Shown here in pieces: positions 1-64,000 of a stretch of 64,000 nt of DNA. Source of the DNA: an uncultured bacterium (GTDB lineage: Bacteria; Cyanobacteriota; Vampirovibrionia; Gastranaerophilales; Gastranaerophilaceae); NCBI GenBank assembly GCA_949282195.1, contig CASDOW010000006.1:20749-84748 (forward strand). The letters are read 5' to 3'. The translations under genes were made by a program, and so were the position numbers. The notes below the pieces were generated by a model that ran no database searches, was not told the origin of the DNA, and worked only from the letters and a program-made list of their open reading frames with translations. The first letter of the stretch is position 1, and the number at the start of each line of letters is the position of its first letter.

Positions 1-150
1 GGGATTAAAACCGTCAAACATGTTTTGGGCTTCTTCAATAGAGCAAGATTTAATCTTATCAAGATTTCTCAACAATACTAATTTTTGAGAAATTTGATTT
101 ATTAATTCCTGTCTGTTACTAACTATTACGACGGTGTTCACATCTGCCAT
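1..150 (-). CDS. Receiver-like protein, N-terminal fragment cut by the window edge
   Basis: Fifty codons are visible, starting with ATG at 148-150 on the minus strand (MADVNTVVIVSNRQ...) and running off the left edge without a stop. The opening beta strand (VVIVSN) followed by an amphipathic helix (RQELINQISQKLVLL) and a second strand/acidic turn looks like the first third of a receiver or CpaE-type pseudo-receiver domain. The usual acidic pair after strand one is replaced by Ser-Asn, so it may be non-phosphorylatable. The remainder lies outside the window, so function is not assignable. Confidence 0.6.
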   Translation of the reverse strand, partial: MADVNTVVIVSNRQELINQISQKLVLLRNLDKIKSCSIEEAQNMFDGFNP

Positions 151-285
151 TAAATACTATTACTCCAAAATAATTCTACTTAATTATTACAATACTACAA
201 AAACCGCTTTTGTAAAAGAAATTTAAAAAACATAACATACCTGATTTAAAGTCCTCTTAATTTACGACGACAAAAATTAACTGTT

Positions 286-294
286 TGCTAGAAT
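286..294 (+). promoter_or_regulatory. Extended -10 promoter, predicted leaderless start of the glycosyltransferase
   Basis: TG-C-TAGAAT lies at 286-294 and is followed by only six bases before the ATG at 301. No Shine-Dalgarno-like sequence is present, so transcription would begin at or next to the start codon. No good -35 hexamer is seen at the right distance. Confidence 0.5.
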
Positions 295-300
295 AAGTTT

Positions 301-1692
301 ATGAAAGATTTATTAAAAGATAACAAAGTAATTTTAGTTTTAATCATACTATTGGGTTTAGCCTTAAGATTGTGGAATTTAAACAAGCCCGAAGGGTTGT
401 GGAATGATGAATATATTACATATTCAATTTCAATGTTGAAATTTCCTTTTGATTTTTTTGACGGAATCAGAACAAATTGCCATGCACCCTTGCATTATTT
501 TTATTTAAAACTTTGGATGATGATATTTAAAAATTCCGATTTTATGTTGAGATTATCATCTTTAGTTCCTAATATTTTAGGCTGTTTTGTAATGTATCAT
601 GTCGGAAAAAATTATCAAACAAAATTTCATTCAATTCAAATCGGTTTAGCTTGTGCTTTGATTGCTTCTATCAGTTCATTTTTAATTTATTTTTCTCAGG
701 AAGTTAGAATTTATTCAATGATATTTTTCTTGTCTTCAATGATTTTATTATATTCGATAAAAATGTTTGAAGCGCCGTCAAGGAAAAATGCCGCTTGGCT
801 TAGCGTGTTTTCCGTTTTGTTGATTTTAGAGCATACAATCGGTTTTGTGTATGTTTTATTTAATATTTTCGGTTTAATTGCATTCAGACCTAAAAAGAAA
901 AAAGAAACAGATTTATACATGCCGATTGTGGCGGGCTTAATTTTGTGTTTACCTATAATACCTTTTATTTTAAGAATATTTGTTCATCCTACTTATTTTT
1001 CTCAATGGTGGGCACCATTTAGTTGGTCTAAGATATTTTTCTATTTTACGGATTTATTCTCGCCTGTTTTAAAAAACATAACAAATTCACCTATGAGTTT
1101 TTATCATCAAATAATTAACCATGATGTTATTAATATTGGGTTTGTTATGTTTGCTCTTGTTCCTGCGGGAATTTGCTTAATGATGATAATAAAATCCAAT
1201 ATAGATTCAAAAAGAATTAATAAATATCTTTTAACTGTATTTTTAGCAACATTTTTAACAATATTAATTACTGCAATTGCAGGAAAAATAATCTTTTTAA
1301 CAAAATATTTAACTGAATTATATCCGATTTTAATTTTAATGACAGCAATAGGCTGGGCGCAGTTAAATTCAAAAAGTACAAAAATCACTCTTGCAACAAT
1401 TTATGTTTTTATGACTTTGTTTTTCATTGTTGTTTCTCATACATCCGCTATAAGACTTGTTAGACAAGAAGGACAAAGATTGCCTGTTTTGGCTATGCAA
1501 AAAATGGGTATCAAAAAACAAGATAAAATTCTATTTTTATTTTATCCAAAGACACATTTTACAAAATATTATAACGATAACGACTATATAGCCATGTCAA
1601 TTGATAAATATAATTTTCCCTATGTTTTAAATGCGGGAACGACTTATGACGCTTTTTTAAACGGACATTCGATTTATAAAGTTTTTTTTTAA
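301..1692 (+). CDS. GT-C fold membrane glycosyltransferase (GT39/ArnT-like), interrupted by a frameshift
   Basis: A 463-residue polytopic membrane protein with roughly ten hydrophobic segments. The N-terminal LWNDE motif after the first membrane segment matches the acidic lumenal-loop motif of dolichyl/undecaprenyl-phosphate-dependent GT-C enzymes such as GT39 and ArnT, which transfer sugars from a lipid carrier on the periplasmic side. The frame ends at TAA 1690-1692 directly after a run of nine T. The next frame continues without a break and encodes a plausible soluble C-terminal tail (1683-1979), so the gene appears to be split. Acceptor and donor cannot be told from sequence. Confidence 0.75.
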   Translation: MKDLLKDNKVILVLIILLGLALRLWNLNKPEGLWNDEYITYSISMLKFPFDFFDGIRTNCHAPLHYFYLKLWMMIFKNSDFMLRLSSLVPNILGCFVMYHVGKNYQTKFHSIQIGLACALIASISSFLIYFSQEVRIYSMIFFLSSMILLYSIKMFEAPSRKNAAWLSVFSVLLILEHTIGFVYVLFNIFGLIAFRPKKKKETDLYMPIVAGLILCLPIIPFILRIFVHPTYFSQWWAPFSWSKIFFYFTDLFSPVLKNITNSPMSFYHQIINHDVINIGFVMFALVPAGICLMMIIKSNIDSKRINKYLLTVFLATFLTILITAIAGKIIFLTKYLTELYPILILMTAIGWAQLNSKSTKITLATIYVFMTLFFIVVSHTSAIRLVRQEGQRLPVLAMQKMGIKKQDKILFLFYPKTHFTKYYNDNDYIAMSIDKYNFPYVLNAGTTYDAFLNGHSIYKVFF

Positions 1693-1979
1693 AAAACAAT
1701 TCACCTTTGTTGGATGAAAAGTTGAACAAAGAAATTTTATCTGATATGAAAAAGGGGCAAAAGCTTTTTGTGGTTGATCTTGAAAGCGTCAGTTTATATA
1801 GCGATGAGCAGATGAAAAATCTTTTATCGGATGAAGGAAAATATAATAAGACCCCGTTTTTATTTTTAATTGCTTCATATATGAGAAATAAATCTCTTGA
1901 TTGGGCGGCTCGTAATCTTTTATATCAAGGAAAAATAAAAACAGGCTCTTGGATGATTTATTCTTTTGTTAAAACATAG
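1683..1979 (+). pseudogene. C-terminal remainder of the GT-C glycosyltransferase in the -1 frame
   Basis: This stretch has no convincing start site of its own: the first possible one is TTG 1707, with no Shine-Dalgarno. It reads back in frame into the T9-A6 homopolymer. Joining it to the upstream gene by one extra T, or by a -1 slip on T-TTT-TTT at 1683-1689, gives one continuous protein of about 560 residues. The tail contains KKGQKLFVVDLES and NKTPFLFLIASY, a soluble alpha/beta segment of the kind that ends many GT-C enzymes. It is therefore either a pseudogene fragment, a sequencing error at the homopolymer, or the product of programmed frameshifting. Confidence 0.65.
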
Positions 1980-1999
1980 TTTAAAAAAGTAAAATTTGT

Positions 2000-2028
2000 T
2001 TGTTTATAAATTATGTTTTTGTTATCAT
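2000..2028 (+). promoter_or_regulatory. Promoter of birA, predicted leaderless
   Basis: TTGTTT (2000-2005), a 17-base spacer and TATCAT (2023-2028, extended by TG at 2020-2021), followed by six bases and ATG 2035. This placement decides the birA start and implies a leaderless message. Confidence 0.6.
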
Positions 2029-2034
2029 CTAGCT

Positions 2035-2601
2035 ATGTATGATATTATTCATTTCGATGAGTTAAATTCAACAAGCGCTTACGCTCATCAACATCTTGAG
2101 GAGTTGAAAGATTTTCAAGTGATATCTTGTGACCTGCAAACACAAGGACATGGTCAATTTGAGCGTAGTTGGTATTCGTCAAATAAAAATGGCGGTAATT
2201 TATATATTTCCCTGATTTTAAAACCTCAAAATTTACTTCATCTTAATGAATTAACAAGATTTGCTGCTCTGATTGGCGCAAAAACTCTTGAAGAATATGG
2301 ACTGAAACCCCATTTTAAATATCCTAACGATATATTAATTGAAGGAAAAAAAATAGCAGGGATTTTGGCCGAGTCTGAATTTATCGGACAAAATTGCAAA
2401 GGCGTTATTTTGGGCTGCGGAATTAATTTAAATCTTGAAGAAGATGAATTGAAAAATATCGACCAAAAAGCAACATCAATCTTTGTTGAAACAAATAAAA
2501 GAGTTGATAAAAATGAATTTTTAGATAGATTTTTATCAAATTTTAAAGAAGAATATAATGACTTTTTAAAAAACGGAATAAAAGGAGAAATACTATGTTA
2601 A
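2035..2601 (+). CDS. birA: Biotin--protein ligase
   Basis: A 188-residue stand-alone BirA/LplA-fold ligase that activates biotin with ATP and attaches it to a carrier lysine. Visible family features are FDELNSTS at the N terminus, the biotin-binding region around QGHGQFERSW (canonical GRGRxGRxW, so the Arg-rich loop is altered), the GGNLYISLIL strand, KYPNDILIEGKKIAGIL with the catalytic-site lysine, and GCGINLN. There is no N-terminal DNA-binding domain, so it should not act as a biotin repressor. ATG 2035 is preferred over the in-frame upstream TTG 1996 because the promoter -10 lies between them. The 3' end overlaps oadG by seven bases. OadA downstream carries the biotin site and is the obvious substrate. 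Confidence 0.9.
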   Translation: MYDIIHFDELNSTSAYAHQHLEELKDFQVISCDLQTQGHGQFERSWYSSNKNGGNLYISLILKPQNLLHLNELTRFAALIGAKTLEEYGLKPHFKYPNDILIEGKKIAGILAESEFIGQNCKGVILGCGINLNLEEDELKNIDQKATSIFVETNKRVDKNEFLDRFLSNFKEEYNDFLKNGIKGEILC

Positions 2602-2828
2602 ACCCTGAATTATGGACAACAGGCGGTACGGCAATGGTTGTCGGAATGGGAATTGTTTTTTCATTTCTGATAATTCTTGTTGGCGCAATCGCCCTAATGG
2701 CAAGATTTGTTGAATTTTTAAACAAAGTTTGCCCTCTACCTGTTGTTGAACAAAAAGCAAAAAAAGTTAAAACAACAGATGACGCTGATATTGCTCTTGC
2801 AATTGCGGTTGCTGTTGCTCAAGGTTAA
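2595..2828 (+). CDS. oadG: Oxaloacetate decarboxylase, gamma subunit (small membrane anchor)
   Basis: A 77-residue protein with one N-terminal membrane helix (about residues 14-37, rich in Gly, Val and Ile), followed by a basic/Lys-rich linker (KAKKVKTTDDAD) and a short C-terminal helix (IALAIAVAVAQ). This layout fits the OadG family, which ties the soluble alpha subunit to the membrane beta subunit. The position directly before oadA and oadB supports the call. The start overlaps the end of birA by seven bases, with the Shine-Dalgarno AAAGGAG (2581-2587) inside birA. The family is short and poorly conserved, so position carries much of the weight. Confidence 0.8.
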   Translation: MLNPELWTTGGTAMVVGMGIVFSFLIILVGAIALMARFVEFLNKVCPLPVVEQKAKKVKTTDDADIALAIAVAVAQG

Positions 2829-2863
2829 TTTTTTAAGTAAATACGATTTATGAGGATAAAAAA

Positions 2864-4672
2864 ATGACAAAAAAACAAATTAAAGTTATGGATACGTCGT
2901 TTCGTGACGGTTTCCAATCAATTTACGGAGCTAAGGTTTTAGTTGATGATTTTATTCCTGCGCTTCAAGCTGCGGTTAATGCAGGTTTAAGACATTTTGA
3001 AACAGCCGGCGGTGCTCGTTTCCAAGCTCCTATATTTTTCTGTAATGAAAACGCTTTTGAAACAATGGATAAAATCAGAGCCGCTGTTGGTCCTGATGTA
3101 GTTCTTCAATCATTGGCTCGTGGTGTTAATGTTGTTGGTTTAAATTCTCAACCTCGCGATATTATTGACTTACACGCAAAAATGTTCGCTAAACACGGCG
3201 TTAATGTTATTAGAAACTTCGACGCATTAAATGATGTTAACAATTTAATTGATTCAGCAAATTCAATTAAAAAACATGGTTTAAAACACGAAGTTACAAT
3301 CACAATGATGGAACTTCCATATGGTTGTGAAGGTGCTCATGACGTAGCATTTTACGAAAGAGTATTAAGAAACATTCTTGATTCAGGACTTCCTTTTGAT
3401 TCATTAGCATTTAAAGATGCTTCAGGTACTTCAAACCCAAGAAAAGTATATGAAACAGTTAAAATGGCTCGTGAATTATTGGGCGGCGAAGCTCATATTC
3501 GCTTCCATTCACATGAAACAGCAGGAACTGGTTTAGCTGCATATTTAGCTGCTCTTGACGGTGGTGCAGATGGTATTGACCTTGCTATGAAACCTGTTTC
3601 AGGCGGTACAGGTCAACCTGATATTATTTCTATGTGGCATGCTTTGAAAGGTACTGAATATGACCTTGGTTTAGATATTAAGAAAATCATGGAAACAGAA
3701 GAAATCTTTAAAGAATGTATGAAAGATTATCCGATTTCACCAATTTCATTAGCAGTTAACCCAATCTTAATTCAAGCTCCACTACCTGGAGGTGCTACAG
3801 CTACAACTGTTAACCAATTAAAAGATATGGGTATGTTAGATAAATTCCCGAAATTAATTGCAAATATGAAAGAAGTTGTTGAAAGAGGCGGTTTTGCAAC
3901 AAGTGTTACACCTGTTTCACAATTCTATGCTCAACAATCATTCTTAAATGCTATTACTGACCAACCTTGGGAAAAAGCTAACCCAGGATATGCTAAAATG
4001 CTATTAGGTTACTTTGGTAAAACTCCTTGTGAACCTGATCCTGAATTAGTTAAATGGGCTGAAGAAAAAACAGGTTTACAACCAACAAATGAAAAAGTTG
4101 TAGATTTGAATGACAAAGACCCTGAAAAAGGTGTTGAAGCAGCTAAGAAAAGATTACAAGAAGCAGGCTTACCTCTAACTGAAGAAAATATCTTTATTTC
4201 AGCAGCTTGCAAAGACGGCAATGTTGATAAAGGTATTGAATTCTTACTTGGTAAAGGTACTGTTTCAGTTAATAAAGTTTCAGCTGATAAAAAAGAAGTT
4301 TCAACTGTTTCATCAGCTGACGGTTATACAATAACTGTTAACGGCAAAAAATATGCTGTTAAATTGGACGGCTCTAAAGCGGTTGTTAACGGCAAAACAT
4401 ATGATATCGGTGTTAAAGCAGGTGTTGAAGAACAAGCAAAATCTTCTTCAAATGCTGAAGGTCAAGAAGTTAAAGCGGCACTTCCCGGTAATGTTTTACA
4501 TGTTGAAGTATCTGAAGGCGACGAAGTAGCTGAAGGCGATGTTTTATTAGTTATTGAAGCAATGAAAATGGAAACAGAAATTAAATCTCCTGTTTCAGGT
4601 AAAATCTCATCAATTGAAGTTGCTCAAGGCGACCAAATTAAAACAGGTCAAGTATTGGTTGTTGTAGGTTAA
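2864..4672 (+). CDS. oadA: Oxaloacetate decarboxylase, alpha subunit (biotin-carrying carboxyltransferase)
   Basis: A 602-residue carboxyltransferase that moves the carboxyl group of oxaloacetate (or a similar 2-oxo acid) to biotin. An HMGL-like TIM barrel fills residues 1-290, with the metal-binding MDTSFRDG start (canonical DTTLRD), FKDASG carrying the carboxyl-transfer lysine, and the metal-ligand FHSHET. A PYC/OADA conserved domain follows to about residue 460. An acidic linker leads to a C-terminal biotinyl domain with VIEAMKMETEI, where Lys568 is biotinylated. The DTSFRDG and SLARGVN sequences differ from Klebsiella-type OadA, so the exact substrate is uncertain. The gene is preceded by a GAGGA ribosome site. 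Confidence 0.88.
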   Translation: MTKKQIKVMDTSFRDGFQSIYGAKVLVDDFIPALQAAVNAGLRHFETAGGARFQAPIFFCNENAFETMDKIRAAVGPDVVLQSLARGVNVVGLNSQPRDIIDLHAKMFAKHGVNVIRNFDALNDVNNLIDSANSIKKHGLKHEVTITMMELPYGCEGAHDVAFYERVLRNILDSGLPFDSLAFKDASGTSNPRKVYETVKMARELLGGEAHIRFHSHETAGTGLAAYLAALDGGADGIDLAMKPVSGGTGQPDIISMWHALKGTEYDLGLDIKKIMETEEIFKECMKDYPISPISLAVNPILIQAPLPGGATATTVNQLKDMGMLDKFPKLIANMKEVVERGGFATSVTPVSQFYAQQSFLNAITDQPWEKANPGYAKMLLGYFGKTPCEPDPELVKWAEEKTGLQPTNEKVVDLNDKDPEKGVEAAKKRLQEAGLPLTEENIFISAACKDGNVDKGIEFLLGKGTVSVNKVSADKKEVSTVSSADGYTITVNGKKYAVKLDGSKAVVNGKTYDIGVKAGVEEQAKSSSNAEGQEVKAALPGNVLHVEVSEGDEVAEGDVLLVIEAMKMETEIKSPVSGKISSIEVAQGDQIKTGQVLVVVG

Positions 4673-4690
4673 GATTGGAGGAAATAAATT

Positions 4691-5869
4691 ATGAATATAG
4701 GAGAAGTTTTCCAACAATTATGGCATACAACAGGTATATATAACTTTGTTCAACCTGCTGATCCTAACATTACAAACGTTTGCGAACAATTTATGCATCA
4801 ATACGGTTCACCTATTATGCTTGTTGTTTGCTTGTTTTTAATGTGGTTAGGTATTAAAAAACAATATGAACCTTTGCTTTTGGTTCCGATTGCTTTTGGC
4901 GGTTTCTTGTCAAATATTCCAAACGCTGGAATTGCTGAACCCGGCGGATTTTTAAATATCATTTATGAAGCAGGTATTCACCAAGGTTTATTCCCATTGA
5001 TAATTTTCATGGGCGTAGGCGCTATGACAGACTTTGGTCCATTATTGGCAAACCCAAGAACTTCGCTATTAGGCGGTGCTGCTCAATTTGGTATTTTTGG
5101 TGCATTATTGTTAGCGCTTTGTGTGTTTGGTTTTACTTTGCCGCAAGCGGGCGCAATCGGTATTATTGGTGGTGCGGACGGTCCGACATCAATCTATGTT
5201 ACATCTAAATTAGCTCCTGAATTATTAGGTGCAATTGCGGTTGCCGCATATTCATATATGGCATTGGTTCCTGTAATTCAACCGCCGATTATGAAACTTT
5301 TGACAACTAAAAAAGAACGTGAAATTCAAATGAGTCAATTAAGAGAAGTTTCTCAACGTGAAAAAATTGTATTTCCTATTTTAGTTCTTTCTTTATGTAT
5401 TTTATTGTTGCCTGATGCTTGCCCTCTTGTTGGTGCTTTGGCTTTCGGTAATTTATGTAAAGAATGTGGTGTTGTTGAAAGACTTTCAAACACAATGCAA
5501 AATTCTTTAATCAACATTATCACAATTTTCTTGGGATTATCTGTTGGTTCAAAATTATCAGCAGACCAATTCTTAACTGTTCAAACATTATTTATCTTAA
5601 TTCTTGGTATTGTTGCATTCTCACTTGCAACTGCAGGCGGTGTTGTAATGGCAAAAATCATGAATTTATTCTCAAAAGATAAAATCAATCCGCTTATCGG
5701 TTCAGCAGGTGTATCTGCGGTTCCTATGGCAGCTCGTGTATCAAATAAAGTTGGTTTAGAATATAATCCAAACAACTATTTGTTAATGCACGCTATGGGT
5801 CCAAACGTGGCAGGTGTTATCGGTTCAGCTGTTGCAGCGGGCGTATTATTGACAGTTTGTGTTCAATAG
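4691..5869 (+). CDS. oadB: Oxaloacetate decarboxylase, beta subunit (Na+-translocating carrier)
   Basis: A 392-residue polytopic membrane protein that decarboxylates carboxybiotin and couples this to outward Na+ transport. The conserved [10 protein letters not shown] motif, which holds the essential membrane aspartate of the family, and the late [13 protein letters not shown] and [19 protein letters not shown] segments are all present. The length is slightly below the typical ~430 residues. It is the last gene of the birA-oadG-oadA-oadB unit, 18 bases after oadA with a GGAGG site, and is followed by a strong terminator. Such pumps let fermenting anaerobes make a sodium gradient without respiration. 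Confidence 0.93.
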
Positions 5870-5890
5870 TTGAAATATAAAAATAAATAA

Positions 5891-5925
5891 AAAAGCAGAG
5901 TTATTTTTAGCTCTGCTTTTTTGCT
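5891..5925 (+). terminator. Rho-independent terminator after oadB
   Basis: AAAAGCAGAG and CTCTGCTTTT form a ten-pair stem around a ten-base loop, followed by further T residues. It lies 22 bases after the oadB stop and separates the decarboxylase unit from the flagellar genes. Confidence 0.88.
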
Positions 5926-6072
5926 TTTTGTCTAAAAATAATTAAATATTGTATAAGATTTTAGATTTCCCTTTTATAAAATCTTTTAACTACGTTAAAT
6001 GTATGATTTTTTGAAATTTGATTTAACAAAAATTTCTTAAAGTCGAGAATTAATAAGGGGGATAAAGGTAAA

Positions 6073-6735
6073 ATGTTTAGTCCGCAATTGCAAAATTACA
6101 TAAATTCTTCTTCTCAAGCTCAAGCGTTTAATCGCGTTAATGAGCTAAATCGTTATATAAATTCAATTTATCCTCAGCAACAACAAGAAATTAATAAAAC
6201 TTCTGCCTTTGATGAGATTTTGGCGGAATCAAAAAAAGAAGTTGAATCAAACAGTGTTTTTGAACTTGATACTCCTCCCATGGTTAAAGAAGATATTAAA
6301 ACTCTTCCTTTTGGCTCCTTGAGCAGATTAAAAGGAGCGGAAGAAAAAGTATCAAACACTAAAGCTGCAATTTTAGGTTATATCAAAGACGCAAGTGAAA
6401 AATATAATGTAGATGAAAAATTAATTAAAGCTTTAATAAAACAAGAATCAAATTTTAATCCCAATGCTGTTTCATCGGTTGGCGCAAAGGGTTTAATGCA
6501 GTTAATGCCTCAAACTGCTAAGGCTTTAGGAGTTGTTAATTCTTTTAACCCTAAAGAAAATATCGAAGGCGGAGTTAAATATTTAAAACAAATGCTTGAT
6601 AAATATAATGGAAATAAAATATTGGCTCTTGCCGCATATAACGCTGGCCCCGGAGCTGTTGATAAATATAACGGTATTCCTCCTTATAAAGAAACGCAAA
6701 ATTATGTTAAATCTGTATTAGCTAATTACCTATAA
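6073..6735 (+). CDS. Lytic transglycosylase (SLT domain) at the head of the flagellar operon
   Basis: A 220-residue protein. The first 100 residues are Gln/Ser-rich and poorly structured. The rest is a soluble lytic transglycosylase domain that cleaves peptidoglycan glycan strands. The catalytic Glu125 sits in [10 protein letters not shown], followed by [13 protein letters not shown] and the [12 protein letters not shown] motif. No signal peptide is visible, which fits export through a flagellar rod apparatus in the manner of FlgJ-type enzymes. It lies 11 bases before fliE with an AAAGGAT site between them, so a role in opening the wall for the flagellar rod is likely but inferred. An AAGGGGG stretch and AAAGGT precede the start. 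Confidence 0.88.
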
Positions 6736-6746
6736 AGGATAAGAAA

Positions 6747-7055
6747 ATGGATAAAATAAATCAAATAAATTTTTTTAGAACAAATCGCATGGAGCCATTG
6801 GAAGCAAATATTTCAATAAGCTCTGACGATACCAATGTGAAAAGTTTTAAAAACGTTGTGGCTGATATGATGCAAGAATTAAACGAAGTTACAAATAAAC
6901 CGCAACAACTAACACAAGACGCTATGCTTGGAAAAGCTGATGTCCATGATGTTATGGCGGCAATTGCCCAAAGTGAGATTACGGTTCAAGCGGCAACCAC
7001 AATAACAGGTAAAATCCTACAAACATATGAGAAAATAATGCAAATACAGATTTAG
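6747..7055 (+). CDS. fliE: Flagellar hook-basal body protein FliE
   Basis: A 102-residue FliE homologue, the adaptor between the MS ring and the rod. The N-terminal 30 residues are variable. The C-terminal half shows the family core: FKNVVADMMQELNEV, then ADVHDVMAAIAQSEI, and the closing TGKILQTYEKIMQIQI, which matches the usual ending of FliE. The gene lies between an SLT-domain gene and fliF. The proximal rod genes flgB and flgC that often precede fliE are absent from this window. Confidence 0.9.
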   Translation: MDKINQINFFRTNRMEPLEANISISSDDTNVKSFKNVVADMMQELNEVTNKPQQLTQDAMLGKADVHDVMAAIAQSEITVQAATTITGKILQTYEKIMQIQI

Positions 7056-7057
7056 TC

Positions 7058-7086
7058 TTAACTTTAGCAGATTATGATAGTATAAT
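7058..7086 (+). promoter_or_regulatory. Internal promoter before fliF
   Basis: TTAACT (7058-7063), a 17-base spacer and a perfect TATAAT (7081-7086) lie in the 48-base gap between fliE and fliF. The predicted start leaves a leader of only about 11 bases with no Shine-Dalgarno. Confidence 0.55.
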
Positions 7087-7103
7087 TTAATTAATAGAAC
7101 AAT

Positions 7104-8816
7104 ATGGAAAAATTTGACCTAAAAAAATTAACTGAAAATAAGCCTTTTTTATACGCTATAGTGGTTGCTATAGTGGTTGTTTTAGTAATGTTTATTATTA
7201 TGATATCCGTTATGGTTAGTGTTGGTTCTAAGGGCAATCAAGCGCAAGAAAATCAGATAAAACAGGCTGAAAAAGTTATCAAAAATGATCCTGTAACTCT
7301 TTTTACAACGGAAAATACGGGAAAGGCTCTTGAAGTTCAAGCGCTGTTAGCACGCGAGCAAATTGTAGCCACAAAAGTTGATAACGGGTCAAAAGTAAGT
7401 ATCGTATTAAAAGAATATACTCAAGACCAAAGAGATAGGGCGCTTTTAGCTATTGTTAAAAGCGGGCTCTTAGATGAGCATACAGGCTTAGAAATATTTG
7501 ATAAGGGCGATTTTACTTCTACTAAAGACGATAAAAAAATTAAACTCATAAGAGCAATTAATGGCGAATTAGCTCGTTTGATAAGGAAAATTCCGCCTAT
7601 TGAAAATGCGCAGGTATTTATTTCTATTCCTGAACAAACTTTCTTTTCTCAAGATCAAAAACCGACGACAGCAACCGTTCAAATTACTATGCCATCAGGC
7701 GAAAGACTTGATAATATGAAAGTAAAAGCAATTTCTAATTTGCTTTTAGGAGCGGTTCATGGGCTTCAAGCCGATAATATTTCAATAACGGATACGAACG
7801 GAACTGTTTATAATTCAATAATTGGCGCTTCTGATGATGCTATTGCAAAATTAGAAGAAAACGATAAATACATGCAATCAAAAGTAAACGCTCAATTAGA
7901 TAAACTTATAGGCAAGGGTAATTATATAGCAACTGTTTCAACATTTTTAACTCAAGCTCCCGTTGAAAAAACAAGCATATTATATGATCCTGATCAAAAA
8001 ACTTCTGTCTCAGAACAGCAATTCAGTGAAAATTTAGGTGATAATCATAACGATTCAACTACATCCGGCATGAATCCTGTTAGTGTTTATGTTCCTGACG
8101 GCGTGAAAGGGGCAGTGCAATCAGGTTCATCAAGCCAAGATAGACAATATTCACGCTCTGCTGTTGAAACTCAATACGGTGTATCTAAAACTCAAGTCAG
8201 CGAATTTACTCAAGCCGGAACTATTGAAGAAATAACGGTTGCCGTTTCAATTGAAGAAAATTCAATTCCTACAAATATGAGTTTGTATGAATTAAAAACT
8301 TTAATTGCCCATGCTGCAAGTCCTAAAGTAGACCCTGAAAATGTATCTATTGCTTTTGTTGAGTCTAATAGTCTTGTTTTGGCTCCTGAGAAAGAAAACG
8401 AACTTCCAAAAGTTGAAGAGTCAGGTAATCCTTGGTGGGTTGTGGGCGCAATTCTTTCAATAGGGCTTATTTTGGGGCTTGGTCATATTGGTAAAAAAGT
8501 TAAAGATGAAGCAAGAAAACAAGAAGAAGAACTTGAATATTTAAGACAAATAGCGGCAAATCAAGAACAACAATTAAAAGATGTAACTCAGCAAGCTTCA
8601 AATTTAATTGCTCAACAAGAACAAATGGCACAAAGTTTTATTGAACAAAAAAATCAATATGCACTTGCCCTAGAACAGGCAAAATCAGCTGCGGCTGCCA
8701 CAAAAGCACCAAGACATAATCTGTCTGAGGCTATTGATGAATTAGAGTCTGATTTTAATTCTATGGATGAAAATGAAGCAATAGAAAAAATAAAAAACTG
8801 GATTGAAAATGCTTAA
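7104..8816 (+). CDS. fliF: Flagellar MS-ring protein FliF
   Basis: A 570-residue MS-ring subunit. A first membrane helix lies near residues 16-40. The YscJ/FliF ring-building motifs follow, with KSGLLDEHTGLEIFDK and IRAINGELARLIRKIPPIENAQVFIS. After a flexible Ser/Gly-rich region comes a second membrane helix (about 445-465), then a long coiled coil rich in Gln and Glu. The final residues MDENEAIEKIKNWIENA resemble the C-terminal FliG-binding tail of FliF. This matters because the next gene is not a recognisable canonical FliG. The coiled coil between the second membrane helix and the tail is longer than usual. Confidence 0.92.
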   Translation: MEKFDLKKLTENKPFLYAIVVAIVVVLVMFIIMISVMVSVGSKGNQAQENQIKQAEKVIKNDPVTLFTTENTGKALEVQALLAREQIVATKVDNGSKVSIVLKEYTQDQRDRALLAIVKSGLLDEHTGLEIFDKGDFTSTKDDKKIKLIRAINGELARLIRKIPPIENAQVFISIPEQTFFSQDQKPTTATVQITMPSGERLDNMKVKAISNLLLGAVHGLQADNISITDTNGTVYNSIIGASDDAIAKLEENDKYMQSKVNAQLDKLIGKGNYIATVSTFLTQAPVEKTSILYDPDQKTSVSEQQFSENLGDNHNDSTTSGMNPVSVYVPDGVKGAVQSGSSSQDRQYSRSAVETQYGVSKTQVSEFTQAGTIEEITVAVSIEENSIPTNMSLYELKTLIAHAASPKVDPENVSIAFVESNSLVLAPEKENELPKVEESGNPWWVVGAILSIGLILGLGHIGKKVKDEARKQEEELEYLRQIAANQEQQLKDVTQQASNLIAQQEQMAQSFIEQKNQYALALEQAKSAAAATKAPRHNLSEAIDELESDFNSMDENEAIEKIKNWIENA

Positions 8817-8840
8817 ATCACCTGAGGATAAAAAGGAAAA

Positions 8841-9794
8841 ATGGCGGAAACAAACGTAAAAACATTTGATTATAAAGCTTTTGCCAAAGACTTGTCCGGT
8901 CAAGCCGCGCAGGTTATTCCCAAGGACATTAAAAAACCCGATAGAGATTTTATTGTTGAAATTATCTATCGTTTTTGTGTAATGGCAGGGGACGCTTTAG
9001 TTAAGGAGGAAAATTCTAAACTATCTGCTCAAGAAGCAAGCCTTGTTACTCAATTTATCGGTGAATGGATTTTTCATAAATCAGTTGATTTAATTAGAGC
9101 GAATATTGACCCTCAATATAGAGAAGGAATTTTGCAAAAAGTTGCTTTTACGGTTTTTGACATAGCCAAAAAGGCAGTTGAAAAGCAAATTCCCCAAGAA
9201 CAGCTTATATCTTTAGTTGAAGCGCAAGTTAAAAAATCTTTCACAAAAGCAATGGAAGATTTAAAAAATAGAGGCGTAATATCTGAAGAACTTACTAAAA
9301 ATGCGCTTTCTCAATCTAATATTGACGCTATGGCGCAAGAGCAATTAAAAGAAGAAACAATGACAGATATTGCCTGCATGAGCGATGAGAAGATAATTAA
9401 GCTAGCGTCTTTGGCAATTTTGATGAGAAATTTTTCAAGTGAAAAAATGAAAAGCATATTGCAAAAGTTTAATAAGCCTGAAAGAGAAGTTTTGATTAAA
9501 TATTTAAAAATGCCTGATTTGGAAGAAAAACTGGATACCAAGGCTACTATGAGGTGTTTTGAAGAAATGAAAAATGCATTGCCTGAGGCAGTTACCGTAA
9601 GTTACGATAAAGCCTATAAAAAATTGTGTAAAATTGTTAAAAATTCGGACAAAAATAAAATTTTGAATATTATAGAAAATGAAAGACCAAATGTTCAAGA
9701 ATACATTTTATCTTGTTACAACAATAAAAGAAAAAAAATCCCTGCATATGTTGCAGATGTTATATCTAAATATTTAGAAGAAAATGTTTCATGA
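8841..9794 (+). CDS. FliG-position flagellar protein, divergent
   Basis: A 317-residue, mostly helical, highly charged cytoplasmic protein. By place (fliF-X-fliH) and length (FliG is usually ~335 residues) it should be the rotor switch protein FliG. Canonical FliG landmarks are not visible: I cannot find the EHPQ motif, the GPVRLxDVExAQ segment, or the charged torque helix. The strings FNKPEREVLIKYL and ENERPNVQEYILSCY faintly recall the armadillo-type repeats of FliG middle and C domains. It is either a very divergent FliG or a lineage-specific replacement. It ends in an ATGA overlap with fliH, so the two are translationally coupled. Confidence 0.6.
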   Translation: MAETNVKTFDYKAFAKDLSGQAAQVIPKDIKKPDRDFIVEIIYRFCVMAGDALVKEENSKLSAQEASLVTQFIGEWIFHKSVDLIRANIDPQYREGILQKVAFTVFDIAKKAVEKQIPQEQLISLVEAQVKKSFTKAMEDLKNRGVISEELTKNALSQSNIDAMAQEQLKEETMTDIACMSDEKIIKLASLAILMRNFSSEKMKSILQKFNKPEREVLIKYLKMPDLEEKLDTKATMRCFEEMKNALPEAVTVSYDKAYKKLCKIVKNSDKNKILNIIENERPNVQEYILSCYNNKRKKIPAYVADVISKYLEENVS

Positions 9795-10603
9795 TAATAA
9801 GAAAACAAAATATTCAAAATAAAAAATCTCAACAATCTTCTTCGAATAAGATTACCAAAAAAGGTAATATTATAAAAAAAGAAGATTTACTTTCTGCTGT
9901 TGAAGAAGCTTTGGAAAATACAGAAGATATTGAGCCAAAAGCACCTCTCGAAAAGCCAAAAGCAAAAGAAGAAGTAACAGCTGAAAGTTTTGAAAAAATT
10001 GATATTTCATCAATTGAATTTAAAGAAAGAGTTGAAAGAAGACGAGGTGACAGAAGACGCGGTTATCGAAGAATTGATGAAAGGTCTTTAGTTTCAAGAG
10101 CACAGCAAGAAGCTCATTCAATTAAAGAATTAGCAGCCAGAGAAGGCTATCAAAACGGGCTGAAAAAAGCCCAAGATGAGATAGAGGCAATAAAGGCTTC
10201 TTTAAACGAGTTTTTGGCTATGAGAGATGAAATGTATGAGGAGTTTTATCCTCATATTATGGAAATAGCTATGGAAATAGCTAAAAAAATCATTAAAAAA
10301 GAAGTAGATTTATCACAAGATGTATTAAAAAATATTATTATGTCCGTTTTAGATGAAATTCATTCTGATTGCGAAAAAGTAACAATAAAGGTAAACCCTG
10401 ATGATGTCGAATTTGCTTCTGCTTCATTACCTGAAATATTGAATAGCAAAAATATAAGTGCTAAAGTTAATGTGGCTGCTGATGAAACAATAGAAAAGGG
10501 CAGCTGTTGTGTTGTTGCAAATAACGGCGTAATAGATGCTAATTTTAAAACACAATTGGCGGTTTTACAGAGTGCTTTTGGAATTTATAAAGGAGGGGTC
10601 TAA
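9791..10603 (+). CDS. fliH: Flagellar assembly protein FliH
   Basis: A 270-residue FliH/YscL-type stalk protein that regulates the export ATPase. The variable N terminus holds an arginine-rich patch (ERVERRRGDRRRGYRR, about residues 79-94). A helical stretch with spaced Ala/Gly (AAREGYQNGLKKAQDEIEAIKASL) follows, then the FliH core (MEIAMEIAKKIIKKEV, VTIKVNPDDVEF, IEKGSCCVVANNGVIDANF). It overlaps the previous gene by four bases (ATGA) and ends directly against flhA. The partner ATPase gene fliI, usually next, is not in this window. Confidence 0.88.
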   Translation: MIIRKQNIQNKKSQQSSSNKITKKGNIIKKEDLLSAVEEALENTEDIEPKAPLEKPKAKEEVTAESFEKIDISSIEFKERVERRRGDRRRGYRRIDERSLVSRAQQEAHSIKELAAREGYQNGLKKAQDEIEAIKASLNEFLAMRDEMYEEFYPHIMEIAMEIAKKIIKKEVDLSQDVLKNIIMSVLDEIHSDCEKVTIKVNPDDVEFASASLPEILNSKNISAKVNVAADETIEKGSCCVVANNGVIDANFKTQLAVLQSAFGIYKGGV

Positions 10604-12688
10604 TTGGCAGCTCCTCAACAACAGTCTAATCCGATTTCAGAAATTGCTTTAGCCGGTTTTGTCATAGTTTTAATATTGATTTTGTTATTGGAAATGCCTA
10701 ATTGGGTTATTAATTTCTCAATCAGTTTCAATATTACACTTGGAATTGTTCTGTTGATGATTTCCCTGTATGTTAATAAACCTCTTGAATTGGCGGCATT
10801 TCCTTCAATTCTTTTGATTGGTACTGTGTTTAGGCTTGTTTTATCTATTGCTTCCACCCGTTTAATTTTGGCTAAAGGTGATGCAGGACAAGTTGTTGAA
10901 GCATTTGGTCACTTTGTAACAGGCGGAAACATGGTTGTTGGCAGTGTAATCTTCTTAATTATCACTGTTGTACAGTTTATGGTAATTACAAAAGGTGCGG
11001 AACGTATCGCCGAAGTTTCAGCCAGATTTGCACTGGACGCTATGCCGGGTAAACAGATGACAATTGACGCCGATTTTAATGCGGGGTTAATTTCTCCTGA
11101 AGAAGCGGTTAAAAGACGTGAGGATTTACAAAGAGAATCAAGCTTGTATGGTTCAATGGACGGTGCCATGAAATTCGTTAAAGGTGATACCATAGCAGGT
11201 ATTATCATTACTTTAATCAACATCATAGGCGGCTTGATTATTGGTATATTGCTAAATGGTATGGCTCCTGCTGACGCTGTTTCAAAATATACTATCTTAA
11301 CAATTGGTGACGGCTTGGCAGCCCAAGTTCCCTCATTGTTAATGGCTATTTCATCAGGTATAGTTATGACTCGTGCAACAGGGGGCGGTGTTGCTTTGGG
11401 TTCTGATTTAGCTATTGAAATTTTATCAAAACCGACAAGTTTGTTTTTAGCTTCAGGTTTTTTGATTTTAATTGCCTTAACATCAGGTGTTACAGGTTTG
11501 CCTTGGTTTCCTTTTTTAGTTTTTGCGGCAATTTTAATATGCGGCGGCTTATCTGTTTTGGTTAATCAGGATGTTCAACAGCAATTAGGGCAGTTAGACG
11601 CGGTTAAACAAAATATGCAGGATTTGGTTAATCCTAATAAGATGTATGAAAGATTGGGCGTTGATGTTTTATCTCTGCAAGTGGGGGCAGGGCTTTTAGT
11701 TATAGCAGACCCTGAACAAGACGGTCAATTATTGGCTAAAATTGCAGCCTTAAGACAAAGAGTAACGGATGATTTAGGTTATATTATTCCAAACATAAGA
11801 ATTATGGATTCATCAGCAATCGGAGATAATGAATATTTAATTTCAATTCGTGGCAATCCTGTTGCAACAGGGACTGTTTACCCCGGAAAATTAATGGTTA
11901 TAGCTGATCAATATGATTCTTTGGGTAAGAAATTACCCGAAAATGCCATTGTTTCTGTGGAACCCACATTTCAATCCCAGGCTTATTGGTTAAATCCGCA
12001 GCATATAGGTAAAAATGATAAAATCCAAGCGGTTGACGCTGTGGATGTAATTGTAACGCATTTACAAGAGTGCGTTCGTAAGTATGTTGATGAAATTATG
12101 ACTAAAACTGATGTTTTAAAATTAATGGAGCTTGTTAAATCTCAAGACCCGACATTGGTTAATGACCTTGTGCCTACAATTATTTCAACATCAGATTTAA
12201 GAAAGATTTTTGTAAATCTGATTAGAGAAAAAGTTTCAATAAAAGACGTTATCTTTATTTTTGAAAGATTGTGTGATTATGCAAGATTTTCAAAAGAACC
12301 TGATATCTTATCAGAAAGATTAAGAGCTGCATTGGGTAGACAAATTTGCTTATCCAACGTGAATAAAGAAAAAGTTTTATATGCTTTGACTTTATCATCA
12401 GAATGGGAAAAAACACTTGATGACAGCTGCCAAAGAACTGAATTGGGTACAATGTTTTTATTAAACCCCATGCAAGTTCAAGAGCTTATTGAATCAACTG
12501 CAAATACTCTTATGAGGGCGCAAAGTGCTGTTGGAGTGCAGCCTGTAATATTGTGTTCTCCAAGGATAAGATTGCCTTTATATCAAATGTTAGAGCGTCA
12601 TATACCTACTATTGTTGTTATTTCATATTCGGAATTAATAACTGATATTAGAGTTGAAGCAATAGATACAATCGGAGAGGGTTATTAA
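10604..12688 (+). CDS. flhA: Flagellar export gate protein FlhA
   Basis: A 694-residue FHIPEP-family export gate. About eight membrane helices fill the first 320 residues, with FRLVLSIASTRLIL and FALDAMPGKQMTIDADFNAGLI (the loop with the conserved aspartate) between them. A cytoplasmic domain of about 370 residues follows, ending QMLERHIPTIVVISYSELITDIRVEAI. The start is TTG 10604, chosen because AAAGGAGG lies seven bases upstream and the codon directly follows the fliH stop. FlhA family members outside flagella (type III secretion) are excluded by context. It closes the operon, and no terminator is visible before the converging minus-strand unit. Confidence 0.95.
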   Translation: MAAPQQQSNPISEIALAGFVIVLILILLLEMPNWVINFSISFNITLGIVLLMISLYVNKPLELAAFPSILLIGTVFRLVLSIASTRLILAKGDAGQVVEAFGHFVTGGNMVVGSVIFLIITVVQFMVITKGAERIAEVSARFALDAMPGKQMTIDADFNAGLISPEEAVKRREDLQRESSLYGSMDGAMKFVKGDTIAGIIITLINIIGGLIIGILLNGMAPADAVSKYTILTIGDGLAAQVPSLLMAISSGIVMTRATGGGVALGSDLAIEILSKPTSLFLASGFLILIALTSGVTGLPWFPFLVFAAILICGGLSVLVNQDVQQQLGQLDAVKQNMQDLVNPNKMYERLGVDVLSLQVGAGLLVIADPEQDGQLLAKIAALRQRVTDDLGYIIPNIRIMDSSAIGDNEYLISIRGNPVATGTVYPGKLMVIADQYDSLGKKLPENAIVSVEPTFQSQAYWLNPQHIGKNDKIQAVDAVDVIVTHLQECVRKYVDEIMTKTDVLKLMELVKSQDPTLVNDLVPTIISTSDLRKIFVNLIREKVSIKDVIFIFERLCDYARFSKEPDILSERLRAALGRQICLSNVNKEKVLYALTLSSEWEKTLDDSCQRTELGTMFLLNPMQVQELIESTANTLMRAQSAVGVQPVILCSPRIRLPLYQMLERHIPTIVVISYSELITDIRVEAIDTIGEGY

Positions 12689-12689
12689 G

Positions 12690-12920
12690 CTATTTTTCCA
12701 TTTGTTTTTTAAGAGCTGCTTCAAGGGTTTTGATTTTATTTTCAAGAGTCTTAACTCTTAAAGATGAGTCGTCAGCTCCTATGGATTTTTTTTCATATTG
12801 TCTTTTTAGGCTTTTAATTTCTTTTTTCATTTTTGAAATGTAGAACATAAAAACAATTCCTGCCATTATAAAACCAATTATCATATAGCATATATCGAAT
12901 AATTCAAGATTAATGTTCAT
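12690..12920 (-). CDS. Small single-pass membrane protein with coiled coil
   Basis: A 76-residue protein with one N-terminal membrane helix (about residues 9-28) and a Lys/Glu-rich coiled coil over the remaining 45 residues (KMKKEIKSLKRQYEKK, VKTLENKIKTLEAALKKQ). It resembles small FtsB/LapA-like membrane proteins in shape only. It overlaps the upstream pseudouridine synthase gene by 11 bases and is last in the minus-strand lspA unit. It converges on flhA with a one-base gap. No family recognised. Confidence 0.6.
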   Translation of the reverse strand: MNINLELFDICYMIIGFIMAGIVFMFYISKMKKEIKSLKRQYEKKSIGADDSSLRVKTLENKIKTLEAALKKQMEK

Positions 12921-13887
12921 TTTTACTCCTTAAAAAATTTAAAACTTTTATAAAATCTTTGCTGAATTTATCTTCTTTTAGTTGAAATTCCATAAATTCT
13001 TTTGTTTTTGGATGAATGAAAGATAAATAATAGGATTGAAGCAGTTGTTCTTGAGTTTTCAGGTTGTAAAACTCGTTTCTCATAAAGCTTTTAGCTCCAT
13101 ATAAGCTATCTCCAAATATAGGATGATTAATTGAAGCTAAATGTGCCCTTATTTGATGAGTTCTGCCTGTTTTTAGCTCTAATTCAACTAAACTTACCCC
13201 CTTAAATTCTTCAATAACTTTATAATGAGTTATGGCTTTTAAGCCTTTATCATCATCTGATATATTCATTTTAACATTGTTTTTAAGATAGTGAACAAGC
13301 GGTTTATCTATTGTTCCTTCTTTTTGTTCAAAATTACCTAATGCAAGGGCTAAATATTTTCTTTTTGCGTTTTTTTCTTTTATCTGATTTGCTAAATCAA
13401 TATGGGTATCATTGTCTTTAGCTATAACAATCAGTCCTGCTGTATTTTTATCGAGTCTATGGACAATTCCTAATCTATCTATGCCTTGAATATCCGATAA
13501 ATTATTTTGATAACGATATAAAAGCGCATTAACAAGAGTGTGTTCTCTATCATATTTTGTAGGGTGGGATAAAATATTTTTTTCTTTGTTAATGACCGCC
13601 AAAAAATCATCTTCATAAATAACATCAAGGTCGAAATTCCAAGGAATAAGTTCATTATTCGGATTTAAAAAATCGTTTAGTGTGGTTTTATTAAAAGAAA
13701 TGTTATCATTTAGTTTTAGCTTATATGAAGTTTTTTGTTTTTTTTGATTAATCAAAAATATTCCTTCATCAATTAATGAAGCAATTTTTGCTCTTGGATA
13801 TTTACTTTCAAAGTATTCAACAAGAAAGACATCAAATCTTTTTTTGTTATTATCGTCTGTTATTGTAATTGTTTGAATTTCAGCCAT
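12910..13887 (-). CDS. RluA/RluD-family 23S rRNA pseudouridine synthase
   Basis: A 325-residue pseudouridine synthase. An N-terminal S4-like RNA-binding region (IASLIDEGIFLINQKKQ) is followed by the catalytic domain with GIVHRLDKNTAGLIVIAKD, where the Asp of HRLDK is the catalytic residue. The RTHQIRAHLASINHPIFGDSLYG motif is typical of the RluA class. RluD is the usual bacterial member with an S4 domain and an lspA neighbour, but RluC- or YlyB-like targets cannot be excluded. It overlaps lspA by eight bases, a gene order (lspA-rluD) common in many bacteria. Confidence 0.9.
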   Translation of the reverse strand: MAEIQTITITDDNNKKRFDVFLVEYFESKYPRAKIASLIDEGIFLINQKKQKTSYKLKLNDNISFNKTTLNDFLNPNNELIPWNFDLDVIYEDDFLAVINKEKNILSHPTKYDREHTLVNALLYRYQNNLSDIQGIDRLGIVHRLDKNTAGLIVIAKDNDTHIDLANQIKEKNAKRKYLALALGNFEQKEGTIDKPLVHYLKNNVKMNISDDDKGLKAITHYKVIEEFKGVSLVELELKTGRTHQIRAHLASINHPIFGDSLYGAKSFMRNEFYNLKTQEQLLQSYYLSFIHPKTKEFMEFQLKEDKFSKDFIKVLNFLRSKNEH

Positions 13888-14353
13888 TTATTTTTTCTTT
13901 GTCATCTTTAGAAAATAAAACAAAACAAATGTATAATATTACACCTATGCTAATCATTATATCAAAACAATTAAATATCGGAAAATTAATGAAATTAAGT
14001 TTGATATAATCAATGACATAGCCGTTTTGTATTCGTTCGATTAAATTTCCTAAAGTTCCTGCGCTAAATAATGTTAGAGCTAAAAGGGTAATTTTATCTG
14101 AAAATTTAATATTCTGAAAAACATAAAAAGCAAGAACAATGAACGCAAAAAGTCCGATAAAAGATAAAAATATCGCATTATTTTGAAATAACCCAAAAGC
14201 GCTGCCTGTGTTATGAACATGTAAAATTGAGAAAATCGGATTGTCAAAGTCTTTTAAATAAGGACTGTAGCTTATTTTTCTGATTTGATTTCCAAAATCC
14301 AAAAGAATTATATTCATTAAAAAATAGAAAATACAGGCTTTTTTATCCTTCAT
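13880..14353 (-). CDS. lspA: Lipoprotein signal peptidase (signal peptidase II)
   Basis: A 157-residue inner-membrane aspartyl protease that removes signal peptides from prolipoproteins. Four hydrophobic segments are visible. The family motifs are HNTGSAFGLF, GTLGNLIERIQNG (Glu where most members have Asp), VIDYIKLNF with catalytic Asp115, and FNCFDIMIS with catalytic Asp131. The cytoplasmic DQxTK motif is altered to LDFGNQIRK. The start abuts the stop of the upstream secreted-protein gene. An active enzyme implies lipoproteins. Confidence 0.92.
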   Translation of the reverse strand: MKDKKACIFYFLMNIILLDFGNQIRKISYSPYLKDFDNPIFSILHVHNTGSAFGLFQNNAIFLSFIGLFAFIVLAFYVFQNIKFSDKITLLALTLFSAGTLGNLIERIQNGYVIDYIKLNFINFPIFNCFDIMISIGVILYICFVLFSKDDKEKING

Positions 14354-15238
14354 TTATTTTTTCTCCGCAATATTTTTATTGGAGATACTGTTTTTATTCA
14401 TGTTTATTCTTTTCATGATATAAGCAATTCCTAAAATTTCGATTTTGGCTTTTGTTATTTCTTCGTTTATTGAAACTTTGGTAAGTCCTACGCTTGCAAG
14501 CGCATATTCGTTTAAATTCTTGTTGTTTGCTTTAACATAGCGCTCTAAATCTCCTGTTTCGGGGATTTTTCTGAATTTTTCATTGTAGTCGGCAGGCGGA
14601 TAAGTTATTTCTTCTCGTGAAATTGATGCAAGAGCAATTATATCTTCCGGTTTATTGGGCATTTTTAGTGAAATATCGTAGTTTTTATCGTTTTCAATAA
14701 AAATAGGTGTTTCAAGTTCCATATCTATTTTTTTAGCGACACCGTATTTTAGAGATGTTTCTTCCATTAGAATTTCATCTGCTACGATTTTCCATTTATC
14801 TTTATCTTTTTTGAAATACATTAAATATGAGCTTTTGCCTCTTAGTGTGCCTGCTTTTTCTTTGTTTTTCTTGTCTTTATCAAGATATACTTTTGCATAT
14901 GTTTCATCGCTCATCTGAGCCAGCGCCCAGTTGTCATAGGTAGTTATATTGTTTATTTTTGTTTTATATTTGATATTTGTGTATGCTTGTTGGGTTTTTT
15001 CAAGCATGGATTTCATATCTTCAAGGTTAAATCCGTCTGCGCTTTTATAATTTTCATCATAATAAGATTGAACTAAATCAATATTATGGTTTGCCATTGC
15101 TTTGTTGTGTTTTTTTAAGACTTTTTTAATTTCTCTTTGAGGGTTGTCTTTGTTGAAAAAAGAAAAATCAAAAGCATATAAAGGGCAATTAGCTGATAAA
15201 ACAAATAGCAAAATGAATGATGAAACAATTTTTTTCAT
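14354..15238 (-). CDS. Secreted protein with NTF2/SnoaL-like domain
   Basis: A 294-residue protein with a clear signal peptide (MKKIVSSFILLFVLSANCPLYA). The first part of the mature chain (about residues 30-160) looks like an NTF2-like alpha+beta fold: IKKVLKKHNKAMANHNIDLVQSYYD at the start and YLMYFKKDKDKWKIVADEI on the final strands. The rest (165-294) is a beta-rich region with no family recognised. It precedes lspA with no gap. No lipobox Cys is evident after the signal peptide, so the protein is probably periplasmic. Function unknown. Confidence 0.72.
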   Translation of the reverse strand: MKKIVSSFILLFVLSANCPLYAFDFSFFNKDNPQREIKKVLKKHNKAMANHNIDLVQSYYDENYKSADGFNLEDMKSMLEKTQQAYTNIKYKTKINNITTYDNWALAQMSDETYAKVYLDKDKKNKEKAGTLRGKSSYLMYFKKDKDKWKIVADEILMEETSLKYGVAKKIDMELETPIFIENDKNYDISLKMPNKPEDIIALASISREEITYPPADYNEKFRKIPETGDLERYVKANNKNLNEYALASVGLTKVSINEEITKAKIEILGIAYIMKRINMNKNSISNKNIAEKK

Positions 15239-15252
15239 TTATTTTTCCTTAT

Positions 15253-15849
15253 TTAATCTTTTTTAAACAAAAGATAGTATTTTTTATCTCCATAATATAA
15301 TATCATATCCCAATACATTCCCATATCATTAAAATCAATATATGCTTTTGGGATTGGTGTTCTTTGATTTTTATGTCCCCATTTTGTGCCGATAAAATCC
15401 ATGGTTTTATTTCTTATTTTTTGATAAAAGTTAGGTTTTGGATGAGGAAATTTATCTTCATAAAATTCTTCAGGCACTGTTTCTTCTTTGTATATGGGTA
15501 TTACATAAGAAACTTTTCCATTTTCTTTGAATAATATCCAAGTTTTGCCGTTTTTTTCCCTTGGGGTTAGAAGATAATACCCCGGGGGAATAGTTTTGGA
15601 TTTAAAAATTAAATTTACACCTGTTCTAAATAGGGGATATGGTGTGTACATATATTTTGTATATTCATCAGCTTGATACGGGTCAAGCCCGAAAATATAT
15701 TCAAAATCGGGCTCTTCAAGCATTTCGTAAATTTCGTCATAGTTTTTAAGTTTTGAATTTGGTATGTTTTCGTTTGCAAAAGTATTGCAGTTAAAAAACA
15801 GTAATGCAATAAAAACAAATGATGTAATTTTAGCGATTAAATTTGCCAT
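15253..15849 (-). CDS. Secreted protein of unknown function
   Basis: A 198-residue protein with a signal peptide (hydrophobic core SFVFIALLFFN, likely cleavage after TFA). The mature chain is rich in Tyr and Pro (YTKYMYTPYPLF, IPPGYYLLTPREKNG, KFPHPKPNFYQK) and looks beta-rich. A short strand-turn-strand, PGYYLLTPREKNGKTWILFKE, suggests a small barrel. An AAAGGAG site lies upstream. It starts a five-gene minus-strand unit and diverges from the motility glycosyltransferase gene across only 30 bases. No family recognised. Confidence 0.65.
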   Translation of the reverse strand: MANLIAKITSFVFIALLFFNCNTFANENIPNSKLKNYDEIYEMLEEPDFEYIFGLDPYQADEYTKYMYTPYPLFRTGVNLIFKSKTIPPGYYLLTPREKNGKTWILFKENGKVSYVIPIYKEETVPEEFYEDKFPHPKPNFYQKIRNKTMDFIGTKWGHKNQRTPIPKAYIDFNDMGMYWDMILYYGDKKYYLLFKKD

Positions 15850-15872
15850 AGGTACTCCTTTAATGCTACCAT
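15843..15872 (+). promoter_or_regulatory. Promoter of the Maf-type gene, predicted leaderless
   Basis: TTGCCA (15843-15848) lies inside the start region of the divergent gene. After 18 bases comes TG-C-TACCAT (extended -10, hexamer 15867-15872). Seven bases later is ATG 15880. The start codon would be at the transcript 5' end. Confidence 0.6.
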
Positions 15873-15879
15873 ATTGCGT

Positions 15880-17802
15880 ATGGAAAATAAAGTATTAAAT
15901 GAAAATATAGCTCATGTTGCTAAATACAATAAAGAGCTTGCTGATGAAATTTTAAGGTTTAATTGCGAAAAATCAACTCTTGAGCTTGTGAAGTTGGAAA
16001 ATGGAGAGTTTAATATATTTTCTTGTAATGATTTTATCCATGATATTAACGGTGCTGAAAATGAAGCAAAGAGAGTTATTAATTCTATTAAAAATAAAGA
16101 AGAAAAAAATACAGTAAGGTTAATTTACGGTTTAGGTTTAGGCTATTTAGTCGATGAGGCGGCAAATGAATTAAAAGGTAAGATTGTCATTTATGAACCT
16201 GATTTAAATATAGTTAAAACAGTTTTAAGCTTAGCTAAAATAGACGGTTTATTTAAAGATAATGTATTTTTATGCTGTGATAAGGATACTTTATCTGATT
16301 ATATTTATTCTTTAACTGATGAAAATACTGATATATCTGTCACTTTTTTGAATTATCATAAAAAATTCTTTTTAGATGATATTAAAGATGTTTTATATAC
16401 TGCCCAAAAAGCTCAAGCTCAACATCATGGCAATAAAGAAACATTATATAAAAAAATGCCCCATGCAATTTTAAATACGTTTGCAAATTTTGAAAAAGTA
16501 TTAAAAACCCCAAATGTATTAACACTAAAAGATGTTTATAAGGGCAAAACCGCACTTTGTGTTTCGGCGGGACCTTCATTGACCGAAAATATAGAGATAA
16601 TTAAAAAAAATCAGGATAAATTTGTAATTTTTGCACTTAATCCTACTATTAAACTTTTAGATAAGCATAATATTCAGCCTGATTTTATTTTGTATATTGA
16701 AACAATAAACAACCAAGCTCAATTTGATTATGATATAGTAAAAAATTCATATTTAATATTGGAGCCTTATTGTTATAGAGGGGTTTATAATTTAAATTCA
16801 AAAGCTATATTTAACTATATTTCCGAAAATACTTTTTTAAATCCTTGGGTTTTGGATTGTTTAAAAATTCAATCAAACCTTCAAACGGTTGGCACTGTCT
16901 CATACATGGCTTTAATTAGTGCTTTTATTATGGGGTTTGATGAAATTATTTTAATAGGACAGGATTTAGCCTATAAAGACGGAAATTGTTATGCTAAGGG
17001 AAGCCATTATGAAAATTTAAAATGTGTATTTAACAAAGAGCTTAATAAATATGTGATTGAGCCTGATAATTATGAAGAATTTGAAAAAGCCGCAATGGTA
17101 TCTGTAAGTAATAATAAAAATACAAAATTAAATGCGAAAAAATATTTAGAATTTTTAAATAATAATATTGCAACAATTAAAGCTCAAGACGGATCTTTGC
17201 TTCCTACGCAGACAGGGTATGCTATTTTTGTTGATATATTTAAAAAAACTGCAAAAGAATTAAAGAGATTAAAGCCTTCGTTAAGGCTTATTAATTCTTC
17301 TTTTGGCGGTGCTCAAATAGATAATTTTGAAAACATTAAGCTTGATGAATTAATTGAACATTTAAAACCCATAGAAAAGAAAAATTTAAATATTGCATTA
17401 CCTGATTTAGATAAAAATCATATTAAAAATAGAGTTATACAAATGAAAGATAATCTTATAAAGTTAAAAGATTACTTTGTTCAATTCCAAGAAACAGCTA
17501 AAGGTCTTTGTGATGAATTAAATAAAAAGCTCGAATTTAGTGAAAATATATTAAATTTATTAAGAAAACAGAATGACATTTTTAAAAAAGTTCAATTTTT
17601 GCCAAAAGAAAAATATTTTGATGTTGTTATACAAAGCGTGGAAAACAGAATTGCATTTTACTATGATGAAAATTATCTCAAAACACCTGATAATTGTTTA
17701 AATGCTAATACGCATGCTCTTCTTTATATAGGCGGAATGATTAAAATAATTGATGCAAGTATTAAAAAATTAGCAGATTGTGAGCTTGTCGTCTTGCAAT
17801 AG
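15880..17802 (+). CDS. Motility accessory factor (Maf/DUF115-type) glycosyltransferase
   Basis: A 640-residue protein of the Maf family (6-hydroxymethylpterin pyrophosphokinase MptE-like domain), which in flagellated bacteria attaches nonulosonic acids to flagellin. Visible landmarks are RLIYGLGLGYLVDEA near residue 95, the core KTALCVSAGPSLTENIE at about 230, TIKLLDKHNIQPDFILYIET, and GFDEIILIGQDLAYKDGNCYAKGS at about 355, followed by a helical C terminus. ATG 15880 is chosen over TTG 15874 because of the promoter position. Placement between flagellar and chemotaxis genes supports a role in flagellin modification. The 3' end overlaps the converging CheW gene by 33 bases. Confidence 0.85.
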   Translation: MENKVLNENIAHVAKYNKELADEILRFNCEKSTLELVKLENGEFNIFSCNDFIHDINGAENEAKRVINSIKNKEEKNTVRLIYGLGLGYLVDEAANELKGKIVIYEPDLNIVKTVLSLAKIDGLFKDNVFLCCDKDTLSDYIYSLTDENTDISVTFLNYHKKFFLDDIKDVLYTAQKAQAQHHGNKETLYKKMPHAILNTFANFEKVLKTPNVLTLKDVYKGKTALCVSAGPSLTENIEIIKKNQDKFVIFALNPTIKLLDKHNIQPDFILYIETINNQAQFDYDIVKNSYLILEPYCYRGVYNLNSKAIFNYISENTFLNPWVLDCLKIQSNLQTVGTVSYMALISAFIMGFDEIILIGQDLAYKDGNCYAKGSHYENLKCVFNKELNKYVIEPDNYEEFEKAAMVSVSNNKNTKLNAKKYLEFLNNNIATIKAQDGSLLPTQTGYAIFVDIFKKTAKELKRLKPSLRLINSSFGGAQIDNFENIKLDELIEHLKPIEKKNLNIALPDLDKNHIKNRVIQMKDNLIKLKDYFVQFQETAKGLCDELNKKLEFSENILNLLRKQNDIFKKVQFLPKEKYFDVVIQSVENRIAFYYDENYLKTPDNCLNANTHALLYIGGMIKIIDASIKKLADCELVVLQ

Positions 17803-18810
17803 TTTATCAACATCTAAAACTTGATAAATTTCTCCGTCTTTTACAAATTCAAGGGTGTTTGTTTCTTCTTGTTTTTGCAGTTTGTTTTGAATAATCTCTT
17901 CAAAGTTTATGTTTAAACTTTCGCAAATTTCGTCAGCCAAAATTCCAAGCTTAAATTCATTTGAGTTTAAAATAATAATTGTTGATTTTTCTTTTATGTG
18001 GGTTTTTGGGTTGTTGAAAAATCTTCTTATATCAAGAACGGTTATATATTCACCTTTTATATTTGCAAGCCCGTATATGAAATCAGGAGTTGAGGGAACT
18101 TTTATGAATTTTGTATTGTTTACTTTGAAAAATTCCTTTACGCTCGCCATGTTGATGTAATATTTTACATCATTGATTGAAAAAGATACCCCCATGTCAT
18201 ATAGAGGAGTGTTTATTTGTACATCTTGGGTAATTTTAGTTAGAAAATTTTTTCTTTCGTTGAGTGTTTTTTTAGAAATTTCATCATCTATAATGAATTT
18301 TTGGGTGGTGCTTTCGTTTTTGTATTTATCGGGATTATTTTGGATATATTGTTCGAGTGCGTCTATATCTAAAATGTAAAAATCTTCATCATTTTCTATA
18401 AAAGCACCTTTGTAGAGGCTGTCTTTTGTTGTGTAGGGAATGTTTTTTATTTTTGTAAGACTGATTTTTTTAACATCCTTAACATTGTCGCAAATAAGAG
18501 CAGTTGTAGAGTTTTGTGTTTTTATAACAAGAACTTTAGCATTTAGATTGTAAACTATTCTTTCATTTTTCAATACTTCTCTTAAATCAATAACGGCGAT
18601 TGGAGATTGTTCGTATTCCATAATCCCTAAAATGCAGGACGGAAGAGCATAAGGATAGTCTAATTCCATTATTTTGACTATTTCAAGCACTTTCTTTGTT
18701 TCAATGGCGTAGACTTTCTTGTCTATTTCAATAAGAGTGTATATTTCGTTTTTTTCTTCTTTAACTTCTTGAAGAAGGCTGTTTGGCTGAAGTGTTAAGC
18801 TATTTTCCAT
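17770..18810 (-). CDS. Tandem CheW-domain chemotaxis coupling protein
   Basis: A 346-residue protein with two CheW folds in a row. The first is about residues 20-155 (IYTLIEIDKKVYAIET, LPSCILGIMEYEQSPIAVIDLREVL). The second is about 200-340 (GVSFSINDVKYYINMASVKEFF, FIYGLANIKGEYITVLDIRRFF). CheW links receptors to the CheA kinase. A double CheW can bridge two partners or stabilise arrays. It overlaps the upstream receiver gene by 11 bases and overlaps the converging Maf gene by 33 bases. No CheR or CheB is encoded nearby. Confidence 0.87.
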   Translation of the reverse strand: MENSLTLQPNSLLQEVKEEKNEIYTLIEIDKKVYAIETKKVLEIVKIMELDYPYALPSCILGIMEYEQSPIAVIDLREVLKNERIVYNLNAKVLVIKTQNSTTALICDNVKDVKKISLTKIKNIPYTTKDSLYKGAFIENDEDFYILDIDALEQYIQNNPDKYKNESTTQKFIIDDEISKKTLNERKNFLTKITQDVQINTPLYDMGVSFSINDVKYYINMASVKEFFKVNNTKFIKVPSTPDFIYGLANIKGEYITVLDIRRFFNNPKTHIKEKSTIIILNSNEFKLGILADEICESLNINFEEIIQNKLQKQEETNTLEFVKDGEIYQVLDVDKLLQDDKLTIC

Positions 18811-20233
18811 TATTTTTTATTACCACCTTTTCATTGAGTGCTTCACTGTATGCTTTTTGTGCAATTTTTTGAGCTTCATAGATATTGTAATTTTCTTCAA
18901 TCATGCAGTTAACTGCTGTGATAATTGCTTCAATGCCATAATTTTGATAAGTTATTTTATTTAAAAGTTCATATAGCGAATTAAGTCTGTTTTTTAGCTC
19001 TTTTTCGTCTTTTGTGAAGATAATTATTGCATATTCATCATCATAATTTTTATGAATTTGTTCATTTTTATTTATGGTTTTTATGATTTTTTCAGAAATC
19101 TTTGAATTAAATATATCTAATTCTTGGGTTGAAAGATTGTCTTTAAGATATTGAAAATTAACTATATCAATAATTACAAGATATATAAAAGCATGTTGTA
19201 TAAGGGCATTTTCAATTTTATTGAATAAGTTTAATTCTGTTTTGTTTAGAGAGTATTTTTTCTGTGAATCTCCTTTAGAGGATGAAAATTTGTATATATA
19301 TCTGGCTTTGAAGAATTTTTCCAAAGTGTTTTTTATTTTTGAAATGGTTTGTTCATCTTGCCATTTTTCATTTTCAAATGAATAAAAAGCAATATTGGCA
19401 GTTTTTTTATTTAAATTTTCGAAATTAAATTCTATTTTTGAAGCAAATTCATTTATGTCAAAAACTGTTCTTAAATTGGGGGCATAAGTTTTAAACATGG
19501 TATTATTTTTTGCTTTATATGTATGCAGGATGTTGTTTTGAAAAATAGGGCTTAAAATAATATCTCTAACATCTAAATATACTTTTTCTTCCTTTTTTTC
19601 AAATGAATAAACAGAAATTAAACCTAAGTCATATTTTAATAAAGGATGTAAAATTTGAAATAAATTTTCTAATATTTCTTCATCATCCAATGTAAAGTCG
19701 TAAAGTTTTCTAAAATCTTGCGTTAATTTATTTTCATCAATTAATGAGATTTCGTCTTCAAAATTTTCTTCGTCTTCCTCAATCGGCTTATATTCATTAG
19801 GAATGATTTGGGTTTGTATAAGCGATTTTTCCAAGATTTGTTGTTTATATTTTTCATCAACCGGATGTTCATTGATTGCTTTTTGAGCTAATTCAACAAG
19901 AGAATTTACATTATCGCTTTTTGTTAAGAAATATTCATTTATATCGTCTTGCAGATAGTATCTGGCATGTTTGGCGTCAAGAATACTGTATATTATAACA
20001 GGAATTTTTGAGATAACGGGGTTTTCTTTTATTGATTTAACTAATTGAAAACCTCCGACAAGAGGCATTATTGCGTCTGTTATAACTAAATCGGGAGCTA
20101 TATCAAAAATCATTTCATAGCCGATTTTGGCACTTTTGGCACTGTAAACTTCCCAATCGTTTTTTGTCATAATGGTTTTCAAAAGATTTAATTGGGTTGT
20201 GCTATCATCTATTATGATTACTTTTTTTGTCAT
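18800..20233 (-). CDS. Response regulator with degenerate GGDEF output domain
   Basis: A 477-residue protein. Residues 1-120 are a receiver domain with the acidic pair Asp9-Asp10, phospho-acceptor Asp53 (DLVITDAIMP) and Lys105 (FLTKS). A central region (about 165-320) is GAF-like in appearance. The C-terminal ~140 residues have the layout of a diguanylate cyclase domain (FIYLVIIDIVNFQYLKDNLS, then KNYDDEYAIIIFTKDE). The GG(D/E)EF signature is reduced to YDDEYAII, so catalysis is unlikely. It may bind a nucleotide or partner instead. It is encoded just before the tandem CheW gene and is divergent from the chemoreceptor gene. Confidence 0.82.
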   Translation of the reverse strand: MTKKVIIIDDSTTQLNLLKTIMTKNDWEVYSAKSAKIGYEMIFDIAPDLVITDAIMPLVGGFQLVKSIKENPVISKIPVIIYSILDAKHARYYLQDDINEYFLTKSDNVNSLVELAQKAINEHPVDEKYKQQILEKSLIQTQIIPNEYKPIEEDEENFEDEISLIDENKLTQDFRKLYDFTLDDEEILENLFQILHPLLKYDLGLISVYSFEKKEEKVYLDVRDIILSPIFQNNILHTYKAKNNTMFKTYAPNLRTVFDINEFASKIEFNFENLNKKTANIAFYSFENEKWQDEQTISKIKNTLEKFFKARYIYKFSSSKGDSQKKYSLNKTELNLFNKIENALIQHAFIYLVIIDIVNFQYLKDNLSTQELDIFNSKISEKIIKTINKNEQIHKNYDDEYAIIIFTKDEKELKNRLNSLYELLNKITYQNYGIEAIITAVNCMIEENYNIYEAQKIAQKAYSEALNEKVVIKNNGK

Positions 20234-20298
20234 AACTTAACTTATTGTTTATAATTATTTATAATAAGATTATACATTTTTTTATATAAAGGTGAAAT

Positions 20299-21354
20299 AT
20301 GTCAAAAGAAGTAAATAATTCAAACCGAAAAGTAAATATAGCAAGAGAGCTAACCAGAAAACAGATATTTGACTGTGCAATGATATTTATTGCGTTTGGT
20401 GTTAATTTTTATTTTGTAAAGATATTGGGGTATGTGAGTTATGATTTAATAACTGTGTCAACAATAAGTTTAATTATATTGTTTTTTGCTTTTGAATACA
20501 GTAAAAACGCGGTTCAAACTCCTTTGAATAATTTAGTAATTGACGCATTGGATGAAACATTGTCGTCTGTTAATTCAATTCAAGATAAAAATAATTTTCA
20601 AAAAGAAAATAATATAACATCTAACGATAGAATTAAAAGCGTTAAAGATTTAATGATTAATCTTAAAAAATATTCCGATGAAATGGCGGAATTGACAGAT
20701 AAAACAAGAGAAAAAACCGATCAATCAATTAGTTTTACAAATAATGAATATAGTGCGGTTAAAGCAAATATTGAAAAAATGTTTTCAATAAGACATAAAA
20801 TTCAAACAATTGCAGAATTAATCTTGGAATTGTCTGATTTTGTTCAATCAATTTCATCTACAATTGGTCTTGTTGAAGATATAGCAGAGCAAACAAATTT
20901 ATTGGCGCTAAATGCGGCGGTAGAAGCAGCTCGTGCGGGTGAGCATGGTAAGGGTTTTGCTGTTGTTGCTTCTGAAATCAGAAAATTAGCCGATGAATCA
21001 AAACAAGCTACAACAAAAATCATTTCTTTAATTAATGATATTCAGCAAACTGCAAATTCAACAGTTTTAGCAACTGAAGAAGGTACAAAAGAAATTGAAT
21101 CCGGTTTAGAATTAGCTCATACTATTAGTGAAAATATTGAACAGCTGATTAGTGCTATGAATGAAATTTCAAAAAATATGAATGAAATAATTATTTCGTC
21201 TTCTCAAATAAGCAATGATTCAAGAACGACAGACGGATTTATTGAAGAAATTTCTCAATATGTTGAACAAAGCCAAAAAATTACAAACGAAAACGAAGAA
21301 ATGGTTTCAAAAATACAATCAACATCAAATAATTTAAAACAACAGGTTTTATAA
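20299..21354 (+). CDS. Minimal methyl-accepting chemotaxis receptor
   Basis: A 351-residue receptor. Two membrane helices (about residues 23-44 and 50-66) are separated by only a few residues, so there is almost no periplasmic sensor and no recognisable HAMP domain. The signalling hairpin is well conserved: [22 protein letters not shown], then [20 protein letters not shown]. Input must come from within the membrane, from the cytoplasm, or from a partner protein. The start has a good AAAGGTGA site. The kinase gene cheA follows 28 bases later on the same strand. Confidence 0.88.
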
Positions 21355-21382
21355 AAAAAATTCTTCTTATGGGTAGAAAGAG

Positions 21383-24300
21383 ATGGAGTTTCAAAAAGAG
21401 GAATTAGATGAAATATTAAATATTTTTCAGCAGGAATCTACTGAAATAATTTCTTCTATGGATGGTAAGCTCTTAATGCTTGAAAAGGGCGGTTTTAATT
21501 ATGATATCGCAATTCAACTATTCAGAGATGCCCATTCCTTAAAGGGCTCTGCGCGTATGCTTGGTTTTGAAGATATTCAAAATATTGCCCATAAAATTGA
21601 AGATGTAATCAGTTTGATTAAAGAAAATAAATTAAAAGTACAATCATCTGTAACTGATGTGATTTCTGAGTGTTTGGAATTTATTTCGGATTTAATTAAT
21701 AAAACAACTGCGCAGAAAACAGAATATAAAAGCCCTGATATTGGAAGATATATAGAAAAACTTGAAAATATTGAAAAAATATCTCAAGATGAAGATTTAA
21801 GTATAGTTGCAAATGAAGATAGCCCCTCTAAAAAAGAGCTTTTAGAAAAATTGGGCGGGCTTGAAAATGATATTGTAGAAATTTTATATACGGTTTCTTT
21901 GGCAAGAGCGCAAAAGAATTTTGATGAAATAATTAAAATTGAAAGAACAGTTAATGATTTTATAACTCTGTTAAATAATTCCGGTGATAATTTAAGTTCA
22001 ATTATAAATTTAGCGCAAAATATTTTAAATTCATTAGACAGATATAAAAATTCTGATAATAAAGAACTTTCTTTTATGGATGTAAATTCTTCTGTCATGG
22101 GATTAATTGAGGAATTTTCAACTTTATTGGATAAGGAAAATGTTAAAAGAAAGTCTTATTATGATATTGTAGATGAAAAATTAAATCAGCAAGAACCAAT
22201 AAAAGAGCAAAAGCCTAAAGAAAAACAAGAAGAGAAAATTGAGCCGAAGCTTGAGGCAAAAGCCCCTCAGGTGGTTGAACTTAAAGGTGAAAAATTAAAT
22301 GAATTTATTCAAAAAATTCCATTGTTGGAAATAAATGTTGAATTTATTCCCGATACTGTTGAAATTGTTGATGAGTTAATTTCAAAAGAAAAAAATAATA
22401 TTGTTTCTTCAATTTATAAAAATATAAAAGAAACAATGGAAGTTTTTAAAGATAAAAATATACCCTTAACGCATGACGTTATATTGGGTTTTAAAGAAAT
22501 TTCAGAAAATTTAAAAGAGGGCAATAACAGTACCTTAACAGAAATTTTGACAAAATCTGATGTGATTAAGACCATGGTTAAATTCCAGTATAAAAATCAC
22601 AATAATAAAACAAAAAATCAACACGAATTATCTCAAAAAGATATTTTAAACACCATTACTAATACCGAAATTAAAACCTTAAGGGTTGATTCAATAAAGC
22701 TTGATAATTTAGTGGGGCAAATTGGCGAACTTATTGTTTCAAAAATTAAGACAAATGAACAGCTTTCGTTGGCAAAAAAAATCAATAATGATTTAATTGA
22801 ATGGCAAAAAAACTTTATTAAAATGGGCTATTATATTAAATATTTTGATAAAAAATATTTGTCAAACCCAATTGGCGAAGATGTATACGATTTTAGAAAA
22901 ATAATTGCTTATAATAAACAATTGTGCGCTTTATCCGAGCAGCATAATGAAAAAATTACTCTTTTAATAAAAGAAATGTCTTATCTTTTTAGGCAAATTC
23001 AAGAAAGCGAGACAAAGCTAAATTCTACCACAAATGAAATAGAAGCAATGGTAAAGAATATGAGAATTTTGCCTTTGTCTACAATTTTTCAATTATTCCC
23101 GAGAATGGTTCATAATATTGCAAGAGATAAAAACAAAAAGATAGATTTAATTATCGAAGGGGCAGATATTACAGCCGATAAAACAATCATTGAAGAAATT
23201 AAAATTCCTCTTATGCATATAATAAGAAATTCAATTGACCATGGGATAGAAGAGGTTGAAACAAGAAAAACATTGGGCAAAAACCCCGTAGGCAGAATTG
23301 AAATTAATGCAAGTTATAAAGATAACAAGGTTGTAATTGATGTAAAAGACGACGGCAGAGGCTTAAACATTGAAAAAATTAAAGAGAAAGCCCTTGAAAA
23401 AAAGCTATTAACGATTGAAGAGTTAAATGCAATTTCAGATGAGGAATTGACGAATTTAATATTCTACCCGGGATTTTCAACAGAAGATTTTGTAACCGAA
23501 CTATCAGGGCGAGGATTGGGGCTTGATATTGTAAATAATAAAATTAGTCAATTGCAGGGCAGAGTGGATATTTTTTCGCAAGTTAACAAAGGTACTGTTG
23601 TAAGAATTATTCTTCCTGCGACTGTTGCAACGAAAAAGGTATTTATAATTGAAGAACAAGGGCAATTATATGCAATTGAAACATCTGTTATAAGGACAAT
23701 TACAAGAGTAAACGCAGATGAAGTTTTTGAAAAAGATAATAATAATTATTTTATTTATAACGGTTCAGCTATTGTAATTTATACGCTATCACAAATTTTG
23801 GGACTTGAAAATAGACCCAGAGAAACGGTTAAATGTACATTAATGATAATAGAAACAGAAAATGCAATCTTTGGAGTTATTGTTGAAAAATTAATCTCTG
23901 ATCAAGAAATTGTACACAAAAAACTTGCAGCTCCATTATATAAAGTAAAACATATTTCAGGAATTACAACTCTGGCTAACGGCGAGGCTTGTTTAATTTT
24001 AAATATTAGCGATATTATAACAACAATCAGCTCTAAAAAGATAAGAAGCAGAATTGTAGTTAAAAATGAAATCGCAAGAGTACAGGATAATTTTAAATAT
24101 AAAGTTCTTGTGGTTGATGATTCAAGAACAACAAGAATGTTGCAAAAAAATATTTTATCAAATCAGGGCTATAATGTTTCTACGGCAACAAACCCTATAA
24201 ATGCTTTAGATAAAACAAAACAAGTAAAATATGATTTAGTTATTTCAGATATTCAAATGCCTGAAATGAATGGTTTTGAATTTATAAAAGAGTTAAGGAA

Positions 24301-24460
24301 AAATCAAAACTATGAAAAAACCCCTGTTATTGTTGTAAGTTCTGAACCAAAAGAAAAATATATAAAAGAAATTGAGCAAACAAGAATTAAAAAATATATT
24401 CAAAAAAATACTTTTAGACAAGACGAGTTTATTCAAGTAATTGAGCATATATTGCATTAA
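21383..24460 (+). CDS. cheA: Hybrid chemotaxis histidine kinase CheA with C-terminal receiver
   Basis: A 1025-residue CheA. Domains in order: HPt (FRDAHSLKGSARMLGF, phospho-His51); a long charged linker with Lys/Glu/Pro repeats (about 270-310); dimerisation helix region (LRVDSIKLDNLVGQIGELIV, about 440); HATPase with HIIRNSIDHGIEEVETR, DDGRGLN and LSGRGLGLDIV; a CheW-like domain (about 750-880); and a receiver (KVLVVDDSRTTRML, phospho-acceptor Asp956, KKYIQK). CheA fused to a receiver is typical of cyanobacterial PixL/PilL-type and other Pil-Chp systems. The system could therefore serve pili or flagella; flagellar genes are close. The last four bases overlap the converging BadF-type gene. Confidence 0.93.
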   Translation: MEFQKEELDEILNIFQQESTEIISSMDGKLLMLEKGGFNYDIAIQLFRDAHSLKGSARMLGFEDIQNIAHKIEDVISLIKENKLKVQSSVTDVISECLEFISDLINKTTAQKTEYKSPDIGRYIEKLENIEKISQDEDLSIVANEDSPSKKELLEKLGGLENDIVEILYTVSLARAQKNFDEIIKIERTVNDFITLLNNSGDNLSSIINLAQNILNSLDRYKNSDNKELSFMDVNSSVMGLIEEFSTLLDKENVKRKSYYDIVDEKLNQQEPIKEQKPKEKQEEKIEPKLEAKAPQVVELKGEKLNEFIQKIPLLEINVEFIPDTVEIVDELISKEKNNIVSSIYKNIKETMEVFKDKNIPLTHDVILGFKEISENLKEGNNSTLTEILTKSDVIKTMVKFQYKNHNNKTKNQHELSQKDILNTITNTEIKTLRVDSIKLDNLVGQIGELIVSKIKTNEQLSLAKKINNDLIEWQKNFIKMGYYIKYFDKKYLSNPIGEDVYDFRKIIAYNKQLCALSEQHNEKITLLIKEMSYLFRQIQESETKLNSTTNEIEAMVKNMRILPLSTIFQLFPRMVHNIARDKNKKIDLIIEGADITADKTIIEEIKIPLMHIIRNSIDHGIEEVETRKTLGKNPVGRIEINASYKDNKVVIDVKDDGRGLNIEKIKEKALEKKLLTIEELNAISDEELTNLIFYPGFSTEDFVTELSGRGLGLDIVNNKISQLQGRVDIFSQVNKGTVVRIILPATVATKKVFIIEEQGQLYAIETSVIRTITRVNADEVFEKDNNNYFIYNGSAIVIYTLSQILGLENRPRETVKCTLMIIETENAIFGVIVEKLISDQEIVHKKLAAPLYKVKHISGITTLANGEACLILNISDIITTISSKKIRSRIVVKNEIARVQDNFKYKVLVVDDSRTTRMLQKNILSNQGYNVSTATNPINALDKTKQVKYDLVISDIQMPEMNGFEFIKELRKNQNYEKTPVIVVSSEPKEKYIKEIEQTRIKKYIQKNTFRQDEFIQVIEHILH

Positions 24461-25119
24461 TTTGTTTTTATATCATTTGCCATTAAGCCATCTACAAGGA
24501 CAAATCTTCCTAAAGGAATAACTTCGCAATATTGCTTTAGGCTCTCAATAAAACAGAGGTTTTCGCAAAATCCGCCCGAGATACATATTTTTGAGGGATT
24601 TTTTGCAAAGTTATAAGCGTTAAATGCAATACCATGGATAAATTTTGAAATAGCAGTTTCGGCACTTACTCCTTGTGCTATATCATCCATAATTTTTTCT
24701 AAACCAAATATACCGCAAGTTACAGAGTATTTTTGAGGATTATATTTTAAATTTTTTACATCAACATTGTAAAATTTTAAAAGCATTTCAATGGTTGCTC
24801 CTGTGGCTGAAGCGCAAGAGGCATTCCAGTCCATGTCTTTAAATTTTTTATTTTGATATTGAACATATTTAATATCTCTTGAACCAAGGTCAAGAGCTAT
24901 AAAATCATCTTCCAGATATTTTTTGGCTCCGTTTGCGAGAGCTACAACTTCATTTTCATAAATATTTTTGTCTTTAGAAAGGCTATGACCCGTACATTTA
25001 TCATATTTTAAATTTAGGGATTTTAAATCTTTAGTGGGAATGATTGAATATTCTTTTTTATCATTTTCCGTTTTTAAAATTTTTGTCCAAGTTGTTCCTG
25101 CGTCTATATAAATTTTCAT
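24457..25119 (-). CDS. BadF/HgdC-type ATPase (dehydratase-activator family)
   Basis: A 220-residue ASKHA-fold ATPase of the BadF/BadG/BcrA/HgdC family. These homodimers carry one [4Fe-4S] cluster and inject an electron into a 2-hydroxyacyl-CoA dehydratase or similar enzyme. Seen here are the phosphate loop DAGTTWTKIL, NEVVALANGAKKY, ALDLGSRDIK, the two expected cluster cysteines Cys102 (SCASATGAT) and Cys135 (VTCGIFG), and ISGGFCEN. It is shorter than HgdC (~260). It lies two bases after the 'FWG' gene. No dehydratase genes are nearby, so its target is not evident. Confidence 0.83.
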   Translation of the reverse strand: MKIYIDAGTTWTKILKTENDKKEYSIIPTKDLKSLNLKYDKCTGHSLSKDKNIYENEVVALANGAKKYLEDDFIALDLGSRDIKYVQYQNKKFKDMDWNASCASATGATIEMLLKFYNVDVKNLKYNPQKYSVTCGIFGLEKIMDDIAQGVSAETAISKFIHGIAFNAYNFAKNPSKICISGGFCENLCFIESLKQYCEVIPLGRFVLVDGLMANDIKTN

Positions 25120-25121
25120 TT

Positions 25122-25883
25122 TTACCTCAATTTTAAAAACGCTTCAATTTTAGCTTTTGCGCTGTTAGACGGGATTGCATCTATATCGATATATAGCCCC
25201 TGATATTTATTGGCTAAATATTTTGCAAGAGTGGTTTTGGAGCAAAATGCTTGTGTGAAAAATACCGTAGGTAAGTTTTCATCAACATAAGTTTCTATTT
25301 CCCAATCCCCCGGATATCCTGCTTCAATTGCTCTAATCCAGCCAAAAAGTTCCGTATTATTTGGAAAAAGATTTAAAATATCAAGATCATTAGGAGGTAC
25401 TCCCCAAAAACCAAAAGAAGGTTTTGTTTCCTTTAAATAAGAATAGTCTTTTTGTTCATAGATATTTTTGGTTATTATTTCAACTTTTTCTTTTAGGGGT
25501 AAATTACTTTTAGATATCGGCAATTTGATTTTAGATATATCAGGACATTTGTCTTCAAAAATACACTGAACGACATTAAAACCTTCATTTTTTAATATTT
25601 CAGAGATAAAATAAGCACTATCACATTTATCTTTTCCAATTGGTGCAAGAACTGTGATTATTCTGTCTTTTAGGTAAAATGCGTTATTGCAGATGTTTTT
25701 AATTATTGTGCAATAAGCGTCAGGGGTGAATTTTAAATCAGGGTATTTATAGTCAATATCTAAATCTACCCATTTTGCCTTTGGGTATTTTGTTTTGTAT
25801 TCATTGATTAAAGCCTTTTGGGGATAACCCCAAAAGGCAATTATGTTTTTATTTATATTATCTGTTTGCGATAACTCTTGCAA
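25122..25883 (-). CDS. Unknown protein with internal 'FWG' repeat, partner of BadF-type ATPase
   Basis: A 253-residue protein with a visible internal duplication. The first half starts NIIAFWGYPQKALINEYKTKYP and the second starts SFGFWGVPPNDLDILNLFP. Both continue to an acidic/hydrophobic strand (VDLDID; YIDIDAI). Several Cys residues are scattered (CTIIKNICNN, CDSAY, CIFEDKCPD), without a clear CxxC motif. TTG 25883 is preferred as start because CAGGAG lies six bases upstream; the longer reading from GTG 25901 has no ribosome site. It overlaps the FAD dehydrogenase gene. Tight coupling to the ATPase suggests a joint function. Family not recognised. Confidence 0.6.
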   Translation of the reverse strand: MQELSQTDNINKNIIAFWGYPQKALINEYKTKYPKAKWVDLDIDYKYPDLKFTPDAYCTIIKNICNNAFYLKDRIITVLAPIGKDKCDSAYFISEILKNEGFNVVQCIFEDKCPDISKIKLPISKSNLPLKEKVEIITKNIYEQKDYSYLKETKPSFGFWGVPPNDLDILNLFPNNTELFGWIRAIEAGYPGDWEIETYVDENLPTVFFTQAFCSKTTLAKYLANKYQGLYIDIDAIPSNSAKAKIEAFLKLR

Positions 25884-27231
25884 CGTGAACTCCTGAAGCA
25901 CTTGCTTGCATTAAGCCTCTTGTAACTCCGGCACCATCTCCGATTGCAAAGAGATTTTTAACTCCAAGTGTTTCAAGTTCGTTTGAAATTAATACTCTTG
26001 CTGAATAGAATTTAACTTCAATACCATATAAAAGAGTGTATCTTGAAGCTACGCCGGGGGCGATTTTATCAAGGGCATATAACATTTCGATTATGCTCAA
26101 TAGTTGTCTGTATGGTAAAACTAAGCTCAAATCCCCAGGAGTTGCACATTCAAGGGTAGGTTGAATGATTGATTCTTTAATTCTTTGAGGAGTTGAACGA
26201 CGTCCGTCCAATAAGTCGCCAAATCTTTGAACTAAAATACCGCCTGATAGCATATTTGCTAATGAAGCAATATGTTGACCGTATTTAATAGGTTCATGGA
26301 ACGGTTCAGTGAATTTTTTAGAAACTAATAGAGCAAAGTTTGTGTTAGGAGTCTTTTTATCGGCATAAGAATGACCGTTAACGGTTGAAATGCCGTTATA
26401 GTTTTCATTAACAACTTCGCCGTTAGGATTCATACAGAATGTTCTAACTTCATCACCAAAAGTCGGCGCATGGTAGATTAATTTTGATTCATATAGTCTT
26501 GATGTAATAGGCTCCATAACAGCAGCAGGTAATTCAACACGAACACCGACGTCAACTGCGTTGTTTACCATTTCAATTTTATGTTTAATGAATTGTTGAC
26601 TTAGCCAATCTGCTCCTTCGCGTCCCGGGGCAACTACAACATAATCGGCAAAATATTCACTGCCTTGACGAGTTGTGAAGCCTTTAATTGTGCCGTCTTT
26701 AATAATCAATTCTTCAACTTGTTCGTTGTTGATGATGTCAATTCTATCCATTAGATAGTCTTGCATTGATTTTAGTACAGCTAAAGATTTTTCTGTTCCC
26801 AAATGACGAACAGGAGAGTGTACAAGTTTTAATTCGGCTAATGTTGCAGCATGCTCAATATCGGCAAAATCGGCTCTGTTTGTGCCAAAAACCGTTTGTG
26901 TTGCGCCATGGTCAAGATAAATTTTATCGCAATAATCGATTAAATTTTCAACATCATTGTATGGCATATAATCAACCAAGTGTCCTCCTACTTCAGGAGT
27001 TAAGGTCAATTTACCGTCTGAAAAAGCACCTGCTCCGCCCCAGCCGCACAAAAGTCCGCAAGTTTTACAACTTAAACATTTTTTTTGACCTTCTCTAATC
27101 GGACAAATTCTTTTTTCTATTTTTCTGCCTTTTTCAATTAATAAAACTTTCCAATCGGGTTTCAATTTAGTGATTTCTAATGCAGTAAAAATTCCCGCAG
27201 GACCGCCCCCAACTATTGCAACATTGTACAT
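25858..27231 (-). CDS. FAD-dependent dehydrogenase (COG2509-like)
   Basis: A 457-residue flavoprotein with an N-terminal Rossmann motif (VAIVGGGPAGIFTALEI), a Cys-rich stretch near residues 43-62 (CPIREGQKKCLSCKTCGLLCGW), and the C-terminal FAD-binding strand NLFAIGDGAGVTRGLMQASASG. The CxxCxxC-like pattern could bind a metal or iron-sulfur cluster. Family members are often annotated as uncharacterised FAD-dependent dehydrogenases. It leads the three-gene unit with the BadF-type ATPase. A flavoprotein beside an electron-activating ATPase suggests redox chemistry, by inference. An AAAGGA site precedes the start. Confidence 0.85.
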   Translation of the reverse strand: MYNVAIVGGGPAGIFTALEITKLKPDWKVLLIEKGRKIEKRICPIREGQKKCLSCKTCGLLCGWGGAGAFSDGKLTLTPEVGGHLVDYMPYNDVENLIDYCDKIYLDHGATQTVFGTNRADFADIEHAATLAELKLVHSPVRHLGTEKSLAVLKSMQDYLMDRIDIINNEQVEELIIKDGTIKGFTTRQGSEYFADYVVVAPGREGADWLSQQFIKHKIEMVNNAVDVGVRVELPAAVMEPITSRLYESKLIYHAPTFGDEVRTFCMNPNGEVVNENYNGISTVNGHSYADKKTPNTNFALLVSKKFTEPFHEPIKYGQHIASLANMLSGGILVQRFGDLLDGRRSTPQRIKESIIQPTLECATPGDLSLVLPYRQLLSIIEMLYALDKIAPGVASRYTLLYGIEVKFYSARVLISNELETLGVKNLFAIGDGAGVTRGLMQASASGVHVARVIANR

Positions 27232-27324
27232 CTTATTTCCTTTTATTTTACAGTGATAACTAAATTAACGGGAAAACATCCTATCTTATTTTACTACAAA
27301 CAAACTAAATCTAAATATTTTTAC

Positions 27325-27353
27325 TTGAATTTTTAACATTCGTTTAATATTAT
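27325..27353 (+). promoter_or_regulatory. Promoter of clpP
   Basis: TTGAAT (27325-27330), 17 bases, TATTAT (27348-27353). The predicted leader is about 20 bases and includes AAAAGG before the ATG at 27381. Confidence 0.6.
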
Positions 27354-27380
27354 GGTTTATATAGATAAAAAGGTTTTATT

Positions 27381-27992
27381 ATGTACGGAATAAATGAATA
27401 TAAAATAATGGATTATGTGCCTACTGTTATTGAAGCATCAAGCAGAGGGGAGCGTTCATTTGATATTTTTTCAAGGTTATTAAGAGAAAGAATTGTTTTT
27501 CTGGGTTCTGAGATTGATGATGACGTAGCTAATTCAATAGTAGCTCAATTATTGCTTTTAGATAGTGAAAACTCTGAAAAAGATATCATGCTTTATATTA
27601 ACTCTCCGGGTGGTGTTATTACGGCAGGCATGGCAATATATGACACTATGAAATTAATTAAAGCTCCTGTTTCAACAATTTGTCTTGGTGATGCTGCTTC
27701 AATGGGTGCATTTTTATTATCAGGCGGAACAAAAGGCAAAAGACTAGCTCTGCCAAACTCAAGAATTATGATTCACCAACCTTTAGGTGGTGCTAAAGGT
27801 CAAGCAACCGATATTGAAATCGAAGCAAAAGAAATTTTAAGAATGAAGGCTATGTTAAATGAGCTTTTAGCTGAACATACAGGGCAAAAACTTGAAACAA
27901 TCAAAAAAGACACAGAACGCGATAACTTCATGTCTGCTCAAGAAGCTCTTGAATATGGATTGATTGATAAAATTATCACAAGAGAAAATTAG
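27381..27992 (+). CDS. clpP: ATP-dependent Clp protease proteolytic subunit
   Basis: A 203-residue ClpP serine protease subunit that forms the double-ring degradation chamber served by ClpX/ClpA/ClpC. The catalytic triad is intact: Ser107 in [11 protein letters not shown], His132 in [10 protein letters not shown] and Asp181 in [15 protein letters not shown], the oxyanion-loop region, is present. It is a single gene with its own promoter; clpX is not adjacent. Full family length. Confidence 0.96.
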
Positions 27993-28000
27993 TTGTAATC

Positions 28001-28029
28001 TTGAAAAATTTCTTTATTGGTGCTATAAT
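28001..28029 (+). promoter_or_regulatory. Near-consensus promoter of the 83-residue orphan gene
   Basis: TTGAAA (28001-28006), 17 bases, TG-C-TATAAT (28021-28029). It matches the vegetative consensus almost perfectly, with an added extended -10. The predicted leader is about 20 bases and contains AAAGGTTAGAG before ATG 28056. Confidence 0.8.
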
Positions 28030-28055
28030 ACAGTGTCAATTTTGAAAGGTTAGAG

Positions 28056-28307
28056 ATGTCTTTATTAACAAGTTTAGCAACCCAAAGTCTTATAGCTCAA
28101 AGGAATAATTTGCAATTTCAGATGTTGCAAAATAATTCTTTGCAAAGGGGAATGTTAAGTAATCCTCTTTTTATGGGCAATCTTGAAATGGCAAATAGAG
28201 CTGAGTCATCACTTATGTTAGACAATCTCAATGCCTCCGTACAGCTAATGGCACTTAATGCAGAGCTTAATGCTCTAAAAGAAGCCAAACTGAACTATTT
28301 AGCTTAA
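28056..28307 (+). CDS. Small orphan protein, probably highly expressed
   Basis: An 83-residue protein rich in Leu, Asn, Gln and Met (MSLLTSLATQSLIAQRNNLQ..., ending NAELNALKEAKLNYLA). It looks like two or three helices; the second half could form an amphipathic hairpin. There is no signal peptide or membrane helix, and no Cys. It is monocistronic, with a near-consensus promoter upstream and a strong terminator 20 bases after the stop. No family recognised. The regulatory strength argues that it is a real, abundant product. Confidence 0.7.
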   Translation: MSLLTSLATQSLIAQRNNLQFQMLQNNSLQRGMLSNPLFMGNLEMANRAESSLMLDNLNASVQLMALNAELNALKEAKLNYLA

Positions 28308-28325
28308 TTAAACAAAATATTTTCT

Positions 28326-28360
28326 AAAAAAAGACCGATTTAAGAATAATCGGTCTTTTT
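28326..28360. terminator. Bidirectional terminator between the orphan gene and hisS
   Basis: AAAAGACCGATT and AATCGGTCTTTTT form a stem with a seven-base loop, with A-rich and T-rich flanks. It can stop transcription from both the plus-strand orphan gene and the minus-strand hisS, which ends at 28365. Confidence 0.88.
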
Positions 28361-28364
28361 ATAT

Positions 28365-29600
28365 TTATAATAAATCACTAAAATTTTCTATTTTCCTTTG
28401 TTCGCCGCAATTTAGGTCTTTAACGCTATAAAATCCTTTTTCTATTTCATCTTCGCCTAAAATAACAGCGTAATTAGCACATTTTGAGGCTTTTTCCAGC
28501 TGTTTAGAGAATTTTCTTCCCTGCATATCAAATTCAACTTTTTTGTTTTGACTTCTTAGTTTTTGAGCCAGCTTAAGAGCTTCTTTTGTGTTTGTTGAAA
28601 CGATATAATAATCAAGTTTAGAAACTTCTTTTTTCTCAACAAGACTAAAAAGTCTTTCAACTCCCATGGCAAAACCGACGGCAGGAGTCGGCACGCCACC
28701 AAGCATTTCAACTAAGCCGTCATATCTTCCGCCGCCGCAAACAGCGCTTTGAGAGCCTAAAGCTGAAGATTTAATTTCAAATACGGTTCTGTTGTAGTAA
28801 TCCAAACCTCTTACAAGAAGTTTATTTCTTTGATATTTTATATTTAATTCATCTAAGTAGCTTAATAATGTATTAAAATGTGTTTTACATTCATCACAGA
28901 TATAATCATTAAAAATGACTTTTTTTACTTCTTCTTTTTCAAATATTTTTTGACAATTTTCATTTTTGCAATCGAGCATTCTTAATGGATTTTTTTCATA
29001 GCGCATTTTGCAATCATCACACATATCATCAAGATAAGGCGCCAAAACTTCTTTAATGGAATTTCTATAATCGTTTTTACATTTTGGACAGCCCAGAGAA
29101 TTAAGTTCAACTTCTAAATTTCCTAATCCTATTGATTTTAAAAATTCAACAGCCGATAAAATAACTTCAGCATCAGCAGCCGGTTCATTTATTCCAAACA
29201 TTTCAACACCAATTTGGTGAAATTGTCTTTGTCTACCTGCTTGAGGGCGTTCATATCGAAACATCGGTCCAAAATACCAGAATTTTTGCGGCGGACTTTG
29301 GCGGTTTAGATTATGTTCAATATATGCCCTTACCACTCCGGCCGTATTTTCGGGTCGAAGCGTGATAGAAGATGAATTTTTATCAGCTCCCCCGACACTA
29401 AAAGTATACATTTCTTTATTAACTATATCGGTTGAATCTCCGACACCTCTTTGGAAAAGTTCGGTTGCTTCAAAAATCGGAGTTTTAATTTCGCTGAAAC
29501 CTGCATTTTGAAATACATTTTTAGCATTTTCTAAAATCCACTGCCAAGTAGGGATTTCATCATTTAAAATATCTTTTGTTCCACGTTGTGCTTTAATCAT
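28365..29600 (-). CDS. hisS: Histidyl-tRNA synthetase
   Basis: A 411-residue class II aminoacyl-tRNA synthetase charging tRNA-His. Motifs seen: ITLRPENTAGVVRAYIEH near residue 80, motif 2 FRYERPQAGRQRQFHQIG, the histidine-specific loop VRGLDYYNRTVFEI, and motif 3 around GVPTPAVGFAMGVERL. A Cys-rich insertion (CPKC, CDDC, CKNENC, CDEC) of the sort found in many bacterial HisRS lies between residues 165 and 245. The C-terminal anticodon-binding domain is present. Full length. Confidence 0.96.
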   Translation of the reverse strand: MIKAQRGTKDILNDEIPTWQWILENAKNVFQNAGFSEIKTPIFEATELFQRGVGDSTDIVNKEMYTFSVGGADKNSSSITLRPENTAGVVRAYIEHNLNRQSPPQKFWYFGPMFRYERPQAGRQRQFHQIGVEMFGINEPAADAEVILSAVEFLKSIGLGNLEVELNSLGCPKCKNDYRNSIKEVLAPYLDDMCDDCKMRYEKNPLRMLDCKNENCQKIFEKEEVKKVIFNDYICDECKTHFNTLLSYLDELNIKYQRNKLLVRGLDYYNRTVFEIKSSALGSQSAVCGGGRYDGLVEMLGGVPTPAVGFAMGVERLFSLVEKKEVSKLDYYIVSTNTKEALKLAQKLRSQNKKVEFDMQGRKFSKQLEKASKCANYAVILGEDEIEKGFYSVKDLNCGEQRKIENFSDLL

Positions 29601-29655
29601 AGTTATTTCCTTAAAATTTCAATTTTTATTTTACTATAAAAATAATTTTGAAACT

Positions 29656-29694
29656 AAAAAGCCGATAAATCTTAAATGATTTAATCGGCTTTTA
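29656..29694 (-). terminator. Rho-independent terminator after pgk
   Basis: On the minus strand AAAAGCCGATTAAATC pairs with GATTTATCGGCTTTTT across a short loop (one bulge). It lies 20 bases beyond the pgk stop, between pgk and hisS. Confidence 0.8.
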
Positions 29695-29714
29695 AAATAT
29701 TTTTTTAAATTAAA

Positions 29715-30914
29715 TTAGTCATCAAGTGCGTCAACGCCGGGAAGAATTTTACCTTCAATAAATTCAAGTGAAGCTCCGCCGCCTGTTGAAACGTGTGTGA
29801 AATCTTCAGCTTTAGCAAATTTCTTAGCAGCTGAAACAGAGTCGCCGCCGCCGATAACTGATGTTGCGCCATTTTTTGTTGCTTCAACAATAGCTGCTAA
29901 AACTGCTTTTGTTCCGTTTGCAAATTTAGGATTTTCAAAAGCACCAACAGGGCCGTTCATAAGAATTGTTTTAGATGCTTTAATAACATCGGCGAATGCT
30001 TTTTGAGTTTCAGGACCTGCATCAACGCCTTCAAAACCGTCAGGAATGTTTGTAACATCAACTACTTTGTTTTCGCCGTTTCCTGAAAAATCATTTGTGG
30101 CTAATACATCAGTAGCTAAAACAAGTTTAACACCTTTTGCTTTTGCTTTTGCTTCGATAGCTTTAGCAGTTTCCAATTGGTCATCTTCGCAGATTGAATT
30201 TCCGATTTTACCGCCGTTAGCTTTAACAAAAGTATAAGCCATACCGCCGCCAATGATTAAGTTGTCAACTTTTTCAATTAAGTTTTCTAATACACCGATT
30301 TTTGTAGAAACTTTTGCGCCGCCAACAATAGCTGTGAAAGGATGTTCGGGGTTATCAAGAGCAGAGCCTAAACATCTTAATTCTTTTTCCATTAATAAAC
30401 CTGAAACGGCAGGTTTTAAAATTTTAGCTAATTTAGCTGTTGAAGTGTGTTTTCTGTGAGCTGCGCCGAATGCGTCATTTACATAGAAATCGCCAAGTTT
30501 AGCTAATTCAGTTGCAAAAGTCATATCGTCATCTTTTGCTTCTTCGGCTTTATAAAATCTGATATTTTCTAATAATGCAACTTGACCGTCTTTTAGGTTT
30601 TCAAGTTCTTTATCGGCACCTTCACCAACTAAAGATTTAACAAATAATACATCTTGACCTAAAACTTTTGATAAATATTTTGCAACAGGTTCAAGAGAAA
30701 ATTCAGGTTTAACTTCTCCTTTTGGTCTGCCTAAATGTGCCATTAAGATAACTTTAGCGCCTCTTTCTGTTAAATATTTAACAGTTGGGATAATTGCTTG
30801 TATTCTTGTATCATCTGATACGTTGTTGTTTTCATCTAAAGGTACGTTAATATCAACTCTTACCAGAGCTCTTTTTCCTTTGATGTCACCTAAATCTTTA
30901 ATAGATTTTTTCAT
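29715..30914 (-). CDS. pgk: Phosphoglycerate kinase
   Basis: A 399-residue glycolytic enzyme that transfers phosphate between 1,3-bisphosphoglycerate and ADP. Substrate-binding residues are in VRVDINVPLDEN near the start, AHLGRPKGE, and LLENIRFYKAEEAKDD. The nucleotide side shows GGAKVSTKIGVLENL, GPVGAFENPKFA, and the C-terminal GGGDSVSAAKKF and VSTGGGASLEFIEGK. Full length. It is monocistronic, with an AAGGAG site and its own promoter. Confidence 0.97.
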   Translation of the reverse strand: MKKSIKDLGDIKGKRALVRVDINVPLDENNNVSDDTRIQAIIPTVKYLTERGAKVILMAHLGRPKGEVKPEFSLEPVAKYLSKVLGQDVLFVKSLVGEGADKELENLKDGQVALLENIRFYKAEEAKDDDMTFATELAKLGDFYVNDAFGAAHRKHTSTAKLAKILKPAVSGLLMEKELRCLGSALDNPEHPFTAIVGGAKVSTKIGVLENLIEKVDNLIIGGGMAYTFVKANGGKIGNSICEDDQLETAKAIEAKAKAKGVKLVLATDVLATNDFSGNGENKVVDVTNIPDGFEGVDAGPETQKAFADVIKASKTILMNGPVGAFENPKFANGTKAVLAAIVEATKNGATSVIGGGDSVSAAKKFAKAEDFTHVSTGGGASLEFIEGKILPGVDALDD

Positions 30915-30950
30915 ATTAAAACTCCTTATTAAGTCGTACTTTATAAGGTA

Positions 30951-30979
30951 ATTTTAAAATAAAGATAAAGATAGTTCAA
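30951..30979 (-). promoter_or_regulatory. Promoter of pgk
   Basis: On the minus strand: TTGAAC (30979-30974), 17 bases, TAAAAT (30956-30951). The leader is about 30 bases with AAGGAG before ATG. Confidence 0.65.
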
Positions 30980-30985
30980 TAATAA

Positions 30986-31261
30986 TTATTTTTTAAAGAA
31001 GTTTTTAATTGCTTCAAAAAAATCTAAAAATAAATTTTTAATTATGGTTAAAAAATTTTGAGATTGAATTTCTTCTTCAATGCTGTCTTCTTTTTCAAAG
31101 GAATCCTCAGGATAATCTTTTACGGATGAAAAATCTATCTCTTCCTCTTCTTCTTTTTTGCCGCGTTCAAAATATCCCGTATTTCCGCCGCCGCCGGCAC
31201 AGGATTTATGGCTTGCTTGAACATTAGAGAGGTTTCCTATGGGGTTAAAATCAAATGACAT
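30986..31261 (-). CDS. Small orphan protein with Gly-rich patch and amphipathic C terminus
   Basis: A 91-residue protein. Residues 20-27 read SCAGGGGN, followed by GYFERGKK, a strongly acidic middle (KKEEEEEIDFSSVKDY, SIEEEIQSQ), and a hydrophobic/aromatic amphipathic end (FLTIIKNLFLDFFEAIKNFFKK) that could bind membranes. No signal peptide. It has a near-consensus promoter of its own, almost identical to that of the 83-residue gene at 28056. No family recognised. Confidence 0.6.
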   Translation of the reverse strand: MSFDFNPIGNLSNVQASHKSCAGGGGNTGYFERGKKEEEEEIDFSSVKDYPEDSFEKEDSIEEEIQSQNFLTIIKNLFLDFFEAIKNFFKK

Positions 31262-31283
31262 TTATTTTCTTCTTTCTACTATG

Positions 31284-31312
31284 ATTATAGCAGAAATTTG
31301 ACTTTCTTTCAA
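31284..31312 (-). promoter_or_regulatory. Near-consensus promoter of the 91-residue orphan gene
   Basis: On the minus strand: TTGAAA (31312-31307), 17 bases, TATAAT (31289-31284) with TG-C extension. Same hexamers, spacer length and extension as the promoter at 28001-28029. Confidence 0.8.
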
Positions 31313-31999
31313 CTATGAGAAGAAATGCCCTCTTTTTGAGTTAAGGGTGATATTGTCAAATGAATATAGTGCCGCGGGTCTTTTCGAAACTGATTTTGTA
31401 AATTCATTTGTTTCAACAAGAATATTGGATGATAGCATTTTTTTTCTGAAGTTTCTTTTATCAAGAGTTTTATTCAAGATTAATTCATAAGATTTTTGCA
31501 GTTCGGTTAGAGTGAACTTTTTAGGAAGCAATTGAAATGCTATAGGACATAATTCAAGGCGTTCACGTGTTCTTTTTAGAGAGTATTCAATAATTTCTTT
31601 GTGGTCAAAAGCCAAGGGCGGAAGATTTTCAACTTCATACCATTGAACATCTGCTACTCCTTCTGTTGCTTTAACATCAAGCTTGATATCTTCCGCTCTT
31701 AAAAGCGCAAAATAAGCACAAGTTATAACACGTGCGTTTGGATATCTGAGAGGATCGCCGAAAGTGTAGAGCTGTTCAAGATAAATGTTTGAAACGCTTG
31801 TTTTTTCTTTTAAAACACGCAAAGCTGCGTCATCAATATTTTCTGATAATCTGATAAAACCTCCGGGGATTGACCATTTTCCTCTGAAAGGTTCATTGGC
31901 ACGCTTAACTAATAAGACTTTTAATTTGTTATTATTGATTGTTAAAATAACAACGTCGACTGTGACTTCGTGTGTTTTTGTTTCCGCAAATGTTCTCAT
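31313..31999 (-). CDS. NrtR-type regulator: degenerate Nudix domain plus winged helix
   Basis: A 228-residue protein with a Nudix fold (residues 10-140) and a C-terminal winged-helix domain (about 155-225: FTLTELQKSYELILNKTLDKRNFRKKML, then PAALYSF). This architecture is that of NrtR and related sugar/NAD regulators, where the Nudix domain senses a ligand. The Nudix box is damaged: GGFIRLSENIDDAALRVLKEK has Val where the box needs the Glu of 'RE' and Lys for one Glu of 'EE'. Hydrolase activity is thus unlikely. The neighbouring genes (pgk, dnaX) give no clear target; autoregulation is possible. Confidence 0.83.
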   Translation of the reverse strand: MRTFAETKTHEVTVDVVILTINNNKLKVLLVKRANEPFRGKWSIPGGFIRLSENIDDAALRVLKEKTSVSNIYLEQLYTFGDPLRYPNARVITCAYFALLRAEDIKLDVKATEGVADVQWYEVENLPPLAFDHKEIIEYSLKRTRERLELCPIAFQLLPKKFTLTELQKSYELILNKTLDKRNFRKKMLSSNILVETNEFTKSVSKRPAALYSFDNITLNSKRGHFFS

Positions 32000-32005
32000 A
32001 TGCCT

Positions 32006-32034
32006 ATAATATAATAAATATCGATTTATGGCAA
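32006..32034 (-). promoter_or_regulatory. Promoter of the NrtR-like gene, predicted leaderless, with possible operator
   Basis: On the minus strand: TTGCCA (32034-32029), 17 bases, TATTAT (32011-32006), six bases, ATG. The spacer holds TAAAT-CGAT-ATTTA, an imperfect palindrome with five-base arms that could be an operator for the encoded regulator. Confidence 0.55.
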
Positions 32035-32050
32035 GTTTTACACTTAATAA

Positions 32051-33838
32051 TTAGTCTATAATTCTTCCGTTGAATTGTTCAATCATTTCTTGAACTTTGT
32101 GGCTGTATTGTTTTTTCTCGTTTTCAGACATTTGTTCTTTTTCTTCAACTTCTTTTGGTTGACTTTCTTTAATTGGATTTTGCTGATTTGATTGAACTGT
32201 TTGAGGTGTATAAGATTGAGCTTGTATTTGAGGTCTGTTAATTGAAGGTTTTATTTCAATAACTTTTGTGTTTTCGTCTATTCTTGTAAATTCGATTTTA
32301 TAATCAACTCCTGAAGCTTTGATTGCATTTTCAAGCTGAGGCATTTTAGAGGGTGATTTTGCTTGGACTAAAGTGTTTTCATTTAAAAAGCCAAGAGTAA
32401 TTATTTGATTTTCAATTTTTACAAGTTTTGCAACTCCTTTATAGAATGCTCTGGCTGGCATTGAAGGAATAAGAGAAATTATTTCCATCCAAACTTGAGC
32501 GCCGTCTTTTGATTGAACATTGTTTATTTGCGGTTTTTCAATTTGGACTTCTTTTATAGGTTCGATTTGTTGTGTTTGTTCTTGTTTAATTTCGGGCTCT
32601 TTGTTAATAGGCTTTTCGATTATTTTTTCAATCGGCTTTTCAATTGGCTTATTTTGTTCAATTGGAGCCTGCATGTTAATTGCTGCAATTTTAGGATTTT
32701 GAATATTTGGTTTAATATTTTGAATTTGAGTTATGCTCAAATCTAGTCTTGAAGCTGCAATCACCGCAAGCTCCATCCATAAATAAGGATTTGTTGAAAC
32801 TTTAATTTCTTTATAATATTCAATAATAGTATTTAAAATTTTAAATATTTTATCTTTGTCAAAGTTTAGCGCTTTAATTTTTTCAATATCATCATCAATC
32901 AGTGAGCTAAAGTTTTTGATGTTTTCAAGATTGTCTGAATTTAAAACCAAAATTACATTTCTTAAAAACTCGATGAAGTTTTCTGCTAAATTTCTCGGTT
33001 CATTTCCCTTTGAATAAATTTCATCAACGCAAATTATTGCATTTTGGGTATCTTGATTGTTAATTTGTTTTAATAAGTTTAATAAAATATCAAAATTAAC
33101 TTTGCCTAAAAGTTCTTCAATTAAGTCTTTTGTTATTTCTTCTTTGACGCCTAAAATGCTGACTTGGTCTAATAGAGCAAGAGAATCTCTCAATCCTCCT
33201 GAAACATTTTTGGCTATTGTATATAGCGCTTCTTGGGTGATTTTAATGTTTTCGATATCTGCAATTTCTCTTAATCTTTTAACGATGTCTTGAGTTGTAA
33301 TTCTTCTTAAATCAAACCTTTGACATCTTGAAACAATTGTTTCAAGAACCTTGTGAGGTTCTGTGGTTGCTAGAATAAAAATGACATTTTTGGGCGGTTC
33401 TTCAAAAGTTTTTAATAGTGCATTAAATGCATCATTTGAAAGCATATGGACTTCATCTATGATAAAAATTTTATATTTGCCATGGATAGGCGCGTATTGA
33501 ACTTGGTTAATAAGTTCTTTTGCATCTTGTATACCTCTGTTTGATGCAGCGTCAATTTCAATTACATCAAGCCCTTGAGCATTTGTAATATCAATGCAGC
33601 TTGCGCATTTTTGGCAAGGTTCTAATGTCGGGCCGTGTTCACAATTAAGGGATTTGGCTAAAATCCTTGCACTTGAAGTTTTCCCTGTTCCTCTCGGGCC
33701 GCAAAACAGATAGGCATTGGCAATTCTGTTTAACTCAATTGCGTTTGATAATGCCTTAACAAGGCTTTCTTGACCCACTATATCTTTAAAAGATTGAGGG
33801 CGATATTTTCTAAATAGAGGCAAATAATTTTGTTCCAT
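32051..33838 (-). CDS. dnaX: DNA polymerase III gamma/tau subunit
   Basis: A 595-residue clamp-loader ATPase. Seen in order: RKYRPQSFKDIVGQ, Walker A GPRGTGKTSSARI, a zinc-binding Cys cluster (CEHGPTLEPCQKCASC), Walker B FIIDEVHML, and the sensor and Arg-finger region TTEPHKVLETIVSRCQRFDLRR. After domain III a Pro/Gln/Glu-rich linker (about 395-460) leads to a C-terminal tau-like domain. ATG 33838 is chosen: a longer reading from 34084 would run through the divergent engB gene. TATAAT is placed seven bases before this ATG, so the message should be leaderless. Confidence 0.95.
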   Translation of the reverse strand: MEQNYLPLFRKYRPQSFKDIVGQESLVKALSNAIELNRIANAYLFCGPRGTGKTSSARILAKSLNCEHGPTLEPCQKCASCIDITNAQGLDVIEIDAASNRGIQDAKELINQVQYAPIHGKYKIFIIDEVHMLSNDAFNALLKTFEEPPKNVIFILATTEPHKVLETIVSRCQRFDLRRITTQDIVKRLREIADIENIKITQEALYTIAKNVSGGLRDSLALLDQVSILGVKEEITKDLIEELLGKVNFDILLNLLKQINNQDTQNAIICVDEIYSKGNEPRNLAENFIEFLRNVILVLNSDNLENIKNFSSLIDDDIEKIKALNFDKDKIFKILNTIIEYYKEIKVSTNPYLWMELAVIAASRLDLSITQIQNIKPNIQNPKIAAINMQAPIEQNKPIEKPIEKIIEKPINKEPEIKQEQTQQIEPIKEVQIEKPQINNVQSKDGAQVWMEIISLIPSMPARAFYKGVAKLVKIENQIITLGFLNENTLVQAKSPSKMPQLENAIKASGVDYKIEFTRIDENTKVIEIKPSINRPQIQAQSYTPQTVQSNQQNPIKESQPKEVEEKEQMSENEKKQYSHKVQEMIEQFNGRIID

Positions 33839-33845
33839 AGAAATT

Positions 33846-33851
33846 ATTATA
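33846..33851 (-). promoter_or_regulatory. -10 element of dnaX, predicted leaderless
   Basis: A perfect TATAAT on the minus strand (33851-33846) followed by seven bases and ATG 33838. No Shine-Dalgarno and no clear -35. Confidence 0.55.
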
Positions 33852-33870
33852 ATATAAAAAACCATGCCCA

Positions 33871-33879
33871 TGGTAGAAT
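33871..33879 (+). promoter_or_regulatory. Extended -10 promoter of engB
   Basis: TG-G-TAGAAT (33871-33879), then an AT-rich leader of about 11 bases with AAAGGT before ATG 33897. It lies back to back with the dnaX promoter in a 58-base gap. Confidence 0.5.
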
Positions 33880-33896
33880 AAATAAAAAAGGTAAAA

Positions 33897-34484
33897 ATGA
33901 AAATAAAAGACGCAAAATTTTTAATAAGTTCACCGAATTTGAAGCTTTGTCCTAAGACAGATTTAGCTGAGTTTGCGCTATTGGGGCGTTCTAATGTCGG
34001 AAAATCTACTTTTATTAATACTTTAGTTAATAGGCAAAAACTTGCAAAAACTTCAAATACTCCGGGGAAAACCAGATTAATCAATCTTTTTGAGATACAA
34101 AGCGAGAAAATGCCTTTTATTTTGGCAGATTTGCCTGGGTATGGTTATGCTAAAGTGTCTAAAAAAGAACAGGAGTCTTGGCAGAGAAATCTTGAAGAAT
34201 ATCTTTTAAAAAGAGAAAATTTAATTTGTTCAATCCAATTTATCGACGCTCGCCATGACATTCAAAAAAACGATATTCTGATGCAGGAATGGCTTAAATA
34301 TAACAAACTCCCCTGTATTAATATTTTAACTAAATGCGATTATATTTCAAGGAATGAAATAGCTAAAAAAATAGCTATAATTGAAAAACAATTTAATAAC
34401 AAAACTCTTGCTTTTTCATCTAAAAATCGAATTTATTGCGATGAAGTTGTTTCTTATTTGGTTGGTTTAATTCAGAATAATTAA
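33897..34484 (+). CDS. engB: Ribosome biogenesis GTPase EngB/YsxC
   Basis: A 195-residue TrmE-Era-EngA-EngB-Septin family GTPase required for large ribosomal subunit assembly. The G motifs are complete: G1 GRSNVGKSTFIN, G2 around KTSNTPGKTR, G3 LADLPGYGYAKV, and G4 LTKCDYIS. The length is typical. It is divergent from dnaX and its 3' end overlaps the converging rsmG gene by 18 bases. Confidence 0.94.
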   Translation: MKIKDAKFLISSPNLKLCPKTDLAEFALLGRSNVGKSTFINTLVNRQKLAKTSNTPGKTRLINLFEIQSEKMPFILADLPGYGYAKVSKKEQESWQRNLEEYLLKRENLICSIQFIDARHDIQKNDILMQEWLKYNKLPCINILTKCDYISRNEIAKKIAIIEKQFNNKTLAFSSKNRIYCDEVVSYLVGLIQNN

Positions 34485-35099
34485 ATTTCTTTCATAAATT
34501 TCTTCTAAAGGCAATCTGTATGGAATGATTTCAAAATTACTTTTTGGATATCTTTTCTTAAACAATTTTACCTCGTCATCAGACAATTTTGCCTTATAAA
34601 TCAAGAAATTACCTTGTTTTGTAAGGTGGGTTTTAGATAATTCCCAAACATCAATCATTTTTCCGACTGCTCTTGAAACAATCAAATCAACATTTTGATT
34701 TGGCGCTTCTTCAATTCTTGAGTATAAAATTTCAAGATTGTCGAGTTTTAATTTTTCTTTAATTTCTTTTATGAAGTTAATTTTTTTAATGCGAGAGTCA
34801 TTTGCAATTATTTTTTTATCTTTAAAACAAATTGCTAAAATTACGCTTGGAAAACCGCCTCCGCAGCCGACGTCGAGAATTTTTTTATGGTTTTTAAATT
34901 TATCCCATTTGTAAATAGCTAAAGAGTCAAAAACATGTTTTTCAAAAAGTACCTGAATATCGTTTTGGCTCATTAAATTTGTATGAGAATTATATTGTTT
35001 AAAAATTTCTTCCCATTGGTTTAATTTATCGATTGTTTTATTGTCAAGTTCTAAATCAAGTTCTTTTAATAATATTTCTTTTTCACGATTTGCTATCAT
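34467..35099 (-). CDS. rsmG: 16S rRNA (guanine-N7)-methyltransferase RsmG
   Basis: A 210-residue class I methyltransferase that modifies G527 of 16S rRNA. The SAM-binding loop ILDVGCGGGFPSVILAI and downstream VDLIVSRAVGKM motif are typical, as is the N-terminal helix with LMSQNDIQVLFEKHVFDSLAI. It overlaps the upstream TPR-protein gene by 17 bases and the converging engB gene by 18. Full length. Confidence 0.93.
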   Translation of the reverse strand: MIANREKEILLKELDLELDNKTIDKLNQWEEIFKQYNSHTNLMSQNDIQVLFEKHVFDSLAIYKWDKFKNHKKILDVGCGGGFPSVILAICFKDKKIIANDSRIKKINFIKEIKEKLKLDNLEILYSRIEEAPNQNVDLIVSRAVGKMIDVWELSKTHLTKQGNFLIYKAKLSDDEVKLFKKRYPKSNFEIIPYRLPLEEIYERNLIILN

Positions 35100-37404
35100 A
35101 TTTTTCCATAATTAAATCAAAAGTCATTTTATCAAGACGCATTTTGATATCTTCAATTCTTGAGTTAATTCTTGCCACATTCTCGCTTTTGGGGTTTGCC
35201 TTAAGTGCTGTTTTGGCATTTAAGAAATTGGTCAGCGCTTTTTTATCGTCTTCTTTGTCGTAGTAATATTCGCCTGCTTCAAAATATATTAGCGCAATTT
35301 TGAAGTTATCATTTAATTTTGTTGCCGAATCAAGCGCCTGTTTATAATAACCTATTGCAGAGTGCTCATCTATTCTTGAGTATAATTTAGCCAGTTCTTT
35401 TTGAGAGAAATACATATTGTTGAGGTCGTTATTTTCGCTGTCATATTGCAGGGCAAGTTTCAAAAATTCTGCCGCTTCGCGGTACTTTGATTCTTCAATA
35501 TATATTAAAGCTAAATTTGTAAGCGAAATGCTATAATATTTATTTTCGCTTTTTTCAGAGCTTGTGGTGTAATTTTTTTGATAATATTTTATGGCGTTAT
35601 CCCAATCTTGGTTTTCATCATAAATTAATCCCAATTTAAAATAGGCTCTTGAAACTATTGATTTATTTTTGCCTAATACTAATTTTAAGGCGTTATTGTA
35701 TGATCTTATTGCGTTATCTATTTTTGAATCGGCTTCTTCTATTTCTCCGTATTCAATAAAAGCATTAGCCCGATAACTTGTAGAATTGTTTTCATTTGTT
35801 GCAATTTTCATAAATTGAGTTTTGGCAAGCTCTGTTTTAAATAGTCTTACGTTTGTCATTGCAATTTTAAATTGCAGTTCGCATTTTCTTGAATCCCTTG
35901 TTTCAATAGCGTATTCAAGGGCGTCTGAGTAATATTTTTGTGCAATATTAAAATCGTTTAAGGCTTCATAATTTTTAGCTATCAAAGAATAAATTTCAAT
36001 TTTAAATTCATTATCGTGGTCTGTTTCTTCTGCTCTTAAAAGCTCATTTATCGCCTCTTTATATTGATAGTTTTTAGTGTAATCACGAGAAGAATTAATT
36101 AAGTTTATTATAAAATTATGATCTTGTTCTTTTTTTAATTCTTCTGTTCTTTTTTGAATGTTTGTAGTTTTAGAGAAGATGTTATTTTCTTTTGATAAAA
36201 GATTTCTTCTTTCTTTTATTTTGTTGAGTTTTTCGCTTAGTTTTAATTTTTGTTTTTCTTTTTCATTTACCCAAGAATTTTGCGAAATGCCCAGATATGA
36301 AAAAGGTTTAGACTCTGAATTAATTTGAGGTACAAGCATTTTAAAAGAGTCTATTTCTTTTCTTATAGATTCTCTTGAGAGCCTTAGAAGTCTGTCTTTA
36401 GGGCTTTTGGTTAATTCATTTTCATATATTGCAATCAGATTTTTATAGCTTGTTATTTTTTCTTGAATTGAAAATGTTTTAACGATGTATTGTTTAAAAT
36501 AGTCTTTAACATACATTTCATCTCTGAAATGACTTACAAGAAAATTTTTAGAAAGATAATCGATATAAGAAGTGTTTCCAAGTCTGTATTCTTTGAGAAA
36601 ATCTATACTCACAGGGTGAGATAAAGTAGCTAATATTTTAAATAATCCTTGATAAGCTAAAGGCGTTAATGAAACAAATTTTGATACCATGAATTCTTCA
36701 AAATCAATATTTTGGCTTTGATTTTTTCTTTCAAATTCCAATATTAAATCTTTTATGGAAAAACCTGTTGTGGCACAATATTTTATCCCCATTTTAAGAT
36801 AAAGTTCAAGTCCGTCAGTAATATTATAGTATTTTTCTTTTAATTCTTCGTCTAAGACATCCCCTAAAACGGTGAGCTTAGACTTAAATTCCTCTTTGCT
36901 AATCGGATTTATTTCAAGAGTTTTTACTTTAATCGGTTTAAAGCGAAACAGGTTTTTGTTGTTGTTTCTTGCAACAATAATTATTTTAACATTTTCATAG
37001 CTTGCAAGATGAGAAAGAAAATCAATTATCTCAACATTTTCATTAACTTTTTCAAAATTCTCAACTGCAATAATGCAATTGGAATTAATTGTTCTAAAAT
37101 AATGGCTTACTTTTTCTTTAAAATTATCAGTCATGAATTTTTTAAGAGAGATTTTTTGCGCTAAAGAAAAATCTCTTAATGCATCATAAAAATTTAATAA
37201 AAAATCGTCTATAACTGTATTTTCGAAGCAAAAATGCTGAAATATTAAGTAATCTTTAGAAAGTTCTTTGGCTAATTTCTCAATTGTTTCGCTTTTTGCT
37301 GAGCCTTTTGGACCGCTCATGTAGAGTAGGTCAAAAGATGATGTGGCAAAATTTATTATTTCATTTATAATAGAATTATTAAATTGAAAAAAGCCTTGAG
37401 TCAT
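35083..37404 (-). CDS. STAND-like NTPase with C-terminal TPR array
   Basis: A 773-residue protein. Residues 1-230 form a P-loop NTPase-like domain with SGPKGSAKSET as Walker A (Ala in place of the Gly before Lys) and CIIAVENFEKV as a Walker B-like strand. A helical winged-helix-like region follows (230-330), then a Lys/Arg-rich coiled coil (about 390-440). A TPR superhelix spans roughly 440-745, with repeated ALEYA, AIRSYNNAL, AIKYYQKNY, AAEFLKLAL and AIGYYKQAL signatures. The layout matches signal-sensing STAND proteins such as MalT, without a recognised DNA-binding end. The start is predicted leaderless. Function unknown. Confidence 0.75.
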   Translation of the reverse strand: MTQGFFQFNNSIINEIINFATSSFDLLYMSGPKGSAKSETIEKLAKELSKDYLIFQHFCFENTVIDDFLLNFYDALRDFSLAQKISLKKFMTDNFKEKVSHYFRTINSNCIIAVENFEKVNENVEIIDFLSHLASYENVKIIIVARNNNKNLFRFKPIKVKTLEINPISKEEFKSKLTVLGDVLDEELKEKYYNITDGLELYLKMGIKYCATTGFSIKDLILEFERKNQSQNIDFEEFMVSKFVSLTPLAYQGLFKILATLSHPVSIDFLKEYRLGNTSYIDYLSKNFLVSHFRDEMYVKDYFKQYIVKTFSIQEKITSYKNLIAIYENELTKSPKDRLLRLSRESIRKEIDSFKMLVPQINSESKPFSYLGISQNSWVNEKEKQKLKLSEKLNKIKERRNLLSKENNIFSKTTNIQKRTEELKKEQDHNFIINLINSSRDYTKNYQYKEAINELLRAEETDHDNEFKIEIYSLIAKNYEALNDFNIAQKYYSDALEYAIETRDSRKCELQFKIAMTNVRLFKTELAKTQFMKIATNENNSTSYRANAFIEYGEIEEADSKIDNAIRSYNNALKLVLGKNKSIVSRAYFKLGLIYDENQDWDNAIKYYQKNYTTSSEKSENKYYSISLTNLALIYIEESKYREAAEFLKLALQYDSENNDLNNMYFSQKELAKLYSRIDEHSAIGYYKQALDSATKLNDNFKIALIYFEAGEYYYDKEDDKKALTNFLNAKTALKANPKSENVARINSRIEDIKMRLDKMTFDLIMEKYDSKS

Positions 37405-37410
37405 ATTATT

Positions 37411-37439
37411 ATTTTAAAAATTTTTTATAGTATTGGCAA
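37411..37439 (-). promoter_or_regulatory. Promoter of the NTPase-TPR gene, predicted leaderless
   Basis: On the minus strand: TTGCCA (37439-37434), 17 bases, TAAAAT (37416-37411), six bases, ATG 37404. The -35 hexamer is the same as those of the Maf and NrtR-like genes. Confidence 0.65.
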
Positions 37440-37589
37440 TAGGTTAAGTATTCGAACAATGTGTTGATGAAAATATTTGTATAAGTTCAAAAACTAGATT
37501 AGGTGTGCTTTTTACAGTTGTTGGTAATATTACAAATTGTTAAGAATATTTAATATAAAAAGGCAAAAAATACAATTTAGTGTTGTTTA

Positions 37590-37595
37590 TATAAT
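37590..37595 (+). promoter_or_regulatory. -10 element of the membrane-protein/GH13 locus
   Basis: A perfect TATAAT at 37590-37595, with a predicted transcript start near 37602 and TTTGGAG (37607-37613) five bases before ATG 37619. No good -35 is seen at the proper distance. Confidence 0.5.
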
Positions 37596-37618
37596 TGTGT
37601 AGTTGTTTTGGAGTAAAT

Positions 37619-38650
37619 ATGCAACAAGTCCAAAGTCCTAGTGTTGACAGTCTTCCAAGAATAGGTTATTACGTATCAAAAGAAGAACAAAAGCAGAAAT
37701 TCATAAGAAATGAGTCCCATATACATAAACAAGGGCCTTTATCAGGAGTAAAAGCAGGCGCACACAAACTTACAAATGATTTTTTAACTTATTTCCCAAA
37801 AGGGTTTGCAGGGTCCAAAAATAGCGATTTTTATGAATATTTATCTTTAGGCATGGTTCCTTATGTGGTAGGTAGCAGCATGCTAATCGCTTTATATGGT
37901 GCTGCAAGAAATGCATTTAATTCAACCGATGCATGTGCTGCAGGCATGGGTTACAGGAAAATGGCGGCCGGTGTAATCGCTTATGCGGTTGGTAAATGGG
38001 CTTCAACTAAATTATCAAGAACACTTGTAAATGCTTCAACAGGTGTTGATTTAGATTTATTGTATATTAAAAAGATTAATGAGCTTCCTGAACCCGGACA
38101 AGAAAAGGGGCTTGTCAGAATACAATACCCCGGAGTTTATGATTCAGCGGAATTCTTTAGAAAAGATTTGCTTGCAAAAGATGCTGAATTAAACTATGGA
38201 AATGTGTTTGCGCTAGATGATAAAAAGGCTAAAAAGGCTGGGTTTAAAGAAAAATTAAATAACCCCGGTCAAATGGTAAATGATAAAACAAGAAAATTGA
38301 AAATAAGAGCCACTGCACTGGAAAATGTTGCAAAATACGTTGTTGCGGCAACAGGTGTTGCGTTTGGCGCTCAAAAGTCATTTGAGGTAATGAAATTACC
38401 TAAATTAAATAGTTTAAGTAATGCAGTTTCTTTTGTAAGCGGAATTGCAAAAACCGTTGTAGAAGCCGGAAAAGAATTATGGCATGGAACAGACAGAAAC
38501 GTAATTACAAGAAATTACGGAAAAGTCTTAATAGGAGCAAGCGTAGTAACCACCTTGCTGGCTTGGTTAATTCCTACAATCGGATTTAAATCAAATCCAA
38601 ACACAATGAAATCCAAAGTTGATACAAACAAAGAATATGAGGTAAACTAA
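37619..38650 (+). CDS. Multi-pass membrane protein, first gene of the GH13 locus
   Basis: A 343-residue protein with no recognised family. Hydrophobic, Ala/Gly-rich segments lie near residues 76-96, 114-127, 240-258 and 303-323. The stretches between them are basic and polar. No signal peptide. ATG 37619 has a TTTGGAG site; an in-frame TTG at 37595 sits on the -10 element and is rejected. The stop overlaps the next start (TAATG), so translation is coupled. It is followed by another membrane protein and two GH13 enzymes on the same strand, which suggests a membrane-associated carbohydrate function, by context only. Confidence 0.68.
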   Translation: MQQVQSPSVDSLPRIGYYVSKEEQKQKFIRNESHIHKQGPLSGVKAGAHKLTNDFLTYFPKGFAGSKNSDFYEYLSLGMVPYVVGSSMLIALYGAARNAFNSTDACAAGMGYRKMAAGVIAYAVGKWASTKLSRTLVNASTGVDLDLLYIKKINELPEPGQEKGLVRIQYPGVYDSAEFFRKDLLAKDAELNYGNVFALDDKKAKKAGFKEKLNNPGQMVNDKTRKLKIRATALENVAKYVVAATGVAFGAQKSFEVMKLPKLNSLSNAVSFVSGIAKTVVEAGKELWHGTDRNVITRNYGKVLIGASVVTTLLAWLIPTIGFKSNPNTMKSKVDTNKEYEVN

Positions 38651-41136
38651 TGACATATATAAGCCCTATTCTAAGCAGTACTTTAAATAAGAAAAATAAT
38701 ACAAATAAGGCGAGCGAAAATCATTATAATAAGATTTATGAAGAATTAACCCGTCATGCTAACGATGTAAAACCTAACGCACCAAAGGCAAGGTTAATCA
38801 AGGGTGGTCCTGTTCATGCCGTTCAAAACACAATTAAAGATACTAAAAATTTCTTTAAAGCTGTTAAAGACGGAAAATTGAGCGATAACAACCTTGGAAG
38901 AATTAATGATCTTGGCATGAAATTTGGTGCATTACTTATTGCTTCATTTTTAGCAAGTAAGGCAAAAACAAAAACAGAAGCAGTTATGCAGTTTATTGGC
39001 GGTGCAACATTCTTTGCTTCTATGAGTTTGTGGCCAAAATTATTCATTAATTTACCTGCAAGAATTGTACACGGTTTTGATATAGGTCAAAGATATGTTA
39101 GCGCACAAGGTGATGAAAAAGATTTCTTCTTGGATAATCAATTTGTACCTTGGGATGCTCAACCAAAAGAAGAATTAAGAAAAATAGGCAAAAGAACAGG
39201 CATTGACTATGATAGTCCAAACGGAGAAGAAAAAATCAAAGAAAAAATGCGCAAAACTGCTCTTCAAAACAGAACCCTTGGAATGGCAACAGCAGGTTTT
39301 GCAACTCCTTTAATGACGGCAATGGTGGGTAATGCTGTTGAGCCGAAGGTTAGAGATATAATTATTGAAAGAGTTTATAAAAAAGCAAAAGATATAATTA
39401 CTCCTAAAAAATTCTACGAACAAGATGGCGGTGGCAGCATCAGAGAAATTGGCAAAAGCGGCTTAGAAGATTATTTAAGCGGCGCTAAAGCTGATGTTAG
39501 AAATGTTGACGGAATAGAAAATTTATTTAAAGAATACTCAGATAAAAATCTTGATAAAAATTTCTACGAAAAATTATGCAATATGCTGCAAGTAAATACT
39601 CCGGTAGATTTTGTTAAGGAAAGAAACGGAGAACTTGCAGAAAGAACTTATCAAATGTTTAAAGACTTGGATGATTATGCTCCAATTGAAAGCTTCCGCG
39701 CAGATAATTTGGCTGATGTAATAAGGAGTATTCAAGAACAAACTGCGGTAGTTGATGAACAAAGTTTAAAAGACGCCCTTAAAAAGTTGAATATAAATGT
39801 AGACATTGCTGATTATATTGATTCTGCAAATAAAGCGGTAAGTTCAAAAACAGTAACGGTTGATGTCGACGGCATTGTAAATGATTTTGCAAATAGTGCA
39901 GATAAAACCATAGGCGGATTAAAGAAAATATTAAAAACCCATGGTTTAGATGGCGTACAAATCGGTACCGTTGAAAAAGGTATTCGCATGGACAATGCAC
40001 CTTTCTTTGAAGTAATTAAAAAATATAATGAATCTGTATTACCTGAGATTAGGGGCAGATTTAAATCATATATGGATTTATTTAATTCCGTAATGGGTTC
40101 AAAAACTGAATCTAAAACAACAAAAGAATATCTTATGGAATTAGATAAGTTAATGAAGAGATTTAACTTTAGTTATGATGATTTAAAAGAAATGACAAAT
40201 TCCGGTGTTGAATCAAGCGAAGCAAAATTGCGTTTGGTGAAATACTTTGAGAAATTTGCAGATAAAACAAAAAGTTTAACTCTTGAAGAATATAAAAAAG
40301 AACTTGGCAATTTCTTATCAATTCCATTGGATAAAGATTTATTAGACACAATGGAACATTTGGTTGATCCTAAAAATATTCAAAGCATTACAGAAAATGC
40401 AAAATCAACAGGAGATAATGCATTCTTTAAATTGTTGAATACTGCATTTATAGGTGAAAACGGTAATAGAAAATCAGGCTTAATAGGTGCATTGGATAGG
40501 TTCAAACAAGAAAAAATCTTATCTCTTGATGCGATTAAGGCAAAAGCATTGATTTGCAGTAATTTTGAAAGAAGAGTTGAAAGCCTTGACTTTAAAAGAG
40601 CTCTTGAAGAGACAGGATTGATATTAAGCGAAGCTAAAAAAGCAGGAATGACTCCTGAAGAAATCGCTCTTAATAGCAGTATACCTTATGAAGATTGGAT
40701 TAAATACGCGAGATCTGTTATTTATGACGGATCTATTGCAAAGGATGCTTGCAATGCTAATATAGGCGATAAAACTCTTTATGAAACTTTGAAAGGTATT
40801 ATCTATAATCCTAAAGCTTTTGAAGTAGAAGATGTAATTCTAAATGGTGCAAAAGAAGGCAGAGAATATACAAACTTTGATATTAAAGGTGTTGTGGAAA
40901 GGTTGAAAAATCTAAATCAATCAGTTAAAGAAGGCAAAAATGATTATTCAAGATCCTTGAGTTTCTCAAAAGCCGTTTCAGAGCGTGCTACTGCAATCTT
41001 CAATAATAAGAGTTGGAAAAGAATATTTGTTCCAATGACAGTAGCGCTTATTGCGGTAACTTTATTGGCTCAACCTTTCTTTGGAAATATCAAAAAAGAA
41101 TTCCCCGAAGAAAATAAAAACGGAGGTACTAAATAA
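38650..41136 (+). CDS. Large protein with membrane segments and long helical domain, second gene of the GH13 locus
   Basis: An 828-residue protein of no recognised family. Hydrophobic segments lie near residues 95-130 (MKFGALLIASFLAS, FIGGATFFASMSLW) and 213-232 (LGMATAGFATPLMTAMVG). After a long, charged, mainly helical region (about 260-790) comes a single C-terminal membrane anchor (VPMTVALIAVTLLAQPFF). The central region has no Cys-rich or nucleotide-binding motif that I can see. It is coupled by TAATG overlaps to the genes on both sides. Probably partner of the preceding membrane protein. Confidence 0.68.
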   Translation: MTYISPILSSTLNKKNNTNKASENHYNKIYEELTRHANDVKPNAPKARLIKGGPVHAVQNTIKDTKNFFKAVKDGKLSDNNLGRINDLGMKFGALLIASFLASKAKTKTEAVMQFIGGATFFASMSLWPKLFINLPARIVHGFDIGQRYVSAQGDEKDFFLDNQFVPWDAQPKEELRKIGKRTGIDYDSPNGEEKIKEKMRKTALQNRTLGMATAGFATPLMTAMVGNAVEPKVRDIIIERVYKKAKDIITPKKFYEQDGGGSIREIGKSGLEDYLSGAKADVRNVDGIENLFKEYSDKNLDKNFYEKLCNMLQVNTPVDFVKERNGELAERTYQMFKDLDDYAPIESFRADNLADVIRSIQEQTAVVDEQSLKDALKKLNINVDIADYIDSANKAVSSKTVTVDVDGIVNDFANSADKTIGGLKKILKTHGLDGVQIGTVEKGIRMDNAPFFEVIKKYNESVLPEIRGRFKSYMDLFNSVMGSKTESKTTKEYLMELDKLMKRFNFSYDDLKEMTNSGVESSEAKLRLVKYFEKFADKTKSLTLEEYKKELGNFLSIPLDKDLLDTMEHLVDPKNIQSITENAKSTGDNAFFKLLNTAFIGENGNRKSGLIGALDRFKQEKILSLDAIKAKALICSNFERRVESLDFKRALEETGLILSEAKKAGMTPEEIALNSSIPYEDWIKYARSVIYDGSIAKDACNANIGDKTLYETLKGIIYNPKAFEVEDVILNGAKEGREYTNFDIKGVVERLKNLNQSVKEGKNDYSRSLSFSKAVSERATAIFNNKSWKRIFVPMTVALIAVTLLAQPFFGNIKKEFPEENKNGGTK

Positions 41137-43034
41137 TGTCAATAAATAACGTAAGATTAGCACAAGTACCGATACAAACATATAATACAGCAGCCCCTGA
41201 GGTTCAAACAAAAGAACCTGCAGAAATAAAAGGCGATTATCAATTGACAATGATAAGTCCTCTGTTGGCTCAAATGTTATTAGCTCAAAGTAAAAAAATT
41301 ACCCCTGCAAGTGTTTCTAATGTTCAAGGGGTAACAGAAGCTCAAAAAAGAGTTTCCGGTTATAAAAACGAGCTAAGAGATATGTTAACTCATAATAAAG
41401 CTAATATTATTGCCGTAATTTTAAGAACAATGAATGCTCAAGATAAAGACGGCAATGAATTAATCCAAGGTGATGAAATTTCAGGTAATTTTATTAACGC
41501 TGTAGATAGATTAGATGAAATTAAAGATTTAGGCTTTAATACTCAACACGTATTACCTATTCACCCTCCCGGAAAAACTCATGCTATGGGTACAGCAGGT
41601 TCATTATATGCGCCAAAAGACTTTTTGACGCTTGACCCTGAATTGGTTGATGAAAATCCGCCTGAAGAAGTTAAAAAAAGGGTGGCAGAATTATATGAAC
41701 AAAAAACAGGCAAAAAGCTTGAAAAAATGGATAAAAATGATCCTGAAGTAGCTTTTGCTCAATGTAAATATTATATTGATGAATGTCACAAACGCGGTAT
41801 AAAAGTAATGCTTGATTTACCGTCTTGTGCAAGTGTAGATTTTGCAAGATTACATCCTGAATTAATGGCAATCGGCCCTGACGGAAAAGAAAAAGTTCCC
41901 CAAGGCTGGCAAGATATCAGAATGTTGAAGTCATTTGTTGACGAACAAAATCGTATTTTGAACAAGCCTCTTGTTGATATGCTTAAAAAATACGTAGATA
42001 TGTGTGTTGATTTAGGCTTCGACGGCATAAGAGCCGACGTTGGCAGAGCAAGACCTGTTGAATTTTGGAATGTAATTATTAATTATTCAAGAGCTAAAGA
42101 CCCTCAATTTGCTTGGTTGGCTGAAACATATACCCATGAAGATGCTTCACCTCAGCTAAATATGCCATATGACAGACCACAAGAGCTATTGGAAGTTGGT
42201 TTTGACAGTTACTACGGTCAATATCATAATTACAGCGATTGGTTAACTGCTGATGTTTTATTTGACTATGTTAAAGAAAACATCGATATGAATAATAAAA
42301 TAGGTGAAAAATGCGGACCTAAATCTTTAATCGGTTCTTTTGCAACTCACGACGACCAATCACCAATGTTATACGGCGGTGCTCCTTGGGTAATGTTTAC
42401 AACAATACTTCAAAGTATGCTGCCTCAAGTTAACCCATATATAGTTGACGGCATTCAAACAGGCGATTTCTACTTGTATCCTTATGAACATGCGCTTGTA
42501 AGAGATTCTGAAACAGATAATCACGAATGTACCGTTCACACAGGAAGATTAGATATATTTAATAAATCAAGAAAACCCGGCGGTAATTCTCCTGAAATTG
42601 CACAAGTTGTTAAAACCGCATTTGCTCTAAGGGATAACAGATATAATGAATTAAATCCAAATTCTAATGTTAAATTATCAATGACAAATGCGCAAGATGT
42701 AATTACAAAAGGTTCGTTCATAAAATTGCCTACAAATAATCCTGAAATTATTGCATTTGCAAGACATAAAGACGGTAAGACATTGTTGTTTGTAGGAAAC
42801 AGAAATATCAACTTCAAAGTTGGCGGCAAGATTGAAATTCCGGGTTTAAAACCTGAACAAAAATTCGCTAACTTAATGCCAAGCTACGGTGCTGAATCTA
42901 AATTCCAAAATGATAAGCAAGGTTCATTAGTTGTGGAAATGGGTGCAGGCAGAGCTTGTGTATTTGAAATAGATGATAAGGATATTGAAAAATTATCTAA
43001 ACCCGAAAATGTACTACAACAAAAATATCTGTAA
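41136..43034 (+). CDS. GH13 alpha-amylase-family enzyme, cytoplasmic
   Basis: A 632-residue protein with a GH13 TIM barrel starting around residue 85. Catalytic residues are visible: nucleophile Asp301 in FDGIRADVGRA, acid/base Glu330 in WLAETYTHED, and His405-Asp406 in SFATHDDQS. Region I is unusual (VMLDLPSCAS instead of DxxxNH). A C-terminal beta domain follows (about 545-620). There is no signal peptide, so an intracellular alpha-glucan such as glycogen, or a phosphorylated sugar, is the likely substrate; hydrolase or transferase cannot be decided. It is coupled by TAATG to the preceding membrane-protein gene. Confidence 0.82.
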   Translation: MSINNVRLAQVPIQTYNTAAPEVQTKEPAEIKGDYQLTMISPLLAQMLLAQSKKITPASVSNVQGVTEAQKRVSGYKNELRDMLTHNKANIIAVILRTMNAQDKDGNELIQGDEISGNFINAVDRLDEIKDLGFNTQHVLPIHPPGKTHAMGTAGSLYAPKDFLTLDPELVDENPPEEVKKRVAELYEQKTGKKLEKMDKNDPEVAFAQCKYYIDECHKRGIKVMLDLPSCASVDFARLHPELMAIGPDGKEKVPQGWQDIRMLKSFVDEQNRILNKPLVDMLKKYVDMCVDLGFDGIRADVGRARPVEFWNVIINYSRAKDPQFAWLAETYTHEDASPQLNMPYDRPQELLEVGFDSYYGQYHNYSDWLTADVLFDYVKENIDMNNKIGEKCGPKSLIGSFATHDDQSPMLYGGAPWVMFTTILQSMLPQVNPYIVDGIQTGDFYLYPYEHALVRDSETDNHECTVHTGRLDIFNKSRKPGGNSPEIAQVVKTAFALRDNRYNELNPNSNVKLSMTNAQDVITKGSFIKLPTNNPEIIAFARHKDGKTLLFVGNRNINFKVGGKIEIPGLKPEQKFANLMPSYGAESKFQNDKQGSLVVEMGAGRACVFEIDDKDIEKLSKPENVLQQKYL

Positions 43035-43084
43035 AAAGTTAAATAATCTCATTAAAAGGGAAATTAAACAGTAAAGGATGAGTT

Positions 43085-46000
43085 ATGGATTTATCAATTA
43101 ATAGATTTCAAAAGACAAGACAAAAGCAAATTTCATTTGATGGGGTGAAAAGCACATATTCTAAGACTGCAAGCCCTGTGTTTAATTTTACAATTCCTCC
43201 TTATGATTCTTCAAAAGAAGAACCGTTTTTGGAACTTGTGCTTTTAAATAAGAAAGATAAATCAAGCGGTTATGACGCTTCAAGCGTAGCTGGTTTCTTT
43301 TCGCTTCCTTTTGATGAAGAAGGTCAAGTTATTATAAGGAAGGAATTTTTTGATAAAAAATATATAAATGCCTTTGCATATAGATATAGATTTGATCAAA
43401 AAGACGGCTCAGATTCCAGATATGCTAATGATGAATTTAAAGCAATTGAAATTGATGAATTGGGCAAATTAAACCTTATTGACCTTGGAAGAAATTATGG
43501 TATTTCACCAAAAGCAGGTACAATGCGCCATAGTTTTGTAGATTCTGATGCTGTGATTATTGACGGCAAAGTTCGTGAAAATATAATGAGTGAATTTAGA
43601 AGAAATCACTTTAATAAATTAGGCGGAAGCTTAAAAGGTATTGATGAACTGATAAAAAGTGGCGAATTAGCGCCATACAGATATATTATCACAACTCCTG
43701 ATATCGGTGTTGACCCGACTTCTCCTCATAAATATTGGTCTAACAACTTATATCAATGTAATAATTTACAAGATTTCAAAGATTTAAACTTTGATTTGTA
43801 TAAATTAGGTAAAGCGTATGTTGCAGACGGTGCTTTTACATCTCAAGGTATACAATCACCTTTGGTAGCTCATGTTTTAAAATGGGGTAAAGAATCACCA
43901 TTTTATAACATGTTAAAAATTCAAGACAATCTTACTCCTGGTGTTTTACCTGCAATGCCTCAAGAAGGCAAAGAATATCCTTTTCCTACATTGGGTATTA
44001 GAGTTGTTAACCCTAAAAAACCGGGGTATAACAAAAACAAACCGACATATATCCAATTCTATGATAGTCGCATGGCAAGCGATAAACAAATAAATGACGC
44101 TTCAAAATTAATTTTAAGTTATGATAAAGCTCCAAAAAAAGATTTTGAAGTAATCGGCTATCCTGATTCTGTTCATCCTTTCTATTTTGAAGTAGATCCA
44201 GATGATGACAGATTAAAAATCTTTACTGATAAAAACGCTGTTTTAATTGAAGATTTTAAAGATGTAAAAAGATTTTTATCGTTTGATAATTTCAAAATAT
44301 CAGACAGACAACACGCTTCAGGTGCAACATTCTGGGACGGTAATGTTGACCTTATTAAGATGAATTTATCTAATCCGAGAAATACAAAAGAAAATATTGA
44401 AGGTATGATGAATGCCAGAAAATATATTCTTGGCGTTGCTTCTTATTGGACTGAAACAATTCAAAGTGATTTAATTTTAAGAACTGCTTTATTAAGTAAT
44501 GAAGAAAAAGCAAAAGTTGCAAAAAATAACGACATTACCCCTGAACAGTTTGAAATAATTAAAAATAATCCCGATAGCTTGCCTTCAGCGGTTTTAAGCA
44601 GTAATAAAACAGTAAGTGATTATATTAAGGAATTTCCTTTACAATCGCTTGAAGTTAGTCCTGAATTGACAGCAGTATTCTCTGAACCTCAATTTAAAGA
44701 AGAATTCTTAAACGAAGAAACATTTGCTTGGTTGAACGATGTTGTTGAAAATACAATCACTGAAGCAATACCTGAAGAATATAAACAAGATGAAAAATAT
44801 AAAGCTTTTGCAATAAAAACTTATGCAAATGATGTAATTAGAGATGTTTTAATAAATTCGCTAAATCCTGTTGCAGTTAGAAATAATTTAGAAAAAGTTA
44901 CGCTAAATTCTCTTTTAACTACAAGGCCTGTGAGCGTTAAGGATGAAAGAAATCAAGTCGTTCGCAAAATGCAGCGATTATTAAGTACAGATTCAATTTA
45001 TTCAATCAGGAAAAAAGTTGCAGGTGAATTATCTAAAATTTCATATGAAGATTTTAGACAAGCAGAAGCTATTGTAACAGAAGGTAAGGCAGGTTTGAAC
45101 TGGCGTTTTGATGCAGCAAAAGATATTGCAGACTTAGACGCAGTTAGAAACGGTTCATCTACACTTCATGAAGTTTGGGATGAAGACGGTTCACTTCCGA
45201 GCGTTGCAGATTTCTGGGCTGATTTTATAAAAAATGTTAAAAAATATAACCCTGCTGCTTTAACTATTCTTGAAATAACTGATTTTGCAAGTTTTTATGA
45301 ATGGAACAATGTTGAGTCAATGAGAAATTTTGCTCCTGACATAACAAATGATTTCTTGGATAAAACAGCTAAATCTTTTGACAAGATTGCAGAAAAAGCA
45401 AAACAAATTGACAAAGAAGGTTTTAAAGCTGCGGCTGAAATTTTAAGAACGGGCGTTATAACCGAAAAAACCAGAAAAGCTGTTTTGGATATTGCAGACA
45501 GATACTATGATAAAGACGAAACCAGAGCCGATTATGTTAAAGACTCAGGTAAACCTGATGTTAATAGAACAAAAGTTTTAAATTTATATAGCAATATAGT
45601 TTCAAAAGCGGGATTTTCTGCTGATTATTATCCTGCTGATTATGAAAATCACGTTGCTTATGTAAAAGAACAGCAATTCTTGGAACAAGTAGGCGCTACA
45701 ACAGGTTCTAACTATGACAAATATTTCAATAGATTGTCTATGTTTGCGGGTGTAAATCCTGAAAATTATGAAGGCGTTTCAGATAAAGCCGGTAATGTTT
45801 CATTTTTAAGAGAACAAACCAAACATTTAATGAAATATGGTCAACCTCATACAGTAATGTATTCACACGTATTCTACGAAAACCATGATAAACCTCGTTT
45901 ATTACATGTTTTACCTTTGGATACAAAGTTATTCTTAACTAAAAATTTAGCGGGTGCTTCTGATGAATACAAAAAATTAGCTACTGAAATTACAGGCAGA

Positions 46001-46945
46001 AAGGATTATTATGAAATCAATCCTAAGGCTGTTGCAGTGGCTCAGGTTATGAAAAGAGAAATCGAGAAAGAATACGGTGATAAACCTGAAATAAAAAATA
46101 AGCTTTTAGATGTATTAAAAGATTTAGCAAACGGTGTTGTTCAAAAAGGCGATGAGCCTGATTACAGAACAGCTGAAGCATTTGGTGTAGCTCCTTATGA
46201 AGATACTATACAAATGTTGTTTAATAGAGCCGGAATAAATGACAAAGACGCCATGCTTGACTTCCACAAAGGAATGTTGGGTGAATCAATGGATATGCAA
46301 CAATCATTATGGCAAGTTATCAATGCGCTTGTTGGTACTCCGACATTATATAACGGTGCTGAATTTGCTCAAACAGGCTATGAAACACCTTCTAAGAACG
46401 TATATGTTGGAAACAGGGGTGAAATTCTTCATGGTCTAAAAAACGACGAAAGATATAGCACATACTATAATAAAATGCAAGCAATTTCATCTTTATATAA
46501 AAACCCTCAATTAAGAGCTTTAAGAGAAGGTTATCCTGTGTCTTTAGTGGTTGATAACAAAGACGGTTTAGACATGTGGCCTTTAATGAAATACGATGAA
46601 AGAGGTTCAAAAGTAATTAGTGTTATTACAGGAAACCGCTTGCCAAAAGGAAAAGAATCAAAAGAAGGAGCAGACAATAATGAAGTTCATCTTGTTGATT
46701 CAATTAAAATTAAAGACGAAAAACAAATGTCAGCACTTCCTGAAGGTACAACCCTAAGAAGAAAAATATATAATCCTCAAACTGCTTCATATGTTGATGA
46801 TAACGTTGTTTATACGGTTGAAAACGGTGAAATTCATTCTCCAAAAGGCAAGATAAAAGTAGATGATACTGTTATGACTTTCTATGTGCCTAATTTGGAA
46901 TTGGAAAAACATAAGTTTGCTTCAGTATGTAACGGAGCTCGCTAA
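43085..46945 (+). CDS. Giant GH13-like enzyme with very large intra-barrel insertion
   Basis: A 1286-residue protein. The N terminus has a short ISFDG motif (residues 16-20), then a beta-rich region. GH13 signatures are spread widely: a region I-like segment YVADGAFTSQG with Asp248; nucleophile Asp676 in NWRFDAAKD; acid/base Glu730 in LTILEITDF; His934-Asp935 in FYENHDKPR; and a late VGTPTLYNGAEFAQTG. About 430 residues separate region I from region II, where ordinary GH13 enzymes have 80-120. A C-terminal beta domain ends the protein. No signal peptide. An AAAGGATGAG site precedes ATG, and a terminator follows directly. Confidence 0.75.
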   Translation: MDLSINRFQKTRQKQISFDGVKSTYSKTASPVFNFTIPPYDSSKEEPFLELVLLNKKDKSSGYDASSVAGFFSLPFDEEGQVIIRKEFFDKKYINAFAYRYRFDQKDGSDSRYANDEFKAIEIDELGKLNLIDLGRNYGISPKAGTMRHSFVDSDAVIIDGKVRENIMSEFRRNHFNKLGGSLKGIDELIKSGELAPYRYIITTPDIGVDPTSPHKYWSNNLYQCNNLQDFKDLNFDLYKLGKAYVADGAFTSQGIQSPLVAHVLKWGKESPFYNMLKIQDNLTPGVLPAMPQEGKEYPFPTLGIRVVNPKKPGYNKNKPTYIQFYDSRMASDKQINDASKLILSYDKAPKKDFEVIGYPDSVHPFYFEVDPDDDRLKIFTDKNAVLIEDFKDVKRFLSFDNFKISDRQHASGATFWDGNVDLIKMNLSNPRNTKENIEGMMNARKYILGVASYWTETIQSDLILRTALLSNEEKAKVAKNNDITPEQFEIIKNNPDSLPSAVLSSNKTVSDYIKEFPLQSLEVSPELTAVFSEPQFKEEFLNEETFAWLNDVVENTITEAIPEEYKQDEKYKAFAIKTYANDVIRDVLINSLNPVAVRNNLEKVTLNSLLTTRPVSVKDERNQVVRKMQRLLSTDSIYSIRKKVAGELSKISYEDFRQAEAIVTEGKAGLNWRFDAAKDIADLDAVRNGSSTLHEVWDEDGSLPSVADFWADFIKNVKKYNPAALTILEITDFASFYEWNNVESMRNFAPDITNDFLDKTAKSFDKIAEKAKQIDKEGFKAAAEILRTGVITEKTRKAVLDIADRYYDKDETRADYVKDSGKPDVNRTKVLNLYSNIVSKAGFSADYYPADYENHVAYVKEQQFLEQVGATTGSNYDKYFNRLSMFAGVNPENYEGVSDKAGNVSFLREQTKHLMKYGQPHTVMYSHVFYENHDKPRLLHVLPLDTKLFLTKNLAGASDEYKKLATEITGRKDYYEINPKAVAVAQVMKREIEKEYGDKPEIKNKLLDVLKDLANGVVQKGDEPDYRTAEAFGVAPYEDTIQMLFNRAGINDKDAMLDFHKGMLGESMDMQQSLWQVINALVGTPTLYNGAEFAQTGYETPSKNVYVGNRGEILHGLKNDERYSTYYNKMQAISSLYKNPQLRALREGYPVSLVVDNKDGLDMWPLMKYDERGSKVISVITGNRLPKGKESKEGADNNEVHLVDSIKIKDEKQMSALPEGTTLRRKIYNPQTASYVDDNVVYTVENGEIHSPKGKIKVDDTVMTFYVPNLELEKHKFASVCNGAR

Positions 46946-46978
46946 AATTTAACCTCCCATTTGGGAGGTTAAATTTTT
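46944..46978. terminator. Bidirectional terminator between the GH13 locus and the Hcp-like gene
   Basis: AAAATTTAACCTCCC and GGGAGGTTAAATTTTT form a strong stem with a four- to five-base loop. It overlaps the stop codons of both converging genes. Confidence 0.9.
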
Positions 46979-48443
46979 ATATAATATTTACCTTGAAATC
47001 TTCTCTTAAGGCTTCGATAACATGCGGATTTATTAAAAACGAAGAACACTGTGCAAGATATATATCAAGCTCTTTATTTAATAGCGACAAAATGGTGTCT
47101 ATGCTTGAAAGGTTACATTGAGAGAAGAATATTGTCATTTTAATGTTTTTCTCTTTTAGATGTTTTATTGATTTTATTAAAATATTTTCTTCTAGTGGGC
47201 AGTTAAATGTTATTATTTTTTTATTTTTGTATTCTCCAATGTAATTTTCATCAAGCTTGCCTGCTATTAAGATAATTTCCTCATCTTCAAGATTTTCAAT
47301 TGTTTTTTCTATTTCTTTAAAATCATAATTGATTTTAAGGTATTTTTTTTCTTGATTTTTATTGTAACCTTCGATATTCAAGCATGAATTGATTAAAGGT
47401 TTATAGTCATTATTTTCTATATCAAAAACTTTTTCAAAAGAAATCAGTTTATTTGAAAATATTTCACCACGATATAGAGTGTCGATTTTTTGGATAAAAT
47501 TTTTGGTGATTAAAATTGACCCCGGAAAAACGGAAAATTCATATTCTGTGTTGTCTTTTCCAAGATGTCCTTTTAAAAATTTATTATTTTTAAAATACGG
47601 ATAAAAATGCGCCAAAATCAACGCACCATTTGTATACACGTTTATTGGTATTTTGGGGTCATATTCTTCAAGGGTTTTTAATACATATTCAAGTTCATCA
47701 AGATCATCTCCCGAAACAAGAATTGAGTGTCCTTTTTGGGGAGTGGTGAGGATAGAAGCATTTTCTTTATTTCCATATTTTTCCTTGTATATTAAATCAA
47801 GCTTCTCTTTCAATAGAGCGGAAATATTAGAAAATTCTTTTATTCTTCTTATGATTTTTTCATCCCTAATAGAATAACCGTTAGTCAGAGCAAAAAATCT
47901 TATAACTTCATAATCGAATTCATTAAAGTTCTTATCAAGTTTTTTAATTTTTACAATATTAATTGCACATAATTTTGCTTGTAGTGTTATAAGCTCAAAA
48001 AGACGTTGTTTTTTTCTGTCGCAGTCTTTTTGCTTATTCATAAGAGTGTTTTGTGAGTAGTTTATTAATTCTGAAATTTTTGTATTTTCATCTATTTTCA
48101 AATCACTGCTAATGATTTCGCAAGGAAACTTATGTGTAGAGCAGTAATTTATGTATTTGTTTTTTGTTTCTTCTTTGATGTTTTGCAATTTAATGATTAA
48201 GTTTAAGTATTTATTTTGATTGAAGCTGGTGTTTATTAAAAATGTTGATAGTGAATCTATTACAACATTCATTATATTTGCATTCAAAAAACCAAATTCT
48301 TTCAACTTAACAAGATAATATGATATATCTCTTAATTGCGCTAAAAGTATTTCATATAATGAGTTTACGCTTGGATGAACCGAGCATACGCCAATGGATT
48401 GGCAAGAATTTTTTTCTGCTATATTTTTAAAATAATCAAACAT
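46977..48443 (-). CDS. Hybrid-cluster-protein (Hcp) homologue lacking most cluster ligands
   Basis: A 488-residue protein that aligns by eye with Hcp (NO/hydroxylamine reductase) over its length. The N terminus reads MFDYFKN...SCQSIGVC, where Hcp has MFCYQC...GCT.RGVC: Cys14 and Cys20 remain and the first two Cys are lost. The central ILVSGDDLDELEYVL and NVYTNGALILAHFYPYF match Hcp's SGHDLxDLxxLL and YTHGEMLPAHxYP, with the ligand His and Glu replaced. TKNF replaces TTNC. A QCNLSSIDT segment and the LINPHVIEALREDFKVN end match Hcp's GQCND and C terminus. It is shorter than Hcp (~540). Catalysis by a hybrid cluster seems unlikely; role unknown. Confidence 0.72.
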   Translation of the reverse strand: MFDYFKNIAEKNSCQSIGVCSVHPSVNSLYEILLAQLRDISYYLVKLKEFGFLNANIMNVVIDSLSTFLINTSFNQNKYLNLIIKLQNIKEETKNKYINYCSTHKFPCEIISSDLKIDENTKISELINYSQNTLMNKQKDCDRKKQRLFELITLQAKLCAINIVKIKKLDKNFNEFDYEVIRFFALTNGYSIRDEKIIRRIKEFSNISALLKEKLDLIYKEKYGNKENASILTTPQKGHSILVSGDDLDELEYVLKTLEEYDPKIPINVYTNGALILAHFYPYFKNNKFLKGHLGKDNTEYEFSVFPGSILITKNFIQKIDTLYRGEIFSNKLISFEKVFDIENNDYKPLINSCLNIEGYNKNQEKKYLKINYDFKEIEKTIENLEDEEIILIAGKLDENYIGEYKNKKIITFNCPLEENILIKSIKHLKEKNIKMTIFFSQCNLSSIDTILSLLNKELDIYLAQCSSFLINPHVIEALREDFKVNII

Positions 48444-48525
48444 AATAAAAGTTTATTTTATTTTTTTATTTTTTTAATTACCGAAAAGAATAATTTATTT
48501 TTAATACTACATTCATAGGATTTAT

Positions 48526-48554
48526 TTGATAAAATTCAAAAATTGGTGCATAAT
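48526..48554 (+). promoter_or_regulatory. Promoter of the Cys-rich small protein gene
   Basis: TTGATA (48526-48531), 17 bases, CATAAT (48549-48554). The predicted leader is about 35 bases and contains GAGGG seven bases before the TTG start at 48596. Confidence 0.6.
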
Positions 48555-48595
48555 GTAAGAGTATATAAGATTTACTACGATTTGAGGGAAATATT

Positions 48596-48874
48596 TTGTT
48601 TAAAAGTTATGCTTATAACTTTGATGATGAGCATTTTGTATGCCAAACCAACGGAGTGATTTCTGATTCAATAGTTCAAAATTGGACTCAACAAGCGCTC
48701 GATTGTTATAAAATTAATTGTAATTGTGATATATGTCCTATTACAAAAGCAAAGTATTCTTTTAAATGCCAAATGAAACACATTGTTGATATTCTTTTAA
48801 AAACACAAGGATTGCCCGATGAAAAGGCAATTTGTCAAAATTCGCAAAATATTGAAGATGACATTGTAGCCTAA
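48596..48874 (+). CDS. Small Cys-rich protein, possible metal-binding
   Basis: A 92-residue protein starting with TTG, chosen because GAGGG lies seven bases upstream and no other start precedes the conserved-looking core. The centre holds NCNCDICPITKAKYSFKCQMK (Cys at about 41, 43, 46 and 57), a CxCxxC-x10-C pattern that could bind zinc or an iron-sulfur cluster. The flanking parts are polar and helical. No signal peptide. It has its own promoter and converges on the small membrane protein gene at 48895. No family recognised. Confidence 0.65.
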   Translation: MFKSYAYNFDDEHFVCQTNGVISDSIVQNWTQQALDCYKINCNCDICPITKAKYSFKCQMKHIVDILLKTQGLPDEKAICQNSQNIEDDIVA

Positions 48875-48894
48875 AAAGAGCAATCTTTGAGTTT

Positions 48895-49317
48895 TTATTT
48901 AATACTTCTGTTTAAAAAAGATTTAAGCGCATCTTGTTTATTGTTAGGTGTGGATAAATCAAGATTTTCATAATCTTCTTCATCAGCTACAAAAGCACTG
49001 CTGTAAAATTTTTTAACAAATAATAAAATAATGTATAGTATTACAGCGCAAATTGCTACACCCATCATTGTTTTCAGAAAAAGAGCCATAACTTTCTTGC
49101 TTTCTTTATGAGGATCAGGGATAACGTCTTTTTTGACATTTTGAACATTAATCGGTTCAATATCTAAGTCGTTAACTCTGACATCATTTTGTATAAGCTC
49201 CATTTTATTGTCGGCTGCTCCATTTGGCAGAGGTGCATTTGCCAATACAATAGGGCAGAACATAACGGAAAAAACAATATATATAAGAACAATTATTTTA
49301 TTGGCTTGTTTTAGCAC
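48895..49317 (-). CDS. Membrane protein with signal peptide and C-terminal membrane anchor
   Basis: A 140-residue protein. An N-terminal signal sequence (about residues 7-26, ending VLANA) is followed by a polar segment of about 50 residues, a membrane helix (about 83-104, MMGVAICAVILYIILLFV) and a 35-residue cytoplasmic tail. The layout recalls FliO, the small flagellar export protein, but I see no sequence motif that would prove it. Its start overlaps the end of the RNase E/G gene by 20 bases. Confidence 0.62.
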   Translation of the reverse strand: MLKQANKIIVLIYIVFSVMFCPIVLANAPLPNGAADNKMELIQNDVRVNDLDIEPINVQNVKKDVIPDPHKESKKVMALFLKTMMGVAICAVILYIILLFVKKFYSSAFVADEEDYENLDLSTPNNKQDALKSFLNRSIK

Positions 49318-51112
49318 TTCTTGTTCTCCTTGTTCTTTTTTTGGGTTTTTCTTCTTTTTCTTCTTTTTCTGTTTTTTCTTCTTCGGTTGGAGCTGTTTCT
49401 TCTTTTGTTTCTTGTGCTATTTCAGATTTTTTCCTTGTTTTCTTAGCTTTTCTTGATAATTTTTTGGGTTCTTCTTTTGTTTCTTTTTCTTCTTCGGTTG
49501 GAGTTGTTTCTTTTAATTCTTGCGCTTTTTGTTGAGCCATGTCAATTGCAACTTCTTCAACAGCTTCTTTGATTTGTGCGTCTTCGCTTATCGAAATATT
49601 TTCTTTTGGTTTTTCTTCAACCGTTTCAACTGCATTATTCAATTCAACATCTTTGATTAAATCATCAATCATGTCGTTAACTTGGGCTTTGGTAAGCTCT
49701 TGAATTTGAGTTTGTTGAGGATTTTGTTGAGTGTTGTTTTGATAATTTTGCTGATTTCTTTGATTGTTTTTATCTCTTCTTTGGTTTTTGTCGAATTTAT
49801 GATTTCTTTGGTTTTGATTATTGGGGCTTTCTTGGCTGAAGTTTGAATTAAAAGGCCCTTTAATTTTATTCATTTTTGCTCTTGATTCGCCAATGTTAGT
49901 TGGAGTAGAGAATTTCATTTCATCAATAATAAAACCTTGACCTTGGCATTTATCGCATTTTTTTGTGAATATTTCAGCTAAACTTTGACCTTGTCTGTGT
50001 CTTGTTAATTCAACAAGTCCCAAATCAGATAATTGACCGATTTGCGGTTTAGCTTTATCTTTTTCTAAGACAAGTTCGAAATGCTCCAATAAGGCCAATT
50101 TATCCATTCTTGATGCCATATCGATAAAATCTATTACAACCATGCCGCCAATGTTTCTTAATTTTAACTGACGAGCAATTTCATCTGCCGCTTGCATGTT
50201 TGTCTTTAATATGGTTTCAGCTTGATTTGATGAGCTTGTAAATTTGCCTGAGTTTACATCAACTACCGTCAAAGCTTCTGTTTGCTGAATGAATAGATAT
50301 CCGCCTAAAGGCAAGTTAACTCTTGTATTTAGCGAATTTATTATTTCTTTATTAATTCCTGTTGCAACAAGTAAAGGTTCGTTTCCTTTGTGCATTGTGA
50401 CTTTTACTTGCATGTTCCAGTGTTGTAATAATTGAGTAGTTCTGTGAAGTGCAAAAGCTGTATCCACAATAATTTCATCAACATTGGAATCGCATGCTTC
50501 TCTAATAACTCTATATAATAAATCTTGGTCCCTATAAAGTAATGTCGGAGGTTGCGCGCTATCGGCGGCATTAACTATTGAATTCCATTTTTCAAGTAAG
50601 ATTTCTAAGTCTTCTTGAATTTCGGCATCTGTTTGACCTTCGGCTTCAGTTCTTACAATAACCCCTACACCAACAGGCTTTAAAAGACTAACAATTGATT
50701 TTAGTCTTGCTCTTTCTTTTTGTGAGGTAATTTTTTTAGAAACGTTAACACCTTTTTCATCTGGAAGTAATACCAAAAATCTTCCGGGGAGCGATAGGGC
50801 TGTTGTAACCCTCGGGCCTTTGTGTCCTGTAGGTTCTTTTACAACTTGAACAATTAATTTTTGATTAGGTTTAACTTTTTCTTTAAGTGAGCCTTTGCCT
50901 GTGATGTCGTCAGTATGAATAAAGCCCATTTTATCTGACATTCCGACATCAACAAAAGCCGCTTCAATAGAAGGAAGAATGTTATCTACTCTTGATAGAT
51001 AAACATCACCCAATAAAACATCTCCTTTTGAAACAAAAAATTCACAAACCTTATTATCTTCAGTCAAAGCAGCAATATTGTCTTTTTCTGATATTACAAT
51101 TTTCTTTGTCAT
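49298..51112 (-). CDS. rne: Ribonuclease E/G family endoribonuclease
   Basis: A 604-residue RNase E/G. The N-terminal S1 domain shows VLLGDVYLSRVDNILPSIEAAFVDVG. The catalytic DNase I-like region includes VVDVNSGKF and MVVIDFIDMA, which carry the metal-binding aspartates. The zinc-link CDKCQGQG follows. The C-terminal ~190 residues are disordered: Asn/Gln-rich, then Glu/Lys-rich with a repeated PTEEEK unit, ending KKRTRRTRSAK. Cyanobacterial RNase E ends in an Arg-rich peptide that binds PNPase, and this end is similar. Length and architecture resemble cyanobacterial-type RNase E more than E. coli RNase E. It lies 19 bases after the DUF2344 gene. Confidence 0.92.
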   Translation of the reverse strand: MTKKIVISEKDNIAALTEDNKVCEFFVSKGDVLLGDVYLSRVDNILPSIEAAFVDVGMSDKMGFIHTDDITGKGSLKEKVKPNQKLIVQVVKEPTGHKGPRVTTALSLPGRFLVLLPDEKGVNVSKKITSQKERARLKSIVSLLKPVGVGVIVRTEAEGQTDAEIQEDLEILLEKWNSIVNAADSAQPPTLLYRDQDLLYRVIREACDSNVDEIIVDTAFALHRTTQLLQHWNMQVKVTMHKGNEPLLVATGINKEIINSLNTRVNLPLGGYLFIQQTEALTVVDVNSGKFTSSSNQAETILKTNMQAADEIARQLKLRNIGGMVVIDFIDMASRMDKLALLEHFELVLEKDKAKPQIGQLSDLGLVELTRHRQGQSLAEIFTKKCDKCQGQGFIIDEMKFSTPTNIGESRAKMNKIKGPFNSNFSQESPNNQNQRNHKFDKNQRRDKNNQRNQQNYQNNTQQNPQQTQIQELTKAQVNDMIDDLIKDVELNNAVETVEEKPKENISISEDAQIKEAVEEVAIDMAQQKAQELKETTPTEEEKETKEEPKKLSRKAKKTRKKSEIAQETKEETAPTEEEKTEKEEKEEKPKKRTRRTRSAKTSQ

Positions 51113-51131
51113 GGTAAAATTTCCTTTAAAC

Positions 51132-51821
51132 TTAAATAACTCTCAAGTCGGTATCGAAAAATTCCACTCTTTTTATTTTGAAAATACTACTGTCATCAAA
51201 CAAGGTTTTTAAAAACTCATCCGCCCTAAGGGAAGGAATTTCCTCGTTTTGTCCCGCTTTTAAAACAAAGCTTAAAACATTGCCATCCAGAATTTCAAAT
51301 GTTTTTAGGGAATTTCGATAATTAATCGTTTTTTCTATACCTTTTTTAGTTTTCTTCGTGATCAACAATTCATCCGAAGATAAACACTTTTCTATAATAT
51401 ATCTTATTTTATCCAAATTGTAAACATGATTTTTTTCATCATTTAAGATTGCTTCGTATTTTGCCCATTGAACGTAATTTTCAAGGGATTTAGGTTCATT
51501 TTTATTGTCATCAATTTTATTTAGGGAAATTACTTCAATTCCTTTTGGGGAAAATTTTTTAAATTGTTCTAAAAAATTATCTGCCAATGGCTCAAGTGTT
51601 TGAAAATTGACAAGTTCGCAATTTGACTCTATAAAAATAGGTAACGCAGGAGAATAAGAAACTTTCGGCATTTTATTGAAGCCTTGAGATAGTGCAAGCT
51701 TTAATTCGCACCTTCTGAATATTTTTAAGATTAAATTTTGCCAATCAAGGTGCGAAATAAAACGTAGTTCTTTGTTTTTGGTAATTTTAAGCCTATATTT
51801 GTATATTTTTTCTTCCGACAT
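51132..51821 (-). CDS. DUF2344/TIGR03936 family protein (radical-SAM-linked)
   Basis: A 229-residue protein with the family's opening YRLKITKNKELRFISHLDWQNLILKIFRRCELKLALSQGF, SPALPIFIES and a beta-rich middle. In many bacteria this domain is fused to, or encoded beside, a radical-SAM protein and next to RNase E/G. Here the RNase neighbour is present and the radical-SAM partner is not. The biochemical role of the domain is not established; links to tRNA or rRNA modification have been suggested by context. Its start overlaps the preceding small gene by 29 bases. Confidence 0.85.
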   Translation of the reverse strand: MSEEKIYKYRLKITKNKELRFISHLDWQNLILKIFRRCELKLALSQGFNKMPKVSYSPALPIFIESNCELVNFQTLEPLADNFLEQFKKFSPKGIEVISLNKIDDNKNEPKSLENYVQWAKYEAILNDEKNHVYNLDKIRYIIEKCLSSDELLITKKTKKGIEKTINYRNSLKTFEILDGNVLSFVLKAGQNEEIPSLRADEFLKTLFDDSSIFKIKRVEFFDTDLRVI

Positions 51822-52017
51822 TATTTATTTTTTTAATATAATCAATTTCATTTGCATGTGATGAAATAAAAGCGCTTCTGTCCGCAACATGGCGCTGCAA
51901 TTCGTTAAGATAGTCTATTTCATCAATAGTTTTATTTAGCTGTTCTTTTAAAACTTCTTGTTTCATACGTTTAAGAAGTTTTTTATACATAAATTCATCT
52001 TGAAAAAAACTTTGCAT
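51793..52017 (-). CDS. Small helical protein, predicted leaderless
   Basis: A 74-residue, charged, helical protein (KKLLKRMKQEVLKEQLNKTIDEIDYLNELQRHV), probably a coiled coil, ending in a basic tail. It overlaps the DUF2344 gene by 29 bases and heads the rne unit. An extended -10 ends six bases before its ATG. No family recognised. The overlap and promoter support it as real. Confidence 0.6.
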   Translation of the reverse strand: MQSFFQDEFMYKKLLKRMKQEVLKEQLNKTIDEIDYLNELQRHVADRSAFISSHANEIDYIKKINNVGRKNIQI

Positions 52018-52023
52018 AATAAT

Positions 52024-52057
52024 ATTTTAGCATTTTTATATTTAAAAATGCTAAAAT
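52024..52057 (-). promoter_or_regulatory. Perfect 15-bp inverted repeat carrying the promoter of the rne unit
   Basis: ATTTTAGCATTTTTA (52024-52038) and its exact reverse complement (52043-52057) flank a four-base loop. The distal minus-strand arm contains TG-C-TAAAAT, an extended -10 ending six bases before ATG 52017. It follows the stop of the secreted-protein gene (52074) by only 17 bases, so it may work as terminator, operator or both. Confidence 0.6.
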
Positions 52058-52073
52058 TAAAATTATTTAACAA

Positions 52074-52778
52074 TTAATTTGGAAGCTTTAGGTTGTCTTG
52101 AAGTTCAAGAATAATTTTTTCGCCTTTTTTGGCTTTAAAGTGAAGCCCTGGAGATACAACCCCTGAAACTAATCCGACTCCGCCCCCAACTGAGCCGCCT
52201 ATAATTAAACCTGTTATGGTGTGACCTGCGGCAACACCGATTGCAGCGCCAAGACCGGAACCGACAGCTCCAATAGATAAGGTATATGCGGCAATTTTTC
52301 CGGCTGTTTCTTTAGCGCCTTCTTGAAGATATTTTTTATCCGCTAATTGAACGCATACAGGGATATTTGTTCCGTCAGGCAGTAAAATGTGTGTGAATTC
52401 CATAAATACTTTTGCATTTCTTGAGAACCATTTTGGTTTTTCAATACAGCTTATTCTGGCAATTAAAGAGGAATTACAAGGAATTAGGAGGGTTCCTTCT
52501 TGTGTTTTTAAGTCATTATCGAAGTTAAATTGTACATAATCGCCTGTTTTATAATATTTTGAATTAAAATTTTGTGCAAAATTAACAACAATATAATTTT
52601 CTTTTTGGATTATATTTCCGCCCGGAGTAATTTTAACTAAATCAACTTTTGCATTTTTTACAACGGGTGCTAAATGTTCAACTTCATTATCCTGACAGTC
52701 AAATGCAAGTGCATAAAACGGTATAAATGCATTAAAGCAAAGAGTTAAAAGTGTCAAAGATAAAGCTTTTTTAATCAT
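52074..52778 (-). CDS. Secreted protein with glycine-zipper segment
   Basis: A 234-residue protein with a signal peptide (LSLTLLTLCFNAFIPFYALA). The mature N-terminal part (about 30-160) is beta-rich and contains Cys28, Cys102, Cys112 and Cys143. A glycine-zipper membrane-like segment follows (about 165-210: IGAVGSGLGAAIGVAAG, IIGGSVGGGVGLVSG). Such segments occur in envelope proteins that insert into or cross a membrane. An AAAGGGA site precedes ATG, with a possible TATCAT -10 further up. No family recognised. Confidence 0.68.
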   Translation of the reverse strand: MIKKALSLTLLTLCFNAFIPFYALAFDCQDNEVEHLAPVVKNAKVDLVKITPGGNIIQKENYIVVNFAQNFNSKYYKTGDYVQFNFDNDLKTQEGTLLIPCNSSLIARISCIEKPKWFSRNAKVFMEFTHILLPDGTNIPVCVQLADKKYLQEGAKETAGKIAAYTLSIGAVGSGLGAAIGVAAGHTITGLIIGGSVGGGVGLVSGVVSPGLHFKAKKGEKIILELQDNLKLPN

Positions 52779-52832
52779 AACAATCCCTTTTTATATTTTC
52801 TTTATACATGATAGCGCATATTTGAATATTTT

Positions 52833-54920
52833 TTAACCCTTAAAATAGAGTAATTTAACTTTTTTAAAGCCGAATAATGCATCTGTATATTCTGTATAAT
52901 CAAGTTTGTAGTGTTTGTTTAGATAATTTGTGCTAAAGCAAATTCTCTCTGTTGCATTTTTTTCGTCAATTGTTTTGGTATTCGGCAGTTTTATGAATTT
53001 AAAATAACAATTTAGTTCGTTATTTTTATCAAACCTTACGTTATTGTTTTCATCAACACTATATTTTGTATTTAATACATCATCAATGTTAAACACATTG
53101 TCGCTTTGAGAGTCATTTATTGCTATTATTAAATCGTATTTTTTTAATTTTTCTTGATTTATTAATGCGCTGTTTAAAAAATCTATGTTATATCCTTTAT
53201 TTTCAAGGGCTTTTATGTAAAATACCGATGACTCTAAGGGTTTTATTATTGCTATATTTTTTTCATTTTTATATTTATTTTCAATTGTGTTTTTTATTGT
53301 ATAGCCTGCTTTATACACAGGAATTATTTTATTTGAGAAAAAGTCATCAGACAGTTTATTTAAATCATAATTGTTTTGCCTAAGGTTAAAGCTAAGTTTT
53401 TTAAAGGGTATTCTTTGGATATAAAAAGGGATAAGCGTCATATAGAATATGCAAAAAAGTGCAATTAGCGGTTTTATAGGACCTTTTTTTGAATAAAGAA
53501 TTGCACAAACGCAAAAGCTTAAACATACAAAAGAAACAATAAATCTGATAGAAAAAATCATAAATGCGCAAGAACGGGCTAAAATAAGGATATTAATTAA
53601 AAAAGCGCAAGATAAAAGAAATAAAAGAATAGTTCTTTTGTTTTTATTGAAAAAGAATTTAAAAAACGAAATAAATATTGAAGGTAAGAATACCAAAAAG
53701 CCTAATATGCCAAAACCTGCAATTTGTTCGTCTGTTCCGATGTTGACTTCATATAGTTTGACATTCGCTCCTATGTTATAGGGAATATTAAACATTTTAT
53801 ATATTTCATTTTTTATGATTAAAATTTTATCGTTTAGATAAATTCCCCACTTAAATCCTGTAAAATCAAGCATTTGAACAATGAAATTAATAAGGTTTGA
53901 AATATATCCTTGAAATCCGCCCCAAAATTTGTGTCCTTGGTATGCTGCATTATTTGAAAAGGGATTGTGGAATTGCATAAAGTTTAAAATATAATTGTAA
54001 CTTGCAAAAATAATAAAATTAATTAAAAGAAAAATGATAAATAATTTTGTTTTTTCAAGTTTTTTATTTTTGTCAATTAAAATTTCATAGCCGATAATTA
54101 AACAAAAAAACCCAAAAAGGGCAATAATGCCGGTTGTTTTAGTGCCAATAGCAAGGCTTAGCGCTAAAGTTGAAAAATAAAGGCTGCTTTTAAAATTAAA
54201 CATAAAAAGGCTAAATGAGCATAATAACAGCGCTCCAACCAAAATATTGGTTTGCATGCTTGGTATTTGAACAATTATTGCGCTGAGAGAAGATAATATA
54301 AATATTGCAAACAGCCTTTTTCGATATGAAAATTTAAATTTTTCAAATATTTGCCACCCTGAAAGAATGACTAAAATATAGCTAAGATACGAAACAATTC
54401 CATAACCGTATAAATTCTTTTTAAATGCCAACATCCAAGCATATATTATTTCTGAATTTATGGGCATTATGAGTGCTCTTATATCATTAGTTTCAAAATG
54501 GAGAAGATTTTGATTTTTAACAAATTCCCAAGCCCTAAAAAAGTGGTATGTTTGGCTGTCAGGCTCTGCTGCGGGTGTTATTATTGCTAAAAATAAGGTT
54601 GAAAAAATAAGTACGATAAAAGACGCAAAAAGCAATGTTAAAGATTTATCTAATAGAATTGAATTTATAAATCTTTTTATATCAAAGTTTGGTTTTAGAA
54701 ATTTGCCTTTTTTAAATTTAAAAAAGGCAAAGCTTAAAATAAAATTTAAAAATGAAAAGATTAACAAATTTAGCCCGTTTATTGCGCTAAAAAAAGATAA
54801 AATCTCCATATTTAAAACAATTAAAGCAAAATATGCTATAAAAATAATTAAAAAATTACCGCACAAAGATGCAATTAAGTAAGATGAAAATAAGTTAAAA
54901 AGGATTGCACAAAAAAACAT
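52833..54920 (-). CDS. Large polytopic membrane protein, GT-C glycosyltransferase-like
   Basis: A 695-residue protein with about twelve hydrophobic segments over the first 510 residues and a soluble C-terminal domain (about 520-690). The loop after the fourth membrane segment reads TPAAEPDSQTYHFFRAWEF. Its acidic pair and following aromatic residues resemble the catalytic loop of GT-C enzymes (GT39/PMT). Overall it resembles bacterial 'hypothetical membrane proteins' of O-antigen or glycan assembly loci, but no adjacent polysaccharide genes are present. The start is predicted leaderless. Substrate unknown. Confidence 0.65.
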   Translation of the reverse strand: MFFCAILFNLFSSYLIASLCGNFLIIFIAYFALIVLNMEILSFFSAINGLNLLIFSFLNFILSFAFFKFKKGKFLKPNFDIKRFINSILLDKSLTLLFASFIVLIFSTLFLAIITPAAEPDSQTYHFFRAWEFVKNQNLLHFETNDIRALIMPINSEIIYAWMLAFKKNLYGYGIVSYLSYILVILSGWQIFEKFKFSYRKRLFAIFILSSLSAIIVQIPSMQTNILVGALLLCSFSLFMFNFKSSLYFSTLALSLAIGTKTTGIIALFGFFCLIIGYEILIDKNKKLEKTKLFIIFLLINFIIFASYNYILNFMQFHNPFSNNAAYQGHKFWGGFQGYISNLINFIVQMLDFTGFKWGIYLNDKILIIKNEIYKMFNIPYNIGANVKLYEVNIGTDEQIAGFGILGFLVFLPSIFISFFKFFFNKNKRTILLFLLSCAFLINILILARSCAFMIFSIRFIVSFVCLSFCVCAILYSKKGPIKPLIALFCIFYMTLIPFYIQRIPFKKLSFNLRQNNYDLNKLSDDFFSNKIIPVYKAGYTIKNTIENKYKNEKNIAIIKPLESSVFYIKALENKGYNIDFLNSALINQEKLKKYDLIIAINDSQSDNVFNIDDVLNTKYSVDENNNVRFDKNNELNCYFKFIKLPNTKTIDEKNATERICFSTNYLNKHYKLDYTEYTDALFGFKKVKLLYFKG

Positions 54921-54926
54921 ATTGAA

Positions 54927-54956
54927 ATTCTACATTAATTTAGCAATAATTTGCAA
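54927..54956 (-). promoter_or_regulatory. Promoter of the GT-C-like gene, predicted leaderless
   Basis: On the minus strand: TTGCAA (54956-54951), 18 bases, TAGAAT (54932-54927), six bases, ATG 54920. No Shine-Dalgarno. Confidence 0.6.
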
Positions 54957-54959
54957 GAT

Positions 54960-55289
54960 TTATGTAATTAAAAAATGTCTTTTTATCAGTTCTCGTTTAT
55001 TTTTTTTAAAATCTTCATAATTCATATAGGATTTTAAAAAACCGTCTTTCAAAATTATTGCAAGATATGCTAAAACTTCGCTTTGTAGATTAAAAAGTTT
55101 GAATTTATCTTCAATAAGATAAGATATGAATTTTTTAGAGCAGATATTTTGGACTTTTTCCATGTTTAGTCCGATTTTTTTCCCGTCTTGGATTTTATCT
55201 ATAATTTTATTGCAAAAATCGTCATCAATGATTTTTTTGTTGATAACAAAAACAATTTCTTTGTTTTGAATTGTTTCGATAAAATCCAT
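54960..55289 (-). CDS. STAS-like protein (anti-sigma-factor-antagonist fold), tentative
   Basis: A 109-residue protein. The succession IVFVINKKIID, FCNKIIDKIQDGKKIGLNMEKVQNICSKKFISYLIED and LFNLQSEVLAYLAIIL has the strand-helix-strand spacing of a STAS domain, in which the phosphorylatable Ser normally follows the 'LDLSxVxxIDS' strand. Here that strand reads GLNMEKVQNICSKKF, with Cys-Ser at the site. An AGGGTGA ribosome site is present. It is divergent from the PAS pseudokinase gene. Identification rests on pattern only. Confidence 0.5.
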   Translation of the reverse strand: MDFIETIQNKEIVFVINKKIIDDDFCNKIIDKIQDGKKIGLNMEKVQNICSKKFISYLIEDKFKLFNLQSEVLAYLAIILKDGFLKSYMNYEDFKKNKRELIKRHFLIT

Positions 55290-55427
55290 TTTGTCACCCT
55301 GTAATATCTATTGTCATATTAAATTATTAAAATGAAAATGTTAATTATTACAAAGAATAGCTTTTCTATAACTTTTGTTTAATTAAAAACCATGGTAAGA
55401 TTAGTTCAAAAAGAGTGTTATAAGTAG

Positions 55428-56573
55428 ATGAAATTATTAGATTATTTTAAAAAACCAAAAGAAGAAAAAAGTTTTGATATTCTGCCTGACGGCGTGTTTA
55501 CATTAGAAGAAGACGGAAAAATCATTGATGTTAACAATAAAATCTTAGAAATATATAAGACAACAAAATTCAATATTATAGGTCGTTATTTTTCGGACTT
55601 TGTTGAAAATGGAACATCAATTTTAAATGAAATTACTCAAAATGGTTCAAGTGCTTCTGTTAAAGCTATTATAAAAAATGAAAAAAATGACGAAGAAAAA
55701 AGAATATTTCTTGAAATAACTGCAACAAGGATAATTGAAGATTCTAAGGTTTTTGTTTGTGTAAGAAATGTTACCAATAGGCAAAAGGAGCAAATAAACA
55801 TAAATGAAAAATATGCAGCAGCTCAGAAAATAATAGACGGAAAAAACGATTTTCTTTTGGAGTCTTCAGGGGCTGTTTTGTCTAATTTAGTTTCAATAAA
55901 TGGATTTTCAAGAGCGCTTTTAGATGGAATTGGCGGAGCGTTATCAGAAAAACAAGAAAAATATTTAAATATAATAAATACAAATTCAAATAATTTAAGC
56001 TATGATTTAGAAAAATTGTTTGCTTTGTTTAAATTGGAATCTAAAAAAGTTGAATATAACAACAAAACTTTTGATTTAATCAGTCTTATTAAGTCAATTG
56101 AAAGAGTTTATCAAAAGGATTTTAAAGATAGAAAGATTATCTTTTCGCTTGATTATAGAGCCTTGACTCAAAGAGATTGCTGTTTGGATTCTGAAGCGGT
56201 TGAATACATGTTAAGATGCGTTATGGACGTATTTTTAAGATTTTCTAATTTGGGAAAATGCACCCTTAATATCGGACATCCTCCTGTTGATTTTTTAAAA
56301 ACCAGAGATTTTATTGCAAATGATTCTTTGGATAGTGAAAAATATGTTCTTTTTGAAGCCAAAATTACAGATATTGTATTTAATCAAGAAGAATTAGATA
56401 ACATATTTAATACATACTACAAAAGTTTAACAAAACGTCCGATAGGTCTTAGAGCTACGCTTAATATCCTAAAAATATATACGACGGATTTTGGCGGAGA
56501 TATGTGGGTGTATTCTAAGGAAAATTTTGGTACAATGATTACATTCGTATTACCTTTAAGAATGGATGGATAA
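55428..56573 (+). CDS. PAS-domain histidine-kinase-like protein lacking the H and N boxes
   Basis: A 381-residue cytoplasmic protein. A PAS domain spans about residues 12-120 ([25 protein letters not shown], then [15 protein letters not shown]). A dimerisation helix follows at about 140-215, with [27 protein letters not shown]. The position of the phospho-acceptor His of the usual 'SHELRTPL' is Ser-Gly here. An ATPase-like domain (225-378) keeps [10 protein letters not shown] at its end but lacks the Asn of the N box ([13 protein letters not shown]). It is most likely a signalling pseudokinase. It lies 11 bases before the ABC ATPase gene, so the two are probably co-transcribed. Confidence 0.75.
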
Positions 56574-56584
56574 AAAGGGTTTTA

Positions 56585-57679
56585 ATGGCAGAGGTAGTTT
56601 TAGAAAACATTTCCAAAAGTTTTGGCGATAGAGAAATTTTAAAAAACATCAATTTAAAAATCGAAGACGGGGAATTTATTGTTCTTGTCGGTGCTTCAGG
56701 CTGTGGAAAATCCACTCTTTTAAGAATGATTACAGGGCTTGAAGTGCAAAGTGAGGGTGATATTTATATTGATAATAAATTAGTTAATAATGTCGCTCCG
56801 AAAGACAGAAATATTGCTATGGTCTTTCAAAATTATGCTCTTTATCCGCATTTGAATGTTAAGGAAAATATTTCGCTTGGTTTAAAAGTTAGGAACATGG
56901 CAAAATGTGAAATTGAAAGACGTGTTCAAAGGGCAGCGGAAACGCTTGTTTTAGAGGATTATTTAAAATCTAAGCCAAAAGAACTATCCGGCGGACAAAG
57001 GCAAAGAGTTGCGCTTGCAAGGGCAATGGTTAGAGAACCAAAGGTGTTTTTAATGGATGAGCCTTTGTCTAATTTAGATGCAAAACTAAGAATGTATATG
57101 CGTTCTGAGATTAAAAAATTACATAAAAAATTAAAAACTACTTTTATATATGTTACTCACGACCAAACAGAAGCGTTAACCATGGGTGATAGAATCGTGG
57201 TTTTAAATAACGGCGTAATTCAGCAGGTGGATACACCATATAACATATATAATTACCCAAAAAATGTTTTTGTGGCTTCTTTTATGGGTTCTGCTCCCAT
57301 GAATATCATTGAAGCTGAAGTTAAAGACGGGTTTTTAACTTTTGGAAATGTAATAATAGGAGTTGAGTCTTTACCTTATAAGTTTGAAAAGGATAAAAAA
57401 TTATATATTGGAGTAAGACCTGAAAGCGTTGTTTCGTCATACGACCCTTCTTATCATTTCAATTTAATTAAATTTACATCAAAAGTAATTTTTGAGGAAA
57501 ATTTAGGTTCATATAAGAATATATATTTTGATTTTAACGGTAAGGAATTTTGTTCAGTTACAAATTCTCAAGTTCCAAAATCAGCTGAATTACAATTTTC
57601 AATAAATCCAAAAGATTTGCATTTTTTTGATTATGAAACGCAAGAACTTTTAAATAGAAAAGAAGAATTTTTTATTTAA
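56585..57679 (+). CDS. MalK/UgpC/MsmX-type ABC transporter ATPase
   Basis: A 364-residue ATPase of sugar-type ABC importers. All nucleotide-binding motifs are intact: Walker [11 protein letters not shown]-loop [11 protein letters not shown], signature [15 protein letters not shown], Walker [13 protein letters not shown] and switch THD. A C-terminal TOBE/OB regulatory domain is present from about residue 235. The usual permeases and binding protein are not encoded nearby. Enzymes of this type (MsmX) can serve several transporters. It converges on leuA with an eight-base overlap and follows the pseudokinase gene. Confidence 0.92.
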
Positions 57680-59225
57680 TTATTTGATTTAGCGCATTAA
57701 AAATTGCTTTAACATTAGCTAAGGCAGTAGAGGTATCTATTGCTCTGCCTATAATTACATTGTTATTATCATCAAGCATAGATATAGCGCTCATTGCCCT
57801 TGCGCTTGAACCTTTTTCGTCGCCGTCAAGAGAATATTGCTTGTAATATGAAAGAGTTGTTTTGAAGCCTAATTTTGCTAAACCGTTTAAGCAAGCGTCC
57901 AGTGGACCGTTTCCTTGTCCTATTACTTCTTTTCTTTCACCTTTAAAATTAAAGAATAAGTCAAAAATACCTTTTTCGATTTGTTTGAATGAAATTAATT
58001 CAAAAGCACCTTCAATATTACATATTTTATTAAAGTATAAGTCAAGGATTTCTTCTTGAGTTAGTTCACCTTTTTCTTCCGCTAAATTTTTAGCAATTGG
58101 TGTAAGATAGATTGATTCTTGAATGGTAATGGGATATTTAAGGGCTTTAATGATGTCATAAATTGCAGTTTTACCGGATTGAGAAGTAAAGCCGATTTTT
58201 TCATCATCATATCTTCCGATTAAGCTTGGATTTATTGGTCTATATGCGCCAAAATCCATGTCTTTTGTTTTAATTGCACCGTCTTGATGTATTCCGGACC
58301 TGTGTGCTAAAGCCTCAGGACCAATTAGAGGTGCTTTTTCATATATTTTTACATGGGACATTTGAGAAATTGTAAGCGCTGTTTCATAAATTTTTGATAA
58401 ATTTATTCCTGTGTCCACTCCTGAATTGTGAAGTGCTACCGCTACTTGGTTAAAATCTGTGTTGCCCGCTCTTTCTCCTAAGCCGTTTAAGCAACATTCC
58501 AACTGTCCTGCTCCTGAAAAATAGCTTTCAACGGTTGTTGCCGTTGCCATACCTAAATCATTGTGATTGTGAACAGATATAATCGCATGTTCAGGTAAAT
58601 TTTCTTTTACCTTTATCATCATATCCAAAAATCTTTTAGGGCGATATCTTTCAACTGTGTTTGGAAGATTGATTGTAGTTGCCCCTTTTAGAACAATTTC
58701 TTTTAAAACTTCAATAACAAAATCAAGATTTTCAAAGCAATCTCCAAAATGTTCAACGGAAAATTCTATATCTGCATTTTTGTTTGTTTTTAATAAGTTT
58801 TGCGCTGCATATTCAACTGCATTAATTGCAAGAGCGGCAACTTCATCTTGTTTTTTGTTTAAAACATGTTCCATATGAAACGGGGATAGTGTAATAAATG
58901 TGTGCAACCTTGGGTTTTTGGCATGTTTAAGTGCTTCAAGAGCTCTATTTATATCGTTTTTATTTGCACGAGCCAGAACTGATACTTTTGTATTTTCATT
59001 TGCTTTTTGCGCTAAAGCGATGCAAGAGTCAAAATCCATTTGAGATGAAGCAGGAAAGCCGATTTCAATTGCAGGAATTCCTAATTCAACAATTTTATCG
59101 AAGATGAATAATTTTTCTTTTAAACTCCAAGGTTTTTTTAGTGACTGATTTCCGTCTCTTAAAGTTATATCGTAAAAATATGGTTGTTTTAATTGATTTT
59201 GCGGTTGATTTTGATTTCTTTGCAT
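57672..59225 (-). CDS. leuA: 2-isopropylmalate synthase
   Basis: A 517-residue enzyme for the first committed step of leucine synthesis, condensing acetyl-CoA with 2-oxoisovalerate. The TIM barrel shows [20 protein letters not shown] (metal-binding Arg-Asp), [12 protein letters not shown], the metal-ligand pair [11 protein letters not shown] and [14 protein letters not shown]. The C-terminal LeuA regulatory domain is present (about 385-515, with [16 protein letters not shown] and [21 protein letters not shown]). Homocitrate or citramalate synthase activity is possible in this family, but the GNQSL start and full regulatory domain favour LeuA. No other leucine genes are adjacent. Confidence 0.9.
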
Positions 59226-59397
59226 ATTCTTAATATCCTAAGGGTTTATTTTTAACTGCTTTTTGATATAATAAATTCTAGTCTAAAAAACATTTGTGAG
59301 CAAATGGGGATTTGTAAAAATTTGTTAAAGTATATTATTGGTTAAAGCAAATTTTTTTATTCATCATTGTTAGAGATTATGTATTAAAAGAGTATTT

Positions 59398-60024
59398 ATG
59401 AAAATAAACAGCGTACAACAACAAAATTTCAAAGGAAGCATTACGAATAAGGTAGGCAAGTTTATTGTAGACCACCCTGTTGAGGTTGCAGGACTTGCAG
59501 GTTGCTCCGTTATAGCACAAAAAATTGTTATGTCAGGGTCTGAAGCGGTTATTGGACCGGTAATGGATATTGGAATAGGAAAAGCAATAACCAAAATAAC
59601 AAAAGAAAAAGACGGTAGAACAAATCAAAGTTCAAAAGTTCAAGCAATTAGGACGTTTGCTCAGTCTGTTGGCGGCACTATTGTTGGTGTTGGTGTTCGC
59701 GCAGTTTGTATAACAGGGGCAGTTGCCGCGTGCATGAAAATCGGTTCAAAAGCAGGCTCTAAGATAGGCGAAGTTCTAAATCCTGTTACAGAGAAATTAA
59801 CTAAAGAAAATGATTTATATAAATATACAGATAAGATGAGTGCTTGGGGTAAAGCAATCGGCGGCGCTTTAGCTACTTTGGTTATGCTTGTTACAAATTT
59901 TATAATTGATGCACCATTTATTAATTTTATAAATAAAAAGGTTTCTGAAAAAGTTTTAAAAAAGCCGACCGTTGAAAATACGCAACAGCAAAATGATACA
60001 CAAAATGCAAAGGAGGCTAAATAA
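59398..60024 (+). CDS. Ala/Gly-rich multi-pass membrane protein with N-terminal FKG motif
   Basis: A 208-residue protein. The N terminus MKINSVQQQNFKGSITNK has a Phe-x-Gly motif after a polar stretch, like ISFDG in the giant GH13 enzyme. Hydrophobic Ala/Gly/Val-rich segments lie near residues 22-38, 83-110 and 146-172. The C-terminal tail is polar (ENTQQQNDTQNAKEAK). The stop overlaps the next start as TAATG, so translation is coupled. It resembles the pair at 37619/38650 in organisation. No family recognised. Confidence 0.65.
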   Translation: MKINSVQQQNFKGSITNKVGKFIVDHPVEVAGLAGCSVIAQKIVMSGSEAVIGPVMDIGIGKAITKITKEKDGRTNQSSKVQAIRTFAQSVGGTIVGVGVRAVCITGAVAACMKIGSKAGSKIGEVLNPVTEKLTKENDLYKYTDKMSAWGKAIGGALATLVMLVTNFIIDAPFINFINKKVSEKVLKKPTVENTQQQNDTQNAKEAK

Positions 60025-60734
60025 TGGGTTTTGATTTGGCTAAATTTGTAAATAATTTTAATCCGGAAGGAAAAACCGGTAATGTTTTATTAATATTAAA
60101 TGCGGCCGGCATGTTATTTGCTGCTGCAAGTAATACATTTGCGGCTGCCGCAGATAAAAATACTTCAGCTGAAGATAAAAAATTCTTAGTTCCTTCAGGA
60201 GTTGTTACAGGTGTTGCAAACATTGCGCTGTATTACAAGCTTACTCAAAAAATTATAGATAGGCTTAAAGGTATTACCGAAGATATGTTGAATAATTTAA
60301 CACCTGAAGAATTGACGCAAAAAGCAACACAGGTTGCGAAAGCAAAAATTAATAAAGCCGAAAAAGGTTTGTTTAATACAGGTTTATTCAAAAAAACGCC
60401 TGAAATGATTGAAAGCATGAAGAAAACCTTGCTAGACGGTGATGTTGCTACTGAATTTGCTAAAAAAGAATTTAGAGGAAAGCTTAAAGACGGAGCTTCC
60501 GTTATGGGCGCTTTTGCAGGTGCTGTTATAGGCTGCGCAATCATTACTCCTATTGTACGTGATATTAGTGCTTATTTTGTGCAAAAGGGTTTGGAAAAAA
60601 GAAATCCAAAATTTAAAGAAGCTCCTTATAAGCCATATTTTGACCCTGCTCATATTGAAAGCAGAAGATACGGACAACTGCAAATACCTATGAAAAATTA
60701 CATGGCATTTACACGCAGAGGAATGAAAGTGTAA
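60024..60734 (+). CDS. Ala/Gly-rich multi-pass membrane protein, coupled partner
   Basis: A 236-residue protein with hydrophobic segments near residues 18-42 (GNVLLILNAAGMLFAAASNTF), 57-75 (LVPSGVVTGVANIALYY) and 153-180 (GASVMGAFAGAVIGCAIITPIV). A basic, helical region lies between them, and the C-terminal tail is Tyr/Arg-rich (KPYFDPAHIESRRYGQLQIP). An AAGGAGG site lies in the end of the upstream gene, with which it overlaps by TAATG. No family recognised. Confidence 0.65.
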   Translation: MGFDLAKFVNNFNPEGKTGNVLLILNAAGMLFAAASNTFAAAADKNTSAEDKKFLVPSGVVTGVANIALYYKLTQKIIDRLKGITEDMLNNLTPEELTQKATQVAKAKINKAEKGLFNTGLFKKTPEMIESMKKTLLDGDVATEFAKKEFRGKLKDGASVMGAFAGAVIGCAIITPIVRDISAYFVQKGLEKRNPKFKEAPYKPYFDPAHIESRRYGQLQIPMKNYMAFTRRGMKV

Positions 60735-60741
60735 TATAAAA

Positions 60742-61410
60742 CTAAGTGTTATCTTTGACCAGTTTTATTAATTCCACAAAGCGTTTAGATAGTTCAACCT
60801 GTGAAATTTTGAGTTCTCGGGCTATGTCTGTTTGGTTGAGCTTTTTAACATATCTTAGAGAAAATATTTTATAGTAGTTTTTTGTGGGATGTTGCTCGTC
60901 TATTTGTTTAATTAATTTAACTAATTTTTCAATGGTGTGTTCAGAAATTCTTTTTTGAGGGCAGAACTCGATAGGATCAATAAGCCCGTCAGTTGAATCA
61001 TATTTTTCACTTCTTTGAATTTCTTCTTTAAGGTTTATAATTTGTTCATTAATTCTGTTTCGTTCGATTTCTTGATTTATGAATTCTTTTTCATCAAGCG
61101 GTGATTGCTTTTTGACGCTTACTATTTCATCTTTTAACTTTGCACTTTGCTCAATTTGTTTGTATATTCTTGTTTCATCAAATTTTTGTTTTTCTTTTAT
61201 TATTTGATCCATACAAGAATCGCAAATCATTTGCAAATGACGTCTTAGTCTTGACATATCTCTTATTGCGTCAATTAAAAGATATGATTTTTTGTATATT
61301 GCTTCACAAAAAAGCTCTATCAATTCTTCATTTCCTTTGAATTTTGAGCTTTCTCTGATGACGGATTCAATTAAGGCTTTATGTTCTTTATTTATTTGTA
61401 ATTTTTTCAT
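60742..61410 (-). CDS. Sigma-70-region-4-like DNA-binding protein
   Basis: A 222-residue, highly charged helical protein. The last ~60 residues resemble sigma region 4 or a LuxR-like helix-turn-helix: YYKIFSLRYVKKLNQTDIARELKISQVELSKRFVELIKLV, where TDIARELKISQVELSKR is the helix-turn-helix. The first 100 residues could be a divergent region 2-like helical bundle (FCEAIYKKSYLLIDAIRDMSRLRRHLQ), but no clear -10 recognition motif is seen. A long coiled coil joins the two. It could be an alternative sigma factor, an anti-sigma-linked regulator or a phage-type activator. Confidence 0.6.
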   Translation of the reverse strand: MKKLQINKEHKALIESVIRESSKFKGNEELIELFCEAIYKKSYLLIDAIRDMSRLRRHLQMICDSCMDQIIKEKQKFDETRIYKQIEQSAKLKDEIVSVKKQSPLDEKEFINQEIERNRINEQIINLKEEIQRSEKYDSTDGLIDPIEFCPQKRISEHTIEKLVKLIKQIDEQHPTKNYYKIFSLRYVKKLNQTDIARELKISQVELSKRFVELIKLVKDNT

Positions 61411-61527
61411 AATATTTTCTCTTTAATAAAATATTAGTATAAATTTTCTTAATATGACAGTTTGTAATAATTTTTGTAACATTTCATTGTAAAAAACTAA
61501 AGCAATTATAGTATTTTGTTAAAATTT

Positions 61528-61556
61528 TTGGCTTTGTAGCTTTTTAGATATATAAT
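61528..61556 (+). promoter_or_regulatory. Promoter of the Omp85 gene
   Basis: TTGGCT (61528-61533), 17 bases, perfect TATAAT (61551-61556). The predicted leader is about 30 bases. Only a weak GGAAT-type site precedes the ATG. Confidence 0.65.
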
Positions 61557-61593
61557 AGTATTTAGATAATTATCTTATATTGACTTGGAATAG

Positions 61594-63822
61594 ATGAGAA
61601 GATTATTTGTATTCACATGTGTAATATCGTTGTCTTTGTCTTTATCGTTGGGACAAAGCGTTTTTGCGCTTGATGAAGACCCTATTTCAGGCGTTGATCC
61701 GGCGACAGCTTCAAAGGTAGATATTAAAGAGTTTAAAAAAGTTAAAAATTTCAAGTCTATATTTAAAAGAAAACCCAAAGAGGAACAAAAGAAAGAAAAC
61801 AAATTAAAGTTTGAAGAAGTTCCTTTGGATAAGTCTGATTTTTCTATGTTTGAAGATGCGGATACTTCTGTTTATGCTCCTGTGGTTGATGACGAAAAGG
61901 AAGTTGAAGTTAAACAAGAAAAAGACAAAAAAGTAAAAAGAAAAAATATCTTCAATTTTTTTCAAAGAAATAAAACAAAAAAAGTTGACCCAAAAGATGA
62001 GATTATCGAAGAAACTCCGATTGAGCAAGAGATAACTAAAGATGAGGAATTAAACCACACTTATATAAACGATACGGATGCGGTTTATATAAAAGAAGTT
62101 GAAATTTTTGGAAATAATTTACTTGATACAAATTATATTAAGGAACAAATTAATTCCAAAGAAGGTTATCAATATATTCGCTCTGAAGTTTCGAATGATT
62201 TAAGAACATTGTATAACACCGGATATTTTACTCAAAATCTTAGAGCGTTGCCGATAAAAATAGATAATAATAATGTTAAATTAAGAATTATTTTGGAAGA
62301 AAATCCGCCTGTTGCAGGGTTTAATGTGGTTGGTAATAACAGCATTTCAACAAGCGAGATTATGAGTATTTTAAATCGTTACAAAGGTCAGCCGCAAAAT
62401 ATTCTTAATATTAACAATGCAATTAATGAAATCCAAGAATTGTATTCTACAAGGGGCTATATTTTGGCTCGTGTTTCAAAAGTTTCTGATGATCCTGACG
62501 GTTATGTTAATTTTTTGATTGATGAGGGGATAATTGGCGATATTATCGTTGAGGGTAATAACAAAACCAGAGATTTCATTGTTAAGAGAAATATATTCTT
62601 GCAGCCGGGGTGTGTTTATAATGAAAACACTATGCGCTCGGATATTTTAAGATTAATGGGAACACAAGCCTTTAAGGATGTTCAAAGGGAACTGAAAAAG
62701 GACGAAAGAACGGGTTTGTATGATGTATATGTTGCTCTTGAAGAACAAAGAACAGGTAAAATTTCTTTAGGGGTTGGTATTGATTCAGCTTCAGGTTTCT
62801 TTGGTTCTGTCGGCTTTGGTGAAAATAACTTTAGAGGATTAGGTCAAAAACTTAACTTGAATGTTTTAGCCGGTACAGGTATTTTGATGAATGACAGTTC
62901 TGTTGTTCAAAAAGCAAATTTACAAGGCGAAATAAGTTTCTTGGAGCCTATGTTTAAGAGAGAAAATCAATCTTTAGGTGCTCGTGTTTTTGCAAGATAC
63001 TATGGAAGTTATCAAGTTCCAATGGCCATTGAGAAACGCTTCGGCGGTGAAGTTACCATTGCCCGTAAGTTCGTTGCTTTCAAAAATCTTTCAGGTTCAA
63101 TTGGTTTAGGGGTTGAAAGTGTTACTCTTGACGAGGGTGATGAAACCAAGATGAGAGATAAATATGCTCAAAAAGGCATAAGCTGGGCATATCGTGATAA
63201 AGAGCTTGACGGTGGTTTTTATGTTAAAATTACTCCTGCTTTGACATATGATACAAGAGATAGTGCCGTTAATGCAAGAAGAGGTTTGTTGGCAAGAATT
63301 ACTCTTGAAGAAAATCTTGGAATTTCGGGCGATACTTTTGGCAAACTACATGGTATGATAAGAAAATTTATGCCTGTCGGAAAGAAATCTTCACTTGTAT
63401 TGACTGCTAAAGCAGGCGGAAAACTCCACGGTGATATGCCTGAATTTGCCGGATTTGCACTTGGCGGACCTTATACAATCAGAGGTTTCAATATATCAGA
63501 AGTCGGCGTGGGTGACGGATATATGATGGGCAGTATTGAATATAGAGCGCCAATTCCTTTTATAGACAGACTTACATCTAATTCATTCTTAAACAATTTA
63601 AGATTAGCTGCATTTGTTGATGCAGGTACTTTGTTTAGTAAATCAATAGGTTCGGATGTATTTGATAAACCAGGGTATGCAATTACTGCCGGTGTAGGTT
63701 TAAGAGTGTTTATACCGGGACTTGGACCAATCAATTTAGATTATGGTATACCTTTGACAAATACTTGTGGAGTTGATAGAAAATCAGGCTTCTTCACATT
63801 TGGTATGGGCGAAATGTATTAA
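61594..63822 (+). CDS. bamA: Omp85/BamA-family outer membrane assembly protein
   Basis: A 742-residue outer-membrane protein. A signal peptide (hydrophobic core CVISLSLSLSLG, likely cleavage after VFA) is followed by a ~120-residue charged linker rich in Lys and Glu. What appear to be three POTRA repeats cover about residues 160-385 (VEIFGNNLLDTNYIKEQI; FNVVGNNSISTSEIMSIL; IIVEGNNKTRDFIVKRNI). The beta barrel fills the rest, with the conserved late LGGPYTIRGFNISEVG (the VRGY/F loop) and an aromatic-poor end. Three POTRAs are typical of cyanobacterial Omp85, against five in proteobacterial BamA. It inserts beta-barrel proteins into the outer membrane, so the cell is a diderm. Confidence 0.9.
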   Translation: MRRLFVFTCVISLSLSLSLGQSVFALDEDPISGVDPATASKVDIKEFKKVKNFKSIFKRKPKEEQKKENKLKFEEVPLDKSDFSMFEDADTSVYAPVVDDEKEVEVKQEKDKKVKRKNIFNFFQRNKTKKVDPKDEIIEETPIEQEITKDEELNHTYINDTDAVYIKEVEIFGNNLLDTNYIKEQINSKEGYQYIRSEVSNDLRTLYNTGYFTQNLRALPIKIDNNNVKLRIILEENPPVAGFNVVGNNSISTSEIMSILNRYKGQPQNILNINNAINEIQELYSTRGYILARVSKVSDDPDGYVNFLIDEGIIGDIIVEGNNKTRDFIVKRNIFLQPGCVYNENTMRSDILRLMGTQAFKDVQRELKKDERTGLYDVYVALEEQRTGKISLGVGIDSASGFFGSVGFGENNFRGLGQKLNLNVLAGTGILMNDSSVVQKANLQGEISFLEPMFKRENQSLGARVFARYYGSYQVPMAIEKRFGGEVTIARKFVAFKNLSGSIGLGVESVTLDEGDETKMRDKYAQKGISWAYRDKELDGGFYVKITPALTYDTRDSAVNARRGLLARITLEENLGISGDTFGKLHGMIRKFMPVGKKSSLVLTAKAGGKLHGDMPEFAGFALGGPYTIRGFNISEVGVGDGYMMGSIEYRAPIPFIDRLTSNSFLNNLRLAAFVDAGTLFSKSIGSDVFDKPGYAITAGVGLRVFIPGLGPINLDYGIPLTNTCGVDRKSGFFTFGMGEMY

Positions 63823-63847
63823 ACGCGCAAGCCAGAGTGTAAGCCGT

Positions 63848-63882
63848 TAAAAAATGTCAATGCGTGGAGCATTGTCATTTTT
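63848..63882 (+). terminator. Terminator-like hairpin after bamA
   Basis: AAAAATGTCAATGC and GCATTGTCATTTTT pair (one mismatch) around GTGGA, ending in a T run. It lies about 26 bases after the bamA stop. Confidence 0.75.
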
Positions 63883-64000
63883 AGGCTAAAACTATTGATA
63901 GCCGCCGTAGGATAATTGAGCAAACGAACGACAGCGCTAGCGATAGTGAGTATTGCGAAATACCCACAGGCGGAAAAGAACGCGTAAGCCGTGTGTGAAA
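63883..64000. other. GC-richer repeat-bearing segment at the window edge
   Basis: This end segment is visibly richer in G and C than the surrounding sequence. It holds CGCTAGCG, a perfect eight-base palindrome, and a CCGCC/GGCGG pair about 65 bases apart. AACGCGTAAGCC (63979-63990) nearly repeats AACGCGCAAGCC (63822-63833). No credible gene is seen. It may be part of a dispersed repeat or structured RNA that continues beyond the window. Confidence 0.4.

Follow-up and report, generated by a model that had tools for sequence, protein, structure and literature searches.

Here, we describe four genes, g1 to g4, from an uncultured Gastranaerophilales bacterium that constitute a conserved, co-inherited unit, encoding two homologous, predicted four-helix membrane proteins together with two enzymes predicted to be remote members of GH13 with their catalytic residues intact. 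The genes lie in a stretch of 64,000 nucleotides, analysed here as a whole (the window), and the genome containing it amounts to 2.1 Mb in 73 contigs. We hold it evenly balanced whether g1 and g2 tether g3, and possibly also g4, to the cytoplasmic side of the membrane for alpha-glucan remodelling. Within this reading, a strong case can be made for tethering of g3 to the membrane protein g2, as fused g2-g3 frames would link the two physically, and a moderate one for the proposed alpha-glucan remodelling by the set.

All four genes are open frames on the + strand of the window. The first, g1 (37619..38650), encodes a predicted four-helix membrane protein of no known family, with 343 aa when read from the ATG at 37619 (in the ORF list of the window it starts with a TTG at 37595 and has 351 aa). 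It is followed by g2 (38650..41136), encoding a membrane protein of 828 aa, by g3 (41136..43034), encoding a GH13-type enzyme of 632 aa with no signal peptide, and, after 50 bases, by g4 (43085..46945), whose GH13-type product of 1286 aa is cyclomaltodextrinase/neopullulanase-like. The g1/g2 junction reads TAATG and, judging from the coordinates, g2 and g3 likewise share one base pair at 41136. An earlier note on this DNA, made from the sequence alone, had described a same-strand quartet with three of its genes joined by overlaps; the four + strand frames of the ORF list and the two TAATG junctions bear this out. Its terminator after the last gene corresponds to a 15-bp hairpin 3′ of g4 (46944..46977, +), which adjoins the convergent gene and folds at -20.3 kcal/mol (z -6.8 versus 200 shuffles). 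This hairpin is absent from the output of a generic scan and was seen by folding of the segment. An Rfam search returned no RNA element within or near the operon, and a promoter scan found 43 candidates versus 40.7 expected from shuffles, that is, no excess.

The gene convergent with g4 (46977-48443, - strand) encodes a divergent member of the prismane/hydroxylamine-reductase-like family, scoring 152 bits versus an equivalog cut-off of 367. On the other side of the set, a divergently oriented gene for a STAND-type ATPase with TPR repeats (35083-37404, - strand) adjoins rsmG. These two genes are the commonest other neighbours, each present in 49 of 112 related loci; being less well kept than the set, they were rejected as members of the unit.

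Co-occurrence of the four genes in relatives, the check put forward by the earlier note, was tested in 58 related genomes. All four genes are present in 47 of them and none in seven (G035, G041, G043, G046, G051, G052 and G057), while the four partial cases comprise a contig that ends in g2 (G031), a g1 cut by a contig end (G042), a genome that is 66% complete (G050) and one with no g4 (G053). Counted singly, g1 occurs in 49 genomes, g2 in 50, g3 in 52 (50 without G031 and G043, where the match is a paralogue or a weak GH13 match) and g4 in 48. The full set was found in 28 of 28 genomes of the same genus and in 34 of 35 of the same family. Nearly all relatives with these genes have g1-g2-g3 in this order on a single strand; the order in G053 is g3-g1-g2. 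In a second, named set (80 loci fetched from 310 related stretches, 79 of them with a g3 frame), g1 and g2 precede g3 on its strand in 73 of the 73 loci where the upstream sequence exceeds 5.5 kb, which is more than chance would give, and g4 stands downstream of g3 in 46 of the 66 loci where the downstream sequence exceeds 6 kb. Among the named records, those with the nearest g3 are for the most part metagenome assemblies filed as Candidatus Gastranaerophilales or as unnamed bacteria, and many come from animal guts.

The position of g4 is more variable. It comes after g3 within the genus and in some families; in G030 the distance downstream is 3.8 kb, in G049 (L107) g4 is divergent and adjoins g1, and it is found elsewhere in the genome in 10 of the 58 relatives (G028, G032, G033, G034, G036, G037, G039, G042, G044 and G047). 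Because of these ten genomes and its absence from G053, the argument for placing g4 in one complex with the other proteins is weak. At longer range, 146 genomes of the class were compared with the g1 profile, which matches 65: 52 belong to the same family and 13 are among the 94 others, all 13 outside the order. In a phylum sample of 194 genomes, the g2 profile, which is less sensitive at long range, matches 85, each of them from the same family, and the other carrier families are all missing from its matches. No same-family genome appears among the misses listed for either profile (20 of 81 for g1, 20 of 109 for g2).

Hydrophobicity averaged on a 56-row alignment places four segments in g1 (residues 74-92, 115-133, 233-251 and 303-321), and averaging over aligned relatives places four in g2 (residues 85-103, 115-133, 209-227 and 793-811); by a stricter cut applied to the single window sequences, two segments pass in g1 and one in g2. 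Residues 40-239 of g2 are homologous to g1 (hhalign probability 97.2, E 2.8e-11), and the four segments of each protein sit at matching places. The two membrane proteins of the earlier note stand, each with four averaged hydrophobic segments, and are homologues rather than an unrelated pair. They differ in the spacing of segments 3 and 4, which is 51 residues in g1 versus 565 in g2, where a mostly helical, poorly conserved insert (residues 228-792; 39331..41025, +) lies between them. Mean pLDDT is 83.5 for the AlphaFold2 model of g1 and 83.9 for the predicted model of g2, and both models contain a helical hairpin with a short pair of strands after it.

That neither membrane protein belongs to a known family, as the earlier note had it, agrees with several searches. 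None of the four proteins, g1 to g4, scores above cut-off with any Pfam or NCBIfam model. Foldseek matched neither the g1 nor the g2 model to a solved structure at E<=0.001, and VIA, run on g1 only, reached a best Z of 5.9, inside the tool's range for common helical arrangements. DUF445 (PF04286) was rejected for g2, at 10 bits versus a cut-off of 33.8. Compared with PDB sequences, the g1 profile had no matches and that of g2 only weak ones (best E 0.0025), which are mostly to designed helical proteins and are therefore read as composition. Three protein searches gave 601, 181 and 118 clusters; among the relatives considered (the best 120 of 601, the best 120 of 181 and the 118), those with a name are called 'hypothetical protein', and the source labels of the matches listed are Gastranaerophilales, Melainabacteria, Cyanobacteria or 'bacterium'. 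PF23890 on P0163 and PF12637 on P0290 each mark a single relative and no other among those listed.

The GH13 character of g3 and g4 claimed earlier was recovered at the level of profiles. That of g3 matches the GH13 structures 4gkl (E 9.2e-26), 1gju (4.3e-22) and GlgE 3zss (9.3e-17), whereas the Pfam GH13 model PF00128 reaches 12.4 bits versus a library cut-off of 22. In 24 of 24 aligned g3 sequences, the predicted nucleophile D301 (42036..42038, +; region II), the arginine before it (R299), the predicted acid/base E330 (42123..42125, +; region III) and the predicted third catalytic carboxylate D406 (42351..42353, +; region IV, with H405) are invariant. Region I of g3 is D-x-P-x-C; an N-H is found there in two aligned amylases and is absent from two aligned transferases, which hints at transfer activity. 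Beside GlgE, the best PDB relatives of g3 are the maltodextrin glycosyltransferase 1gju and the alpha-amylases 4gkl and 3dhu. The alignment to these three is partial; g3 begins with a stretch of low complexity towards its N-terminus and, unlike them, it has a membrane partner whose gene overlaps its own or is fused to it.

GlgE, the maltose-1-phosphate maltosyltransferase of subfamily GH13_3, resembles g3 in several respects: the two align over regions I-III, g3 has a GlgE-like 'KPVxFW' stretch after the nucleophile, and both are without Asn-His in region I. The phosphate-binding residues of GlgE given in PMC4526890 are N352, K355, Y357 and N395. In 24 g3 sequences, the position of N352 holds K (18), E (5) or R (1), that of K355 holds Q (19), K (2) or A, E and S (1 each), that of Y357 is always W and that of N395 always V. 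As these four residues are not kept, the identification of g3 as GlgE was rejected.

The g4 profile matches 1ea9 (E 6.6e-26) and 2z1k (5.7e-25), and PF00128 is not listed for this protein. Matches to PDB entries come in pieces, the start of the barrel being followed by later catalytic and C-terminal parts, and about 430 residues separate region I (D248) from region II (D676). Among 21 sequences, invariant residues include R and D of region II (R674-D676; 45104..45112, +), where D676 is the predicted nucleophile, the predicted acid/base E730 (45272..45274, +), and N and D of region IV (N933-H934-D935; 45881..45889, +), where H is kept in 20 of 21. F18 and G20 of an N-terminal F-x-G motif (residues 18-20; 43136..43144, +) are likewise invariant in all 21. 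The cyclomaltodextrinase/neopullulanase entries 1ea9 and 2z1k, presumably of subfamily GH13_20, represent enzymes that act on cyclodextrin or pullulan as dimers, with the N-domain at the active site. In contrast to their 583 and 475 aa, g4 has 1286, and the long spacing of regions I and II and the F-x-G motif also set it apart. Both g3 and g4 are candidates for new GH13 subfamilies.

More distant relatives bear on how g2 and g3 are connected. We fetched 14 loci from the 13 g1-positive genomes outside the order, and 13 of the 14 have g1-g2-g3 in this order, L207 being cut at g1. In L202, L205 and L211, which come from three genomes of three genera in one family, g2 and g3 form a single open frame of 986-1082 aa, with the hydrophobic segments first and the GH13 part last. 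One of these genomes (G081) has two g1-g2-g3 copies, fused in L202 and unfused in L203. The membrane-tethered complex of the earlier note, which included both enzymes, therefore gains for g3 from fusions in three genomes and loses for g4, unlinked from g1-g3 in 10 of 58. In 8 of the 14 distant loci, g4 is divergent beside g1. All eight have a gene for an MFS symporter beyond g4 and on its strand, directly next to it in seven and separated from it by one 276-aa frame in L201. Each of the eight symporters matches the relative in the genome of the window, which has this transporter at a different place (41% identity). Within the order, the same transporter lies less than 1 kb from g4 in L102 and L105, only two of the nine fetched loci in which g4 is apart from g1-g3, and the flanks fetched for the remaining loci of the order showed none.

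Considering these data, we propose an arrangement in which g1 and g2 would pair in the membrane via their shared four-helix part, and g2 would hold g3 at the inner face of the cell membrane, with the enzyme ends of the assembly facing the cytoplasm. There, g3 might serve as an alpha-glucan transferase or hydrolase and g4 might process short or cyclic alpha-glucans. Sugar imported by the symporter could be handed to these enzymes near the membrane, to be built into, or drawn from, the glycogen pool. An alpha-glucan role had already been suggested in the earlier note; it gains from the symporter and starch-synthase-like neighbours in other families, which support an alpha-glucan or alpha-glucoside role, while the substrate itself is a prediction.

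The rival that fares best replaces storage alpha-glucan with another substrate, such as sucrose, trehalose, or a glucoside that is lipid-linked or belongs to the cell envelope and is made at the membrane. We consider it rather unlikely, given that the nearest solved relatives of the two enzymes are an amylase, a maltodextrin glycosyltransferase, GlgE, a cyclomaltodextrinase and a neopullulanase, and that genes for glycosyltransferases with a starch-synthase domain lie near the set in three far loci (L198, L199 and L211). Nevertheless, the symporters of two tested far loci, like the relative in the genome of the window, have the sucrose/proton model TIGR01301 as their nearest match, at scores that fall short of its cut-off, and g3 has weak, partial matches to trehalose-enzyme models, all far below cut-off. 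The same rival would account for ordinary glycogen genes standing apart from the set: glgA, a glgX-like and a branching-enzyme-like gene are present in the same genome at a different place. A GlgA-type synthase (PF08323, E<=1e-50) is encoded by 51 of the 58 genomes, including six of the seven without the set, so glycogen synthesis as such appears independent of it.

Several synthase-like genes were observed besides. G040 and G045 (99% complete) have the four-gene set and lack a GlgA-type match at E<=1e-50; their sole candidate is a synthase-like frame of 763 aa, a long form that may replace GlgA in these two. L217 4941-7481 encodes a starch-synthase-like glycosyltransferase (846 aa) whose hydrophobic N-terminal helix spans residues 44-62, in addition to an ordinary GlgA at L220 5342-6799. 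The membrane-anchored GT5-like enzyme of the genome shares 25% identity with the far-locus enzyme in a partial alignment. Close relatives of the former (E<=1e-25) occur in 22 of 58 genomes and in none of the seven set-free ones, a count that leaves out longer weak matches, which are of mixed families. With close relatives in only these 22 genomes and a link that is contextual, this enzyme was rejected as a fifth member of the unit.

The side of the membrane on which the enzymes reside bears on a further alternative, namely that g1 and g2 help to export both GH13 enzymes or hold them on the outer side of the cytoplasmic membrane, where they would trim maltodextrins for the symporter. By charge counts, the more net-positive loops of g1 are those that follow helices 1 and 3, which by the positive-inside rule would place the termini outside and argues weakly against our proposed topology, and the symporter beside g4 in other lineages would fit trimming before uptake. 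However, neither enzyme has a hydrophobic segment, whether TM- or signal-like, in line with the lack of signal peptides stated in the earlier note; this, together with the fusions, argues for enzyme ends in the cytoplasm. Moreover, an outer role already fits a relative of g3 in the same genome (L112 5460-6995; 511 aa, 32% identity) that by inspection starts with a signal peptide, so exported and non-exported forms look distinct; it is likely an exported form of the GH13 group of g3. On these predicted features, we consider the cytoplasmic side clearly favoured and the outer-face alternative improbable. That the GH13 proteins have no enzymatic function and instead partner a transporter or scaffold, in the manner of the GH13-like heavy chains that amino-acid transporters of animals have, would agree with their membrane partners, a transporter gene nearby in other lineages and low similarity to known GH13 enzymes, but is very improbable, because three catalytic carboxylates invariant in 24 of 24 g3 and 21 of 21 g4 sequences would be unexpected under selection on a scaffold alone.

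The alpha-glucan enzymes of bacteria are as a rule regarded as soluble. The set, present in nearly all members of the family, links at least one GH13 enzyme to membrane families without known relatives, and, if tethering holds true, bacteria can site storage-polysaccharide chemistry at the membrane, here in a cyanobacteria-related, non-photosynthetic lineage. The novelty lies in the dedicated four-helix tether; bacterial alpha-glucan enzymes and GH13 are of known kinds. The set also offers testable roles for two families of 'hypothetical proteins'. Searches limited to open-licence papers found no description of such a gene set, which is weak evidence that none exists. Passages of PMC4040986 and PMC5877343 mention use or storage of starch or glycogen for Gastranaerophilales, and passages of PMC4451040 predict starch and glycogen degradation for Vampirovibrio, in each case without such a gene set. 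Plastid descendants of cyanobacteria do something comparable: the MFP1/PTST2 system is reported to site starch granule initiation at thylakoids (PMC10801857), and the likeness to this plant chloroplast system is one of working only, a membrane-associated protein fixing the site of alpha-glucan synthesis. A broader reading, which we put forward as doubtful though conceivable, would make the set a dedicated membrane platform for alpha-glucan chemistry, with a paired four-helix scaffold unknown elsewhere holding two GH13 enzymes of new subfamilies and coupling sugar uptake directly to glycan building, as a bacterial equivalent of the way in which chloroplast starch granules are initiated in a membrane-tethered manner.

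Finally, the N-terminal motif of g4 has parallels in unrelated proteins of the class. F-x-[GA] near the N-terminus is also seen in the products of 59398-60024 of the window, L220 1720-2322 and L113 13616-13969, with further sites in L201 9880-10710 and L206 5188-6054. Over 464 protein clusters, the frequency of F-x-G/A is 2.3% for each 20-residue bin up to residue 40 versus about 1.0% on average in the next eight bins. With an enrichment this weak, a general targeting signal is no more than a lead; the motif may represent a lineage-wide docking or sorting peptide.
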